Assembly (NCBI GenBank): GCA_017403885.1
Contig: JAFRDM010000037.1
Location: 1-48,785 of the forward strand
Direction of reading: 5' to 3'
DNA length: 48,785 nt
Origin: Oscillospiraceae bacterium
GTDB lineage: Bacteria > Bacillota > Clostridia > Oscillospirales > Oscillospiraceae
Below the pieces are notes generated by a model that was not told where the DNA came from, did not search any database, and saw only the letters and a program-made list of their open reading frames with translations. A program made the position numbers and the translations under genes. This document shows, piece after piece, positions 1 through 48,785 of this stretch (position 1 is its first letter; each line of letters starts with the position of its first letter).

Positions 1-65
1 ATGAGAACACGATCCTGATCACCGACGGTGAGCCCGAGATACTCACCATGGCGGACGACATCTGA
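1..65 (+). CDS. map: Methionine aminopeptidase, C-terminal end (partial)
   Basis: Only the last 20 codons lie in the window (frame from position 3, stop TGA at 63-65). They read ENTILITDGEPEILTMADDI, which matches the usual C-terminal end of type I methionine aminopeptidase, where a conserved Glu metal ligand precedes a short LIT-DG-EILT stretch. The enzyme removes the initiator methionine from nascent proteins in the cytoplasm. Its place directly before infA and rpmJ is the standard order of this operon in Clostridia and supports the call. The rest of the gene lies left of the window. Confidence 0.8.
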   Translation, partial: ENTILITDGEPEILTMADDI

Positions 66-83
66 GCGAAGGAGGAATTTGAT

Positions 84-305
84 TTGGCAAACAAAGACGA
101 TGTGATCGAACTGGAAGGCACGGTAGTGGAATCTCTTCCCAACACCATGTTCAAGGTGGATATCGGCAGCGGCCACATTATTCTGGCGCACATATCCGGC
201 AAGCTCCGGATGAACTTTATCAGGATCCTTCCCGGCGACAAGGTCACGGTGCAGATGTCTCCGTACGACGTGACCCGGGGCAGGATCACTTGGAGAAGCA
301 AGTAG
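84..305 (+). CDS. infA: Translation initiation factor IF-1
   Basis: This 73-residue protein is full length for IF-1, a single S1-type OB-fold that binds the 30S A site during initiation. It shows the family landmarks: an N-terminal [11 protein letters not shown] strand, the central FKV...GH...AHISGK segment and the C-terminal [12 protein letters not shown] motif. The start is TTG at 84-86, placed by a strong GGAGG at 71-75. It lies 18 bases after map and 13 bases before rpmJ, in the same operon. Confidence 0.98.
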
Positions 306-318
306 GAGGTAACAATCA

Positions 319-432
319 ATGAAAGTCAGACCTTCCGTCAAGCCCATGTGCGAGAAGTGCAAGATCATCAAGCGCAAGGGCCGCGTCATGATCATCTGCG
401 AGAACCCGAAGCATAAGCAGCGTCAGGGCTGA
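319..432 (+). CDS. rpmJ: 50S ribosomal protein L36
   Basis: A 37-residue protein starting [15 protein letters not shown] and ending KHKQRQG is L36, the smallest protein of the large subunit. It has the zinc-binding set of three Cys and one His (C11, C14, C27, H32), so this is the zinc-containing C+ form. An AGGAGG at 303-308 sits upstream of the ATG. The gene lies between infA and the rpsM leader, as expected. Confidence 0.97.
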
Positions 433-636
433 TCACAGAAGATCCGTGAAAGCGGGGCCGCCGCCCCGCGGGCCGCGTGCGGAGACGCATGCGGAGAAAC
501 ACTTTGGAAGACAAGGTTTGAAAGCGAACCTGTCCTTATAAAAAAATGCGCATTGGCCGGAGACTCCCTCCGGCGGGAACAAGTTTCCGGTTAAAGGAAA
601 TGCGCGATCAATTATTCGAAAGGATGATCGAACAGT
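433..636 (+). promoter_or_regulatory. Structured leader between rpmJ and rpsM (candidate r-protein autoregulatory region)
   Basis: This 204-base gap interrupts an otherwise tightly packed operon. It holds a GC-rich hairpin at 452-469 (7-bp arms GCGGGGC/GCCCCGC, 4-base loop) and a second at about 555-573 (GCCGGAG/CTCCGGC). Neither is followed by a clear U tract. I see no convincing coding frame and no clean sigma-A promoter. In E. coli the region before rpsM is the S4 target that controls the alpha operon. A similar role here is only inference from position, since rpsD (S4) lies downstream in the same transcript. Confidence 0.4.
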
Positions 637-1005
637 ATGGCACGTATAGCCGGCGTTGACCTGCCCAAGGACAAGAGAATCGAGATCGGTCTCACTTACG
701 TCTACGGTATCGGCAGAACCAGCGCGAAGAAGATCCTGGAGATGACCGGGATCAACCCCGACACCAGAGTCAAGAACCTCACCGACGAGGAAGAGAGCAA
801 GCTGCGCGAGTGCATCGACCACAACTTTATCGTTGAGGGCGATCTGCGCCGCCAGACCGCGCTGGACATCAAGCGCCTCACCGAGATCGGCTGCTACCGC
901 GGCCAGCGTCATCGCCGCGGTCTGCCCGTCCGCGGACAGAGAAGCAAGACCAACGCTCGTACCCGCAAGGGTCCGAAACGCACCATCGCGAATAAGAAGA
1001 AGTAA
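637..1005 (+). CDS. rpsM: 30S ribosomal protein S13
   Basis: At 122 residues this is full length S13, a protein of the 30S head that contacts 16S rRNA and the P-site tRNA. It starts [21 protein letters not shown] and carries the C-terminal [23 protein letters not shown] motif. A purine-rich GAAAGGATG ribosome site lies upstream. rpsK follows after 15 bases with its own GGAGG. It is the first gene after the 204-base leader and would be directly exposed to any control acting there. Confidence 0.98.
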
Positions 1006-1020
1006 GGAGGGATATGAATC

Positions 1021-1422
1021 ATGGCAGCGAACACCAAGAAGAAAGTCGTCAGAACGCGCCGTCGCGAGCGCAAGAACATTGAAAAGGGCCAGGTCCATAT
1101 CAGCTCTTCCTTCAACAACACCATGGTCACCATCACCGACACGCAGGGCAACGCCATTTCCTGGGCTTCCGCGGGCGGTCTCGGTTTCCGTGGCAGCAAG
1201 AAGTCTACCCCCTTCGCCGCGCAGACCGCGGCCGAGACTGCCGCCAAGGCAGCCATGGAGCACGGCCTCAAGACCGTAGAGGTCTTTGTCAGAGGTCCCG
1301 GCTCGGGCCGTGAAGCCGCTATCCGCGCGCTGCAGACCGCAGGTCTCGAAGTCACGATGATCAAGGACGTCACCCCCATCCCGCACAACGGCTGCCGTCC
1401 TCCGAAGCGTCGTCGCGTCTAA
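1021..1422 (+). CDS. rpsK: 30S ribosomal protein S11
   Basis: The 133-residue product is S11, which lines the mRNA exit platform of the 30S subunit. Landmarks are the [23 protein letters not shown] segment and the C-terminal [18 protein letters not shown] end, which is nearly invariant in bacteria. The ATG follows a GGAGG at 1006-1010. It is 15 bases after rpsM and 17 before rpsD, in one transcript. Confidence 0.98.
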
Positions 1423-1439
1423 TAAGGAGGTAACTGAAA

Positions 1440-2066
1440 ATGGCAAGATATACCGATGCAGTTTGCCGTCAGTGCCGCAGAGAAGGTCAAAAGCTCTTCC
1501 TCAAGGGCGACCGCTGCTACACCGACAAATGCGCGATGAACAACCGCGCTTTCGCCCCCGGCCAGCACGGCCAGGGCCGCAGCAAGAACTCCGAGTACGG
1601 CCAGCAGCTTCGTGAGAAGCAGAAGGCCAAGCGCTTCTACGGCGTGCTCGAGAGCCAGTTCCGCAGCTACTTTGAGATGGCCGAGCGCCGTCAGGGCCAG
1701 ACCGGCGAGAACCTTCTCTCCATCCTGGAGAGCCGTCTGGACAACGTTGTTTACCGTCTGGGCTTCGCGATGAGCCGCGCCGAGGCGCGTCAGCTCGTCA
1801 GCCACGGCCACTTCACCGTCAACGGCCGCAAGGTCAATATCCCCAGCTACCAGGTGAAGCCGGGCATGGTCGTCGCCCTCAAGGAGAGCAGCCGCGGGAT
1901 CGAGAAGCTCAAGGCCAACCTCGAGGCTAACGCATTCCGCCCCGCCCCCAAGTGGCTTGAGTACGATGCAAGCAACTTTGCAGGCAAGGTCGTCGCCGTC
2001 CCCACGAAGGAGGACATCGATCTGCCCATCGAGGAACACCTCATCGTCGAGTTGTACTCCAAGTAA
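1440..2066 (+). CDS. rpsD: 30S ribosomal protein S4
   Basis: This 208-residue S4 nucleates assembly of the 30S body and in several bacteria also represses its own operon. The N-terminal region holds four cysteines (C9, C12, C26, C31), so it is a zinc-binding C+ form. The S4 RNA-binding fold follows at about 95-160, with the motif [14 protein letters not shown]. An AAGGAGG lies at 1424-1430. Position between rpsK and rpoA is usual in Clostridia, unlike the separate rpsD of Bacillus. Confidence 0.98.
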
Positions 2067-2145
2067 TCAGACACCCTCAGGCAAGAACAGACACCGCGCA
2101 GGCGCCCTTTGCGGCGCAAACATGATAAGGAGGGTATTGTACTAA

Positions 2146-3096
2146 ATGATTGAAATTAAGAAGCCGCGTATCGAGTGCATCGAAACTCCGACAGACAGCT
2201 CCTACGGGAAATACGTTGTGGAGCCTCTGGAACGCGGCTACGGCACAACGCTTGGCAACTCGCTCCGCAGAGTTCTTCTCTCCTCGCTGCCCGGCACCGC
2301 ATGCACCAGCATCAAGATCGCCGGCGTGCAGCACGAGTTTTCCACCATCCCCGGCGTGAAGGAAGACGTGACCGAGATCGTTCTGAATGTCAAGAGCATC
2401 ATCGCCCGTCTCCACAGCACCGAACCCAAGACCGTCTATATCGAGGCCTCGGGTGAGGGCGTTGTCACTGCCGGCGACATCAAGGCCGACGCCGAGGTGG
2501 AGATCCTCAACCCGGAACAGCCCATCGCCACGCTCGGGCCCGACGGCGCTCTGAATATGGAGCTCGTCCTCGACCACGGCCGCGGCTACGTTCCCGCCGA
2601 GAAGAACAAGAATCCTCAGATGCCGATCGGCACGATCCCGGTCGACTCCATCTACACCCCCGTTCTGAAGGTCAATTACACGGTCGAAAATACCCGCGTG
2701 GGCAACCAGACCGACTTTGACAAGCTGACGATCGAGGTCTGGACGGACAAGACCATGACCGCGCGCGACGCCGTCTCTCTCGGCGCCAAGATCCTGTGCG
2801 ACCACTTCACGCTTTTCACCGACCTGTCCGACACCGCCGGCATGAACTCCATCGTCGTCGACCGCGTCGAGCAGGAGCCCGATACCATGCTCAAGATGTC
2901 CATCGAAGAGCTGGACCTCTCCGTGAGAAGCTTCAACTGCCTCAAACGTGCGAACATCAATACTGTCGAGGATCTGATCAGCAAGACTCAGGACGAGATG
3001 ATCAAGGTCCGCAACCTCGGCCGCAAGTCCCTCGAGGAGGTCGAGCACAAGCTCACCATGATGGGGCTCTCGCTGGCAAGCGAGGACAACCAGTAA
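2146..3096 (+). CDS. rpoA: DNA-directed RNA polymerase subunit alpha
   Basis: The 316-residue product is the alpha subunit, whose dimer is the scaffold for beta and beta-prime. The N-terminal assembly domain has the conserved [27 protein letters not shown] block (about residues 24-52). The C-terminal domain from about 245 ([24 protein letters not shown]) is the helix-hairpin unit that contacts UP elements and activators. A 79-base gap with AAGGAGG precedes the ATG. rplQ follows after 19 bases. Confidence 0.99.
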
Positions 3097-3115
3097 GTAA
3101 GGAGGAAATGCTATT

Positions 3116-3457
3116 ATGCCCGGAACCAGAAAGCTCGGCAAGCCGACCGATCAGCGCATGGCGATGCTCCGTCAGCAGGTCACCGATTTTCTCGATAAAG
3201 GCCGGATGGAGACCACCATCACCCGCGCCAAGGAGATCGCTCCTCTCGCTGAGAAGATGATCACGCTCGGCAAGGCGGCGGACCTCGCGTCCTACCGTCA
3301 GATGCTCAGCTTCATTACCCGCGAGGACGTGGCAAAGAAGATCAAGGACGAGCTCGCCGGCAAGTACGCCGAGCGCAGCGGCGGCTACACCCGCATCACC
3401 CGCATCGGCGCCCGCCGCGGCGACGCCGCCGAAATGGCCGTCATCGAGCTGGTCTGA
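3116..3457 (+). CDS. rplQ: 50S ribosomal protein L17
   Basis: At 113 residues this is a bacterial L17, which sits near the peptide exit tunnel. It begins with the family signature RKLG(K)-(D)QR-AMLR and ends [21 protein letters not shown]. The ATG is preceded by GGAGG at 3101-3105. It is the last gene of the operon; a strong hairpin terminator follows 24 bases after the stop. Confidence 0.98.
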
Positions 3458-3481
3458 TCACTACAGACTGCATATAAGAAT

Positions 3482-3515
3482 AAAAGCCCGAAGGATTATT
3501 CCTTCGGGCTTTTAT
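3482..3515. terminator. Bidirectional intrinsic terminator after rplQ
   Basis: The arms AAAAGCCCGAAGG and CCTTCGGGCTTTTA form a stem with an ATTATT loop and T-rich flanks on both strands. It ends the rplQ transcript, and in the other direction the convergent VanZ-like gene whose stop is at 3528. Confidence 0.9.
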
Positions 3516-3527
3516 TCTGTCCGTTTT

Positions 3528-4025
3528 TCAGCTTCTGCGCTTCCGACTGCGGCACAGACGCAGCAGAAGCGCCATCACAAGAACGCCGAAGAGCACGCCC
3601 GCGCCGTCGATCCCCACGTCGGGGAGCCCCGGGCTCCGCCCGCCGACGAAGCTCTGGTGGAACTCGTCGGAGGCCGCGTTCAAAACGCCCGTGACGACCG
3701 CGCCGAGCGCCGGACGCCGCAGGGCCGTTTTGAGCGCCAGCGCCCGGAAATGTCCCAGCAGAAAAAAGCCCAGCGCCGCGAATTCGGAGAAATGGGCGGC
3801 TTTTCGTACGATATGCATGGCCCTGTCAAAGAGGAGCGACCGCTCCTCCGCGCCGAGCCCGTCGAAATCGGGGCAGACGACGCGGATCACGGCGGCGGTG
3901 ACGCGCGCGCTCAGCGCGCCGGACTCGTCGCCGGTCTGCGACGACAGATGAAAGATCACGGCCATGACCGCCAGCACGGGGATCAGGCTCAGGAGCACGA
4001 TGTACTTGTCAAAAAAGCGCCGCAT
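3528..4025 (-). CDS. VanZ-family membrane protein
   Basis: The product is 165 residues from an ATG at 4025, chosen because GGGAGG lies just upstream; a longer frame reaches 4124 without a good ribosome site. Four hydrophobic helices are visible: about 8-25, the 85-100 HFSEFAALGFFLLGH stretch, the 112-130 region and a C-terminal one. The pair VRKAAHFSEFAALG and ASDEFHQSFVGGRSP is typical of VanZ-like proteins. VanZ itself gives low-level teicoplanin resistance, but most chromosomal relatives have no proven role, so no resistance function is inferred. A good promoter lies at 4051-4079. Confidence 0.85.
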   Translation of the reverse strand: MRRFFDKYIVLLSLIPVLAVMAVIFHLSSQTGDESGALSARVTAAVIRVVCPDFDGLGAEERSLLFDRAMHIVRKAAHFSEFAALGFFLLGHFRALALKTALRRPALGAVVTGVLNAASDEFHQSFVGGRSPGLPDVGIDGAGVLFGVLVMALLLRLCRSRKRRS

Positions 4026-4050
4026 ATGCGAACCTCCCTGCCACACCGAC

Positions 4051-4079
4051 AGCATAAGGGCTGCGGCGCGGCTTGTCAA
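4051..4079 (-). promoter_or_regulatory. Sigma-A promoter of the VanZ-like gene
   Basis: Read on the minus strand: TTGACA (-35, complement of 4074-4079), a 17-base spacer and TATGCT (-10, complement of 4051-4056). It lies 25 bases before the ATG. Confidence 0.7.
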
Positions 4080-4143
4080 GCTCTCCGGCCGCGCTGCCGC
4101 GGCCTTTGTGAAACATTTGCCCATCTGTCACCGGGCGCGGAGA

Positions 4144-4172
4144 TTGACAATCCTCCCGGCATTGATTAAACT
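4144..4172 (+). promoter_or_regulatory. Sigma-A promoter of the ABC importer operon
   Basis: TTGACA at 4144-4149, a 17-base spacer and TAAACT at 4167-4172 precede the first importer gene by 54 bases. No catabolite-repression (cre) box was recognised nearby. Confidence 0.6.
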
Positions 4173-4226
4173 GAAAAACACAAAGCAAGCCCCGCGTACG
4201 AAAAAAACAAGACAGGTGGAGATGCT

Positions 4227-5339
4227 ATGAAAGTCGTATTGGAACACCTCACGAAAAAATTCCCCAGCCGCAACAAAAAGGACAAGAGCGAGGTCGTCGC
4301 CGTCAACGACATGTCCCTTGAGATCCCCGACGGCAAGCTCGTCGGTCTGCTCGGCCCCTCCGGCTGCGGCAAAAGCACCGCGCTCAACCTCATCTGCGGG
4401 CTGGAAGCGCCGACGGAAGGCAGGATCTTCTTCGGCGAGGACGACGTGACGGCCCTGCCGCCCGAGCGGCGCGGCGTCGGTCTCGTTTTTCAGAACTACG
4501 CGCTCTACCCGCATCTGACGGTACGCCAGAACATCCTTTTCCCGCTGCAGAACCTGCGCGGAGAGGCAAAGCTCTCCAAAGAGGTCATGGAAGAAAAAGT
4601 GCTCGAGGCGGCGAAGCTCGTGCAGATCGAGCAGCTGCTCGAGCGCAAGCCGGGCGAGATGTCCGGCGGCCAGCAGCAGCGCGACGCCATCGCCCGCGCG
4701 CTGGTGAAGATGCCGCGCGTGCTCCTGCTCGACGAGCCGCTGTCGAACCTCGACGCGCGGCTGAGACTGCAGACGCGCGAGGAGATCCGCCGCATCCAGC
4801 GCGAGACGGGCGTGACCACCGTTTTCGTTACGCACGACCAGGAGGAGGCCATGAGCATCTCCGACGTGATCGTTGTGATGAAGGACGGCGTCCTGCAGCA
4901 GACCGGAAAGCCGCAGGAGGTCTACAACGATCCGGACAACCTCTTCGTGGCGAAGTTCCTCGGAACGCCTCCGATCAACGTCTTTGACGGCTCGGTGCGC
5001 GGCGGCACGCTGCACATCGGCGGGGATGCCGTCATGAGGGCGGACGGCGTCGCGGACGGCGCTTACACCGTCGGCATTCGTCCCGAGGCCTTCCGCGTCC
5101 GCGACGACGGCCCGCTGCGCTGTGCGCTCGAGACCGTCGAGGTCATGGGCCGCGACACCACGATCGTCTCGACTCACCCGGCCATGCAGGGCGTGTCGAT
5201 CCGCTCGGTCATCAGCGCCGAGTATGCCGAGGGCGTGGGCGGGGACGAGGTGCGCTTTTATCTCAAATGCGCAAAGGTCCACCTTTTCGACCCGGAAAGC
5301 GGCGAGCGTGTGCGCTTCTCCTCTGCCGAGGCGCTGTGA
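4227..5339 (+). CDS. Carbohydrate-type ABC transporter ATP-binding protein (UgpC/MsmK family)
   Basis: This 370-residue ATPase powers import by the following permeases. It has Walker A GPSGCGKST (about 43-51), Q loop FQNYALYPH, signature MSGGQQQR (about 145), Walker B VLLLDEPLSNLD and switch-His motif VFVTHDQEEAM. After about residue 235 comes the longer C-terminal regulatory domain (MOI/TOBE fold) seen in MalK, MsmK and UgpC, here with a VGIRPEAF strand. The ATP-binding gene comes first in this operon. Substrate is not identifiable from sequence; sugars or glycerol-3-phosphate are the family's usual cargo. Confidence 0.9.
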   Translation: MKVVLEHLTKKFPSRNKKDKSEVVAVNDMSLEIPDGKLVGLLGPSGCGKSTALNLICGLEAPTEGRIFFGEDDVTALPPERRGVGLVFQNYALYPHLTVRQNILFPLQNLRGEAKLSKEVMEEKVLEAAKLVQIEQLLERKPGEMSGGQQQRDAIARALVKMPRVLLLDEPLSNLDARLRLQTREEIRRIQRETGVTTVFVTHDQEEAMSISDVIVVMKDGVLQQTGKPQEVYNDPDNLFVAKFLGTPPINVFDGSVRGGTLHIGGDAVMRADGVADGAYTVGIRPEAFRVRDDGPLRCALETVEVMGRDTTIVSTHPAMQGVSIRSVISAEYAEGVGGDEVRFYLKCAKVHLFDPESGERVRFSSAEAL

Positions 5340-5354
5340 GAGAGGCGGCCTGAG

Positions 5355-6248
5355 ATGAACAACAGAAGCTTCAAGGGCTGGCTCTATCTGCTGCCGGCCA
5401 TCCTTTTCCTCGGGGCCTTCATGGTCTACCCGCTTGTGGACGTGTTCGTCTATTCCTTTGAGGAAGGCTACAATTCCGCCTCGCAGAGCTTCTTCGGCAC
5501 GGGGCTTTACAACTACCGCTATGTGCTGCGCGACGAATACTTCCTGCAGGCGCTGAAAAACACTTTCCTGCTTGTCATCATCACGGTGCCGCTCTCCACG
5601 GGCCTGGCGCTGCTGATCTCGCTCGCGCTCAACTCGATCAAAAAGCTGCGCGAGCTGTTTCAGACGATCTATTTTCTACCCTACGTTACGAACACGCTGG
5701 CCGTCGGCCTGGTGTTCATGATCCTGTTCAAGAAGACCGCCTACACGGACGGTCTGGTGAACCTGGTGATCAACTTCTTCGGCGGCGCCTCGGTCGACTT
5801 CATCGACGGCCCCTACTGGGCAAAGATGTTCGTGCTGTGCTTCTACACGGTATGGGTCGTGCTGCCGTTCAAGATCCTGATCCTCACGAGCGCACTGGCG
5901 AGCGTGCGGCAGGACTTCTACAACGCCGCGCGGCTCGACGCCACGCCGAAGTGGCGCGTGTTCACGCGCATCACCCTTCCGATGATCTCCCCACAGCTGT
6001 TCTACCTGATCATCACGGGCTTTATCGGCGCCTTCAAGGCCTACAGCGACGCTGTCGCCATCTTCGGCACCGACCTCAACGCCGCCGGCATGAACACGAT
6101 CGTGGGCTACGTTTACGACATGCTCTACGGCAACAGCGGCGGCTGGCCCTCCTTTGCCTCGGCCGCGGCGATCATCCTCTTCGCGATCGTGCTGACGATC
6201 ACCTGCATCAACCTGCTTGTCAGCCGCAAGCACGTCTACTACGTCTGA
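5355..6248 (+). CDS. ABC transporter permease, UgpA/MalF type
   Basis: The 297-residue protein has six predicted helices, the first at about 8-28 (GWLYLLPAILFLGAFMVYPL). The cytoplasmic EAA loop, which docks on the ATPase, reads YNAARLDATPKWRVFTRITLP at about 192-212. It forms one half of the membrane channel together with the next gene. It starts 15 bases after the ATPase gene with GAGAGGCGG upstream. First-permease features (longer N-terminal helix pair) fit the UgpA/LacF side. Confidence 0.88.
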   Translation: MNNRSFKGWLYLLPAILFLGAFMVYPLVDVFVYSFEEGYNSASQSFFGTGLYNYRYVLRDEYFLQALKNTFLLVIITVPLSTGLALLISLALNSIKKLRELFQTIYFLPYVTNTLAVGLVFMILFKKTAYTDGLVNLVINFFGGASVDFIDGPYWAKMFVLCFYTVWVVLPFKILILTSALASVRQDFYNAARLDATPKWRVFTRITLPMISPQLFYLIITGFIGAFKAYSDAVAIFGTDLNAAGMNTIVGYVYDMLYGNSGGWPSFASAAAIILFAIVLTITCINLLVSRKHVYYV

Positions 6249-6261
6249 GAGGAGGAGAAGC

Positions 6262-7125
6262 ATGGACAACCAAAGGATCGAAGCCGCCGCGGCGCGCCGC
6301 GCGCGCACGCTCAGGACGGCGACCTATCTCTTCCTCGCGCTCTGGGCGATTGTCGTGCTCTTCCCCTTTTACTGGATGCTGCTCTCCTCGCTCAAGAGCT
6401 ACGGCGCCTACAACTCCGAATACATCCCCCGGTTCTATACGCTCTCGCCCACGCTGCAAAACTATGCCGACGCCTTCACCACGGTGCCGCTCGGGCGCTA
6501 TTTCCTCAACACGGTAATCTTCACGCTTGCGACCACGGCGCTGATGCTCTGCGTGACGGTGCTGGCGGCCTTTGCCTTTTCGCGGCTCGCGTTCCGCGGC
6601 AAGGACCTTGTCTTTACGCTTTTCCTCGCGCTGATGATGATCCCGGGCGAGCTGGTCGTCATCACCAACTTTCAGACCATCACCAACGCCGGGCTGCGCA
6701 ACACCTTCACCGGTCTGATCCTGCCCTCGGTGACTTCGGTGTTCTATATCTATCTGCTCAAGGAGAACTTCGAGCAGATCCCCGACGAGCTCTACCGCGC
6801 CGCCAAGGTGGACGGCAGCAGTGATTTCCGCTATCTCACCCGCGTCATGATCCCGATCTGCCGCCCGACGATCATCACCGTCACGATCCTGAAGGTGATC
6901 GAGTGCTGGAACTCCTATGTCTGGCCGCGCCTGATCACGGACGACACGAACTACTTCCTGGTCTCAAACGGCATCCAGGAGATTCGCGAAAACGGCTTCG
7001 GCCGTGAGAACATCCCCGCCATGATGGCGGCGGTGGTCGTGATCTCCGTGCCGCTGATCGTGCTGTTCCTGATCTTCCGCAAAAAGATCATGGCCGGCGT
7101 TTCGAGAGGGGGGACGAAGGGATGA
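6262..7125 (+). CDS. ABC transporter permease, UgpE/MalG type
   Basis: The start at 6262 follows GGAGGAG at 6251-6257, giving 287 residues with six helices. The EAA loop is seen as LYRAAKVDGSSDFRYLTRVMIP. The first helix runs through ATYLFLALWAIVVLFPFYWMLLSS, the normal opening of the MalG/UgpE half. It ends in an ATGA overlap with the binding-protein gene, implying coupled translation. It pairs with the 5355-6248 permease. Confidence 0.88.
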   Translation: MDNQRIEAAAARRARTLRTATYLFLALWAIVVLFPFYWMLLSSLKSYGAYNSEYIPRFYTLSPTLQNYADAFTTVPLGRYFLNTVIFTLATTALMLCVTVLAAFAFSRLAFRGKDLVFTLFLALMMIPGELVVITNFQTITNAGLRNTFTGLILPSVTSVFYIYLLKENFEQIPDELYRAAKVDGSSDFRYLTRVMIPICRPTIITVTILKVIECWNSYVWPRLITDDTNYFLVSNGIQEIRENGFGRENIPAMMAAVVVISVPLIVLFLIFRKKIMAGVSRGGTKG

Positions 7126-8714
7126 AAAGGGCAAAACGTCTGTTTGCGGCCGTCCTCTGCGCGCTGTGTCTGATCCCGCTGGCGGGCTGCCACGGCTCGC
7201 GCGGCTATGAGCCTTTTGTCATGCCCGAGACGCTTGACAGCTCCCGCAGCTTTGAGATCAGCTTCTGGGCGAAAAACGACACCAACAAGACCCAGACCGA
7301 GATCTACCAGAAGGCCATCGACGACTTTGAGGCGCTCTATCCCAACATCCATGTCAACGTTCGCTTTTACACCGACTACGGCAAGATCTACAACGACGTC
7401 ATCACCAACATCCCCACCGGCACCACGCCCAACGTCTGCATCACCTATCCCGACCATATCGCCACCTATCTCATGGCGCCGCTGTGCGTCGTGCCGCTTG
7501 ACGAGGTGATGGACGACGCGCGCTTCGGGCTCGGAGGCAGCGAGCTGCGCTTTGACTCTCCGACGCGGGAGGAGATCGTGCCGCAGTTTCTCTCGGAGTG
7601 CGCGATCGGCGGCGTGACCTATGCCCTGCCCTTCATGCGCTCGACCGAGGCCTGCTACGTCAACAGGACGATGCTTGAAAAGCTCGGCTATGAGCTGCCG
7701 GATATCCTGACCTGGGACTTCGTATGGGAGGTCTCCGAGGCCGCAATGGCCAAGGACGCGGACGGCCTGTTTCTGGCCAACGGCCAGAAGGTGCTGATCC
7801 CCTTCATCTACAAGTCCACGGACAACATGATGATCCAGATGCTGCGCCAGAAGAACGCGCCGTACTCGGACGAGGAAGGGGACGTTCTGATCTTCAACGA
7901 GGAAACGCGCACGATCCTGCGCACGGTGGCGGAGCATGCGAAAACGAGAGCCTTCTCGACCTTCAAGATCTCCAGCTATCCGGCCAACTTCCTCAACGCC
8001 GGACAGTGCCTCTTCGCCATCGACTCCACCGCCGGCGCCACCTGGATGGGCAGCGAGGCTCCGCTCCTGGATATCAGCGCGGACAAGGTCGTTCAATTCG
8101 AAACGGCCGTGCGTCCCGTCCCGCAGTTCGACCCGGAGCACCCGCAGATGATCTCGCAGGGTCCCTCGGTGTGCGTGTTCAACAAGCGCGACCCGCAGGA
8201 GGTGCTGGCCGCATGGCTCTTCACGCAGTATCTGCTGACCAACGAGGTGCAGATCGCCTATTCCGGGACCGAGGGTTATCTGCCCGTCACGACCAAGGCG
8301 CACGAGAGCGCCGAGTATCGGGACTATCTCGCCCGCGCGGGCGAGGACGAGGCGCACTATGACGTGAAGATCGAGGCCTCGAAGCTGCTGCTGGAGAACA
8401 CCGCCAACACCTTCACCACGCCGGTGTTCAACGGCTCGACCTCGCTGCGCAATGCGGCGGGCCAGCTCATCGAGGAGACCGCCAAGAGCGTCCGCCGCGG
8501 AGACAGGACGGACGAGGAGTATTTCGACAAGCTCTTCCACAGCGTCACTTCGCTCTACCGGCTCAACCAGCGGATCGTCTCTTCCGAGCGCAGTGAGCTC
8601 GGCCCGCTTCCCGCCGCCGCGAAAGCGTTGCTCGTCACGCTGGGCGCCGTGTGGCTCGGCATCGCCGTCTACGTCGGACGCGACCTGTTAAAAGAAAAAC
8701 GAAAAAAGCGCTGA
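7122..8714 (+). CDS. Extracellular solute-binding lipoprotein (family 1) with a C-terminal membrane helix
   Basis: The product is a 530-residue binding protein. The N-terminus is a lipoprotein signal (KR-rich start, hydrophobic core, lipobox LAGC with Cys at about 23). The mature part resembles UgpB/MalE-type family 1 binding proteins: FWAKNDTNKTQTEIYQKAID near the start, then the ALPFMRSTEACYVNR hinge region. Unusually, the last 30 residues form a second hydrophobic helix (ALLVTLGAVWLGIAVYVGRD) followed by a basic tail, LKEKRKKR. The protein would thus be anchored at both ends. It is also about 100 residues longer than common family members. It is the last gene of the importer operon. Confidence 0.85.
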   Translation: MKRAKRLFAAVLCALCLIPLAGCHGSRGYEPFVMPETLDSSRSFEISFWAKNDTNKTQTEIYQKAIDDFEALYPNIHVNVRFYTDYGKIYNDVITNIPTGTTPNVCITYPDHIATYLMAPLCVVPLDEVMDDARFGLGGSELRFDSPTREEIVPQFLSECAIGGVTYALPFMRSTEACYVNRTMLEKLGYELPDILTWDFVWEVSEAAMAKDADGLFLANGQKVLIPFIYKSTDNMMIQMLRQKNAPYSDEEGDVLIFNEETRTILRTVAEHAKTRAFSTFKISSYPANFLNAGQCLFAIDSTAGATWMGSEAPLLDISADKVVQFETAVRPVPQFDPEHPQMISQGPSVCVFNKRDPQEVLAAWLFTQYLLTNEVQIAYSGTEGYLPVTTKAHESAEYRDYLARAGEDEAHYDVKIEASKLLLENTANTFTTPVFNGSTSLRNAAGQLIEETAKSVRRGDRTDEEYFDKLFHSVTSLYRLNQRIVSSERSELGPLPAAAKALLVTLGAVWLGIAVYVGRDLLKEKRKKR

Positions 8715-8743
8715 TCTCAGCGCATCCGCACCGCGCCGCTTCC

Positions 8744-8771
8744 TTGACTTTTTCGGGGGCGATGCTATAAT
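8744..8771 (+). promoter_or_regulatory. Sigma-A promoter of the small lipoprotein gene
   Basis: TTGACT at 8744-8749, a 16-base spacer and a perfect TATAAT at 8766-8771, 61 bases before the ATG of the next gene. It shows that the lipoprotein is transcribed apart from the importer operon. Confidence 0.8.
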
Positions 8772-8832
8772 TGAAGTACGCAAGGCCCGCAAGGGCAGAT
8801 GCACGACAATATGATTTGAAGAGGAGATCGAC

Positions 8833-9558
8833 ATGAAAAAGTTTCTTGCACTGCTTCTCGCCGTGATGATGGTCCTCAGCCTCGCCGCCTGCGGCAAGGC
8901 CGCCGAGAAGGATATCTTCGCCAAGGGCGAGGGCGTCATGACCCACGAGCAGTTTATCGCCGCCGAGGAAGGCAGCCGCGTCACGGTCGAAGCCTTCGTC
9001 CAGGGCCATCAGAGCTGGTGGGACAACAAGATCACCGTCTACGCGCAGGACAAGGACGGCGGTTATTTCTTCTATGATATGGCCTGCTCCGAGGCCGACG
9101 CCGCCAAGCTCGTCCCCGGCACGAAGATCAAGGTCACCGGCGACAAGGGCGTTTGGGCCGGCCAGATCGAGGTCATGGACGCCACCTTCGAGTTTGAGGA
9201 CGGCAGCTGGGTCGCCCCCGCGCTCGACATCGCCAAGCTCCTCGGCACGCCCGAGCTGGAGAGCCACATGACCGAGTTCGTCTCCGTCTCCGGCGCGAAG
9301 ATCGCCGACAAGGGCAACGGCGCCGCCTTCTTCTACAACTGGGACGGCTCCGGCGCCGACGGCGACGACCTCTACTTCGACATCGAGATCAACGGCGGCA
9401 CCTATACCTTTGTCGTCCGCCGCTACCTCACCGCTCCCGGCAGCGAGGTCTACGAGGCCGTGAAGAACCTCAAGGTCGGCGACACCGTCGACATCGAGGG
9501 CTTCCTCTACTGGTACGAGGGACCGCAGCCCCACATCAGCTCCATCACCGTCAAGTAA
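8833..9558 (+). CDS. Lipoprotein with two probable OB-fold-like domains, function unknown
   Basis: A 241-residue product starts with a lipoprotein signal (MKKFLALLLAVMMVLSLAAC; lipobox LAAC, Cys about 20). The mature part seems to repeat one design: an EGSRVTVEAFVQG...KITVYAQDKDGGYFFYDM...LVPGTKIKVTG strand set at about 50-110, and a second HMTEFVSVSGAKI...LKVGDTVDIEGFLYWYEG set at about 145-235. Such strand patterns suit OB-like folds binding nucleic acid or small ligands, but the role here is unknown. It has its own promoter and a strong hairpin after it, so it is a single-gene unit. Confidence 0.7.
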   Translation: MKKFLALLLAVMMVLSLAACGKAAEKDIFAKGEGVMTHEQFIAAEEGSRVTVEAFVQGHQSWWDNKITVYAQDKDGGYFFYDMACSEADAAKLVPGTKIKVTGDKGVWAGQIEVMDATFEFEDGSWVAPALDIAKLLGTPELESHMTEFVSVSGAKIADKGNGAAFFYNWDGSGADGDDLYFDIEINGGTYTFVVRRYLTAPGSEVYEAVKNLKVGDTVDIEGFLYWYEGPQPHISSITVK

Positions 9559-9573
9559 AACTGAAATAACAGC

Positions 9574-9611
9574 CAAATCGCCGGTTCTCCGACAGGAGAA
9601 CCGGCGATTTG
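9574..9611. terminator. Hairpin between convergent genes, probable bidirectional terminator
   Basis: Perfect 17-bp arms at 9574-9590 and 9595-9611 with a GACA loop. The U tract is poor on the plus strand; on the minus strand the hairpin is followed by a T-rich GGCTGTTATTTC. It probably ends both the 8833 lipoprotein and the minus-strand nucleoside operon ending at 9700. Confidence 0.65.
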
Positions 9612-9699
9612 CATCGTGTCGTGATCGCAGAGAGATCGCAATGTCGTCGCATCAAGCTCTTTTTATTCCGAAGGCAGACAGCGAATACCGGGCGGGCGC

Positions 9700-10530
9700 T
9701 CAAATCAGCCTGGTGTTCAAAGCGCCGCCGCTCGCTTCGGCTATCTCATACAGGAGAGAGTCTTCGATGCGGTTGACGCGTTTCAGAGACGAGCCCTCGA
9801 CTATCAGATAAATTTGAGCGGCCTTGTCTATCGTCTCCATGAGCCCGAAGGCGTCGTCAAAGCTCCTGCCGCAGCAAAAGAGACCGTGGTGAGCCCACAG
9901 CACGGCATCGTGCGTCCGAATGAGCTCGGATGTGAGCGTACCGATCTGTGCGCCGCCGGGTATCATGGCGGGCACGACTCCGACCCCTTCCGGAAAAAGG
10001 AACGGGCATTCGATCATACTGGTCCACAGCGCTTTGGTTATTGTTTTTTCGTCGAGGGGAAGAAGAAAACTCAAAGCGATGACATGAGCGGGGTGAGCAT
10101 GATACATAACCCGGCATGCGCGGCCGGGCATGCCGGCGCGTGAGGAGAAGTTCAGAAGATGGCTCTCCAGCTCGCTGGTCGGTCTTCCGCCTTCCGACAG
10201 CCCCCAAACGACGCGATAGGACCGCGCGTCCTGCTCCAGGCGAATAAGGCACAGTTCTTTTTCCGGGTCGAGAGGGACGCTGCGCATAAAGCTGCCGCTG
10301 GCAGTCAGAAGAAAGTATTCTCCTCCCATCCCGCTCACCTCTGCCTCAAGCGGTACGGGCGGACCGGAGCAATTAAGATCAGGAAGCAGAGCAAGATCTT
10401 CCGGGCTGAGCCAGTAAGACAGGTTCCCTCCGTTCCTCTCGTGAAAACCCATGGCCGCGCCGTTGGCGCACAGCCGGATGAATTGTCTGACGAACGGAAG
10501 CTCCGTTAAGGGTACGTCAGGTCTTTTCAT
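9700..10530 (-). CDS. Class II aldolase, rhamnulose-1-phosphate aldolase (RhaD)-like
   Basis: The 276-residue protein is close in length and pattern to E. coli RhaD, a zinc enzyme splitting 1-phospho-ketoses into DHAP and an aldehyde. The GFHERNGGNLSYWL phosphate-binding region, catalytic Glu120 (PTSELESH), and zinc ligands H144, H146 and H215 (YHAHPAH, WAHHG) line up with E. coli E117, H141, H143 and H212. Start 10530 has GGGAG upstream and overlaps the LsrF-like gene by 14 bases. No rhamnose kinase or isomerase is nearby. In this operon the likely substrate is a pentulose 1-phosphate made by the MtnA-like isomerase; that is inference. FucA/DrdA-like specificity is the main alternative. Confidence 0.85.
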   Translation of the reverse strand: MKRPDVPLTELPFVRQFIRLCANGAAMGFHERNGGNLSYWLSPEDLALLPDLNCSGPPVPLEAEVSGMGGEYFLLTASGSFMRSVPLDPEKELCLIRLEQDARSYRVVWGLSEGGRPTSELESHLLNFSSRAGMPGRACRVMYHAHPAHVIALSFLLPLDEKTITKALWTSMIECPFLFPEGVGVVPAMIPGGAQIGTLTSELIRTHDAVLWAHHGLFCCGRSFDDAFGLMETIDKAAQIYLIVEGSSLKRVNRIEDSLLYEIAEASGGALNTRLI

Positions 10531-11407
10531 GTGAGATCTCCCGGAAAGCTTCCCATGCCTCAGCTGCCGACGCATCAGCGTGGACGATCATCGAAACAGC
10601 ACGCGCCATGGCGGCAGGACAGGCAGATTGGAATACGTTCCGGCCCATGTCAACGCCGGAGACGCCGCAGTCCATCGCACGTCTGACCATTTCGAGAGCG
10701 TCCTTCTCCGGCAGCTTTTTCCCGCCTGCGAGAACGATCGGCACAGGGCAGGCGGCTACGATCTCATCAAGCTCGTCGCAGAAGTAGCTTTTGACTATCT
10801 GCGCGCCGAGCTCGGCGATCATGCGGGTGGCCAGCTTGAAATAACGCGGTGTGCGTTCCATCTGCTTGCCTACGGCGACCACGCCGAGCGTGGGGATCCC
10901 GTATGTCAGCCCCTCGTTGATGCAGCGGCTGAGGTTGGAGATGCTTTCCTTTTCTCCGTCGGCTCCGATAAAAACCTGAACTGCCATCGCATCGGCGTCG
11001 AGCCGCAGAGCATCTTCAATGCCTACTGCCACGACTTCGTGACTCAGGTCGTCGTCAAGCACGGACGAACCCGAGCTGACGCGCAATGCGAGACCGCAGC
11101 GATTCCCGGATGGAACACAGGTGCGGAAAGCTCCCCGTGTGCCCATGAGGACGTCAACGCCGTCCATAAGCTCCGGAATCAAAAGGTCGAGACGTTCGAG
11201 CCCGCTTGTCGAGCCCATGAAGTAGCCGTGATCAAAGGCGAGCATAACGGTCTTCCCGTCATCCGGACGAAAGATGTGCGTCATGCGCCGCTGCATGCCC
11301 CAGTCCAGACCGCCGACGCCCTTTATCCCGCCCGGTAAGCGTCCGCCGGCGAAGGGGATCTCGGGACGGTAGTTTTTTGCCGTTTTCAATCCTTCTTTAT
11401 CAGCCAT
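10517..11407 (-). CDS. LsrF-like class I aldolase / 3-hydroxy-2,4-pentadione-5-phosphate thiolase homologue
   Basis: The product is 296 residues (E. coli LsrF 291). It shares LsrF landmarks: a GGLDWGMQ-R-IF opening, KTVMLAFDHGYFMGST-GLER, VPIVLAGGKKLPE-ALEM and GVSGVDMGRNVFQ. Lys206 in GAQIVKSYF lines up with the Schiff-base lysine K203 of LsrF. In E. coli LsrF ends AI-2 catabolism by moving acetyl to CoA and releasing DHAP. No lsrK, lsrG, lsrB or lsr-type importer is present, so AI-2 use is not supported here. It may be an aldolase or thiolase on a related five-carbon ketose phosphate. The start at 11407 has GAGGAA upstream. Confidence 0.85.
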   Translation of the reverse strand: MADKEGLKTAKNYRPEIPFAGGRLPGGIKGVGGLDWGMQRRMTHIFRPDDGKTVMLAFDHGYFMGSTSGLERLDLLIPELMDGVDVLMGTRGAFRTCVPSGNRCGLALRVSSGSSVLDDDLSHEVVAVGIEDALRLDADAMAVQVFIGADGEKESISNLSRCINEGLTYGIPTLGVVAVGKQMERTPRYFKLATRMIAELGAQIVKSYFCDELDEIVAACPVPIVLAGGKKLPEKDALEMVRRAMDCGVSGVDMGRNVFQSACPAAMARAVSMIVHADASAAEAWEAFREISHEKT

Positions 11408-11433
11408 GTTGTTCCTCATTTCTGTTTTTATTG

Positions 11434-11466
11434 ACACAGAGCCTACTTGAAAAGCAGGCTCTGTGT
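11434..11466 (-). other. Hairpin between the ECF S-component gene and the LsrF-like gene
   Basis: Perfect 11-bp arms (11434-11444, 11456-11466) with an 11-base loop. On the coding strand it is followed by CAATAAAAAC, not a U tract, so it is not a standard terminator. It could stabilise or mark processing between the transporter part and the aldolase part of the operon transcript. Confidence 0.5.
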
Positions 11467-11510
11467 GAGGATGGTTTTTCGGTTCGTGAATACGGCGGAA
11501 CGAGAGGGCC

Positions 11511-12299
11511 TTACTCCTCTTCGGGTTTCTCAAAAATGTCGGGACTGAGGCCCATGATACAGGAACCGATAACGGAGATGATGAGTGCGGGGAGGCTGAC
11601 CCATACAAGAGGCGTGCCGACCTGTGTCCCCTGTGCGCTCATGATGAGCGAAACGACGATCGCGACCAGGGGAGCCACGATCAGAAAGACGAGGCCAAGG
11701 GTATTGAATTTCATATTGGTGTTAAAGTCCTCGGGCTTCATGATGCTGGTAAAGGCGAGGCCCCACTTTTTAACGCGCATGCCGACAAGCGAGAGCACGG
11801 CGGCGCCGAGCACCAGCGGGAACAGACCGTTCGTGACGCCGATAATGCTGGCAAAGAGCGGATAAGGAAGCTGGCTGAACACAGCGCAGACACCGAAGCA
11901 AAGCCAGCACACGTCGCACAATGAGCCGCCGAGAGATCCGAGCAGGAAGCGAACGATCTTTTTGCCGTTCTCCGTTTTGGGTTCAACGTCTCCCTTTACC
12001 ATGTACCAGACCTTATACGGCACATAGGCAAAGAAAAAGTTTGCGATGAAGCCGAAGATCGACGCGACGCTCATCGATCCGAAGAAATCGCCGATGAGAT
12101 TGCCGATGGCGACACCCCATGCGCCCGCAGGCCCAAACAGAATGCCCATGACCGGGACGATGACGGTTGCGACTCGCACCTCAACGCTGAAGATGACAAC
12201 TGCCTTGAAAGGGATGAGAAGTGCCGCGTAAATAGCTGCGCAGATCGCCGTGAGGGTGATCATCTTGGGATACTTCCACATGGTAAAAATGTCTTTCAT
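11511..12299 (-). CDS. ECF transporter substrate-binding S component
   Basis: A 262-residue, very hydrophobic protein starting at ATG 12299 (GAGGAG upstream; a TTG at 12305 is too close to it). It opens with the ITLTAICAAIYAALLIPFKA helix. The segment GILFGPAGAWGVAIGNLIGDFFGSMS is typical of ECF S components that capture vitamins or other small molecules. The C-terminal part adds two helices, more than the usual six in total. It lies next to EcfT and shares the operon with a double ATPase, so a full dedicated importer is encoded. The operon context suggests a nucleoside as cargo; the S-component itself does not show it. Confidence 0.85.
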   Translation of the reverse strand: MKDIFTMWKYPKMITLTAICAAIYAALLIPFKAVVIFSVEVRVATVIVPVMGILFGPAGAWGVAIGNLIGDFFGSMSVASIFGFIANFFFAYVPYKVWYMVKGDVEPKTENGKKIVRFLLGSLGGSLCDVCWLCFGVCAVFSQLPYPLFASIIGVTNGLFPLVLGAAVLSLVGMRVKKWGLAFTSIMKPEDFNTNMKFNTLGLVFLIVAPLVAIVVSLIMSAQGTQVGTPLVWVSLPALIISVIGSCIMGLSPDIFEKPEEE

Positions 12300-12357
12300 T
12301 GTCAATACTCCTCTCTTTATTTTGCTTTTATCGCTTCTGCACCTCCGGTGCAGCTGC

Positions 12358-13137
12358 TCACAGCGCGTTGTAGACGGCGAACCAGCCGTTTGCCGAGATT
12401 ACGATCGAGCCGACTGAAAGCAGTATCGCGTATATGATCAGCGCCCAGTCGAGCCCGGAGAGCTGCAGCTCCATATAATTGCTTCTCTTTTTTGTGTAGC
12501 CGAACCCTTTTGCCTCCACGGCCATCGTCATCGTGTCTGCGGAGCGAAGGCCCAGCAGTATCGCAGGGACCACAAGCGGAACGGTTTTTTTGACCTTCAT
12601 CCAGAAGCCGCCGTTGTCGAGATCCAGCCCGCGTGATTTCTGCGCCGCGACGACGGTCATCGCTACGCCGGTAAGATGCGGAGTCATGCGCAGAGCGTTG
12701 GAAAAGGCAAAGGCGCCGCGGTATGGCAGCCCGAACTTCACACAGCCCTGAACAAGCTCTTCATTTCTGGTCGTCGACAGAAGGACGATCGCCATGATGA
12801 TGCTTGACATGGAGCGAAAGACAGAGGAAACGCCCTGACAGAGGTCTTCTTTTTTGATTATCCAGAACAAGGGCGTTGTGCCGGTGCCGAAGATGAGCCA
12901 AGACAGCAGGGTCATGATCGCAAGCGGGATAAGGATAACGCGAATCTTGTGGACGTTTTTCCATGATCTGGAGAAGGTTGTAAAAAGAAGGGTCTCAAAT
13001 ACGACGAATGCGCCGAGCCAGAGCTGCTCGACGAGAGCGGCGGAGGCAATGAAATGCGCCAAGGTCAGCAAAAGCTTCGTCCTGGGGTCAAGGCGATGAA
13101 CAAATGTGTTTCTGTCCAGATACAGGTACTTGCTCAT
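12358..13137 (-). CDS. ECF transporter transmembrane component EcfT
   Basis: This 259-residue membrane protein couples the ATPases to the S component. It starts with the EcfT pattern LDPRTKLLL and has the two coupling-helix motifs that dock on the ATPases, AQKSRG (165-170) and AVEAKG (206-211). The first is the usual A-x-x-x-R-G; the second has Lys in place of Arg. Six or so hydrophobic segments are visible. It sits between the S component and the MtnA-like gene, 15 bases from the latter. Confidence 0.9.
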   Translation of the reverse strand: MSKYLYLDRNTFVHRLDPRTKLLLTLAHFIASAALVEQLWLGAFVVFETLLFTTFSRSWKNVHKIRVILIPLAIMTLLSWLIFGTGTTPLFWIIKKEDLCQGVSSVFRSMSSIIMAIVLLSTTRNEELVQGCVKFGLPYRGAFAFSNALRMTPHLTGVAMTVVAAQKSRGLDLDNGGFWMKVKKTVPLVVPAILLGLRSADTMTMAVEAKGFGYTKKRSNYMELQLSGLDWALIIYAILLSVGSIVISANGWFAVYNAL

Positions 13138-13152
13138 GAGGCCACCTCCCGA

Positions 13153-14256
13153 TCAGATGATGGCGCCGTCCCGCACATACTCACCGAGACGCTCGGGCGG
13201 ATAGATCCCCTTGTCCGTCACGATGCCGGTTACAAACTCTGCCGGAGTACAATCAAAGGCGGGGTAAAAACCGTGCAGCTTTTCGTTGCGCGACGCGGTG
13301 CGGTGGGAAAGACAATACAGCACCTCGTTGCCGTCGCGGAGTTCGATCTCCACGTCCTCGGCCGTCTTCGATCCGGGGTCGGCGCCAAGACCGTAGGCGT
13401 AAAAGGGCAGATGATAATAATTCGCAAGCACGGCGGAGGGGAAAGTCCCGACCTTGTTGATGACGTCGCCCTTTTCGGTAATACGGTCCGCTCCGGCAAA
13501 GAAGATATCGATCTTCCCGCGCGACATCAGGTATCCGGGCATTCCATCGGTTATGAGCGTCGTGTCGAAGCCGATCTCCGAAATGCAGTCGGAGGTGAGG
13601 CGCGCGCCCTGAAGATACGGCCTCGTCTCACAGCAGAACGCCTTGACGTCGGTCTTTCCCTGACTCTCGAGGGCGAGATAGGTATATACGATACTTGCCT
13701 CAGCAAAGCAGTGAGTCAGAACGCCCTGCCCGTTCTCAACGAGTGATGCGGCAAAATTGCCGACGAAGTAATTGATCAGGTGATCGCGGCGGTAGAGCTC
13801 CGCCGTGCGCTCCCGCAGCACGGTCTCGGGATCCTTCCCCGCCTCGAGCGCTTCCCGGGCATAGTGAAGGAATTCCGAGGAGATATAGCGCACGTTGTTG
13901 TTGGTCGGTCTGGTCCTGGCTAACCTCGCACGTGCGTCTTCGAGCAGCGCCGCCGCCCGGTCGGGGGCGAGATCCTTGGCCAGCCTTGCGGCCTGCGTCA
14001 TTCCGCAGGCGACCGCAAAGGCGGGGCCGCCGCTTTGCGTCACCATTTTTTCGATCGCACGGGCCACATCGTCGTATGTGTCGCATCTTTCAAAGCGCCG
14101 CTCATGCGGATAACAGCGGCGGTCGAGTATATACACCGTTCCGCCGTCTTCATACCGGGCGACGTTTTCGGGCCTGAGCAAAAACGGGATCCTGTCTTCG
14201 TAAACGTCGTCCGGAATCGGGAGAAATTTCTTTTGTGCCTCGTTATATTGTGCCAT
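13153..14256 (-). CDS. MtnA-family aldose-1-phosphate isomerase (methylthioribose-1-phosphate isomerase-like)
   Basis: This 367-residue protein belongs to the MtnA / ribose-1,5-bisphosphate isomerase / eIF2B-alpha family, which opens 1-phospho-furanoses to 1-phospho-ketoses. Both catalytic residues are present: Cys183 in LTHCFAEA and Asp257 in FAGADRI. It also has CCETRPYLQGARLT, INKVGTFPSAVLANYY and YPAFDCTP-E...TDKG. Start ATG 14256 has AAAAGGAG upstream and overlaps the deaminase gene by 14 bases. No other methionine-salvage gene is nearby. With a nucleoside phosphorylase in the operon, ribose-1-phosphate or a 5-modified analogue is the likely substrate (inference). It could still act on methylthioribose-1-phosphate. 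Confidence 0.85.
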   Translation of the reverse strand: MAQYNEAQKKFLPIPDDVYEDRIPFLLRPENVARYEDGGTVYILDRRCYPHERRFERCDTYDDVARAIEKMVTQSGGPAFAVACGMTQAARLAKDLAPDRAAALLEDARARLARTRPTNNNVRYISSEFLHYAREALEAGKDPETVLRERTAELYRRDHLINYFVGNFAASLVENGQGVLTHCFAEASIVYTYLALESQGKTDVKAFCCETRPYLQGARLTSDCISEIGFDTTLITDGMPGYLMSRGKIDIFFAGADRITEKGDVINKVGTFPSAVLANYYHLPFYAYGLGADPGSKTAEDVEIELRDGNEVLYCLSHRTASRNEKLHGFYPAFDCTPAEFVTGIVTDKGIYPPERLGEYVRDGAII

Positions 14257-14701
14257 CTTGTACTCCTTTTTTCTCAAACAGTTCCTCAAACGGCGAGCAA
14301 AGCGGAGAACCGTCAAGATCGTAGGCCGGCAACAGTTCGGCGGCTGTCATGATAAGGACTTTTGACTTGTCCGGATTGGACATGATCACCTCGATATCCG
14401 GCCCATAGTCTATGATCGCCTGGCGGCAGAGTCCACAGGGCGCAAGCGGGTATTCGGCGTCAGAAACGACGGCCACCGCCGCAAAGTCCCGGTATCCCAA
14501 AGAAACCGCCTTCGTTATGGCGCAGCGTTCGGCACAGATAGACTCATACATGTTGCTCTGCTCGGCGTTGCAGCCGGTTATGATCTCGCCGGAACGCATC
14601 AGGAGCGCCGCGCCGACGTGAAAGCCTGAGAGGGGCACTCTTGCGTTTTTTCTGGCTTCCGCGGCCATGCCTATCAGAATATCGGCCGTGTTTCTATCCA
14701 T
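14243..14701 (-). CDS. cdd: Cytidine deaminase
   Basis: The 152-residue product is a small tetrameric-type cytidine deaminase converting cytidine or deoxycytidine to the uridine form. Zinc-site motifs are ICAERCAI (catalytic Glu with Cys ligand) and PCGLCRQ (two Cys ligands), with FHVGAALL near the N-terminus. The usual NIENASYG substrate loop is altered to NAEQSNMYES, which may hint at changed substrate preference. Start ATG 14701 lies within the end of the ATPase gene (8-base overlap), indicating coupled translation. A 5'-modified cytidine could be the true substrate. Confidence 0.9.
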   Translation of the reverse strand: MDRNTADILIGMAAEARKNARVPLSGFHVGAALLMRSGEIITGCNAEQSNMYESICAERCAITKAVSLGYRDFAAVAVVSDAEYPLAPCGLCRQAIIDYGPDIEVIMSNPDKSKVLIMTAAELLPAYDLDGSPLCSPFEELFEKKGVQDGTI

Positions 14702-16406
14702 TTTCCGTCCCCCTTTCAAGCACTTCAAGCGCATCCTCGACGCATGTGAACGTGCAGCCCAGCCGGTTGCCGATCTGCGTGATCTGGGGCGGCTTCAAAT
14801 GCAGGGAAATGAGCTGCTCCTCGTTTGCAAACACTTCGCGTACCGGACCGTCCATGAGCACATGGCTGTCGTTCATGATCACGGCGCGGTGCGCGTACTG
14901 GCTTGCGACCCACATGGTGTGCGTGATGATGATGACGGTGCGGCCGCTCTCGTTGAGAGACTTCAGCAGCTCCATTACGCCGCATTGCTCCTTGTAGTCA
15001 AGACCGGTCGTTGGCTCGTCGAGTATAAGGATCTTTGGCTTCATCGCGAGAACCGAGGCGATGGCGACGCGCTGACGCTCGCCTTTTGTAAGGCTGAAGG
15101 GATCCTCCTTTTCACGGCCCTCCAGGTCTACCGCGCGCAGCGCGTCCTGAACGGACTGTTTCAGCTCGTCCTCCGGCATTTTGTAGTTGCGCGGTCCGAA
15201 TGACACCTCATCCCAGATCGTCTCGGCAAATATCTGATGATCCGGGTTTTGAAAAACATATCCGATATAGCGGCTGAGATTGAAAATGCCGGTTTCGACC
15301 TCGTGGCCGTAGACAGTGATCTTGCCGGAGGTTTTTTTCAGCAGACCGTTGAGCTGCTTGGCGAGCGTCGTTTTACCGCTGCCGTTCTGGCCCATGATAG
15401 CGAGGAATTCGCCTTCCCGCACCTCCAGATTGACATGATCCACGGCGTTGCGGGCCGTGTCAGGATAGCGGAAGCAGACATCCTCCACACGGATCACCCG
15501 CTCGCCGTAGCGCTGCTCACGGGCCTTTTCGGCAGCAACGAGGGCGTTGTATTTTTCTTTGTTTATGCGGTATCCTTCTGACAGGAGCCTCTCGACACAC
15601 TCGTCGACCCGGAGGGCCGTGGGTTCCAGCCCGAGCGCCGCCTGCAGCTCGCAGGCGCCCAGGGGCATGACGCCCTTTTCTTTGATCAGAGCGGCTTTCG
15701 TCAGTATTTCCGATGGCGTTCCGTCAAGCTCTATCCGGCCGTCGACAACCAAAACGATGCGATTTGCCTTGATCAGCTCCTCAACCTCGTGTTCGACGCA
15801 GATGATCGTCAGATCGCCGTCACGGCGAAGACTGTCGGCAACGTCGATCACCATTTGCTTGCCCACCGGGTCGAGGTCTGTCGTCGGCTCGTCAAGTACG
15901 AGAATGTCCGAGTGGAACGCGAGTGCGGACGCGATCGCGAGCCGCTGCTTTTCACCGCCGGAGAGGGAGGAGGGCTCTCTTTTCTGGAATCCGGACAGAC
16001 CGACCATTTCCATGCACTCATCGACTCTTCTGCGGATCTCTTCGCTTGGCAGCCCCAGGTTTTCCGGCCCGAACGCCACGTCGAGAGCGGCGTTCGTACA
16101 GAAGAGCTGGGCCTCAAAGTCCTGGAATACCATCGAGACGGTGCTGCAGAGCTGATAGGGACGGTTGTCAGCCGTATCGAAGCCCTTTACGATCACGCGC
16201 CCGCTTTTTTTGCCCTTTGTATCATGGGGAACAAGCCCGTTGAGCGACATACAGAGCGTGGATTTTCCGGCGAGCGAAGGCCCGATCACTGCAACAAAGT
16301 CGCCTTTTTCGACTTCAAGATTGATTCCCTTGAGCGCTTCGACCTTTTTTTTCGGATATGTGAAATGCAGATCCTCAATGCGAATGATCGGATGATCTCT
16401 TTCCAT
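14694..16406 (-). CDS. ECF transporter double ATPase (fused EcfA-EcfA')
   Basis: The 570-residue protein holds two ATP-binding cassettes in one chain, where most Firmicutes use separate EcfA1 and EcfA2. Cassette 1: Walker A GPSLAGKST (42-50), signature LSGGEKQR (148-155), Walker B LVLDEP (169-174). Cassette 2: Walker A GQNGSGKTT (339-347), signature LTKGERQR (439-446), Walker B ILILDEP (459-465). The second signature is degenerate (TKG for SGG), so the two ATP sites probably differ. About 45 residues link the halves. It serves the EcfT and S component of the same operon. Confidence 0.92.
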   Translation of the reverse strand: MERDHPIIRIEDLHFTYPKKKVEALKGINLEVEKGDFVAVIGPSLAGKSTLCMSLNGLVPHDTKGKKSGRVIVKGFDTADNRPYQLCSTVSMVFQDFEAQLFCTNAALDVAFGPENLGLPSEEIRRRVDECMEMVGLSGFQKREPSSLSGGEKQRLAIASALAFHSDILVLDEPTTDLDPVGKQMVIDVADSLRRDGDLTIICVEHEVEELIKANRIVLVVDGRIELDGTPSEILTKAALIKEKGVMPLGACELQAALGLEPTALRVDECVERLLSEGYRINKEKYNALVAAEKAREQRYGERVIRVEDVCFRYPDTARNAVDHVNLEVREGEFLAIMGQNGSGKTTLAKQLNGLLKKTSGKITVYGHEVETGIFNLSRYIGYVFQNPDHQIFAETIWDEVSFGPRNYKMPEDELKQSVQDALRAVDLEGREKEDPFSLTKGERQRVAIASVLAMKPKILILDEPTTGLDYKEQCGVMELLKSLNESGRTVIIITHTMWVASQYAHRAVIMNDSHVLMDGPVREVFANEEQLISLHLKPPQITQIGNRLGCTFTCVEDALEVLERGTENG

Positions 16407-16421
16407 GTTCTTTTCCTCTGC

Positions 16422-17264
16422 TCAATCTCCCAAAAGCGCGGGATAGAAGAAACGTTTTCCGTGAAGCTTCTTTGCTTCATCCCAGGAGGTGAGTATGCGT
16501 ATGGCCTCGGCGCCCGCGCGGCAGGCGTGTTCTTCGCCGGAATGCTCGGCCCATTCTCCCGTGATGCGATTGGCGACGACGGCTGCGATCATACCTGCGC
16601 GAAAACCGAAAAGCCTTGACAGCGTGAGAAGAGTTGCGCCCTCCATCTCAAAGTTGATGATGCCTGCGGCCTTCATGTCCTCGAAAAAGCCTTTGCGGTC
16701 ATGCTTTTCATATCCGCCGTAGCTTGGCCTTCCCTGACCGGCAAAAAAGCTGCAGGTCGTACAGCCTGTGCCGAGATAATAGGTATATCCGAGCTCCTCG
16801 CAGGCCTGTACCAGCGCCATTGTGACCTCGAAGTTTGCCGCGGACGGGAACTCGTCGCGGACATACATGTTCGAGGTCCCGTCAAGACGAACGTTCGCGT
16901 CGTTGATAATCAGATCCCCGATGTGGATGTCCTCGCGCAGGGTCCCCGTTGAACCGACGCGGATGATGGCGTCCGGATTGTGCGGGAAGAGAGCCATCAG
17001 AGGATTTTCCATGCTGCCGCCGCCGATCCCGTGAGAGACGGCCGTGATGGGGGCGCCCTTATATGTGCCGCTGGCAACCGCAAAGCCGCGCTCCTTCGGC
17101 CAAACCTGCGCGCCCTCGTCCCACATGGAAGCCATGATCCTTACCCGGTCGGGACAGCCCGGCATCAGGACCTTCGGATGAACGATGGTGTCATCAAAGA
17201 AATTTGCGTCGCCGGTGTCAGAATGAGGCAGATTGCGCCTGCCTTCCTCCACAACTTTTGCCAT
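16422..17264 (-). CDS. Uridine phosphorylase-like nucleoside phosphorylase
   Basis: A 280-residue member of the NP-I family, closest in pattern to uridine phosphorylase (Udp), which splits uridine with phosphate into uracil and ribose-1-phosphate. Landmarks: VSHGIGGGSMENPL, RVGSTGTLREDIHIGDLII (phosphate/ribose region), VRLDGTSNMYVRDEFPSAANFEV, and NFEMEGATLLTLS with the ribose-binding Glu. An unusual Cys-rich stretch, GTGCTTCSFFAGQ, lies where Udp binds the base. It sits between the regulator and transporter genes. The operon deaminase feeding uridine to it is consistent; a 5'-deoxynucleoside is an alternative substrate. Confidence 0.88.
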   Translation of the reverse strand: MAKVVEEGRRNLPHSDTGDANFFDDTIVHPKVLMPGCPDRVRIMASMWDEGAQVWPKERGFAVASGTYKGAPITAVSHGIGGGSMENPLMALFPHNPDAIIRVGSTGTLREDIHIGDLIINDANVRLDGTSNMYVRDEFPSAANFEVTMALVQACEELGYTYYLGTGCTTCSFFAGQGRPSYGGYEKHDRKGFFEDMKAAGIINFEMEGATLLTLSRLFGFRAGMIAAVVANRITGEWAEHSGEEHACRAGAEAIRILTSWDEAKKLHGKRFFYPALLGD

Positions 17265-17291
17265 GGGAATCCTCCTCCTTTATTATTGTTA

Positions 17292-18149
17292 TTATTTGAT
17301 AGAGTTCCTTGTGCTCCTCAAAGCAGCCCAGATCTTCCTTTCATAGTTCGCCGTTTTCTCAAGATCGAGCATCTGGAGATTGGTAAAGAGGACGTCAATG
17401 ATGCCGAGCATGGAAATGGGAGAACCGGAAATGTCGCGCTGGAACTCTCTTGCCACACCGGCCAGGGTGACTGTAGCACCGGATCCGACAGGAGATTTCG
17501 CGTTGCAGGTGATGCAGATGACGTCTGCGCCGTTTTTGATGGCGAGACGCTCCGAGCGGATAAGGTTGTCCGCGGTTCCGGAGCGGGATACTATAATAAT
17601 CAGATCGCCTTTGCCCATCAGGTTGGACTGCATGATCTGCAGATGGGCGTCTGTGTTCATCACGACGTTGTAGTTCAAGCGGATAAGACGGGTATAAAAC
17701 GAGTCTGCAAGGCCCGCAGACGTGCCGGAGCCGAAAAGAAATACCCTTTTTGCGCTGCATATCAGATCGATGGCTTTTTTCAAGGCGTCCATATCGAGAT
17801 GCTCCAGCGTATCCTGAAGCAGCTGCATCTCCGAACGGAGGACCTTGGCTGCAATGGTAGCGGCGTCATCCTGCGCGTCAAGTTCTTCAAATATGACCTC
17901 GGTGGGCCGGCGCAGATCGGCCGCAAGAGCGATCTTGAAATCCGAATACCCCTTGAAGCCGACGCTGCGAACGAAGCGCAGCACGGTCGCATCACTTAAG
18001 CCGACATTGTTTGCAAGCTCCATCATGGACATGTTGACCATGTCGTCGGAGTTTTCCGTGACATAATCGGCAATGATTTTCTCGGACTGGGAAAGAGCCA
18101 TGTAATGAGCCCTGATGCTTGACAAGGCGCTGCTCGACGAATTGTTCAT
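17292..18149 (-). CDS. MurR/RpiR-family transcriptional regulator
   Basis: The 285-residue protein has the RpiR layout. The N-terminal helix-turn-helix (about 1-77) includes NNVGLSDATVLRFVRSVGFKGYSDFK. The C-terminal SIS sugar-phosphate domain (about 105-250) shows FLFGSGTSAGLADSFYTRL and DLIIIVSRSGTADNLI. Such regulators respond to phosphosugars, fitting control by a pentose 1-phosphate or its ketose. It is the first gene of the operon, 27 bases ahead of the phosphorylase gene. A palindrome at 18233-18248 is its candidate binding site, which would make it autoregulated. Confidence 0.92.
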   Translation of the reverse strand: MNNSSSSALSSIRAHYMALSQSEKIIADYVTENSDDMVNMSMMELANNVGLSDATVLRFVRSVGFKGYSDFKIALAADLRRPTEVIFEELDAQDDAATIAAKVLRSEMQLLQDTLEHLDMDALKKAIDLICSAKRVFLFGSGTSAGLADSFYTRLIRLNYNVVMNTDAHLQIMQSNLMGKGDLIIIVSRSGTADNLIRSERLAIKNGADVICITCNAKSPVGSGATVTLAGVAREFQRDISGSPISMLGIIDVLFTNLQMLDLEKTANYERKIWAALRSTRNSIK

Positions 18150-18188
18150 GTTTTTTCCTCCACATTATTTTTTGGCTGTCGGCTAATC

Positions 18189-18215
18189 ATAATACAACGT
18201 GTCGAAAAAAAGCAA
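18189..18215 (-). promoter_or_regulatory. Candidate promoter of the nucleoside operon
   Basis: On the minus strand TTGCTT (complement of 18210-18215), a 15-base spacer and TATTAT (complement of 18189-18194), about 40 bases before the regulator ATG. The spacer is short, so this is a tentative call. The whole 18150-18469 gap is AT-rich and holds no gene. Confidence 0.4.
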
Positions 18216-18226
18216 GATATTGTAAA

Positions 18227-18254
18227 ACAATCTAATATTGCAATATTATGTTGT
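18227..18254. promoter_or_regulatory. Palindromic operator candidate for the RpiR-type regulator
   Basis: TAATATTGCAATATTA at 18233-18248 is a perfect 16-bp palindrome. It lies in a 28-base imperfect palindrome bounded by ACAA and TTGT (18227-18254). It sits just upstream of the candidate -35 of the operon, between it and the divergent mazF gene. Position and symmetry suit a dimeric regulator; binding by the neighbouring RpiR protein is inference. Confidence 0.5.
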
Positions 18255-18469
18255 ATCACAATTATATGACGCGCAGACTGCGTTGTAAAGCTTCAAAACC
18301 AGAAAACAATAAAGATAGTTAATAATAGACAATTTTCGCATTCGATTATTGGCAAAGGTGTACTATGTATCGGCTTCTGTCGCGAATAATTTCAGCTCGT
18401 CAGGGGGAGAATAAGCCTTGTCCGGTACATATGATGGATTGGGCGACTTTCTTTCCCGGAGTGAACAAC

Positions 18470-18817
18470 ATGAGCATCGTCAAACGCGGAGAGATCTATT
18501 ACGCCGATCTCAGCCCCGTGGTCGGCAGCGAACAGGGCGGCATGCGCCCGGTGCTGATCGTTCAGAACGACACCGGCAATCGTCACAGCCCCACGGTCAT
18601 CGCTGCGGCGATCACCAGCCGCCTCGACAAGGCAAAGCTGCCGACGCATATCTCGCTGGCCGAGGGCAGCGCCGGACTCAACCGCGACAGCATCGTTCTG
18701 CTCGAGCAGATCCGCACGCTGGATAAATCCCGCCTGCGCGAACGCATGGGCCGCATCGACGAGAGCACGATGAACGCCGTCGACGCCGCCCTCGCCGTCA
18801 GCTTCGGATTGAATTGA
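18470..18817 (+). CDS. MazF/PemK-type endoribonuclease toxin (EndoA-like)
   Basis: The start at ATG 18470 has CGGAGTG upstream and gives 115 residues, the usual length of B. subtilis EndoA/NdoA. It has [39 protein letters not shown] and the later [13 protein letters not shown] block. These enzymes cut single-stranded mRNA at short sites and are normally held by an antitoxin. No antitoxin gene lies beside it: the 320 bases upstream are noncoding and the downstream gene is not antitoxin-like. In many Firmicutes the partner is an adjacent small CopG-like gene, so this is an orphan or has a distant partner. Confidence 0.9.
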
Positions 18818-18832
18818 GCAGTTGAATAAAAC

Positions 18833-18865
18833 AACACCTCTTCCCGTAGGATGGGAAGAGGTGTT
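18833..18865 (+). terminator. Terminator after mazF overlapping the next gene's ribosome site
   Basis: Perfect 13-bp arms (18833-18845, 18853-18865) with a 7-base loop, followed by TT only. The 3' arm contains GAAGAGGTG, the sole candidate ribosome site of the gene starting at 18869, so the hairpin could end transcription or mask that site. Confidence 0.65.
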
Positions 18866-18868
18866 TTC

Positions 18869-19312
18869 ATGGTTATCCCGATCATCTGCGGCGGAAAGCG
18901 GATCGGTACGCTCGAAACGCGCCGCGAGGGGCCCTACACGCGCTTTGAGGCGCGCTGCGCCTTCGTCCCCGGCATCCGGCGCCTGTGCGTGTTCGGCGGC
19001 GGGCGCAGCTCCGTCCTGGGCGTGATGCAGCCGGAGGGAGGCGCGCTCGTCCTGCGCCGCGCGCTGTCCCGCGACGCCCTGCGGAGCTTCCCCGGGACGA
19101 TCGAATATGCGGCCTTCCGGGAGGAGCGGCGTCCCGCCCCTTCGCCGGAGAAAAACGAGCGTACAGACGAAAAAGCGGCAAAGGAGGATGCCATATACAT
19201 CACGGAGGACGGCGTGCGCTATCTCGCGCTGCCCTGCGCGCTGCGCCGTGCCGTGCCCGGAACGCGCGTGCGCGAGATCGGCGGACGGCGCTGGCTGCTA
19301 TTTCGCTGTTGA
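18869..19312 (+). CDS. Hypothetical protein, 147 residues
   Basis: I do not recognise this family. It starts at ATG 18869, with GAAGAGGTG inside the preceding hairpin stem as ribosome site. The N-terminal half (MVIPIICGGKRIGTLETRR..., FVPGIRRLCVFGGGRSSVLGVMQPEGGALVLRR) looks like a small beta-rich domain. A charged linker rich in Glu and Lys lies at about 90-110. The C-terminal third reads AIYITEDGVRYLALPCALR...WLLFRC. It is Arg-rich, with no signal peptide or membrane helix. The stop codon overlaps the -35 of the next gene's promoter. Coding seems real because frame, GC and spacing fit the neighbours. Confidence 0.6.
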   Translation: MVIPIICGGKRIGTLETRREGPYTRFEARCAFVPGIRRLCVFGGGRSSVLGVMQPEGGALVLRRALSRDALRSFPGTIEYAAFREERRPAPSPEKNERTDEKAAKEDAIYITEDGVRYLALPCALRRAVPGTRVREIGGRRWLLFRC

Positions 19313-19337
19313 GAAACGAAAAAGTCTGCGCTATAAT
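19309..19337 (+). promoter_or_regulatory. Sigma-A promoter of the pyrimidine-nucleoside phosphorylase gene
   Basis: TTGAGA at 19309-19314 (overlapping the previous stop codon), a 17-base spacer and TATAAT at 19332-19337, 33 bases before the ATG. Confidence 0.8.
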
Positions 19338-19369
19338 ATGGTCATCAAAACCGGAAATGGGGCGATGAA

Positions 19370-20677
19370 ATGCGCATGACCGACCTGATCGCCAAAAAGC
19401 GCGACGGCGAGCGTCTGACCACGGAGGAGATCTCGGAGATGATCCGCCTCTACACGGCGGGGGAGATCCCCGACTATCAGATGAGCGCGATGTGCATGGC
19501 GATTCTCTTCCGCGGCATGGACGACGGCGAGATCCTGGACCTGACGATGAGCATGATGCGCTCGGGCGAGACGCTCGACCTCTCGCCGATCCGCGGCGTG
19601 AAGGCGGACAAGCACTCCACCGGCGGCGTCGGCGACAAGACCAGCCTTGTGCTCTGCCCGATGGTCGCCGCCTGCGGCGTGAAGATCGCGAAGATGTCCG
19701 GCCGCGGTCTGGGGCACACGGGCGGCACGATCGACAAGCTCGAAAGCTTCCCCGGCTTTGTCACGGGCATTTCCGAGGAGCGCTTCTTCGACAACGTCAA
19801 CCGCATCGGCATCGCGATCGCCGGCCAAACGGCAGAGGTATGCCCCGCGGACAAGAAGCTTTACGCTTTGCGCGACGTGACCGGCACGGTGCCGAGCATC
19901 CCGCTGATCGTCAGCTCCATCATGTCCAAAAAGCTGGCCGCCGGAGCGGACGTCATCGTGCTCGACGTCAAGTGCGGCTCCGGCGCGTTCATGAAAACGC
20001 CCGAGCAGGCGCGCGAGCTGGCCGCCGGCCTCACGCGCGTGGGCACGCTCGCGGGACGGAAATGCGCCGCCGTGATCACCGACATGGACGAGCCGCTGGG
20101 ATTCGCCGTCGGCAATGCGCTCGAGGTCAAGGAGGCGATCGACGTCCTCGCGGGCCGCACCGAAGCGGGCGAGCTCCTCGAGCTCTGTCTCACGCTTGGC
20201 GCGAACATCCTTACACTCGCGGGGCTCGCCGAAGATGAGGCCGAAGCGCGAGAGAAGCTGAAATCCACGATCCGCGACGGCAGCGCCCTGAAGAAGCTGG
20301 CGGAGATGGTCGAGGCGCAGCACGGCGATCCCCGCGCGGTCTACGATCTCTCACTGCTGCCCGCCGCGGCGGTGAAATGCGAGGTCCCCTCCGCGCGGAC
20401 GGGCTTCGTCTCGCACATCGAGGCAGAGGATGTGGGACTCGTCTCGATGCATCTCGGCGGCGGCCGCGCCACGAAGGAGAGCGCGATAGACCTCTCCGTG
20501 GGCGTCGTGCTGCATAAAAAGGTGGGCGACCGCGTGGAAGAGGGAGAGAGCCTCGGTACGATCCACGCCGCTGACGCGGCGAAAGCAGCCGAAGCTGCCG
20601 AGCTGCTGCGCAAGTGCTACGCGTTCTCCGACGAGCCGGCAGAAAAAACACCCTTTATCAAAGGGGTCGTCCATTAA
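19370..20677 (+). CDS. pdp: Pyrimidine-nucleoside phosphorylase
   Basis: This 435-residue protein is full length for the NP-II family (Pdp, or thymidine phosphorylase DeoA). It splits uridine, deoxyuridine and thymidine to base and (deoxy)ribose-1-phosphate. The phosphate-binding signature KHSTGGVGDKTSLVL is at 81-95, followed by MSGRGLGHTGGTIDKLE. The glycine-rich helical N-terminal domain and the C-terminal VGDRVEEGESLGTIHA biotinyl-like strand region are present. It is transcribed alone. It is unrelated in fold to the 16422-17264 phosphorylase, so the strain has two separate ways to open pyrimidine nucleosides. Confidence 0.93.
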   Translation: MRMTDLIAKKRDGERLTTEEISEMIRLYTAGEIPDYQMSAMCMAILFRGMDDGEILDLTMSMMRSGETLDLSPIRGVKADKHSTGGVGDKTSLVLCPMVAACGVKIAKMSGRGLGHTGGTIDKLESFPGFVTGISEERFFDNVNRIGIAIAGQTAEVCPADKKLYALRDVTGTVPSIPLIVSSIMSKKLAAGADVIVLDVKCGSGAFMKTPEQARELAAGLTRVGTLAGRKCAAVITDMDEPLGFAVGNALEVKEAIDVLAGRTEAGELLELCLTLGANILTLAGLAEDEAEAREKLKSTIRDGSALKKLAEMVEAQHGDPRAVYDLSLLPAAAVKCEVPSARTGFVSHIEAEDVGLVSMHLGGGRATKESAIDLSVGVVLHKKVGDRVEEGESLGTIHAADAAKAAEAAELLRKCYAFSDEPAEKTPFIKGVVH

Positions 20678-20678
20678 G

Positions 20679-20708
20679 CAAGAAAGAGGCCCGAGGGCCT
20701 CTTTCTTG
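20679..20708. terminator. Terminator between convergent pdp and Kef-type genes
   Basis: 14-bp arms (20679-20692, 20695-20708) with a tight loop, rich in AAGAAAGAGG/CCTCTTTCTT, then TTCTG. It likely works for both strands, since the Kef-type gene ends at 20724 on the minus strand. Confidence 0.8.
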
Positions 20709-20723
20709 TTCTGTCTCGAAGAG

Positions 20724-22976
20724 CTATTCTTCCTCAAATCCGCCTGCCAACAGCTTTTCGGCCATTTTTCGCGTCCCGAGGATCCAGACGAGGTCGCCCT
20801 GCTGGATCGTCATGTTCACGTCCGGCTGCAGGATCGGCAGCCGCGCGCGCTGCAGACCGAGGATCATGCAGTCGTACTTCTGGCGCAGGCCGCAGCTGCG
20901 GATGGTTTTTCCGGCAAGCTCCGATTCGCGCCCGACGGGGATCGCCGTGGCGTAGAAAGGCTCGCCCGTCCCGTCCTGCGCCTCGGTATAGGCGCGCAGC
21001 GTCGGCAGCTCCATTTCCTCCGGGAGGCAGAGACTCATGCGCAGCGAGCGCAGATCCTCGCTCCGCCCGATAAGGAGAAGACGATCCCCCTCGCGCAGCT
21101 CGGCGCCGGCGGAGGGCATGAAGAGACGTTTTCTCCCGCGCACGATCTGCACGGCGTTGACGGAAAAGTTTTTGCCCCAGTCGAGCTGGCGCAGGCTCTT
21201 CCCGGACTGCTCCTTCCCGATTTCCAGCGCCTGGACGAAGAGCTTTTCATCCAGCCACTCCGTGCCCTCGTCGCCGCGCTGCAGACTGCGCTCGTTGAAA
21301 TTGGCCATAAAACGCGCTTCCGCCGAGATATAGGCCGAGGACAGCCAACCGCTGCGTTCGATCAGAAAGATGACCAGAAGCATCAGCGGCAGCAGCCAGA
21401 CGCCGCTGAAATCCAGCAGCGCCTGGAAGGGGAAAAAGACGATGAACACGATCAGCAGATAGCGCAGCGCCGTCAGCGTGAAAAGCGGCAGTCGGTTGGA
21501 CGGGCTCTTGACCCACAGCGTCGTATATTCCGTCGAATGCAGATCGAGCATGGGCCGGACAAAGAGCGCGACGCCCGCGACGCAGAAAAGGATGCAGAGC
21601 CCGCTGCCGACAGACTCGCTGATCATCGGCATGCGTTCGAGCGCCGGCGCGAGCACGAACTGCGCAAGGAGCGTTACGCCCGTCATCAGCACGCCGTAGA
21701 GCGCGGTCACCCGGACGTAGCGCTTGAGATAGCGCAGCCAGTCGCCGTCCGTATGCGCGGCCTGCTCCTCGCTGGTATAACGCTCCAGCTTCTTCGCGAC
21801 GGATGCGGGCAGCAGGCGGCGGATCAGCTCGTAGATCTTTTCGGATTTTTTGATGAAGAAAGGCGTGGTCAGCGTCGTGATGACGGAGACCGAGACGACG
21901 ATGGGATAAATATAATCAGCGATCACGCCCAGACTCATGCCGAGCGAGGCGATGATAAAGGCAAATTCACCGATCTGGGCCAGCGCGCAGCCGCAGCGCA
22001 CGGCGCGCTGCAGGCTCTGCCCCGAGAGCAGCACGCCCAGCGAGGAGATGATGAGCTTGCCCGCGACGGTCGCCACCGTGAGGATCAGGATCGGGCCGAG
22101 GTGTTTCAGGATCATGGCCGGATCGATCAGCATACCGACAGAGAGGAAGAAAATGCTGCCGAAGAGATCCTTTACGCCGGCCGAGAGATGCTCCACGCGC
22201 TCGGCGTGCACCGTTCCGGCCAGCAGCGAGCCGGCGAGAAAGGCGCCCAGCGCGGAAGAAAAGCCCAGCCACTCTGCCAGGAGCACCATGCCGAAACACA
22301 GGCCCAGAGAGGCGAGCAGCAGCGTTTCGTCGTTCATATAGCGCTCGGCTCTGCGCAGCAAGGTCGGCAGAATGTAGATGCCCAAAATCAGCCACAGCGC
22401 AAGATACAGCACCAGCATCCCCAGCTGCAGCGCCAGGGCGCCTCCGGAAATGCTCTTCGACACCGAGACCGTCGAGAGGATGATCATCATGAAGATTCCG
22501 GCGATATCCTCTATCACCAGCGTGCCGAAGACCAGCTGGGCAAAGCCCTCCTGCCGCACGCCCAGTTCGTCGAAAGCCTTGATGATGATCGTCGTCGAGC
22601 TCATCGACAGCATGCCGCCGAGAAAGACCGAATCCATGCTGCCCCAGCCCAGGGCCTGCCCGACGAGGTAGCCGACGGCCAGCATGCCGAAGACCTCGGT
22701 CAGCGCGGTGACGACGGCGGTCGTGCCCACGGACGCCAGCTTGTGCAGATTGAACTCAAGACCGAGGCCGAACATCAGTACGATGATGCCGATCTCGCTC
22801 CAGGTCTTGATCGAGCTTTCGTCCGCGACCGTGAAGAAATAGGGCATATAGGGCCCGACGAGGAAGCCGGCCAGAATATAGCCCAGCACCAGAGGCAGCC
22901 GCAGGCGCTTGAAGATCACCGCTACCGCGCCGGCCGTCAGCAGCATGATGGCCAGATCCGAGATCAGTTTCGGCAT
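20724..22976 (-). CDS. Kef-type cation:proton antiporter (CPA2) with C-terminal TrkA-C domains
   Basis: From ATG 22976 (GGGAGG upstream) the product has 750 residues. The N-terminal two thirds is a CPA2 exchanger with about 12 helices, including GYILAGFLVGPY, the VLMFGLGLEF helix and the GAFLAGSLLAGT region. About 80 residues of extra helices follow. The C-terminal cytoplasmic part has two RCK-C/TrkA-C-like units (VNAVQIVRGRKR...ELREGDRLLLIG; CMILGLQRARLPILQPDVN...QQGDLVWILG). No TrkA-N NAD-binding domain is seen, unlike KefB/KefC, so gating by glutathione adducts is unlikely. It probably exchanges K+ or Na+ for H+. Confidence 0.85.
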   Translation of the reverse strand: MPKLISDLAIMLLTAGAVAVIFKRLRLPLVLGYILAGFLVGPYMPYFFTVADESSIKTWSEIGIIVLMFGLGLEFNLHKLASVGTTAVVTALTEVFGMLAVGYLVGQALGWGSMDSVFLGGMLSMSSTTIIIKAFDELGVRQEGFAQLVFGTLVIEDIAGIFMMIILSTVSVSKSISGGALALQLGMLVLYLALWLILGIYILPTLLRRAERYMNDETLLLASLGLCFGMVLLAEWLGFSSALGAFLAGSLLAGTVHAERVEHLSAGVKDLFGSIFFLSVGMLIDPAMILKHLGPILILTVATVAGKLIISSLGVLLSGQSLQRAVRCGCALAQIGEFAFIIASLGMSLGVIADYIYPIVVSVSVITTLTTPFFIKKSEKIYELIRRLLPASVAKKLERYTSEEQAAHTDGDWLRYLKRYVRVTALYGVLMTGVTLLAQFVLAPALERMPMISESVGSGLCILFCVAGVALFVRPMLDLHSTEYTTLWVKSPSNRLPLFTLTALRYLLIVFIVFFPFQALLDFSGVWLLPLMLLVIFLIERSGWLSSAYISAEARFMANFNERSLQRGDEGTEWLDEKLFVQALEIGKEQSGKSLRQLDWGKNFSVNAVQIVRGRKRLFMPSAGAELREGDRLLLIGRSEDLRSLRMSLCLPEEMELPTLRAYTEAQDGTGEPFYATAIPVGRESELAGKTIRSCGLRQKYDCMILGLQRARLPILQPDVNMTIQQGDLVWILGTRKMAEKLLAGGFEEE

Positions 22977-23010
22977 TTTGCCCTCCCCCCCCAAAGCGGT
23001 TGTCGGCTCT

Positions 23011-23039
23011 ATTATACAAAAACTCCCGCGGCAAAACAA
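23011..23039 (-). promoter_or_regulatory. Promoter of the Kef-type gene, lying inside the upstream terminator
   Basis: On the minus strand TTGTTT (complement of 23034-23039), a 17-base spacer and TATAAT (complement of 23011-23016), 35 bases before the start codon. Most of the promoter overlaps the hairpin that ends the pullulanase gene. Confidence 0.65.
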
Positions 23040-23054
23040 GCGCCGCGGGAGTTT
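23020..23054 (-). terminator. Terminator after the pullulanase gene
   Basis: Perfect 13-bp arms (23020-23032, 23042-23054) with a 9-base loop. In the direction of the pullulanase gene the stem ends in GTTT followed by TTG, a short U tract. It lies 13 bases after the stop codon at 23067. Confidence 0.8.
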
Positions 23055-23066
23055 GTTCACATTTGC

Positions 23067-25730
23067 TTATTTTTTCGCGATCAGCACGCCGCGTGCTTCC
23101 ACCTGCGTTTCACCGCTCAGGGCGCCCTGCGCGCCGCCGAGCAGCGCCGTCCAGCTCCCGTCCGGGAGCGTGACCGTCACGGCCTCGGCGTTCGGGTTGA
23201 TAAAGGCGCAGGCGACGAGCGCGCCGCCCTTCGTCCACTTCACGGAGATGACGTTGTCGTCATCCGCCTCGGCCTCGACCTCCGCGGTCGTGAAGAAGTC
23301 GTTGGAGCGCCGCAGGGCGATCAGCTCGCGGTAGAAGCGGCTCATTTCATAGGCGTCGCTTCCGGGGACGAGAGATTCCCAGTCGAGGTTGTTCACCGCG
23401 TCGGAGGAGGCGTAGCTGTTGCCGTCGCCGCCCTTGCTGCGCAGCATCTCCTCGCCCGCGAGGAAGAAGGGCGTGCCGCGCGAGAGCATCACGACGGACG
23501 CGCCGAGACGCTGCATGGAGAGCTTCTCTTCATTTGATGCGCCTGGACAGCTCGCGTTCAGCTTGTCCCAGAGCGTGTGGTTGTCGTGCGAGGACATGTA
23601 GTTGATCACCATCGCGTCGTTCACATGCCAGTTCGCGCCGAAATTCTTTCTGCCGCCGCAAATGCCGAAGATCACCTTCGCGGCGGTGGTCTTGTTGGCC
23701 TTGCCGTTGATGTAGCCCGTGTCCTTGATGTCGAACACGCTGCCCTTGAGTCCGTCGCGGATCACGTCGTTGAACACGGCGATCGAACCGACGGCGTTTT
23801 CCGAGCTCTTGATCATGCGGATGTTGGTCTGGCTGGCGCGGCGATCCTCGCGCAGCGGGGTGTCGCCGCCCGTCCAGCCCTCGCCGTAGATCAGGATCTG
23901 CGGGTCGATTTCGTGCAGGGCCTTCTCGATCGCCTGCATGGTCGTGATATCATGCAGGGCCATCAGATCAAAGCGGAAGCCGTCGATCTGATACTCCTTT
24001 GCCCAGTAGCAGACCGAGTCGACCATGTATTTGCGGAACATCGCGCGCTCCGAGGCCGTCTCGTTGCCGCAGCCGCTGCCGTTCGAGGGGCTGCCGTCCG
24101 CGCCGAAGCGGTAATAGTAATAGGGGACAACGCGGTTGAGATTGGAATCGAGACTGTAGGTGTGGTTGTATACCACGTCCATCACCACGCCGATGCCCTG
24201 CTGGTGAAGGCTCTGCACCATCTGCTTGAACTCGGTCACGCGCACCGCGCCGTTGAAGGGATCAATGGAATAGCTGCCCTCGGGGACGTTGTAGTTCTTC
24301 GGGTCATAGCCCCAGTTGAACTGCGGCGCGTCGGAGGCTTCATTCACGGTAGCATAGTCGTAGACTGGCTGGAGATGGACGTGCGTGACGCCGAGGTCTC
24401 TGAGATAGTCCACGCCCACCGGCACGCCCGCAGCGTTCGTCAGGCCCGTCTCGGTAAAGGCGAGATATTTGCCGGGATACTGTGAGGAGGCGATCGTGTT
24501 GGAGAAGTCGCGTACATGGACCTCCCAGATCACGGCGTCCTCGTACGACGCCAGATCCCTCTGATAGGCCGCGGCACGGAAGCCGACGGGATCGGTGGGA
24601 CCGAGGTCGATCACCATGCCGCGATCGCCGTTCACGCCCGCCGCGCGGGCATAGGGATCCACGGCCTCCTGCGTGCCGAGGCAGGTGGTGACGAGATAGG
24701 TGTAATAGGTGCCGTGCCCGCAGGCGCAGCTCGCCGACCACACGCCCTTGTCCCCGCGCTCCATCGCGATCTCGGCAAAGGGCTCGCCGCCGTCGCCTTT
24801 TTCGAACAGGCGCAGCGTGACCTCGCTCGCCGTCGGAGCCCAGAGCTTGAATACGGTCTTGTCGCCGACGATCGTTGCGCCCAGATCGTCGCCGTCGTAG
24901 ACGTAATCGGAGACGAACTCCTTGCTGTCGAAGATGCCCGTCGGCACGGCGGGGGCGCTGCCGTAGCCCTCGATCTCCACCGTGTAGCTGTGGGAGAGAT
25001 CGATCGGCTCGGCGAGCGTGATCGTCCCGAGCACGACCTCGTTGTCGAGACTGCTCAGGCTCTCGATCGGCAGAGCCCTGTCGCCGTCGAGGACGCGGAT
25101 CTGATCGAGGGAAGTGATGCGCGCGGCGGGTGACACGGTATAGCGGATCTCGGTCGGAGAGAGGATCCCGGCCATTTTGAAGCTGCGCCTCGCCTCGAGC
25201 GTCGCGCCGCCGTCCCGACTCATGTACTGCATTTCATCGCCGCTTTTCAAATAGATTTCCGTGCTTGGGCCCGTGAGGACGGCGAAGCGGTCGCCGTCAA
25301 AGTCCTTTGTTGCCTCGCCCCAGGAGCTGCCGCCCGGCTGGGAGCAATCGCGCCGGACGATAAAGCCGACTTCCTCGACCGATTCCGGCACGTTGAGGAC
25401 GACCTTGCCGCCATAGGCGCAGGGATGGAAGAGCTCGCCGTGACCGTCGCGGCCGGGGAACCAAACCCAGATGTCGCAGTTGTCATAGTTCCCGTTGGGG
25501 CTTGCCCAGTACAGCGTCAGCTGGCGGCAGCCCGCCTCGGGCGGAAGGCTGTACTCCGCCTCCGCCTGCGCGGGGGCCGCGGACGTTTCGGGGACGCTCT
25601 CTTCCGCCTGCGCGGGGGGCGGAGCGGCTTCTTCGGCGGCGGGCGGGCTCTTCGTCTTTCCGCAGCCGGAGAGCAGACCCAGCAGCATCAGCGCCGCGAG
25701 GATGAGAGACAGGAGCCTTTTCTTTTTCAT
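23067..25730 (-). CDS. pulA: Surface-anchored type I pullulanase (GH13) lipoprotein
   Basis: The 887-residue enzyme cleaves alpha-1,6 branches of pullulan, starch or glycogen. It starts with a lipoprotein signal (lipobox LSGC, Cys about 23) and a Pro/Ala/Glu-rich linker. A CBM41/PUD-like module follows (LTLYWASPNGNYDNCDIWVW, about 73-165). Then come a CBM48-like region (KLWAPTASEVTLRLFE) and the GH13 barrel. The pullulanase signature FNWGYDPKNYNVPEGSYS is present, with VMDVVYNHTY, GFRFDLMALHD and YMSSHDNHTLWD carrying the catalytic and binding residues. The lipid anchor means it works outside the membrane, so debranched products must be imported elsewhere. No transporter is adjacent. Confidence 0.93.
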   Translation of the reverse strand: MKKKRLLSLILAALMLLGLLSGCGKTKSPPAAEEAAPPPAQAEESVPETSAAPAQAEAEYSLPPEAGCRQLTLYWASPNGNYDNCDIWVWFPGRDGHGELFHPCAYGGKVVLNVPESVEEVGFIVRRDCSQPGGSSWGEATKDFDGDRFAVLTGPSTEIYLKSGDEMQYMSRDGGATLEARRSFKMAGILSPTEIRYTVSPAARITSLDQIRVLDGDRALPIESLSSLDNEVVLGTITLAEPIDLSHSYTVEIEGYGSAPAVPTGIFDSKEFVSDYVYDGDDLGATIVGDKTVFKLWAPTASEVTLRLFEKGDGGEPFAEIAMERGDKGVWSASCACGHGTYYTYLVTTCLGTQEAVDPYARAAGVNGDRGMVIDLGPTDPVGFRAAAYQRDLASYEDAVIWEVHVRDFSNTIASSQYPGKYLAFTETGLTNAAGVPVGVDYLRDLGVTHVHLQPVYDYATVNEASDAPQFNWGYDPKNYNVPEGSYSIDPFNGAVRVTEFKQMVQSLHQQGIGVVMDVVYNHTYSLDSNLNRVVPYYYYRFGADGSPSNGSGCGNETASERAMFRKYMVDSVCYWAKEYQIDGFRFDLMALHDITTMQAIEKALHEIDPQILIYGEGWTGGDTPLREDRRASQTNIRMIKSSENAVGSIAVFNDVIRDGLKGSVFDIKDTGYINGKANKTTAAKVIFGICGGRKNFGANWHVNDAMVINYMSSHDNHTLWDKLNASCPGASNEEKLSMQRLGASVVMLSRGTPFFLAGEEMLRSKGGDGNSYASSDAVNNLDWESLVPGSDAYEMSRFYRELIALRRSNDFFTTAEVEAEADDDNVISVKWTKGGALVACAFINPNAEAVTVTLPDGSWTALLGGAQGALSGETQVEARGVLIAKK

Positions 25731-25773
25731 TTCCTTTCACCTCGTTTTACAAAAAATGGATTGTCTAAAGGAT

Positions 25774-25798
25774 CATCCGCCGGCTTTGCCGGCGGATG
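25774..25798 (-). terminator. Terminator after the aminotransferase gene
   Basis: Perfect 11-bp arms (25774-25784, 25788-25798), TTT loop, AAAGAAA before and CCTTTAG after in the gene's direction. It lies 18 bases after the aminotransferase stop and before the pullulanase start. Confidence 0.8.
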
Positions 25799-25815
25799 AA
25801 AGAAAAACAAGATGA

Positions 25816-27093
25816 TCAGTCCGCCAGCAGTTTTTTCAGCGCGGCGAGGCGCATGCTGACACAGTATACCTCCATGGCCTGTTCAAGCTGCTCCGTCGGC
25901 GGGAGACTGGGCGCGACGCGCATATTGCTGTCGCGGGGATCCTTGCCGTAGGGGAAGGTCGCTCCGGCGCCGGTCATCGTCAGACCGGCCTCCTTGCAGA
26001 GCTGCCAGGTGGCCTTCGCGATGCCGCTCATCGTGTTGACGGACACGAAATAGCCGCCCTTGGGCTTTTCCCACTCGGCGATGCCGCGCGGGGCGATCTC
26101 GCGGTCGAGCCAGTCGAGCACGCAGCGGAACTTCGGTCCGAGGATCTCGCCGTGGCGCTTCATCAGCGCGATCACGCCGGCCTTGTCCTTGAGATAGCGC
26201 ACATGGCGCAGCTGGTTGACCTTGTCGAAGGAGATCAGCTGGGCGTTGAGCAGTTTTTTCATATAGGCCATGTTGTTCTGGCTGCAGGCGAACACCGCCA
26301 CGCCTGCGCCGGGGAAGGTGATCTTCGAGGTCGAGGCGAATTCGAAGACCATGTCGGCGTTGCCGTATTTCTCGCACTCGCCCAGAATGTCCGGGAAAGG
26401 CAGGTAGTCGCCGAAGAACTCGTGCATGCAGTAGGCGTTGTCCCACATCAGAAGAAAGTCCTTCGCCGCGGGCTTCATCGAGGCGATGCGGCGGATCGTT
26501 TCGGCGCTGTAGACGATGCCGTCGGGGTTGGAGTACTTCGGCACGCACCACATGCCGCGGACGTCGCCGTCGCGGATGAGTTCCTCCACCAGATCCATGT
26601 CCGGGCCCTCGGCGGTCATGGGGATCGTGATCATCTCCATGCCGAAGCTCTGGGAGATCGTAAAGTGACGGTCGTAGCCCGGGGCGGGGCAGAGCCACTT
26701 GACCTTTTCGAGCTTCGCCCAGGGCTTGTCGCTCATCACGCGGCCGTGAGTGTAAGCCTTGGCGATCGTGTCGTACATCAGCGTCAGCGAGGCGTTGCCG
26801 CCGCATAAGATGTTCTCCGGCTTTGTGCCCAGCATTTCGGCAAAGAGCCTCTGGCAGGAGGGCAGGCCCTCGAGATTGCCGTAGTTGCGCACGTCGATGC
26901 CGTCGCACATGTAGTCGCTGTCGGAGCGCAGAATGTCCATCATTTCGCTCGTCATGTCGAGCTGGGCCTTGCCAGGCTTGCCGCGCGCCATATTCAGCGA
27001 CAGGCCCTTTGCCTTGATCGCGTCGTACTGCGCCTGCACCTCGGCCATCTCGCGCATGAGCTCGTCTCTGGTCATCTCGGCGTACTTTTTCAT
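25816..27093 (-). CDS. PLP-dependent aminotransferase, class I subgroup Ic (aspartate aminotransferase-type)
   Basis: This 425-residue protein fits the subgroup Ic / MocR-like aminotransferase family, known from corynebacterial-type aspartate aminotransferases and annotated elsewhere as alanine-glyoxylate type. Visible marks: the N-terminal GLSLNMARGKPGKAQLDMT substrate loop, GGNASLTLMYD, WDNAYCMHEFF, the PLP lysine in TSKITFPGAGV and the C-terminal SNMRVAPSLPP with the carboxylate-binding Arg. It is a single-gene unit, with AAAGGAA before the ATG. Amino-donor preference cannot be told from sequence. Confidence 0.88.
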   Translation of the reverse strand: MKKYAEMTRDELMREMAEVQAQYDAIKAKGLSLNMARGKPGKAQLDMTSEMMDILRSDSDYMCDGIDVRNYGNLEGLPSCQRLFAEMLGTKPENILCGGNASLTLMYDTIAKAYTHGRVMSDKPWAKLEKVKWLCPAPGYDRHFTISQSFGMEMITIPMTAEGPDMDLVEELIRDGDVRGMWCVPKYSNPDGIVYSAETIRRIASMKPAAKDFLLMWDNAYCMHEFFGDYLPFPDILGECEKYGNADMVFEFASTSKITFPGAGVAVFACSQNNMAYMKKLLNAQLISFDKVNQLRHVRYLKDKAGVIALMKRHGEILGPKFRCVLDWLDREIAPRGIAEWEKPKGGYFVSVNTMSGIAKATWQLCKEAGLTMTGAGATFPYGKDPRDSNMRVAPSLPPTEQLEQAMEVYCVSMRLAALKKLLAD

Positions 27094-27268
27094 AAATCGG
27101 TTCCTTTCTGATCCTGCGGCGTGTCGCCGTCGTAATTGTAGGGTACGCTTTGGTCAATCATACCATATCGAAACGCTTTCATCAAGCAAGTTTTCGGTTG
27201 TTTTTGATAAAGGGAAGGCTCTTTTCGCTCCGCCGGTGGAAGTTTCTCTTCCCCTTTGGCTCCCGCCG

Positions 27269-27277
27269 TGTTACAAT
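27269..27277 (+). promoter_or_regulatory. Candidate extended -10 promoter of the TauE/SafE-racemase pair
   Basis: TGTTACAAT at 27269-27277 matches an extended -10 element; no clear -35 precedes it. It lies 35 bases before the GTG start of the next gene. The rest of the 218-base gap 27094-27311 shows nothing else I can name. Confidence 0.4.
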
Positions 27278-27311
27278 GCCGTTGAAAAGAAGAGAAAAGG
27301 AGGATAAGACC

Positions 27312-28091
27312 GTGCGCGCGATGCTCATGCCGATGGAACTGACGCCCAAAATGATCCTGATCGTCGTGCTCGGGGTTTTCCTTGCCTCCTTTACCGACGG
27401 CGTAGCCGGGGGCGGCGGCATCATCTCGGTGCCGACCTATTTTCTGGCTGGCCTGCCCGCGCATCTGGCGCTGGGCACGAACAAGCTCTCCTCCTCGATC
27501 GGCACGGCGGTCTCGGCGGCGCGCTTCATCCGGGGCGGCTACGTCGACTGGAAGCTCGCCCTGCCCTCCGTCGCGCTGGCGCTCTATGGGGCGCATCTCG
27601 GCACGCGGGCGCAGCTTGCCCTCGACGAGCGCTATCTCAAATGGCTGCTGCTGATCGTGCTGCCGATCGTGGCCTTCGTCGTGCTGCGTCAGAAAAAGCT
27701 GCCGGAGAAAGCGGGCGAGACCCCGCCGGCGCGCCGCGCGGCGATCGTATGGGCGGCCTCGCTCGTCGTCGGCGCCTACGACGGTTTTTACGGCCCGGGG
27801 ACGGGCACCTTTCTGGTGCTGATCTTCTGCGGCCTTGCCAAAATGGATGTGCGGACCGCCTCGGGCAACGTGAAGCTTGTCAATCTCGCAAGCAACGTCG
27901 GCGCGCTCTTCACCTCGCTGATGCACGGCAAGGTCTTCCTCGTCCTGGGGCTGATCGGAGCGGTCGCGTCGATCGCGGGACATTATATCGGCTCGGGCAT
28001 GGCGATCAAAAACGGCTCGAAAATCGTGCGGCCGGTCATTCTGGTGGTGCTGGCCCTGCTTACGGTTAAAGTGATTACGGAGTTGATCTGA
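27312..28091 (+). CDS. TauE/SafE-family membrane permease
   Basis: The best start is GTG 27312, eight bases after AGGAGG, giving 259 residues. The protein is almost wholly hydrophobic with about eight helices and an internal repeat: the first copy has FTDGVAGGGGIISVPTYFLAGLP, the second YDGFYGPGTGTFLVLIF. This is the paired motif of the TauE/SafE (DUF81) family, thought to export sulfite, sulfoacetate or other small organic anions. No sulfonate gene is nearby. It overlaps the racemase gene by one base, so the two are translated together. Confidence 0.85.
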   Translation: MRAMLMPMELTPKMILIVVLGVFLASFTDGVAGGGGIISVPTYFLAGLPAHLALGTNKLSSSIGTAVSAARFIRGGYVDWKLALPSVALALYGAHLGTRAQLALDERYLKWLLLIVLPIVAFVVLRQKKLPEKAGETPPARRAAIVWAASLVVGAYDGFYGPGTGTFLVLIFCGLAKMDVRTASGNVKLVNLASNVGALFTSLMHGKVFLVLGLIGAVASIAGHYIGSGMAIKNGSKIVRPVILVVLALLTVKVITELI

Positions 28092-28801
28092 TGAAAAAGA
28101 AAACGATCGGCATCCTCGGCGGCATGGGGCCGCTGGCCACGATGGACCTCTATAAAAAGATCATCCTCTCGACCGAGGCCGACTGCGACAACGCCCATAT
28201 CCGCGTGTATATCGACGGCAACTCCGCCATCCCCGACCGCACGGCTGCGATCCTCTCCGGGGGAGAGGACCCGGTACCGGAGATGCTCTCTGCGCTGCGC
28301 AATCTCGAAAAATGCGGGGCGGACTGCGTGGTGATGCCCTGCAACACCGCGCACCATTTTCTGCCGCGTCTGCAGGCGGAGACGGAGCTGCCGATCCTCG
28401 ATATGACGGCGATCACGGCCGCGGTCTGCGCAAAGCGCTATCCGGGACGGCGCGCCTGCCTGCTCGGCACGAAGGGCACGATCGCGGCGCAGATATACGA
28501 CGACGCGCTGAAGGCGGCGGGCGTTGACTTCCTCGTCCCGAACGAAGCCGAGCAGACCGAGCTGATGCGCCTGATCTACGACGTGGTCAAGGCCTCGCGG
28601 CCGCTCGAGCCGGAGACGGAAAGCTGGCACGCCCTGCTCTCGGAGCTTTTCGGGCGCGGCGCGGACTATTTCATCCTCGCCTGCACGGAGCTGCCGATCC
28701 TCGCGGATCATCTCGGACATCCCGGTCCCTTCGTCGATCCCACGCTGGAGCTGGCGAAGGCGGCGATCCGCTTCTGCGGCTATCGGGTAAAAGAGAAATA
28801 A
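28091..28801 (+). CDS. Aspartate/glutamate racemase family protein
   Basis: The 236-residue product matches the Asp/Glu racemase fold: N-terminal IGILGGMGPLATMDLY, first catalytic-Cys motif MPCNTAHHF (about 82) and second LACTELPIL (about 196). Both cysteines needed for deprotonation and reprotonation are present, so it should be active. It is probably an aspartate racemase (YgeA/RacD type). It shares a one-base overlap with the permease gene upstream; whether the permease moves the product is unknown. Confidence 0.9.
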   Translation: MKKKTIGILGGMGPLATMDLYKKIILSTEADCDNAHIRVYIDGNSAIPDRTAAILSGGEDPVPEMLSALRNLEKCGADCVVMPCNTAHHFLPRLQAETELPILDMTAITAAVCAKRYPGRRACLLGTKGTIAAQIYDDALKAAGVDFLVPNEAEQTELMRLIYDVVKASRPLEPETESWHALLSELFGRGADYFILACTELPILADHLGHPGPFVDPTLELAKAAIRFCGYRVKEK

Positions 28802-28817
28802 GCATGCAAAACAAGCG

Positions 28818-28842
28818 AGCGGCGGGCTTTCAGCCCGCCGCT
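28818..28842 (+). terminator. Terminator after the racemase gene
   Basis: 11-bp arms (28818-28828, 28832-28842) with a TTC loop, then TGTCGATTAT. The U tract is weak. Confidence 0.65.
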
Positions 28843-28940
28843 TGTCGATTATGGATAATTCTGCCGCCGCCGCTTTGGGAATTGTGACGAAATTATGAAC
28901 GAAGCATGATTACCCCCTACACTTTCCGGCGCTTATCGAA

Positions 28941-28946
28941 TATAAT
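28941..28946 (+). promoter_or_regulatory. -10 element upstream of the dicarboxylate/amino acid symporter gene
   Basis: A perfect TATAAT, preceded by an AT-richer patch but by no convincing -35 at 16-18 bases. It is 60 bases upstream of the ATG at 29006, in the 204-base gap after the racemase gene. Confidence 0.45.
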
Positions 28947-29005
28947 ACTCTCAGGATCATATCCAAAAAACCGGACCAAAAAATGAGAAGGGAGAAATCA
29001 AGTCA

Positions 29006-30244
29006 ATGAGTCAAAAGAAAAGCATGAACCTCGGCGTGAAGATCCTGATCGGCTTGGTGGCGGGCATCATCGTCGGCGCCATCTTCTGGGTGGCCATGGG
29101 CGCGGAAGCGGCCGGCGCGTTCACCGGAAAGTACATCAAGCCTTTCGGCGATATTTTCGTCAACCTGCTGAAGTTCATCGTCGTTCCGCTGGTGCTGCTG
29201 AGCATCATGGACGGCGTGATCGGCATGGGCGATATCAAGAAGGTCGGCAAGATCGGATGGCAGACCGTCGCCTACTTCCTGGTGACCACCGCCATCGCCT
29301 GCGTGATCGGCCTGATCGTCGCGAGCCTCTTCAAGGGCAGCTTCCCCGTGCTGCAGCTGGCTGAGGGCTCGGCGTACGAGGCCAAGAGCGCCGATCTGAT
29401 GAGCACCATCGTCAACATCTTCCCGAACAACGCGATCAATCCGCTCTCCACCGCCTCGATGCTGCAGATCATCTTCATCGCGCTGATCTTTGGCTGCGGC
29501 GTGCTGGTCGCGGGTGAGAAGGGCAAGCCCTTCGGCGATTTCATCACCTCGTTCAACGAAGTTACGCAGCGCGTGATGAGCTTCATCCTCGCGGTCTCCC
29601 CCTACGGCGTCTTCGCGCTGATGGTTTGGGTCGTCGCCGCCCAGGGCCCGAAGATCCTCGGCTCGCTCGGCCTTGTCCTGCTGGCCGCCTACATCGGCTA
29701 CATCCTCCACGTCGTTCTGGTCTACACGGCCTCTGTCAAGATCTTCGCCAAGGTCTCTCCGATGACCTTCTTCAAGAAGATCTTCCCGGCCGCGGCCTTT
29801 GCCTTCACCTCCACTTCCTCTGTCGCCACGCTCCCGATCACCAAGGAGTGCTGCGATGAGATGGACATCGAAAACGACATCTCCTCCTTTGTTCTGCCGC
29901 TCGGCGCGACGATCAACATGGACGGCACGGCCATCTACCAGTGCGTGGCCGCGGTTTTCCTGGCCAAGTGCATCGGCATCGACCTGACGGTCGGCCAGAT
30001 GGTCATGATCGTTGTCACCGCGACGCTGGCCTCTATCGGCACGGCCGGCACCTCCGGCGCCGGCATGATCATGCTGGCTATGGTGCTCGAATCCGTCGGC
30101 ATCGAGCCGATCTACATCGGCATCATCTACGGCATCGACCGTCTGTTCGACATGGGCCGTACCACGCTCAACATCATCGGCGACGCCTCCTGCGCCCTGT
30201 GCGTCAACACCTGGGTCGGCAGCAAGGAAAAGAAGAACGCATAA
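29006..30244 (+). CDS. Dicarboxylate/amino acid:cation symporter (DAACS/GltP family)
   Basis: A 412-residue membrane protein of the glutamate/dicarboxylate carrier family. It has the first-hairpin serine-rich loop in the form STSSVATLPITKEC, the LPLGATINMDGTAIYQ helix that builds the cation and substrate site, and TLASIGTAGTSGAGMIML. Eight helices plus two re-entrant loops are expected. Likely substrates are glutamate, aspartate, serine or C4 acids with Na+ or H+. AAGGGAG precedes the ATG. It lies between a -10 element and a strong terminator, so it is a single-gene unit. Confidence 0.93.
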   Translation: MSQKKSMNLGVKILIGLVAGIIVGAIFWVAMGAEAAGAFTGKYIKPFGDIFVNLLKFIVVPLVLLSIMDGVIGMGDIKKVGKIGWQTVAYFLVTTAIACVIGLIVASLFKGSFPVLQLAEGSAYEAKSADLMSTIVNIFPNNAINPLSTASMLQIIFIALIFGCGVLVAGEKGKPFGDFITSFNEVTQRVMSFILAVSPYGVFALMVWVVAAQGPKILGSLGLVLLAAYIGYILHVVLVYTASVKIFAKVSPMTFFKKIFPAAAFAFTSTSSVATLPITKECCDEMDIENDISSFVLPLGATINMDGTAIYQCVAAVFLAKCIGIDLTVGQMVMIVVTATLASIGTAGTSGAGMIMLAMVLESVGIEPIYIGIIYGIDRLFDMGRTTLNIIGDASCALCVNTWVGSKEKKNA

Positions 30245-30271
30245 CGCGCTTTTCTCCGACAAGCACATATC

Positions 30272-30304
30272 AAAAAGCGGCTTCCCGACGGGAAGCCGCT
30301 TTTT
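30272..30304. terminator. Bidirectional terminator after the symporter gene
   Basis: Perfect 15-bp arms (30272-30286, 30290-30304), loop GAC, with A5 and T5 at the outer ends. It serves the symporter and the convergent gene that ends at 30363. Confidence 0.92.
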
Positions 30305-30362
30305 GTTATGAGGATCCGGACAGAAAAACGCAGGGGCCGCCGCACGCGGCGGCTCATGCTTC

Positions 30363-31460
30363 TCACATCAGGCCCAGACCCTTGGCGACGATGCAGATGA
30401 AGTCCTGCACGTTCGTCACGATCGTCGTGGCCGAGAGCGAGCCGCGGTCGATGAGCTTGTTGACCACGAACTCGTCCGCGTCGACGCAGTAGAAATACAC
30501 GGGCCGCACCGTACCGTCTTCGCGTACACGGAAGGAGGGCGTCATGTTGCCGGTCGCGATCGTGTGCAGCATCGTGGCCTGACAAATCACGGTCGAAGCC
30601 TTCTCGACGAGCGCGCGCATGCGGCTCTGCGCCTCATAGGCGTTGCCGACAACCTCGGGCAGCGGGCCGTCGTCGCGGATCGAGCCGGCCAGCACAAAGG
30701 GCACGTTGTGCTTCACAACGCTGTACATGATGCCGTTCTCGATGCGGTAATCCTCGAGGAACTGCGGGATCGAGCCGCTTCGCCGCACAAGGTTGATCAC
30801 GTCAAGGTGGTTGTAATGCCCGTTGGGCATGGACTGCTGGGTATAGATATCCTGCCCCAGCGCCGTGTGCAGCAGCCCGCCCTCAAGATCGTGCGTCGCC
30901 AGCGCGTTGCCGGCCATCAGCCCGTGGGCGTAGCCGTTCTCGACAAGCTGCTGCATCGCGAAGCGCGCGTCGCGGTCGAAGGCGAAGGCGGGGCCCATCA
31001 CCCACAGGATGTTGCCCTCCTCGCGTTCGGCCTTCAACAGCTCGATCAGCCGGTCGTAATCGCGGGCATAAGAGGTCTCGCGGCTGCGGCCCTGCCGAAA
31101 GACGAACTGATCGCTCCCCGCGGCTGCGTTCTCGTCGAAGCCGTGGGCGTGGAGGTAGATGCCCTCCTCCCCGCGCTCCGTGCGGCCGAGGATCACGCGG
31201 TCGCCGCGGCGCAGGTTGCGGTTCTCCACCACCGCGAGCGTGCCGTCGTCCCGGAGCACGACGCTCGAGTCCATACGGCTCTTTTCGGCAAGACGCCACT
31301 CGCCGCCGATCTTGTAATACTCGGGATACATCGAGGTGCTGTGGAAGCCCTCGGGCGCGACGCCGTCACGATCCACGACCGCCCAGGCGGCGTCCGGCGC
31401 GTTCTTCAGCTGCGGCGAGGAAAAGTCCGGCGCATGATAGGCCGGGAATACGAAAGCCAT
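30363..31460 (-). CDS. TIGR00300-type protein (LOR/SDH conserved region; ornithine cyclodeaminase/arginine dihydrolase-like)
   Basis: From ATG 31460 (GGAGG upstream) the product has 365 residues. Its C-terminal half has the family's Rossmann-like marks HGLMAGNALATHDLEGGLLHTALGQ and PFVLAGSIRDDGPLPEV. The family occurs in archaea, where members are reported as ornithine cyclodeaminases, and as part of cyanobacterial ArgZ/AgrE and plant LOR/SDH proteins. The middle part holds IYLHAHGFDENAAAGSDQFVFRQ. No arginine or ornithine genes flank it, so the substrate is open. It has its own promoter and terminator. Confidence 0.75.
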   Translation of the reverse strand: MAFVFPAYHAPDFSSPQLKNAPDAAWAVVDRDGVAPEGFHSTSMYPEYYKIGGEWRLAEKSRMDSSVVLRDDGTLAVVENRNLRRGDRVILGRTERGEEGIYLHAHGFDENAAAGSDQFVFRQGRSRETSYARDYDRLIELLKAEREEGNILWVMGPAFAFDRDARFAMQQLVENGYAHGLMAGNALATHDLEGGLLHTALGQDIYTQQSMPNGHYNHLDVINLVRRSGSIPQFLEDYRIENGIMYSVVKHNVPFVLAGSIRDDGPLPEVVGNAYEAQSRMRALVEKASTVICQATMLHTIATGNMTPSFRVREDGTVRPVYFYCVDADEFVVNKLIDRGSLSATTIVTNVQDFICIVAKGLGLM

Positions 31461-31496
31461 GGCAAATACCTCCGACAATGAGTCTCTTCTTCCTGT

Positions 31497-31525
31497 ATTT
31501 TACTACGGAAGAGGAGCGCAATCAA
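31497..31525 (-). promoter_or_regulatory. Sigma-A promoter of the TIGR00300-type gene
   Basis: On the minus strand TTGATT (complement of 31520-31525), a 17-base spacer and TAAAAT (complement of 31497-31502), 36 bases before the start codon. The rest of the gap to 31701 shows only a CCGGATCCGG palindrome and pyrimidine runs, with no clear terminator for the carrier gene ending at 31702. Confidence 0.75.
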
Positions 31526-31701
31526 GCGTATCTTCTCACAAAACCGGCGCGGCTGGCCCGGCCGCCGGGACGCGGTCTGTCGTCTTATCCGCGACGGGGC
31601 GGCCGCTGTATTCTGTCACGGAAAACCTTTTTTCGCCGGATCCGGAAAGCCTGTCGTCGTTTTTTTCTCCCCGGTGAAAGAAGCTGTCTTTTTTCGGAGC
31701 G

Positions 31702-33141
31702 TCAGTAACCGACGACGACGCCCAGAACGATAAAGCCGAGCACCAGCAGAAAATTGACAAGGAAGAGCGGCGCGCTCTTGCGGATCCAGGCGAAATAGTC
31801 GACCTCGACCATCGACAGCGAGATCAGCAGCACCGGCGAGGTGGGGAAGATCACGTTCGTATAGCCGTCGCCGAAGGTGTAGAGCAGCACCAGCATCTGC
31901 TTCGACAGCCCCGTGTTGACCATCGCCAGCAGCCCCATCACGAGGATCGCCTTCGCGGTGGAGGAGGAAATGAAGAACTCGAGCAGCAGTACGATCAGAT
32001 AAATGATCAGCGCGACGAGGATCGGGCTGCGGCCCGCGATGAGCGTGTTGATGGAATTGACGATCGTGGGCAGCACGGAGCCGCGGTCAAAGACGAACTT
32101 GATCGAGGCGGCCAGCGCGATGAATACGATCGTGGGCAGCGCGCCGCCGAAGCCGCGCAGAAAGCTTTTGAGCACGAAGCGCAGATCTCCGCAGGCGACG
32201 GCGCCGGCGGCCAGACCGAAGATCAGAAAATAGGCGATCAGGATCACGACCGTGTAGCTCCGCAGAACAGGTGAGAGCGAGGACACGACGATCAGCGCCA
32301 GCGCTGCCAGCAGAAAGACGGCGTAGCTGAGCTTCAGCCGCCTCGCGCGCGCGGGGGCCTCGTCCTCCTGCCGGAGGGTCTCGGCGGCGGAGCGGCGCAG
32401 CGCTTCGTCGTGGCGGCGCGTCAGACTTGCGTTCGGATCCTTTTTCAGTCGGCGCAGATAGAAGAACAAAAAGCAGAGCAGCAGGGCGAACATGACGACG
32501 AAGATCAGGATGCGGAACCAGATGTGTTCCATCGGGTTGGCCCCGATGATCTCCGAGGCCAGCAGCACGGTGAAGGGATTCGTGATCGCTCCGGCAAAGC
32601 CGAAACCGCAGGCGAGGATGCAGCAGATGAAGCCCGTAAAGGAGTCAAAGCCTACGAGCACGCACAGCGCCGCGATGATCGGCAGCATCGTGAGCATCTC
32701 CTCGAACAGACCGAGGAAGGAGCCGAAGCAGTAAAACAGGAAGGCCGTCAGCACCAGCAGCAGACCGCGGCGGCCGCGGAAGCGATCGGACACCGCGCCG
32801 ACCAGCGCGCGGATGCCGCCGACGTCGTTCATCACCTGAAAGGCCGCGGAGATCACGAACAGGAACAGCGAAAGCATGATGAGCGTCAGTCCGTCGGAGG
32901 AGAAGAAGACCAGGATCGGCGCAAGCAGGCCCTGCCACAGCGGTATGCCGCCGAGATCGTCGCGCCGGATATAATCAAGATAGTTCGTCCCTCCGTCCGG
33001 CAGCAGGCCGAACTCGCCCTTCGGGACAAAATAGGTCAGCGCGATCGAGAAGGCAAGCAGCCCCAGCAGCAAAAGCGTGACCTGGAGGAAGGATTTCCGG
33101 GAAATGCTGATGAGCGTGGCCTTTTCTTTATGAGTTTCCAT
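31702..33141 (-). CDS. DcuC/YfcC-family carboxylate carrier
   Basis: The gene starts at ATG 33141, inside the end of the acyltransferase gene, and encodes 479 residues with 11-12 helices. Marks of the YfcC/DcuC (C4-dicarboxylate anaerobic carrier) family include the N-terminal LALTYFVPKGEF-type stretch (here SIALTYFVPKGEF), CGFGFAGAITNPFTVLLASEI and FFISSSTAKAILVMGLLA. YfcC proteins are linked to arginine/ornithine or carboxylate transport in some bacteria, but substrate cannot be read from sequence. Overlap with the upstream gene is 14 bases, implying coupled translation. Confidence 0.85.
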   Translation of the reverse strand: METHKEKATLISISRKSFLQVTLLLLGLLAFSIALTYFVPKGEFGLLPDGGTNYLDYIRRDDLGGIPLWQGLLAPILVFFSSDGLTLIMLSLFLFVISAAFQVMNDVGGIRALVGAVSDRFRGRRGLLLVLTAFLFYCFGSFLGLFEEMLTMLPIIAALCVLVGFDSFTGFICCILACGFGFAGAITNPFTVLLASEIIGANPMEHIWFRILIFVVMFALLLCFLFFYLRRLKKDPNASLTRRHDEALRRSAAETLRQEDEAPARARRLKLSYAVFLLAALALIVVSSLSPVLRSYTVVILIAYFLIFGLAAGAVACGDLRFVLKSFLRGFGGALPTIVFIALAASIKFVFDRGSVLPTIVNSINTLIAGRSPILVALIIYLIVLLLEFFISSSTAKAILVMGLLAMVNTGLSKQMLVLLYTFGDGYTNVIFPTSPVLLISLSMVEVDYFAWIRKSAPLFLVNFLLVLGFIVLGVVVGY

Positions 33142-34504
33142 CGGCGCGCTCTCCTTCCCGGCCGCTCCTTCTCTCCGCCAGCAGATCGACGGCAAGCGCC
33201 CAGCGGGCGGCTTGCTGCGGCTCTTCGGCCGGATAGAAGTAATGCAGCTCTTTTTCGTGATACAGCTCGAATTCCTCTCCGCAGGAGAAGGCGAGGGCGG
33301 GCAGCTTTTCGACGGGGATCGAAAAATCCTCCGTCTCGGAACGGTAGCGGAAAACCGTCGTGTCCAGCGTGCACTCGCCCGTTTCCCACCGGACCGGTCC
33401 GCCGTCCGCCCCAAAGATCTTCGTCCGGACGGCCGTGTGCAGGCTGAGCGTGTCCAGCTCCTCCGCCTCCATACGGCGGATCGCGTCGTAATAGCCGCCG
33501 ATCGTGCCCGGCGCGTCCGTGAAGCGATAGCGCTCGTCAAGGCGGTGGCTTTTCCCGCAGGCGCGGCAGCGGAGTTCGTCCCCCGCGCCCTCCGTCCGGT
33601 ATAGCGCGCCGCAGTCGGCGCAGCGATAGAGCAGCCCCTCCAGCCCGAGGGCTTTGCCCTTCCGCGGATAGCGTCCGCTCTCATGCAGAGCGGCGTCGTT
33701 GTACAGTTCGCCGCGAATGATCTCGTCAAGCTGCGCATCGGAGAGAGAGGCCAATTCTTCCGGCGTCAGCACGCGCCTGACGGTCAGACGGATATCGGAG
33801 GGAAAGGTCTTTTTCCGCCACTTTGGGTGCGCGTAATAGGCCCCGTCGATCCGCACGAGCACGAGCGGAGCCTTCAATCGCCGGTAGAGGGCGGCGCCGC
33901 TCTCCACGATGGGGTTGGAACGTCCGTCCGGCGAGAGACGGCCCTCGGGGAAAATGACCACGGGATAGCCCCGGCGGATCGTCCGCAGGATGCCGAGCGG
34001 GGCGGCCATGTCGGGCGTGAAAAGCTTTTTCGACAGGATACCGCCGCGCCTGGCCATGCCCTTCAGGATCGGCCGCGTGCAGTAGTATTCGTTGACAAGA
34101 AAGCTCGGGCGGCGCGGGTGCGCCATCCGGGAGATATAATAAAAGTCCTCAAAGGACTCGTGGTTGGCCAGCAGGATATACGGCGGCTCAAGCTCCCGCA
34201 GCGCGGCGTCGTCGATCTCGACGCGCTGCCGACGCCCGAGCCAGAGCCGGACGATAAAGAAAATGAGAGCGTAGGTCGTCGAGTCGGGCGTCCCCTCCGT
34301 CCCGCGGAAGCAAACGCGTCGGACGACGACAAAGCTCAGCGCGGCCGGAAGCACGGCCAGCGCGGGAGCGAGAGACGCCGGCTGCCGCGGCGGCAGAATC
34401 GCTTTAAGGAATATATATGACAAAAGCAGGATCGCCGCAGGGGCCGCAAACAAGGCGATCCACGCGCCCCTGCGCGGGCGCGGCGGCATTTTTTCATCTT
34501 TCAT
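33128..34504 (-). CDS. PlsC-like acyltransferase fused to a zinc ribbon and extra C-terminal domain
   Basis: From ATG 34504 (GAGGG upstream) the protein has 458 residues. Two hydrophobic segments (about 14-36, 45-62) anchor it in the membrane. The acyltransferase has the catalytic H-x4-D in NHESFED (114-120) and FPEGR (185-189), as in 1-acylglycerol-3-phosphate acyltransferases. Unusually, a zinc ribbon follows (Cys 295, 298, 313, 316), then about 140 residues of unknown domain rich in aromatic residues. Common PlsC enzymes stop near 240 residues. The extra part could regulate or localise the enzyme. A consensus-like promoter is at 34573-34601. Confidence 0.8.
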   Translation of the reverse strand: MKDEKMPPRPRRGAWIALFAAPAAILLLSYIFLKAILPPRQPASLAPALAVLPAALSFVVVRRVCFRGTEGTPDSTTYALIFFIVRLWLGRRQRVEIDDAALRELEPPYILLANHESFEDFYYISRMAHPRRPSFLVNEYYCTRPILKGMARRGGILSKKLFTPDMAAPLGILRTIRRGYPVVIFPEGRLSPDGRSNPIVESGAALYRRLKAPLVLVRIDGAYYAHPKWRKKTFPSDIRLTVRRVLTPEELASLSDAQLDEIIRGELYNDAALHESGRYPRKGKALGLEGLLYRCADCGALYRTEGAGDELRCRACGKSHRLDERYRFTDAPGTIGGYYDAIRRMEAEELDTLSLHTAVRTKIFGADGGPVRWETGECTLDTTVFRYRSETEDFSIPVEKLPALAFSCGEEFELYHEKELHYFYPAEEPQQAARWALAVDLLAERRSGREGERADGNS

Positions 34505-34572
34505 GGCTTGCCCTCGCACGGCGGGACCGAAGCTTTTTTCATTTCCGATCCGGCGTTTTTCCATACAAGGGA

Positions 34573-34601
34573 ATTATAGCAAAGAAGCGCGAAGGATACA
34601 A
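34573..34601 (-). promoter_or_regulatory. Sigma-A promoter of the acyltransferase-carrier operon
   Basis: On the minus strand TTGTAT (complement of 34596-34601), a 17-base spacer and TATAAT (complement of 34573-34578). The transcript would start about 60 bases before ATG 34504. Confidence 0.8.
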
Positions 34602-34673
34602 GGCTGAAGCGTCGGCTGCCGCCGGAAACCAAAAGGCTTCCCGTTCGGGTGGGACTGCGTTTCGCTTTATGGG

Positions 34674-34709
34674 GAAGAGATTCTCCCGGCGTCCGGTTCG
34701 AATCTCTTC
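34674..34709. repeat. Inverted repeat containing a tRNA T-arm-like segment
   Basis: GAAGAGATTC (34674-34683) and GAATCTCTTC (34700-34709) are perfect 10-bp inverted arms around a 16-base loop. The right arm lies in GTTCGAATCTCT (34696-34707), which is identical to 12 bases of the tRNA-Ser T-arm at 35789-35800 on the other strand. It lies at the edge of the AT-rich island. No tRNA fold is possible here. Confidence 0.5.
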
Positions 34710-34714
34710 GTGCT

Positions 34715-34750
34715 TAAAAAATGATCCCCCGCCCTGCGGCGAGAGGATCG
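34715..34750 (-). terminator. Terminator after the DnaA-like gene
   Basis: On the minus strand a GC-rich imperfect stem (GATCCTCTCGCC with GGCGGGGGATC) is followed by ATTTTTT. It lies 60 bases after the stop codon at 34810. The gap 34505-34809 holds only this, the inverted repeat and the acyltransferase promoter. Confidence 0.75.
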
Positions 34751-34809
34751 TTTTTATGGCTGAAGATTGCTGTTTCAGCAAAATGAGGTTAATCGTTGAT
34801 TGTTGACAA

Positions 34810-35556
34810 TTATTTGCCAAGAAAGAGGCGCGCTTTCTCCTGTCTACAATAGATGCGCATATACTCCAGTGCATCATTGATTAAACTCGATGAAACGACC
34901 GGGCCGGACGCAGCATTCGCTGCAATCCAGTTGATCAACCCTTCTATCAGGCGGATGTTATCGAAGTCCAGCCTTGCAATCAGATCAACTTGACTATCAG
35001 AGAGATCCAGCCCTGCATGTTTTGACTTTTGTATTACTACCTTTTTTATTAACTCAGCGTCAGGCCTTTGAATATCTGCATACAGCCCTTTATCGAACGT
35101 ATGGCGCATACTCCAGTCAATAACCGGTGACCCAACGGGCTCCTCGGTCGACGACAGCACAACCTGATGCCCAGAGTTGACACACAATTCTATGATCTCT
35201 CGAATCTTACTTTGCGTTGCCATTTTCCCCAAAAGGACATGCATATCATCAAGCAACAGCAAATCTATCGATTGAAACGAGCGCATAAAGGAATCTGCCG
35301 ACTTGTTTTTCTGGGCCTTCACAAGCGATTCAACAAGAGCAGCACACTTGGAATAGAGCGTTATCGCATGAGGATTCGCGGCCTTCACATATGTTTCTAT
35401 TGCTTTGAGAAGATGGGTTTTCCCAAGCCCTGAACGCCCATATATAAACAAGGGATTATAAAGACCGGCAAGACTCTCGGCAACAGCTTCAGCGGCCATG
35501 AATGCGAGTTTATTTGCCTTTCCCACCTGAAAAGTCGCGAAGTCATATTCATTCAT
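34810..35556 (-). CDS. Stand-alone DnaA-type AAA+ ATPase (DnaA domain III only)
   Basis: The start at ATG 35556 (GGAGG upstream) gives 248 residues. The protein aligns in pattern with the central ATPase domain of DnaA: YDFATFQVGKANKLAF... (DnaA YTFDNFVVG-N), PLFIYGRSGLGKTHLL with Walker A 40-48, Walker B LLLLDDMH (99-106), box VII Arg151 near FDKGLYADIQRPD, and sensor II Arg202 (IRLIEG). It has no N-terminal DnaB-binding domain and ends before the domain IV helix-turn-helix, so it cannot bind DnaA boxes in the usual way. Hda of Proteobacteria has this layout. Base composition is clearly AT-richer than the neighbours, suggesting transfer. Confidence 0.85.
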   Translation of the reverse strand: MNEYDFATFQVGKANKLAFMAAEAVAESLAGLYNPLFIYGRSGLGKTHLLKAIETYVKAANPHAITLYSKCAALVESLVKAQKNKSADSFMRSFQSIDLLLLDDMHVLLGKMATQSKIREIIELCVNSGHQVVLSSTEEPVGSPVIDWSMRHTFDKGLYADIQRPDAELIKKVVIQKSKHAGLDLSDSQVDLIARLDFDNIRLIEGLINWIAANAASGPVVSSSLINDALEYMRIYCRQEKARLFLGK

Positions 35557-35737
35557 GCGAGATGCCTCCAGAAAATATCCTGCGTGGATCTGAAAAGCTG
35601 TTCCTGCCACATATAATACTCGATAATGTATGCACCATGATGTTAATTCTTTCTGAATCAGTTTCTTCTGAACTTACATCTAGAGAAAATAATAACAAAG
35701 CCGCCGAATAATTGCAACATAAGGGGGCAGGTAATAG

Positions 35738-35776
35738 TAAAAGGCAGGTAATTCTATCAAAATTACCTGCCTTTTA
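35738..35776. terminator. Bidirectional terminator next to tRNA-Ser
   Basis: Perfect 16-bp arms (35738-35753, 35761-35776) with a CTATCAA loop. It directly abuts the 3' end of the tRNA gene. GGCAGGTAAT of the left arm is repeated at 35726-35735. The AT-rich stretch 35557-35737 has no gene I can support. Confidence 0.85.
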
Positions 35777-35868
35777 TGGCGGAGATGGAGAGATTCGAAC
35801 TCTCGAGGAGCTTTTGACCCCTACACGATTTCCAATCGTGCGCGCTCGACCAACTACGCGACATCTCC
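35777..35868 (-). tRNA. tRNA-Ser (anticodon GGA)
   Basis: Read on the minus strand, the 92-base gene begins GGAGATGTCGCG and ends CATCTCCG plus an encoded CCA (complement of 35777-35779). The 7-bp acceptor stem pairs GGAGATG with CATCTCC. The anticodon arm ACGATTGGAAATCGT gives GGA, reading UCC and UCU serine codons. A long variable arm, typical of serine tRNA, follows, then the T-arm GAGAGTTCGAATCTCTC. It flanks the island with the DnaA-like gene; tRNA-Ser genes are common integration sites. Confidence 0.96.
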
Positions 35869-36025
35869 ACGTGTTTGCTCAAGAACTCCGCTGTTCTGTT
35901 TTCAGCTTGCCTATTATAATTCACAAGCATGGCAAAGTCAAGGTGTTTTTTGCCCTTTTCCGGGGGATAAAAAGACTTTCGGCGGCAGAAAATAACGCTG
36001 AAGAAACGGATCGGGGAGGAACGGC

Positions 36026-36469
36026 ATGAAAATGACCAACGAGGAATACAGGCGCTATGCCGAGCGGCGCGCGCCGCGCTCGCAGACGCGGGGCGATCTT
36101 TTGCGCGCCTTTCTCTACGGAGGGGCGATCTGCTGTGTCGGCCAGTTCTTTCTCGAGCTTTACGGCTCCTTCGGGCTGGATGCCGAGACGGCCGGCACGG
36201 CCTGTTCGATCACGATGATCTTCTTCGGCGCGGCGCTGACGGCGGCGGGCGTTTACGACGATATTGCCAAACGCGCCGGAGCGGGCACGCTCGTGCCGAT
36301 CACGGGCTTCGCCAACTCCGTGGCCGCGCCCGCGCTGGAGTTCAAGACCGAGGGCTTCATCGCCGGAACGGCGGCAAAGATGTTCATCATCGCCGGGCCG
36401 GTCATCGTATACGGCACGAGCGCGGGCGTGGTCTACGGACTGATCCTGCTGCTGTTCAAAGCAGCGTGA
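36026..36469 (+). CDS. spoVAC: Stage V sporulation protein AC
   Basis: The 147-residue membrane protein matches SpoVAC, a mechanosensitive-type channel subunit that moves dipicolinic acid through the inner membrane of the developing spore. After a short charged N-terminus come four helices, with FLYGGAICCVGQFF, TACSITMIFFGAALTAAGVYDDIAKRAGAGTLVPITGFANSVAAPA and EFKTEGFIAGTAAKMFIIAGPVI. The block from about 70 to 115 is the family's strongest signature. GGGGAGG precedes the ATG. spoVAD and spoVAEb do not follow here, though they normally would. Its presence suggests a spore-former. Confidence 0.9.
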   Translation: MKMTNEEYRRYAERRAPRSQTRGDLLRAFLYGGAICCVGQFFLELYGSFGLDAETAGTACSITMIFFGAALTAAGVYDDIAKRAGAGTLVPITGFANSVAAPALEFKTEGFIAGTAAKMFIIAGPVIVYGTSAGVVYGLILLLFKAA

Positions 36470-36482
36470 GGGAGGTGTGAGC

Positions 36483-36629
36483 GTGAGCAGGGAAAAGAAA
36501 AAAACGAAGCAGAAGAAAACGCCGGTCATGACCGGCGGCGACTTCCGCGCCGTCGAACGCAGCGCTGCCGAAAACGCGCGGGAGGAGCGGCCCTCCGCCC
36601 CCGACGGCGTGAGCGGATACTGGAAGTAA
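36483..36629 (+). CDS. Small basic protein downstream of spoVAC, function unknown
   Basis: A 48-residue product from GTG 36483, with GGGAGGTG starting right after the spoVAC stop. The N-terminus is Lys-rich (SREKKKTKQKKTPVMTGGDF), the middle acidic, and the end reads DGVSGYWK. No membrane helix or known motif is visible. The good ribosome site, 13-base spacing from spoVAC and a strong terminator 10 bases after the stop support a real gene. A sporulation link is inferred only from the shared transcript. Confidence 0.55.
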   Translation: MSREKKKTKQKKTPVMTGGDFRAVERSAAENAREERPSAPDGVSGYWK

Positions 36630-36638
36630 CGGCGAAAG

Positions 36639-36666
36639 AAGCGGGCGGCCTTCGGGCCGCCCGCTT
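36639..36666. terminator. Bidirectional terminator with UUCG loop
   Basis: Perfect 12-bp arms (36639-36650, 36655-36666) closed by a TTCG tetraloop. It separates the spoVAC unit from the convergent LysR gene ending at 36670. Confidence 0.88.
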
Positions 36667-36669
36667 AAC

Positions 36670-37569
36670 TTATGTATTCTCGTCCCCGTACATCTCGGAG
36701 ATGGTCGCGCGGGTACTGCGCACGAAACTGCGAAGGATGTGTTCGCTCTGGCGCTTCGCGCTGATGACCAGTCCCAGCGAGCGGAAGCCCTGCGGCTCGA
36801 GCGGCAGCGCCTTGATGTTTGAAGCGCCGTCCTGAAGGATCAGGCGAGAGAGGATCGTCAGCCCCAGCCCGTGCTCGACCATCGAGATCAGCGCCGCGTC
36901 GTCCATGTTGGTGTAGCGCGTGCGCGGCGTCACAGGGGGCTCCGCCGCGGCGAAGAGAGGATCGATATCCATGTCAAAACCCAGCGAGGGCATCAGAAAA
37001 TCGCGGCCGGAAAAGCCCTTGATGGGGAAGACCTCGCCCTCGAACAGATCGTCCGGCGGCAGGACGGCCAGAAGCTCGTCCACATGCAGCGGATACCAGC
37101 TCAATCCCTTGAGCAGGGCGGGATGACCGCTGACAAAGGCGCAATCCAGCTCCTCTCGCTTCACGCTCTCATACATTTGCTTGATGCTGCCCACGGAGAT
37201 CGAGGCGTCGACGCCCGGGTTTTCGCGCAGGAATTCCGACAGGATCGCGGGCAGCCACTGGCGGGAGATGCTGGCGTAGGCGCCGATGCGGATGGCGCTG
37301 CGGTTCTCCTCGCGCTGCCGCTCCACGCCGCGCTCCAGCTCGTCGGCCGCGGCGACGAAGGCGCGCATAGGCTCGAGCAGGCTCTGCCCCGCGTCGGAGA
37401 GGCGCACACCGTTCTTGCCGCGCACGAGCATGCGCAGCCCCAGTTCGTTCTCGATCGAATTCATCATCTGCGTCAGCCCCGCCTGGGTGTATCCCAGCTG
37501 TGCCGCGGCAGCGGTCAGACTGCCCGTTTCCGCGGCGGCGAGCAGGGCTTTGATCTTTTTGCTTTCCAT
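36670..37569 (-). CDS. LysR-family transcriptional regulator
   Basis: The 299-residue protein has the LysR winged helix at the N-terminus (KIKALLAAAETGSLTAAAAQLGYTQAGLTQMMNSIENELG, residues 5-44). A coinducer domain follows from about 90 (AIRIGAYASISRQWLPAILSEF). It lies divergent from the sodium symporter gene at 37787, across an AT-rich 217-base region with a candidate LysR box. Control of that symporter by its substrate is the simplest reading, but is inference. Confidence 0.93.
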   Translation of the reverse strand: MESKKIKALLAAAETGSLTAAAAQLGYTQAGLTQMMNSIENELGLRMLVRGKNGVRLSDAGQSLLEPMRAFVAAADELERGVERQREENRSAIRIGAYASISRQWLPAILSEFLRENPGVDASISVGSIKQMYESVKREELDCAFVSGHPALLKGLSWYPLHVDELLAVLPPDDLFEGEVFPIKGFSGRDFLMPSLGFDMDIDPLFAAAEPPVTPRTRYTNMDDAALISMVEHGLGLTILSRLILQDGASNIKALPLEPQGFRSLGLVISAKRQSEHILRSFVRSTRATISEMYGDENT

Positions 37570-37612
37570 ATCGACGCCTTCTTTTTACAAAAACACGCAT
37601 ATCCATAAGAAT

Positions 37613-37669
37613 CTGTTATATAGTTATAATAATATACAGGTATGAAAAAAGCAAGGCCGATGTTATAAT
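37613..37669 (+). promoter_or_regulatory. Candidate LysR box and extended -10 promoter of the NSS symporter gene
   Basis: CTGT and ACAG bound an AT-rich imperfect palindrome at 37613-37639. At 37661-37669 TGTTATAAT is a full extended -10 element; the -35 is poor, as expected for an activator-dependent promoter. Transcription would start near 37676. Confidence 0.5.
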
Positions 37670-37693
37670 TTATTCACAATTAGAGTTAAGCCG

Positions 37694-37732
37694 ATACGAA
37701 CGCAGCCGATGAAAAGAGGACTGTGTTCGTAT
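37694..37732 (+). other. Leader hairpin upstream of the NSS symporter gene
   Basis: Twelve-base arms ATACGAACGCAG (37694-37705) and CTGTGTTCGTAT (37721-37732) pair with one G-T wobble around a 15-base loop. It lies in the roughly 110-base leader between promoter and ATG. No known riboswitch core was recognised. Confidence 0.5.
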
Positions 37733-37786
37733 TTACTCAACTCAAGTAAGCAAATCCACAACAATAAAAGGAAGAGAGGGTAATCT

Positions 37787-39310
37787 ATGGAAAACCAACG
37801 CGGCACTTGGGGCAGCAACATAGGCTTTCTGCTTGCTGCCGTCGGCTCTGCGGTCGGCCTCGGCAACATCTGGGGCTTCCCCTTTAAGATGGGCAAATCG
37901 GGCGGCTTTACGTTCCTGCTCGTCTACCTGTTCCTGGCGATCTTCGTCGGCCTGATCATCATGTGCGCCGAGCTGGCGCTCGGCCGCAAGACCAGAAAGG
38001 CGCCTATCGCGGCCTACCAGGCGGTCTCCAAGAAGTTCAAATGGCTCGGCTGGCTCGCGGTGCTCTCGCCGTTCCTGATCATGACCTTCTACTCGGTCCT
38101 GGGCGGCTACTGCATCTACTACATCATCATCAACCTGATCGGTATCTTCGGCGGCATGCCGGAAGGCATGAATTCCTTTGTCGCCATGATCACCAGCATC
38201 CCGGTCTCCATCGGCATCCTGCTTGCCTTCATGGCGATCTGCTTCTTCATCGTGGCCGGCGGCGTCTCCGGCGGCATCGAGAAGTTCAACAAGATCGGCA
38301 TGCCTGCTCTGTTCGTGATGCTCGTCATCATCATCATCCGCGCGCTGACGCTCCCCAACGCGGTCGAAGGCCTGAAGTTCATGTTCGTCCCCGGCTATGC
38401 GGTCAAGGGCGGCTTCATTGAAAGCGCTCCGAACTTCGTCGCCGTTCTCGGCACCGCTGGCGGCCAGATGTTCTTCTCCCTGTCTCTGGCCATGGGCGCC
38501 ATGATCACCTACGGTTCCTACCTCGGCAAGGAAGAGAACCTCGTCAAGAACTCCGGCATCATCGTCTTCGCCGATACGCTCGTCGCGCTGCTCGCCGGTA
38601 TCGCCGTTATCCCCGCGGCTGTCGCCAACGGCATCAACAACGGCATCCCCGTGAACGAGATCTCTCTCGGCGGCCCGAAGCTCCTGTTCGTCACGCTGCA
38701 GGACGTGTTCCACAACATGGGCGCCCTCGGCGGCGTGTTCGGCGTGATCTTCTACATCCTCGTTCTGATCGCGGCCATCTCCTCTGCCATCTCCCTGATG
38801 GAGGTGCTCTCGGCCCACTTCATCGACAAGGCCGCCGAGCAGGGCAAGACGCTCGAGCGTAAGGGCGTCGTGCTCAAGGTCTCCGTCGTCATCACGATCA
38901 TCGCGATCCTCGTCGCGGCCGACGGTCTCGGCTCCAACGGCTTCTCGCCCGCCGAGATCTTCAAGTCCGGCAAGGTCCTTGACTGGAACGACTGCTGGCT
39001 CGACTTCTTCGACTGCTGGTCCGAAGGCATCATGATGCCGCTTGGCGCCATGCTCATGGCCGTCATGATCGGCTGGGAGGTCGGCCCGAAACTCACGCTC
39101 GACGAGGTCGCCCACGGCGATCCCTCCGAGGCTTTCAAGAAATTCTTCACCTTCTGCATCAAGTTCGTCGTTCCCATCGTTATGGCCTTCGTTCTTGCCG
39201 GCCAGCTGATCGGCTTCTTCGGCGGCCACGACGTGCTGTTCTACATCCTCTCGGCTGTGATCCTCGCCGTGTTCTGGGTCTTCGCCGCGATGGGCAAGAA
39301 GGAAGCGTAA
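37787..39310 (+). CDS. Neurotransmitter:sodium symporter (NSS/SNF) family transporter
   Basis: The 507-residue protein has 11-12 helices with the NSS signature in the first helix, GFLLAAVGSAVGLGNIWGFP, whose unwound GLGN binds Na+ and substrate. The motif SLGGPKLLFVTLQDVFHNMG and the helix TFYSVLGGYCIYYI also fit. Bacterial relatives (LeuT, TnaT, MhsT) import amino acids such as leucine, tryptophan or tyrosine. AGAGAGGG lies upstream of the ATG. The divergent LysR gene probably controls it. Confidence 0.93.
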   Translation: MENQRGTWGSNIGFLLAAVGSAVGLGNIWGFPFKMGKSGGFTFLLVYLFLAIFVGLIIMCAELALGRKTRKAPIAAYQAVSKKFKWLGWLAVLSPFLIMTFYSVLGGYCIYYIIINLIGIFGGMPEGMNSFVAMITSIPVSIGILLAFMAICFFIVAGGVSGGIEKFNKIGMPALFVMLVIIIIRALTLPNAVEGLKFMFVPGYAVKGGFIESAPNFVAVLGTAGGQMFFSLSLAMGAMITYGSYLGKEENLVKNSGIIVFADTLVALLAGIAVIPAAVANGINNGIPVNEISLGGPKLLFVTLQDVFHNMGALGGVFGVIFYILVLIAAISSAISLMEVLSAHFIDKAAEQGKTLERKGVVLKVSVVITIIAILVAADGLGSNGFSPAEIFKSGKVLDWNDCWLDFFDCWSEGIMMPLGAMLMAVMIGWEVGPKLTLDEVAHGDPSEAFKKFFTFCIKFVVPIVMAFVLAGQLIGFFGGHDVLFYILSAVILAVFWVFAAMGKKEA

Positions 39311-39352
39311 ACTCAAAAGAAGCGAACTTAGCTTTCACTCCTATATTCAAGC

Positions 39353-39392
39353 AAAAAACAAGAGACCTCCTCCGGGAGGTCTCTTGTTTTTT
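39353..39392. terminator. Strong intrinsic terminator after the NSS symporter gene
   Basis: Perfect 18-bp stem (39353-39370, 39375-39392), loop TCCG, ending in six T. It separates the symporter from the hyp operon. Confidence 0.95.
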
Positions 39393-39519
39393 GCCTTTTG
39401 CCGGCCGCTGTTCCGAAGACAAAAAACCGGAGGAAAATGCTGCAAAAACTTGAAGTTTGACGAAATAAGGAGTATGATAAACAAGACACGGCAGGGGGCG
39501 ACTTGCAGGAAAAAACATA

Positions 39520-39548
39520 TTGCACGGCAAGGCGACAGAGCGTATAAT
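39520..39548 (+). promoter_or_regulatory. Sigma-A promoter of the hyp operon
   Basis: TTGCAC at 39520-39525, a 17-base spacer and TATAAT at 39543-39548, 45 bases before the TTG start of hypF. The rest of 39393-39519 shows no gene I trust. Confidence 0.82.
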
Positions 39549-39592
39549 ATTGCCGGAAAAATAACGAGATTTTTGGCGGAGGAAACGCGGTC

Positions 39593-41827
39593 TTGGAGAG
39601 GGTCCTGATACACATACACGGCATCGTCCAGGGCGTGGGCTTCCGCCCCTTTATTCATAAACAGGTACTGCACTACGCGCTGCGCGGCACGATCAAAAAC
39701 ACCTCCTCCGGCGTCGAGCTGGAGCTGGAGGGCGAGCGCCCCGAACTGGAGCGCTTTATCGCGGACCTGCCGGAAAAGGCCCCGAAGCTCGCCGTCATCG
39801 AGCGTGTGGAAACAGACTTTTCTCCCGAGCTCAAGGGCTTTCGGGATTTTCAGATTTTATCGAGCAAAACCGAGGCGCAGCGCAACACGCTCATTTCGCC
39901 GGACATCGGCATCTGTGAGGACTGCCTGCGCGAACTGCGCGACCCGTCCGATCGCCGTTACCGCTATCCCTTCATCAACTGCACGAACTGCGGCCCGCGC
40001 TTCACGATCATCAAGGACGTGCCCTACGACCGGGCCAAGACCTCGATGAGCGCTTTCCCGATGTGCCCGGACTGCGACCGGGAATATCACAACATCGAAA
40101 ACCGCCGCTACCACGCCCAGCCGGACTGCTGTCCGGTCTGCGGCCCGCATGTGTATTATCTCGACGCGGCGGGCGAACGCGTGGAGGGCGACGCGGTCGA
40201 GCTGGCCCGCGCGGCGCTCAAAGAGGGAAAGATCGTCGCGATCAAAGGTCTGGGCGGCATGCACCTCGCCTGCCGCTGCGACGATCCCGCCATCGCGCGG
40301 ACGCTGCGCCGGCGCAAGCAGCGCGACGAAAAGCCCTTCGCGATCATGTGCCGCGACGCCGCGGCCGCGAAAAAGATCTGCTTTGTCGGCGCGGAAGAGG
40401 AAAAGCTCTTGAATTCCTTCCGGCGGCCGATCGTGCTGCTGGAAAAGCGCGGAGAGATCCTGACGCATCTGAGCGAGAACGGCTACGTGGGCGTGATGCT
40501 GCCCTATACGCCGCTGCATTATCTCGTGTTCGGGGACGATATCGACATGCTCGTGATGACGAGCGCCAACCTCTCCGACACGCCGATCATGTACCGGAAC
40601 GACGAGGCGATTGAAAAGCTCTCCGGCATTGCGGACGGCTTTCTTCTGCATGACCGCGATATCCAGACCCGCTGCGACGACTCGCTGTGCTTCTGCCTCG
40701 GCGGAGGCGAGTATTTTCTCCGCCGTTCGCGCGGCTATGTGCCCTTTCCGGTGTCGACGCACGAGGACCTGGGGATGGCGCTCGCCTGCGGGGCCGAGCA
40801 GAAGGCGAGCTTCTGCCTGAGCAAAGGGAACTATGTCTTTCCCAGCCAGCACATCGGCGATCTGAAAAACATCGAGACCTACGAAAACTATACCCGGCAG
40901 ATCCGGCACTTTGAGCGGCTGTTCGACGTCAGGCCGACGCTGCTCGCCTGCGACCTCCATCCGGATTATCTCTCCACGACCTACGCCGCCGAGCGCGCCG
41001 AGGAGGAGAACATCCCGCTCGTCCGCGTCCAGCACCATCACGCCCACATGGCAGCCTGCATGGCGGACAACGCTCTTTCGGGCGAGGTCATCGGCCTTGT
41101 CTGGGACGGCGTCGGCTACGGCACGGACGGCACGAGCTGGGGCGCCGAATGCCTCGTCGGCGGCTACCGCGGCTTCCGCCGCGAAGGCAGCATCAGGGAG
41201 ATCCCCCTTATCGGCGGCGACGCCGTGACGAAGGATCCGATGCGCGTCGCCTGGGCGCTGCTGCGGGAGTCGGGGGAGAGCGTTCACCGCTTCAAGGACG
41301 GTCCCGCGTGGGCCTTCATGCTCGACAATTCTCTCAACTGCCCGCTCTCGAGCGGCATGGGCCGCCTGTTCGACGGCGTGTCCGCCATCCTGGGCGTCAA
41401 AGAGACCTGCAGCTACGAGGGCCAGGGCGCCGTGCTGCTGGAGGCCGCTGCGAAAGCGGACGAGGGCGCGTACCCGGTCTCCTTTGAGGAGACAGACGGC
41501 GTGCGGCGCTTCGACTGGCGCGAGATGATCCGCCGGATCGTCAGAGATCAGGCCGACGGGGTCGACCGCGGCGTGATCGCCGCGCGCTTCCACAACACGC
41601 TCGTCGACATGGCCGTGCGCCAGTGCGTTCATGCGCGGGAGATGAGCGGGCTCGAGCGCGTTGTGCTCTCGGGAGGCAGCTTTCAGAATATGTATATGAT
41701 GCGCCGTCTTCCGGCGGCGCTGGAAAAAGAGGGCTTCACGGTCTACCGCCACCGCAGGGTCTCGCCCAACGACGAGGGCCTTTCGCTGGGGCAGATCATG
41801 ATCGCAAAGGCCCGGATGGAGCGGTAA
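39593..41827 (+). CDS. hypF: Hydrogenase maturation carbamoyltransferase HypF
   Basis: The 744-residue protein makes the thiocarbamate on HypE that becomes the cyanide ligands of the [NiFe] site. Domains in order: acylphosphatase (HGIVQGVGFRPFIH, about 8-90), two zinc fingers (CEDC...CTNC about 108-133; CPDC...CPVC about 158-183), YrdC-like (KIVAIKGLGGMHLACR, about 215-390) and Kae1-like carbamoyltransferase (HHHAHMAACMADN, WDGVGYGTDGTSWGAE, about 400-744). The start is TTG 39593 behind GGAGGAAA. It opens hypFCDE, which in turn precedes the hydrogenase genes. Confidence 0.97.
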   Translation: MERVLIHIHGIVQGVGFRPFIHKQVLHYALRGTIKNTSSGVELELEGERPELERFIADLPEKAPKLAVIERVETDFSPELKGFRDFQILSSKTEAQRNTLISPDIGICEDCLRELRDPSDRRYRYPFINCTNCGPRFTIIKDVPYDRAKTSMSAFPMCPDCDREYHNIENRRYHAQPDCCPVCGPHVYYLDAAGERVEGDAVELARAALKEGKIVAIKGLGGMHLACRCDDPAIARTLRRRKQRDEKPFAIMCRDAAAAKKICFVGAEEEKLLNSFRRPIVLLEKRGEILTHLSENGYVGVMLPYTPLHYLVFGDDIDMLVMTSANLSDTPIMYRNDEAIEKLSGIADGFLLHDRDIQTRCDDSLCFCLGGGEYFLRRSRGYVPFPVSTHEDLGMALACGAEQKASFCLSKGNYVFPSQHIGDLKNIETYENYTRQIRHFERLFDVRPTLLACDLHPDYLSTTYAAERAEEENIPLVRVQHHHAHMAACMADNALSGEVIGLVWDGVGYGTDGTSWGAECLVGGYRGFRREGSIREIPLIGGDAVTKDPMRVAWALLRESGESVHRFKDGPAWAFMLDNSLNCPLSSGMGRLFDGVSAILGVKETCSYEGQGAVLLEAAAKADEGAYPVSFEETDGVRRFDWREMIRRIVRDQADGVDRGVIAARFHNTLVDMAVRQCVHAREMSGLERVVLSGGSFQNMYMMRRLPAALEKEGFTVYRHRRVSPNDEGLSLGQIMIAKARMER

Positions 41828-41830
41828 GAC

Positions 41831-42049
41831 ATGTGTTTGGCGATTCCTTTTCAATTGGTTGAAATAAACGGCACGACCGCCGTCGGCGAGGCGCTGGGCA
41901 TGAAGCGGGAGATCCGCGTGGATTTCATCCCGGAGCCGAAGAAGGGCGACTATGTGATCGTGCACGCGGGCTTCGCCATCGAACGCCTGGGCGAACAGCA
42001 GGCGCTGGAGGATCTCGAGGCCTGGGAGGAGATGCGCGATGTCCTTTGA
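41831..42049 (+). CDS. hypC: Hydrogenase maturation chaperone HypC
   Basis: A 72-residue protein starting MCLAIPFQLVEI. Cys2, exposed after Met removal, holds the Fe(CN)2CO unit between HypD and the large subunit. The EIRVDFIPEPKKGDYVIVHAGFAIE stretch is the family's beta-barrel core. It begins 3 bases after hypF and overlaps hypD by 11 bases, so the three are coupled. Confidence 0.96.
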   Translation: MCLAIPFQLVEINGTTAVGEALGMKREIRVDFIPEPKKGDYVIVHAGFAIERLGEQQALEDLEAWEEMRDVL

Positions 42050-43106
42050 CGCTCAGCGCGTGCTCGAAGCCATCCGCGCCCTGCCTCTCGGCGAGATCCG
42101 GCTGATGGAGGTCTGCGGCACGCACACCATGGCCATCGCCAAAAGCGGCCTGCGCTCGATGCTCCCCGAAAACATCAAGCTGCTCTCGGGGCCCGGCTGC
42201 CCGGTCTGCGTCACGCCCGGCGAGGTCATCGACGCGGTGCTCGAGCTGGCGATGCGCCCCGGCCTGATCATTACGACCTACGGCGACATGGTGCGCGTCC
42301 CCGGCAGCACGCCGGGCGACAATCTTGCCCGCCGCCGCGCGCTCGGCGCAAAGATCGAGGTCGTCTACTCGCCCGTGGACGCCGTAGGGATCGCAAGGGA
42401 GAATCCCGACAAGGAGATCGTGTTCCTCGGCGTCGGATTTGAGACGACCGCCCCCGGTACCGCCGCCGCCGTGCTGACGGCGAAGGAAAACGGCGTGAAA
42501 AACTTCTCGCTTTTCTCGATGCTCAAGACCGTCGAGCCCGCGCTGCGCGCGCTGATCGCTTCGGAGGGCTTCAACGTACAGGGTTTTCTCTGCCCCGGCC
42601 ATGTGGCCACGATCATCGGCGGGGAAGGCTTTGAATTCCTCCCGCGAGATTACGGCCTGCCCGCCGTCATCAGCGGCTTCGAGCCGGAGGATATCCTTTC
42701 CTCGGTTTATTTGCTTACCAGACAGCTTGCCGAAGGGAAGAGCCTCGTACAGAACGAATATCGCCGCGCCGTCGCGCCGCAGGGAAATCCGCTGGCGCGC
42801 GCGATGATGGAAAAATGCTTTGCCCCGCGCCGCGACCTCTGGCGCGGCCTCGGCGCGATCGAGGAGAGCGGTCTCGCGCTGCGGGACGAGCTGGCGGAGT
42901 ATGACGCGGAAAAGAAGTTCGGGATCGCATACAAAACCGCTGCCGGGCCTACGGCCTGCCGCTGCGGCGAGGTCATCACCGGAAGGCTCTCCCCCGCGCA
43001 GTGTCCGCTCTTCGGAAAACGCTGCGTGCCGGAGGATCCGGTCGGCCCGTGCATGGTCTCCTCGGAGGGGGCCTGTGCGGCGTATTACAAATACCAAACG
43101 GTGTAG
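42039..43106 (+). CDS. hypD: Hydrogenase maturation iron-sulfur protein HypD
   Basis: The 355-residue HypD assembles the Fe(CN)2CO group with HypC and HypE. It shows MEVCGTHT (Cys at about 24), LLSGPGCPVCVTP, TTYGDMVRVPG, GFETTAPGTA and QGFLCPGHVATIIG. The C-terminal [4Fe-4S] region has CRCGEVITGRLSPAQCPLFGKRC and a final Cys-containing stretch. It overlaps hypC by 11 bases; hypE begins 8 bases later. Confidence 0.97.
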   Translation: MSFDAQRVLEAIRALPLGEIRLMEVCGTHTMAIAKSGLRSMLPENIKLLSGPGCPVCVTPGEVIDAVLELAMRPGLIITTYGDMVRVPGSTPGDNLARRRALGAKIEVVYSPVDAVGIARENPDKEIVFLGVGFETTAPGTAAAVLTAKENGVKNFSLFSMLKTVEPALRALIASEGFNVQGFLCPGHVATIIGGEGFEFLPRDYGLPAVISGFEPEDILSSVYLLTRQLAEGKSLVQNEYRRAVAPQGNPLARAMMEKCFAPRRDLWRGLGAIEESGLALRDELAEYDAEKKFGIAYKTAAGPTACRCGEVITGRLSPAQCPLFGKRCVPEDPVGPCMVSSEGACAAYYKYQTV

Positions 43107-43114
43107 AGGCGTCT

Positions 43115-44113
43115 ATGGACGAGATCATTACGCTCGATTACGGCAGCGGGGGGAAAAAGACCTCGCGGCTGATCGAAAATATGCTGCTGCCCGCCTTTTC
43201 CAACAGCGCGCTCGAGGCGCTGGGCGACGGCGCGATCCTCTCCGGCGCGGAAAAGCTGGTCTTTTCCACCGACAGCTTCGTCGTTTCCCCGCTCTTCTTC
43301 CCGGGCGGCGACGTCGGGAAGCTCGCGGTCTGCGGCACGGTGAACGACGTCTCGGTCTGCGGCGGCGTGCCGAAGTATCTGAGCTGCGCCTTCGTGATCG
43401 AAGAGGGCTTCGAGACGGAAAAGCTCGCGCGCATCGTCGATTCCATGTCCCGCGCGGCGAAGGCCGCCGGCGTCGAGATCGTCACCGGCGACACCAAGGT
43501 CGTCGAGCGCGGCCGCGGCGACGGGGTCTATATCAATACCGCGGGCATAGGCTTTCTTAAGTACCCCGGCCTGAGTCCCCGGAGCATCCGCCCGGGCGAC
43601 GCGGTGATCGTATCCGGCACCGTGGGCGATCACGGCACGGCCGTGATGCTCGCGCGCAGCGGCATGATGGAAGGGGAGCTCCGCTCCGACTGCACGGCCC
43701 TGAACGGCCTTTGCGAGGCGATCCTTTCCTCCGGCGCGGCGGTGCGCGTGCTGCGCGATCCCACGCGCGGCGGCGTCGCGACGACGCTGTGCGAGTTCGT
43801 CGAGGGCTCGGCGCTTTCGATCGAGCTCGAAGAAGAAAAGATCCCCGTCCGGGACGGCGTGCGCGCGGCCTGCGGGATGCTCGGCCTCGATCCGCTGTAC
43901 TGCGCCAACGAGGGCAAGCTCCTGTGCGTTGTCGCCGCAGAGGGCTGCGGCAAGGTCCTCGACGCGATGCGCGCGACGGAGGAGGGGAAAGACGCCGCCG
44001 TCATCGGCCGCGTCTCGCAGAGCTATCCCGGCAAGGTCGTGATGAAAACGGCCTTCGGCGGCAGCCGCATCCTGCAGAAGCTCGCGGGGGCGCAGCTGCC
44101 CAGAATATGTTGA
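43115..44113 (+). CDS. hypE: Hydrogenase maturation dehydratase HypE
   Basis: From ATG 43115 the protein has 332 residues. HypE uses ATP to dehydrate the thiocarbamate on its C-terminal Cys to thiocyanate. The C-terminal PRIC motif with Cys332 is intact. PurM-like marks are DYGSGGKKTSRLIE, FSTDSFVVSPLFFPGGDVGKLAV and GDHGTAVM. Alternative in-frame starts upstream fall inside hypD and are not needed. The stop overlaps the candidate promoter of the hydrogenase genes. Confidence 0.96.
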   Translation: MDEIITLDYGSGGKKTSRLIENMLLPAFSNSALEALGDGAILSGAEKLVFSTDSFVVSPLFFPGGDVGKLAVCGTVNDVSVCGGVPKYLSCAFVIEEGFETEKLARIVDSMSRAAKAAGVEIVTGDTKVVERGRGDGVYINTAGIGFLKYPGLSPRSIRPGDAVIVSGTVGDHGTAVMLARSGMMEGELRSDCTALNGLCEAILSSGAAVRVLRDPTRGGVATTLCEFVEGSALSIELEEEKIPVRDGVRAACGMLGLDPLYCANEGKLLCVVAAEGCGKVLDAMRATEEGKDAAVIGRVSQSYPGKVVMKTAFGGSRILQKLAGAQLPRIC

Positions 44114-44137
44114 TAATAGCCGCAAGGCATTTATCAT
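44110..44137 (+). promoter_or_regulatory. Candidate promoter of the hydrogenase structural genes
   Basis: TTGATA at 44110-44115, a 16-base spacer and TATCAT at 44132-44137. It overlaps the hypE stop and lies 48 bases before ATG 44185, giving the structural genes a start independent of hypFCDE. Confidence 0.5.
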
Positions 44138-44184
44138 AAATCTGTCGCAAATATTTTTAATACGGGAAAACAGAGGTGAAACGA

Positions 44185-44592
44185 ATGCAGGTGCAAGAGT
44201 ACAAAAAGATCATGATCGACAAGGATCAGATCGTACCCGTTGCAGAGCGCATGAGGAAGAAGGAGATCTGGCTGACCATGATCCACGGCTTCGTCAACAA
44301 GGAGGGGCAGATGGAGATCTGCTACGACTACCAGGTGGAACCCGTCATCGAGTCCTACCACGTGGTCGGAGAGATGACCGTCCCCTCCATCGGCGATATC
44401 TACGATGTCGCCGCCCAGTGGCCGGAGCGTGAGATCAACGAGCTCTTCGGCGTCACCTTCGAGGGACTGGACGTGTCCAAGCGTCTGTTCCTGCCGGAGG
44501 ACATGCTGGAGACGCAGGGCAAGGGCCAGATCATGGTCACTCCCTTGAGCGAGCTGCGTCGGCTGAACAGAGAGGAGGCTGAGGAGACATGA
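44185..44592 (+). CDS. NuoC-like subunit of energy-converting [NiFe] hydrogenase (EchD/MbhK type)
   Basis: The best start is ATG 44185, seven bases after GAGGT; a GTG at 44176 lies within that ribosome site. The 135-residue product resembles the 30-kDa complex I subunit: DIYDVAAQWPEREINELFGVTFEG is the family motif. In group 4 hydrogenases this subunit sits with the large and small subunits in the peripheral arm. It overlaps the large-subunit gene by four bases (ATGA). Confidence 0.85.
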   Translation: MQVQEYKKIMIDKDQIVPVAERMRKKEIWLTMIHGFVNKEGQMEICYDYQVEPVIESYHVVGEMTVPSIGDIYDVAAQWPEREINELFGVTFEGLDVSKRLFLPEDMLETQGKGQIMVTPLSELRRLNREEAEET

Positions 44593-45671
44593 GCTACATC
44601 CTTCCCATCGGACCTTACCATCCCGCGCTGGAGGAGCCGGTACACGCCAGGCTCTACACCGAGGGCGAGGTCATCCAGGATGCCGAGGTCTTCGTCGGCT
44701 ACAACCACCGCGGCATCGAAAAGCTCGCGACCGAGCGCAACGCGATCCAGACCCTCGTGCTGGTCGAGCGTGTGTGCGGCATCTGCTCGCACTCTCACGC
44801 CTTTACCTACGCGATGGCCGTGGAGAACATCAACCAGCTCGAGGTCCCCAAGAGAGGCGCCTATATCCGCGTCATCACCGCGGAGCTGGAGAGACTGCAC
44901 TCCCACTTCCTGTGGCTGGGCATCGCCTGCCACATCATCGGCCACGACAGCATGTTCATGCACATCTGGGACGAGCGCGAGCTGGTCATGGATCTGCTGG
45001 AGAAGCTGTCCGGCAACCGCGTGAACTACGCCATGGTCACGATCGGCGGCGCGCGCCGCGACGTCGACGACGATCTGCGCCGCGAGATCCTGGACGCCTG
45101 CGACAAGCTCAAGGCGCCGCTGGACCGCATCGTGGAGATCGCGCTGACCGACAAGACCATTGCGATGCGCACCAAGGGCGTCGGCGTGCTGACGAGAGAG
45201 GACGCGGTCCGTCTCGGCGCGCTCGGCCCGCACGCGAGAGCTTCGGGCGTCAACATCGACGTCCGCAAGGACTCGCCCTATTCCTGCTATGAAGACTTCG
45301 ACTTCGACGTCCCCGTCGTGGACAGCGGCGACGTGTTCGCCCGCGTGGTCGTGCGTGCCCTCGAATGCTACGAGAGCATCAAGATCCTCCGTCAGGCGCT
45401 CGAGAATCTGCCCGAGGGCCCGATCAATCTCGGCACGAAGCTGCCGAAGATCAAGGAGGGCATGGCCGTCACCCGCCACGAGGCGCCGCGCGGCCAGCTG
45501 ACCTATATGGTGGTCGGCGACAACGCGTTCAACAACTACCGCGTGATCGCGCACGTCCCCTCGTACAAGAACACGCCCACCGTGCCGCACATGCTGCGCG
45601 GAAACACGGTGGCCGACGCGGGCTTGATCATCGCGAGCATCGACCCCTGCTTCAGCTGCCTCGACCGGTAA
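44589..45671 (+). CDS. Group 4 [NiFe] hydrogenase large subunit (EchE/MbhL type, NuoD-like)
   Basis: The 360-residue protein carries both nickel-binding pairs: C63/C66 in RVCGICSHSH and C354/C357 in DPCFSCLDR. It is therefore a hydrogenase and not complex I NuoD, which lacks them. The N-terminal GPYHPALEEPVH and HSHFLWLGIACHIIGHDS also fit. The chain ends at the Arg right after the second pair, so there is no C-terminal extension for a maturation protease. It would reduce protons with ferredoxin electrons. hypA follows after one base. Confidence 0.92.
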   Translation: MSYILPIGPYHPALEEPVHARLYTEGEVIQDAEVFVGYNHRGIEKLATERNAIQTLVLVERVCGICSHSHAFTYAMAVENINQLEVPKRGAYIRVITAELERLHSHFLWLGIACHIIGHDSMFMHIWDERELVMDLLEKLSGNRVNYAMVTIGGARRDVDDDLRREILDACDKLKAPLDRIVEIALTDKTIAMRTKGVGVLTREDAVRLGALGPHARASGVNIDVRKDSPYSCYEDFDFDVPVVDSGDVFARVVVRALECYESIKILRQALENLPEGPINLGTKLPKIKEGMAVTRHEAPRGQLTYMVVGDNAFNNYRVIAHVPSYKNTPTVPHMLRGNTVADAGLIIASIDPCFSCLDR

Positions 45672-45672
45672 G

Positions 45673-46014
45673 ATGCACGAACTGGCGCTTACCGAAGGGA
45701 TCATCAACATCATCAACTCCCAGCAGGAGCAGGAGGGCTTTTCCAGAGTCCTGGAGATCCGCCTGCGCGTGGGCGAATACTCCGGCATCGTGCCGGAGTG
45801 CATCCGCGAATTCTTCCCCATCGCCGCCAAGGACAGCGCGGCGGAAAAGGCCGAGCTGGTCATCGAGCCGGTCAGGGCCGCCTTCCGCTGTCTCGACTGC
45901 GGCTACGAGGGGGAGATCGAGCGAAAAAGCGCCTGCTGCCCCGTGTGCGGTAGCACGGCCGTGCGGCTCACCGCCGGGAGAGAATTCTTTGTTGAAAGTT
46001 TGAAAGTGGAATAA
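45673..46014 (+). CDS. hypA: Hydrogenase nickel-insertion protein HypA
   Basis: A 113-residue HypA with the nickel ligand His2 (MHELALTEGI) and the zinc site CLDC...CCPVC at about 76-95. It delivers nickel to the large subunit. Unusually, it is placed between the large subunit gene and the Mrp-like module, and not in hypFCDE. hypB is absent from the window. Confidence 0.95.
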   Translation: MHELALTEGIINIINSQQEQEGFSRVLEIRLRVGEYSGIVPECIREFFPIAAKDSAAEKAELVIEPVRAAFRCLDCGYEGEIERKSACCPVCGSTAVRLTAGREFFVESLKVE

Positions 46015-46037
46015 ACATAGGAAGGAGAGGATTTCTC

Positions 46038-46556
46038 TTGCAAAAAACGCGCTTCCCCGCAGTGCTGAGCACCTTTGTCGTCTGCTTCGCGTTCTGGATC
46101 CTCCTGACATGGAGCTTCAAGGTCCAGGAGCTGGCGGCGGGCGCGGTGGTCAGCCTGGCGGCGGCCCTGTTTGCGTCGCGCTTCTTCATTCAGGAGAAAG
46201 CGTTCCGCCTCGTCCATCCGCGCCGCTTCTTCAGCCTGCTTGTCTATGTGTTCGTCTTCCTCGGCGAACTGCTCAAGGCCAACCTTGACATGGCAAGACG
46301 CTGCTTCGGCGGCTGCAAGGACGTCAACCCCGGCATCGTGAAGGTCCCCGTGGACCTGCCCGACGGCTACGCCGAGGCGATGCTGGCCAATTCCATCACC
46401 CTCACACCCGGCACCATCACGCTGGACATCGCCGAGGAGGACGGAAAGGACTACTACTACATCCACTGGATCGACGTCGCCGAGACCGACCGTGTCAAGG
46501 CCGGCGAGATCATCAAGGGCAGGATGGAGAAATGGATCGGGAGGATTTGGAAATGA
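46038..46556 (+). CDS. mnhE: MnhE/MrpE-like subunit (MbhA type)
   Basis: The start is TTG 46038, behind GGAGAGG, giving 172 residues. Two N-terminal helices (LSTFVVCFAFWILLTWSF and LVYVFVFLGELLKANLDMA) and the C-terminal domain ANSITLTPGTITLDI match MrpE of Na+/H+ antiporters. It opens an Mrp-like module that, in Mbh hydrogenases, makes the Na+ translocating part. It overlaps the next gene as ATGA. Confidence 0.9.
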   Translation: MQKTRFPAVLSTFVVCFAFWILLTWSFKVQELAAGAVVSLAAALFASRFFIQEKAFRLVHPRRFFSLLVYVFVFLGELLKANLDMARRCFGGCKDVNPGIVKVPVDLPDGYAEAMLANSITLTPGTITLDIAEEDGKDYYYIHWIDVAETDRVKAGEIIKGRMEKWIGRIWK

Positions 46557-46834
46557 GTGATATTCTGATTTTCTCCGTGGCCTTCGCCTGCCTGGCCTTC
46601 ATCAACCTCTACAGGCTGATCAAGGGCCCCACGGCCGCCGACCGGATGGTCGCCGGCGACGCGGCGGACACACTGATCTGCTGCGCGATGATCCTCTTCT
46701 CGCTCTTTTCCGGAAGAGGCATTTATCTGGACCTTGCGATCATCACGGCGATGCTCGGCATCATCGACACGCTGCTGGTCGGTCGCTATCTCGAAGGAAG
46801 GGGGTGGAACGATGGCTCTGCGGATCGTCATTGA
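46553..46834 (+). CDS. mnhF: MnhF/MrpF-like subunit (MbhB type)
   Basis: A 93-residue protein with three helices and the MrpF motif RLIKGPTAADRMVAGDAADTL. Its start overlaps the mnhE stop. It overlaps mnhG by 23 bases, so expression is tightly coupled. Confidence 0.9.
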   Translation: MSDILIFSVAFACLAFINLYRLIKGPTAADRMVAGDAADTLICCAMILFSLFSGRGIYLDLAIITAMLGIIDTLLVGRYLEGRGWNDGSADRH

Positions 46835-47159
46835 CGTTTTGATCGGCATCGGCCTGGTTTTCGCCCTTGCCGGAACGAAGGGCATTATCAAAATGCCCGA
46901 CACCTTCTGCCGCATGCAGGCTTCCACCTGCGTCAACACGATGGGCGTGATCGGCGTAGCTCTCGGCGCTCTGCTCTATGCGATCTTCATCATGGGCAGC
47001 GTCTCCGCCGCGATCAAGATCGCGGTGATCGCCCTGCTGATCATCACCGTCAATCCCATCGGCGCGCACGCGATCGCCAAGGGCGCCTACCGCGCCGGCA
47101 TCCGCCCCGACAAGCCGATGGAGACCGATGATTTGGGGAGGGATCTGGGAAATGAGTAA
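46812..47159 (+). CDS. mnhG: MnhG/MrpG-like subunit (MbhC type)
   Basis: The ATG at 46812 has GGAAGGGGG upstream, giving 115 residues with three helices. GTKGIIKMPDTFCRMQASTCVNTMGVIG is the MrpG signature, and NPIGAHAIAKGAYRAGI ends the family core. It overlaps the DUF4040 gene by eight bases. Confidence 0.9.
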   Translation: MALRIVIDVLIGIGLVFALAGTKGIIKMPDTFCRMQASTCVNTMGVIGVALGALLYAIFIMGSVSAAIKIAVIALLIITVNPIGAHAIAKGAYRAGIRPDKPMETDDLGRDLGNE

Positions 47160-47412
47160 TGTCATGGTCATTCTCGACGTTCTCGTCGTCACCGGACTTT
47201 GCGTGTCCGCGATCCTCGCCTGCCACCTCGACAATCTGCTCTCGGCCGTTATCGCCCTGAGCGTGACCGGCATCTTCGCGGCCGCGGCTTTCCTGATCAT
47301 GCACGCGCCCGACGTCGCGATCTCCGAGCTGGCAGTCGGCGCCGCCCTCAGCCCGCTGATCTTCATCGTCACGCTGAAAAAGATCAAAGGCAAAGGAGGG
47401 GACGAGTCATGA
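47152..47412 (+). CDS. DUF4040/MbhD-like subunit (MrpA C-terminal fragment)
   Basis: An 86-residue protein with three helices and ALSVTGIFAAAAFLIMHAPDVAISELAVGAAL. This matches MbhD, a separate small protein corresponding to part of the C-terminal region of MrpA. The buried Asp and Glu in HAPDVAISE are typical of ion path residues. It ends in an ATGA overlap with the next gene. Confidence 0.85.
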   Translation: MSNVMVILDVLVVTGLCVSAILACHLDNLLSAVIALSVTGIFAAAAFLIMHAPDVAISELAVGAALSPLIFIVTLKKIKGKGGDES

Positions 47413-47768
47413 AGAAGTTCCTCACCTACGTCTGCCTTGGCGTAATGCTCGTCGCGATGCTCTGCGGCGCACTGGGCATGGCCCGGATGCCCCGCACCTA
47501 CGACGGCCGCAACGCCGCGGTGAGCGTCTATGATCTTCAGCAGAATCCGGAGAGCTACAACGATTCCGTCGCCGACGGCGCCGCCGCCGCGATCGTGCAG
47601 CAGAACCTCTCCGAGACCCATTCGGTCAACGACGTGACCTCGATCGTCTTCGACTTCCGTGGTTATGATACCATGGGCGAGGCGTTCATCCTGATCACGG
47701 CGGTCGCCGGCTCCGCGGTCATCCTCTTTACGAAAAAGGCAAAGGAGGAGAGCAAAGATGGAGAATAA
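47409..47768 (+). CDS. MbhE-like membrane subunit
   Basis: This 119-residue protein has one N-terminal helix (TYVCLGVMLVAMLCGALG), a hydrophilic middle of about 70 residues and a second helix, FRGYDTMGEAFILITAVAGSAVILF. The FDFRGYDTMGE motif is shared by MbhE and the matching part of MrpA/MrpB. It overlaps the following gene by 11 bases. Confidence 0.82.
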   Translation: MKKFLTYVCLGVMLVAMLCGALGMARMPRTYDGRNAAVSVYDLQQNPESYNDSVADGAAAAIVQQNLSETHSVNDVTSIVFDFRGYDTMGEAFILITAVAGSAVILFTKKAKEESKDGE

Positions 47769-48219
47769 GCCCCGCTTCAAGAACGTGATCCTGCGCTGCG
47801 GCGCGGACAAGATCCTCCCCGTGGCCCTGGTCTACATGTTCTATATCATCCTCCACGGCCACCTGAGCCCCGGCGGCGGCTTCCAGGGCGGCGTGCTGAT
47901 GGTCGGCATCGTGACGCTGATTTACTTCGGCCACGGCTATGAGACCACCCTGCAGGCGGTCCACCCGCATTTCCTCCACGGCGCGGAGGGCTTCATGTCC
48001 ATCCTCTACGTCGCGGCGGCCATGCTCGGCGTCGCCTACCTCGGCAACTTCTGCCAGAACGTATTTTCCAACATCGGCAATATCGGCGACCTCTTCAGCT
48101 CGGGCACGATCTTCATCATGGACACGATCGTCGGCCTGAAGGTGCTCACGGGCGTCGGTGTGCTGGCGGTCACGATGCTCGGCCTGCTGATGGTCAAGGG
48201 CACCGACGAGAAAGAATGA
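47758..48219 (+). CDS. mnhB: MnhB/MrpB-like subunit (MbhF type)
   Basis: The 153-residue protein has four helices with the MrpB signature YIILHGHLSPGGGFQGGVLM at about 31-50. GAGGAGAG precedes the ATG. It follows MbhE in the same order as in archaeal Mbh loci. Confidence 0.9.
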   Translation: MENKPRFKNVILRCGADKILPVALVYMFYIILHGHLSPGGGFQGGVLMVGIVTLIYFGHGYETTLQAVHPHFLHGAEGFMSILYVAAAMLGVAYLGNFCQNVFSNIGNIGDLFSSGTIFIMDTIVGLKVLTGVGVLAVTMLGLLMVKGTDEKE

Positions 48220-48231
48220 GGTGGAAGAGAT

Positions 48232-48582
48232 ATGATTACGTATAACTATATCGCTGCTTTCTTCCTCATCGTCCTCGGCTTCTATACGATCGTCGCCAAG
48301 TATAACCTGGTCAAGACCGTCATCGGTCTCGGCATCGCCGACTACGGCGTGAACCTGCTGATCATCACGGTAGGCTTCAATCCCGGCGGCACCGCGCCGA
48401 TCTTCACGATGGGAGAGCTTACCAGGGCCAGCTACTTCGTCGATCCCATCCCCCAGGCGCTCACGCTGACGAGCATCGTCATCGGCGCCTGCGTCACGGC
48501 CATGTCCCTCTCGCTCGTCGTCAAGCTGCAGGAGGAATACGGCACGATCGACACCAGAGAGATAAGGAGGCTGAGAGGATGA
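48232..48582 (+). CDS. mnhC: MnhC/MrpC-like subunit (NuoK-like, MbhG type)
   Basis: A 116-residue protein with three helices and GLGIADYGVNLLIITVGFNPGGTAPIF, the MrpC/NuoK core; DPIPQALTLTSIVIGACVTA follows. It ends in an ATGA overlap with the MnhD-like gene. Confidence 0.92.
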   Translation: MITYNYIAAFFLIVLGFYTIVAKYNLVKTVIGLGIADYGVNLLIITVGFNPGGTAPIFTMGELTRASYFVDPIPQALTLTSIVIGACVTAMSLSLVVKLQEEYGTIDTREIRRLRG

Positions 48583-48785
48583 GTTTCCTGAGCTATCAAC
48601 ACTTCCCGATCTACTCGGTGATGGCGCTGTTTCTCGGCGCGTTCCTGATCGTTCTCTTCGGCAGGAACAAGTTCCTCCGCAACCTTATCGCTTTCCTCGC
48701 CACCGCGATCGCCCTCGGCTGCATGATCATGCTCATCAAGCCCGTCATGCTGAACCGCGAGATCATCTGCTACTGGATGGGCAAC
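48579..48785 (+). CDS. mnhD: MnhD/MrpD-like antiporter subunit (MbhH type), N-terminal part
   Basis: Sixty-nine codons are visible before the window ends. The first helix MALFLGAFLIVLFGRNKFLRN and the next, IAFLATAIALGCMIMLI, then YWMGN, fit the start of MrpD/NuoN-type ion-pumping subunits. The small hydrogenase subunit, the NuoH-like anchor and the ferredoxin-like subunit have not appeared and should lie further right. Confidence 0.85.
   Translation, partial: MSFLSYQHFPIYSVMALFLGAFLIVLFGRNKFLRNLIAFLATAIALGCMIMLIKPVMLNREIICYWMGN

Follow-up and report, generated by a model that had tools for sequence, protein, structure and literature searches.

A candidate pyrimidine-ribonucleoside variant of the DHAP shunt encoded by a nine-gene operon of an Oscillospiraceae bacterium

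The window analyzed here is the whole of a 48,785-nt stretch of DNA from an Oscillospiraceae bacterium (GCA_017403885.1, contig JAFRDM010000037.1, positions 1 to 48,785). Nine genes, all on the minus strand and separated by short gaps or overlaps, form one operon running from 18149 to 9700, in the order and span originally predicted, and Pfam and NCBIfam profiles agreed with the family assigned to each of the nine products. The first gene (17292..18149) encodes an RpiR/MurR-family regulator with HTH_6 and SIS (phosphosugar) domains. It is followed by the genes for a uridine phosphorylase-like protein (Udp; 16422..17264; PNP_UDP_1 and uridine phosphorylase models), fused ECF ATPases EcfA-EcfA' (14694..16406; ABC_tran twice), a cytidine deaminase (Cdd; 14243..14701), a predicted MtnA-like pentose-1-phosphate isomerase (13153..14256; IF-2B and MtnA models), the ECF transmembrane component EcfT (12358..13137; CbiQ), the ECF substrate-binding S component EcfS (11511..12299), a predicted LsrF-like class I (Schiff-base) DHAP-forming aldolase (10517..11407; DeoC/LacD, best model LsrF), and a predicted RhaD-like class II (Zn) DHAP-forming aldolase (9700..10530; Aldolase_II, best model RhaD). 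Refined starts place the ATG codons of Cdd, the isomerase, EcfS, and the LsrF-like and RhaD-like aldolases at 14701, 14256, 12299, 11407, and 10530, respectively. The intergenic gaps, from rpiR to rhaD, are 27, 15, -8, -14, 15, 58, 103, and -14 bp, and the G+C content of the operon is 0.564, against 0.606 and 0.611 for its flanks. Active-site residues were retained in the operon enzymes wherever checked, apart from the Udp and isomerase changes described below.

Downstream of rhaD, a terminator-like hairpin of 17 pairs (9574..9611, minus strand) lies at the operon end. At the operon start, upstream of rpiR, there is a promoter-like site, TTTACA-17-TATAAT (18261..18289, minus strand), which is a consensus match only (11/12). 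It is overlapped by a 44-bp imperfect palindrome (18219..18262; 18 of 22 pairs), a candidate RpiR operator; 18 pairs were reached in none of 400 dinucleotide shuffles. The regulator would sense a phosphosugar and control this single promoter.

The window Udp scored below the TIGR01718 equivalog cut-off (191.5 vs 280.3 bits). It keeps Q166, R168, F162, R30, R48, R91, M197, E198, and R223 (E. coli Udp numbering), and the same nine residues are retained in the Udp proteins of two other genomes, G613 and G887. We take Gln166 and Arg168 to be the uracil-binding residues, and the others presumably include phosphate and ribose contacts. In the window protein, Thr94 is replaced by Ser and Glu49 by Gly, the loss of Glu49 being common to all three proteins. 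At the position of E. coli His8, the 5'-OH contact, His14 of the window protein aligns in an N-terminus that is hard to align, and G613 and G887 carry Thr and Gln. These differences count against the pathway proposed below. Judged by its sequence, the window protein is a divergent member of the uridine phosphorylase family. The motifs of Cdd looked ordinary in a residue check.

The identity of the isomerase as the methionine-salvage MtnA was rejected: TIGR00512 was not reached (203.4 bits, cut-off 279), the CNAG and RGAP motifs of MtnA are replaced by CFAE and TQSG, and the protein falls in a separate tree group. In this tree of 49 sequences, built without DrdI or E. coli MtnA as references, it lies inside a 44-row group (support 100/98), apart from five rows (four MtnA-type and one intermediate). 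The broader NF004326 subfamily was just reached (271.1 vs 271), and the catalytic Cys and Asp are retained in all 44 rows of the group. MtnK or a purine/MTA-type phosphorylase was found within 6 kb at 32 of the 42 other loci of this group, and a class II aldolase at 25 of them; judged by these gene neighbors, the window isomerase is of the DHAP-shunt/5-deoxyribose type. An AU test did not reject a position inside the purine clade (p 0.062); for one inside the MtnK/PNP clade, it gave p 0.024. Across 60 relatives and 391 genomes of the class, no isomerase exceeded 47% identity to that of the window. An R15P isomerase identity was not supported either, as TIGR00511 was missed (129.7 bits, cut-off 314.1) and Ala/Glu stand at the places of two of the 5-phosphate ligands, Ser137/Lys138, two and three residues after the catalytic Cys (PMC5789824), when located by distance from that Cys. 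Activity on ribose-1-phosphate cannot be assumed for the window enzyme, because DrdI of B. thuringiensis has a Km of 22 mM even for its own substrate (PMC6079011).

The LsrF-like aldolase reaches NF006081 (371.8 vs a cut-off of 297) and keeps, in the alignment, what we take to be the Schiff-base Lys. The RhaD-like aldolase reaches NF002963 (241.4 vs 170), not TIGR02624 (232.6 vs 401), and retains Glu117/His141/His143/His212, presumably its zinc site. Both families release DHAP. Fuculose aldolase models give the window aldolases 19-27 bits, vs 241 for the RhaD model and 372 for the LsrF model. Two observations count against a role of these enzymes in the pathway proposed below: the nearest relatives of the LsrF-like aldolase sit in AI-2 (lsr) operons, the L. 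paracasei homologue being flanked by lsrK and an ABC importer, and RhaD-type aldolases characteristically give products of (3R,4S) configuration, whereas D-ribulose-1-phosphate is (3R,4R).

The S component reaches PF06177 (QueT; 53.2 bits vs a cut-off of 33.7), and we infer its substrate only from the company of the neighboring genes. QueT-family ECF transporters are known for queuosine precursors (PMC11130926).

The conservation of the nine-gene order in relatives, named beforehand as a test of the original prediction, was not found. The full set was seen at the window locus only, and RpiR-Udp-isomerase is the sole part that recurs, in the draft genome G613. On a 3.3-kb contig of this genome (L094), RpiR and Udp genes are followed by a 625-aa frame in which a class II aldolase is fused to an MtnA-like isomerase; neither Cdd nor ECF genes are present on this contig. 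Identities to the window proteins are 44% for RpiR (across 70 residues, the gene running off the end of the contig), 53% for Udp, and 48% for the isomerase, which is the closest found to that of the window and pairs with it in the tree (94/77). The top model for the aldolase part is an L-ribulose-5-phosphate 4-epimerase subfamily (169.0 bits, below its cut-off of 251), followed by the NCBI haloarchaeal ribulose-1-phosphate aldolase model (157.6 bits, below 300), with the fuculose-phosphate aldolase models ranking lower and no cut-off reached by any. This aldolase is nearer the FucA (DrdA/Ald2) type than the window aldolases are. On sequence grounds, the G613 locus lends independent support to a route from uridine through ribose-1-phosphate and ribulose-1-phosphate to DHAP. 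G887, of the same order as the window, carries paired Udp and Cdd genes (51% and 57% identity), with no isomerase gene in the 20 kb read at this locus.

A parallel purine module, at loci L014, L016, L102, L105, and L107, shares the QueT-type ECF importer and the isomerase with the window; several of these loci also have a class II aldolase and an RpiR regulator. The place of Udp and Cdd is taken at four of the five loci by an MTA/MTI-type or purine phosphorylase, accompanied at L014 and L016 by an amidohydrolase. An Anaerolineales contig carries RpiR, EcfAA', EcfT, the isomerase, an MTA/MTI-type phosphorylase, a QueT-type S component, an amidohydrolase, and a class II aldolase that ranks the epimerase-subfamily and haloarchaeal models in the same order as that of G613. 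Similar sets also occur in genomes from the same class as a Spirochaetia record.

The operon probably represents a catabolic, pyrimidine-ribonucleoside variant of the DHAP shunt. We infer its substrates, direction of flux, regulation, and importer cargo alike. The ECF importer would take up cytidine and/or uridine, Cdd would convert cytidine to uridine, and the divergent Udp would split uridine into uracil and alpha-D-ribose-1-phosphate. The MtnA paralogue would then isomerize ribose-1-phosphate directly to D-ribulose-1-phosphate, with no kinase, and the LsrF-like and/or RhaD-like aldolase would cleave the latter to DHAP and glycolaldehyde. The core of the original prediction, from a pyrimidine nucleoside through a pentose-1-phosphate and a 1-phosphoketose to DHAP, is backed by the G613 Udp with its aldolase-isomerase fusion, the grouping of the isomerase, and the conserved uracil pocket. 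The position of the fusion behind Udp in G613 links the Udp and isomerase/aldolase steps. The original prediction also had the route bypassing the pentose phosphate pathway; transketolase matches are present in the host genome, so the bypass would be an alternative and not a necessity. The paper listings returned by our literature searches contained no account of such a variant.

RNA supplies cytidine and uridine as common nutrients, and the accepted way for their ribose into metabolism is classical udp/cdd/deoB catabolism, in which ribose-1-phosphate goes via phosphopentomutase and the pentose phosphate pathway. The window operon shares the Cdd and Udp steps and adds the isomerase and aldolases. 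In the E. coli L-fucose, L-rhamnose, and D-arabinose routes, a 1-phosphoketose (also D-ribulose-1-phosphate, by FucA) is likewise cleaved to DHAP and an aldehyde, but there the free sugar is isomerized and then phosphorylated by a kinase, whereas here the phosphate would come from phosphorolysis and isomerization would follow. The DHAP shunt (MtnK-MtnA-Ald2 in E. coli; DrdK-DrdI-DrdA in B. thuringiensis) also has an MtnA paralogue that isomerizes a pentose-1-phosphate and an aldolase that frees DHAP, and gene neighbors place the window isomerase in the same group. Unlike the shunt, the window operon has neither a kinase nor a purine phosphorylase, places Cdd and Udp at the front, brings its own ECF importer, and has LsrF- and RhaD-type aldolases rather than a FucA-type one; its substrate probably retains the 5-OH, unlike that of the shunt or of 5-deoxyribose disposal. 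The direct cleavage shortcut has so far been described for 5-deoxy sugars. The haloarchaeal non-carboxylating pentose bisphosphate pathway proceeds from nucleoside phosphorolysis to ribulose-1-phosphate, DHAP, and glycolaldehyde, by phosphorylating R1P, isomerizing R15P, and taking a phosphate off RuBP (PMC9700705).

The operon could instead salvage a 5'-modified pyrimidine nucleoside (5'-deoxy, 5'-amino, etc.), with acetaldehyde or another aldehyde as the second product in place of glycolaldehyde. This is unlikely, although the isomerase groups with the 5-deoxyribose/MTR-1-P enzymes and their surroundings, and the His of Udp that binds the 5'-OH is missing from G613 and G887 and uncertain in the window protein, with Glu49 lost in all three. 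The uracil pocket and the Cdd motifs look ordinary, radical-SAM and polyamine chemistry give adenine nucleosides, and we know of no common natural 5'-deoxy pyrimidine nucleoside.

We consider it somewhat less likely still that two functions share one transcript, namely cytidine/uridine breakdown and a separate rhamnulose- or AI-2-like 1-phosphoketose aldolase pair, with the importer carrying another cargo, for example a precursor of queuosine or of a cobamide. The QueT family of the S component, a 46% identical relative of it in an apparent cobalamin cluster, and the relatives of the LsrF and RhaD genes in lsr and FGGY-kinase operons would fit such an arrangement. However, profiles of the nine genes found no sugar kinase, lsrK/lsrG, lsrACDB, queuosine gene, or rhamnose isomerase, and the G613 fusion joins the steps.

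An ordinary 5'-deoxyadenosine/MTA shunt, with Cdd and Udp as bystanders or switched to purines, is improbable. The sister module with an MTA-type phosphorylase does have the same kind of importer, and a haloarchaeal "uridine phosphorylase" was found to prefer guanosine (PMC9700705), but the uracil-binding Gln/Arg are retained in all three Udp proteins, the link to Udp is repeated in G613, and profiles of the nine genes detected neither MtnK nor a nucleosidase, an MTAP, or a deaminase of the amidohydrolase type. Handling of nucleoside monophosphates or ribose-1,5-bisphosphate is very improbable, for although PF01008 takes in R15P isomerase and the haloarchaeal pathway ends in the same ribulose-1-phosphate cleavage (PMC9700705), profiles found neither an R1P kinase nor an RuBP phosphatase among the nine genes, and the isomerase is without two of the 5-phosphate ligands, as placed by Cys distance.

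Beyond this operon, the chances are about equal for and against bacteria processing ordinary pyrimidine ribonucleosides with neither a kinase nor a mutase, by way of a new MtnA/DrdI-family isomerase activity converting ribose-1-phosphate to ribulose-1-phosphate for direct cleavage to DHAP and glycolaldehyde. On this reading, a single isomerase group would underlie three sister modules: the pyrimidine one with Udp, one for adenine nucleosides with an ECF importer, and one for 5-deoxyribose with a kinase. If so, this direct conversion would be the bacterial counterpart of the haloarchaeal route, shorter by one kinase and one phosphatase, the MtnA family would gain a new substrate, and QueT-family ECF transporters would gain a role in nucleoside catabolism. 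The G613 fusion makes the pathway testable with two proteins.

All nine genes that the original prediction had listed were present on the minus strand (18149-9700), in the order rpiR, udp, EcfAA', cdd, isomerase, EcfT, S component, LsrF-like aldolase and RhaD-like aldolase, and profile models agreed with the families proposed for them. With start codons adjusted by eye to ribosome-binding sites, the intergenic gaps were, in order, 27, 15, -8, -14, 15, 58, 103 and -14 bp. A single promoter-like site (18289-18261) was found ahead of rpiR and a single strong terminator-like hairpin (9611-9574) past rhaD. The promoter scan of the region returned 8 matches, little above the shuffle mean of 4.0, and the terminator scan 11, equal to the 10.7 in shuffles, so that the weight rests on the position and strength of these two signals. 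A 44-bp palindrome (18219-18262) spans the -10 region, and an equally good one occurred in none of 400 shuffles. Riboswitch control was rejected because an Rfam search of the window matched a tRNA only, with nothing at the palindrome or promoter.

We consider it fairly probable that this operon encodes a variant of the DHAP shunt for pyrimidine ribonucleosides, in which cytidine or uridine would yield ribose-1-phosphate, then ribulose-1-phosphate, then DHAP and glycolaldehyde. Of 248 genomes searched in the class that includes G514, a Spirochaetia record, 39 contained an isomerase match (E<=1e-50), and the closest relative was that of G613, with 343 bits against 262 or less in the other 38. 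On the 3.3-kb G613 contig, the end of an RpiR gene (44% over 70 residues) and a Udp gene (53%) are followed by a 625-residue frame with an N-terminal class II aldolase (Aldolase_II, 160.5 bits) and a C-terminal isomerase. Such a fusion directly behind Udp would predict phosphorolysis, isomerization and aldol cleavage in series. The best model for the aldolase part was the L-ribulose-5-phosphate 4-epimerase subfamily (169.0, missing the cut-off of 251), followed by the haloarchaeal ribulose-1-phosphate aldolase (157.6, missing the cut-off of 300). Since no cut-off was reached and the class II aldolase that L014, an Anaerolineales contig, also encodes ranks the two models in the same order, we assign this part, by its sequence, as a putative class II ketose-phosphate enzyme and nothing narrower. 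In G887, from the window's order, Udp was 60% identical to that of G613 and 51% to that of the window, and the gene after it encodes a Cdd that shares 57% identity with the window Cdd; the 20 kb read at this locus contained no isomerase gene.

In E. coli Udp numbering, the uracil-binding Gln166 and Arg168 were present in all three Udp proteins (window, G613 and G887), as were most phosphate and ribose residues. Thr94 was replaced by Ser in the window, and Glu49 was missing in all three. A deoC-linked Udp relative on a Rhizobium plasmid had Glu at 166 and Asn at 168. His8, the 5'-OH contact, was not clearly kept, so the 5' group of the nucleoside may be other than OH. The window Cdd aligned with solved cytidine deaminases across the zinc motifs. 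Caution about the substrate of Udp is warranted by a haloarchaeal enzyme of the pentose bisphosphate route, named "uridine phosphorylase", whose preferred substrate is guanosine (PMC9700705).

The LsrF-like aldolase was 51-52% identical to E. coli LsrF, 61% to the LsrF of an lsr operon on an L. paracasei plasmid and 63% to a copy in genome G289, whose frame contains a stop and whose neighbors, by eye, resemble an lsr operon. Breakdown of AI-2 was nevertheless rejected: although the protein itself is close to LsrF, the operon is without lsr partners. The second-best model described archaeal aminodideoxyheptulosonate-type synthases of the same family, so a transaldol function is conceivable from family membership. 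The closest named plasmid relative of the RhaD-like aldolase was the RhaD of Treponema saccharophilum (47%), which adjoins an FGGY kinase. Both types of aldolase release DHAP from 1-phosphoketoses. As the usual C4 configuration of RhaD mismatches D-ribulose-1-phosphate, the LsrF-like enzyme is the better candidate for the main cleavage.

The window isomerase scored 203 bits against the equivalog model of MtnA, the methionine-salvage isomerase (cut-off 279, not reached), and barely passed the broader NF004326 model. In a tree of 49 rows, built without a reference DrdI sequence and including one long row of odd composition (L112), a 44-row group (100/98) was separate from the other five rows, four of them MtnA-type and one intermediate. 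This group consisted of the window with G613 (94/77, moderate support only) and of two further clades with 11 and 31 rows. Constraining the window isomerase into the purine clade was not rejected (AU p 0.062), while the 31-row clade gave p 0.024. The catalytic Cys, the Asp of GAD, the Asn-Lys pair, the Gln of QG and the Arg of the RPT motif were kept in all 44 rows, which also had TQ[SG] in place of the MtnA RGAP; the MtnA-like GADR was limited to the window and G613. Judged by the residues of ribose-1,5-bisphosphate (R15P) isomerase in the accessible part of PMC5789824, the Asp of GAD is the predicted catalytic Asp, and the Asp of "ITD" was ruled out. In that enzyme Ser137 and Lys138 bind the 5-phosphate (same part of PMC5789824). 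At the equivalent positions, placed by motif and distance from the Cys, the group had Ala or Gly (Cys+2) and Glu in 41 rows, Asp in 2 and Gly in 1 (Cys+3), with Lys in none of the 44. A route through R15P or NMP was rejected because these two ligands are missing and there is no kinase among the nine genes. Methionine salvage was rejected on the tree position, the motifs and the missed equivalog cut-off. An AlphaFold model of the isomerase (5 sequences) had a mean pLDDT of 81.3 and a pTM of 0.83.

Gene neighbors were tabulated within 6 kb at self-chosen BLAST thresholds, several contigs ending sooner. The 31-row clade had MtnK or a purine/MTA-type phosphorylase at 23 loci and a FucA-type aldolase at 21, with 5 of the 31 rows lacking any marker; in the 11-row clade, an MTA/MTI-type or purine phosphorylase was found at 9 loci, a FucA-type aldolase at 4 and the ECF trio at 5. 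By the same thresholds, Udp lay within 6 kb at none of these 42 loci. The gene layout of the 31-row type matches that of the 5-deoxyribose disposal clusters published in PMC6079011, as far as its accessible part describes them, and a Lactobacillus intestinalis locus of this type is annotated mtnK, isomerase, L-fuculose-phosphate aldolase. Four loci from the class of G514 (L097, L099, L100 and L101) formed a tight isomerase clade in which the genes within 6 kb included neither kinase nor phosphorylase nor aldolase markers.

The S component belongs by profile to the QueT family, known for queuosine precursors (accessible part of PMC11130926). A QueT-type S component with EcfAA' and EcfT was also found in isomerase operons at five loci (L014, L016, L102, L105 and L107), which apparently import adenine-type nucleosides; among the open-access matches listed, there was no description of such operons. 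An MTA/MTI-type or purine phosphorylase was present at four of the five, and an amidohydrolase and an aldolase at some. The L014 phosphorylase was above the methylthioinosine phosphorylase cut-off (232.8 vs 223); its amidohydrolase had TRZ/ATZ hydrolase as best models and 5'-deoxyadenosine deaminase as third, reaching no cut-off. At L071 (9710-10522), a QueT-type S component 46% identical to the window's lies with EcfAA'-EcfT inside an apparent cobalamin biosynthesis cluster, as judged by eye, and the window copies had no resolved position in trees of the S component and the ATPase, both of which count against nucleoside import. Import of a nucleoside by the operon's ECF transporter is likely, and it is the weakest link of the proposed route.

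Among the matches listed from the open-access literature, where absence is weak evidence, no paper described a route from uridine in which an isomerase acts directly on ribose-1-phosphate. Going by the accessible parts of the sources, the nearest described systems are the DHAP shunt (PMC6079011; PMC10986504, PMC12632272) and the haloarchaeal pathway (PMC9700705). In those parts of PMC10986504 and PMC12632272, "ribulose-1-phosphate" or "ribulose" and "glycolaldehyde" are absent as whole word-starts.

The operon is rare among the genomes examined, the class and order sets being samples from larger groups. The isomerase was found in 13 of 60 relatives (E<=0.001) and 15 of 391 class genomes (E<=1e-60), own genome included; its surroundings were read, window excluded, in 8 of 12 and 12 of 14 of these, and in the class of G514 for 20 match rows plus L016, L017 and L117, out of 41. 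The genome contig collection gave four isomerase relatives among 50 pattern stretches (38-42% identity). Window Udp was found in 2 of 295 order genomes (E<=1e-45, own included), in 1 of 21 genomes of G887's family (G887 itself) and in none of 150 genomes from the class of the Anaerolineales genome; G613 Udp was in 2 of 7 genomes of its family, G613 included. The S component (5/391, E<=1e-15) and the LsrF-like aldolase (5/321, E<=1e-60) were counted with the own genome. Plasmids gave at best 43.7% identity for Udp and 41.5% for the isomerase, and viral contig searches gave no match. At L129, L130 and L131, LsrF-like aldolases adjoin, by eye, a gene for a small conserved protein and others resembling dihydroxyacetone kinase.

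The window-type Cdd was confined to the own genome among 102 genus genomes (runner-up 96 bits vs 331), and Cdd went undetected at E<=1e-20 in 10 of them. The operon looks acquired, given this restricted Cdd type and its lower G+C (0.564 vs 0.606 and 0.611 in the flanks). The contig is ordinary chromosomal DNA, with rpsD and rpoA identified by eye at its left end. Immediately upstream of the promoter, the opposite strand carries a PemK/MazF-like toxin-family gene (18365-18817, plus strand, family match). A second pyrimidine nucleoside breakdown gene, for pyrimidine-nucleoside phosphorylase (PyNP; 19370-20677, plus strand, gene call and profile model), stands on the opposite strand 1.2 kb past the operon's first gene. 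At L116 (9692-19079, genome G559), a Udp-like gene clusters by eye with a nucleoside-type ABC importer and with HAD phosphatase-like and class II fructose-bisphosphate-aldolase-like genes, perhaps another route for uridine ribose.
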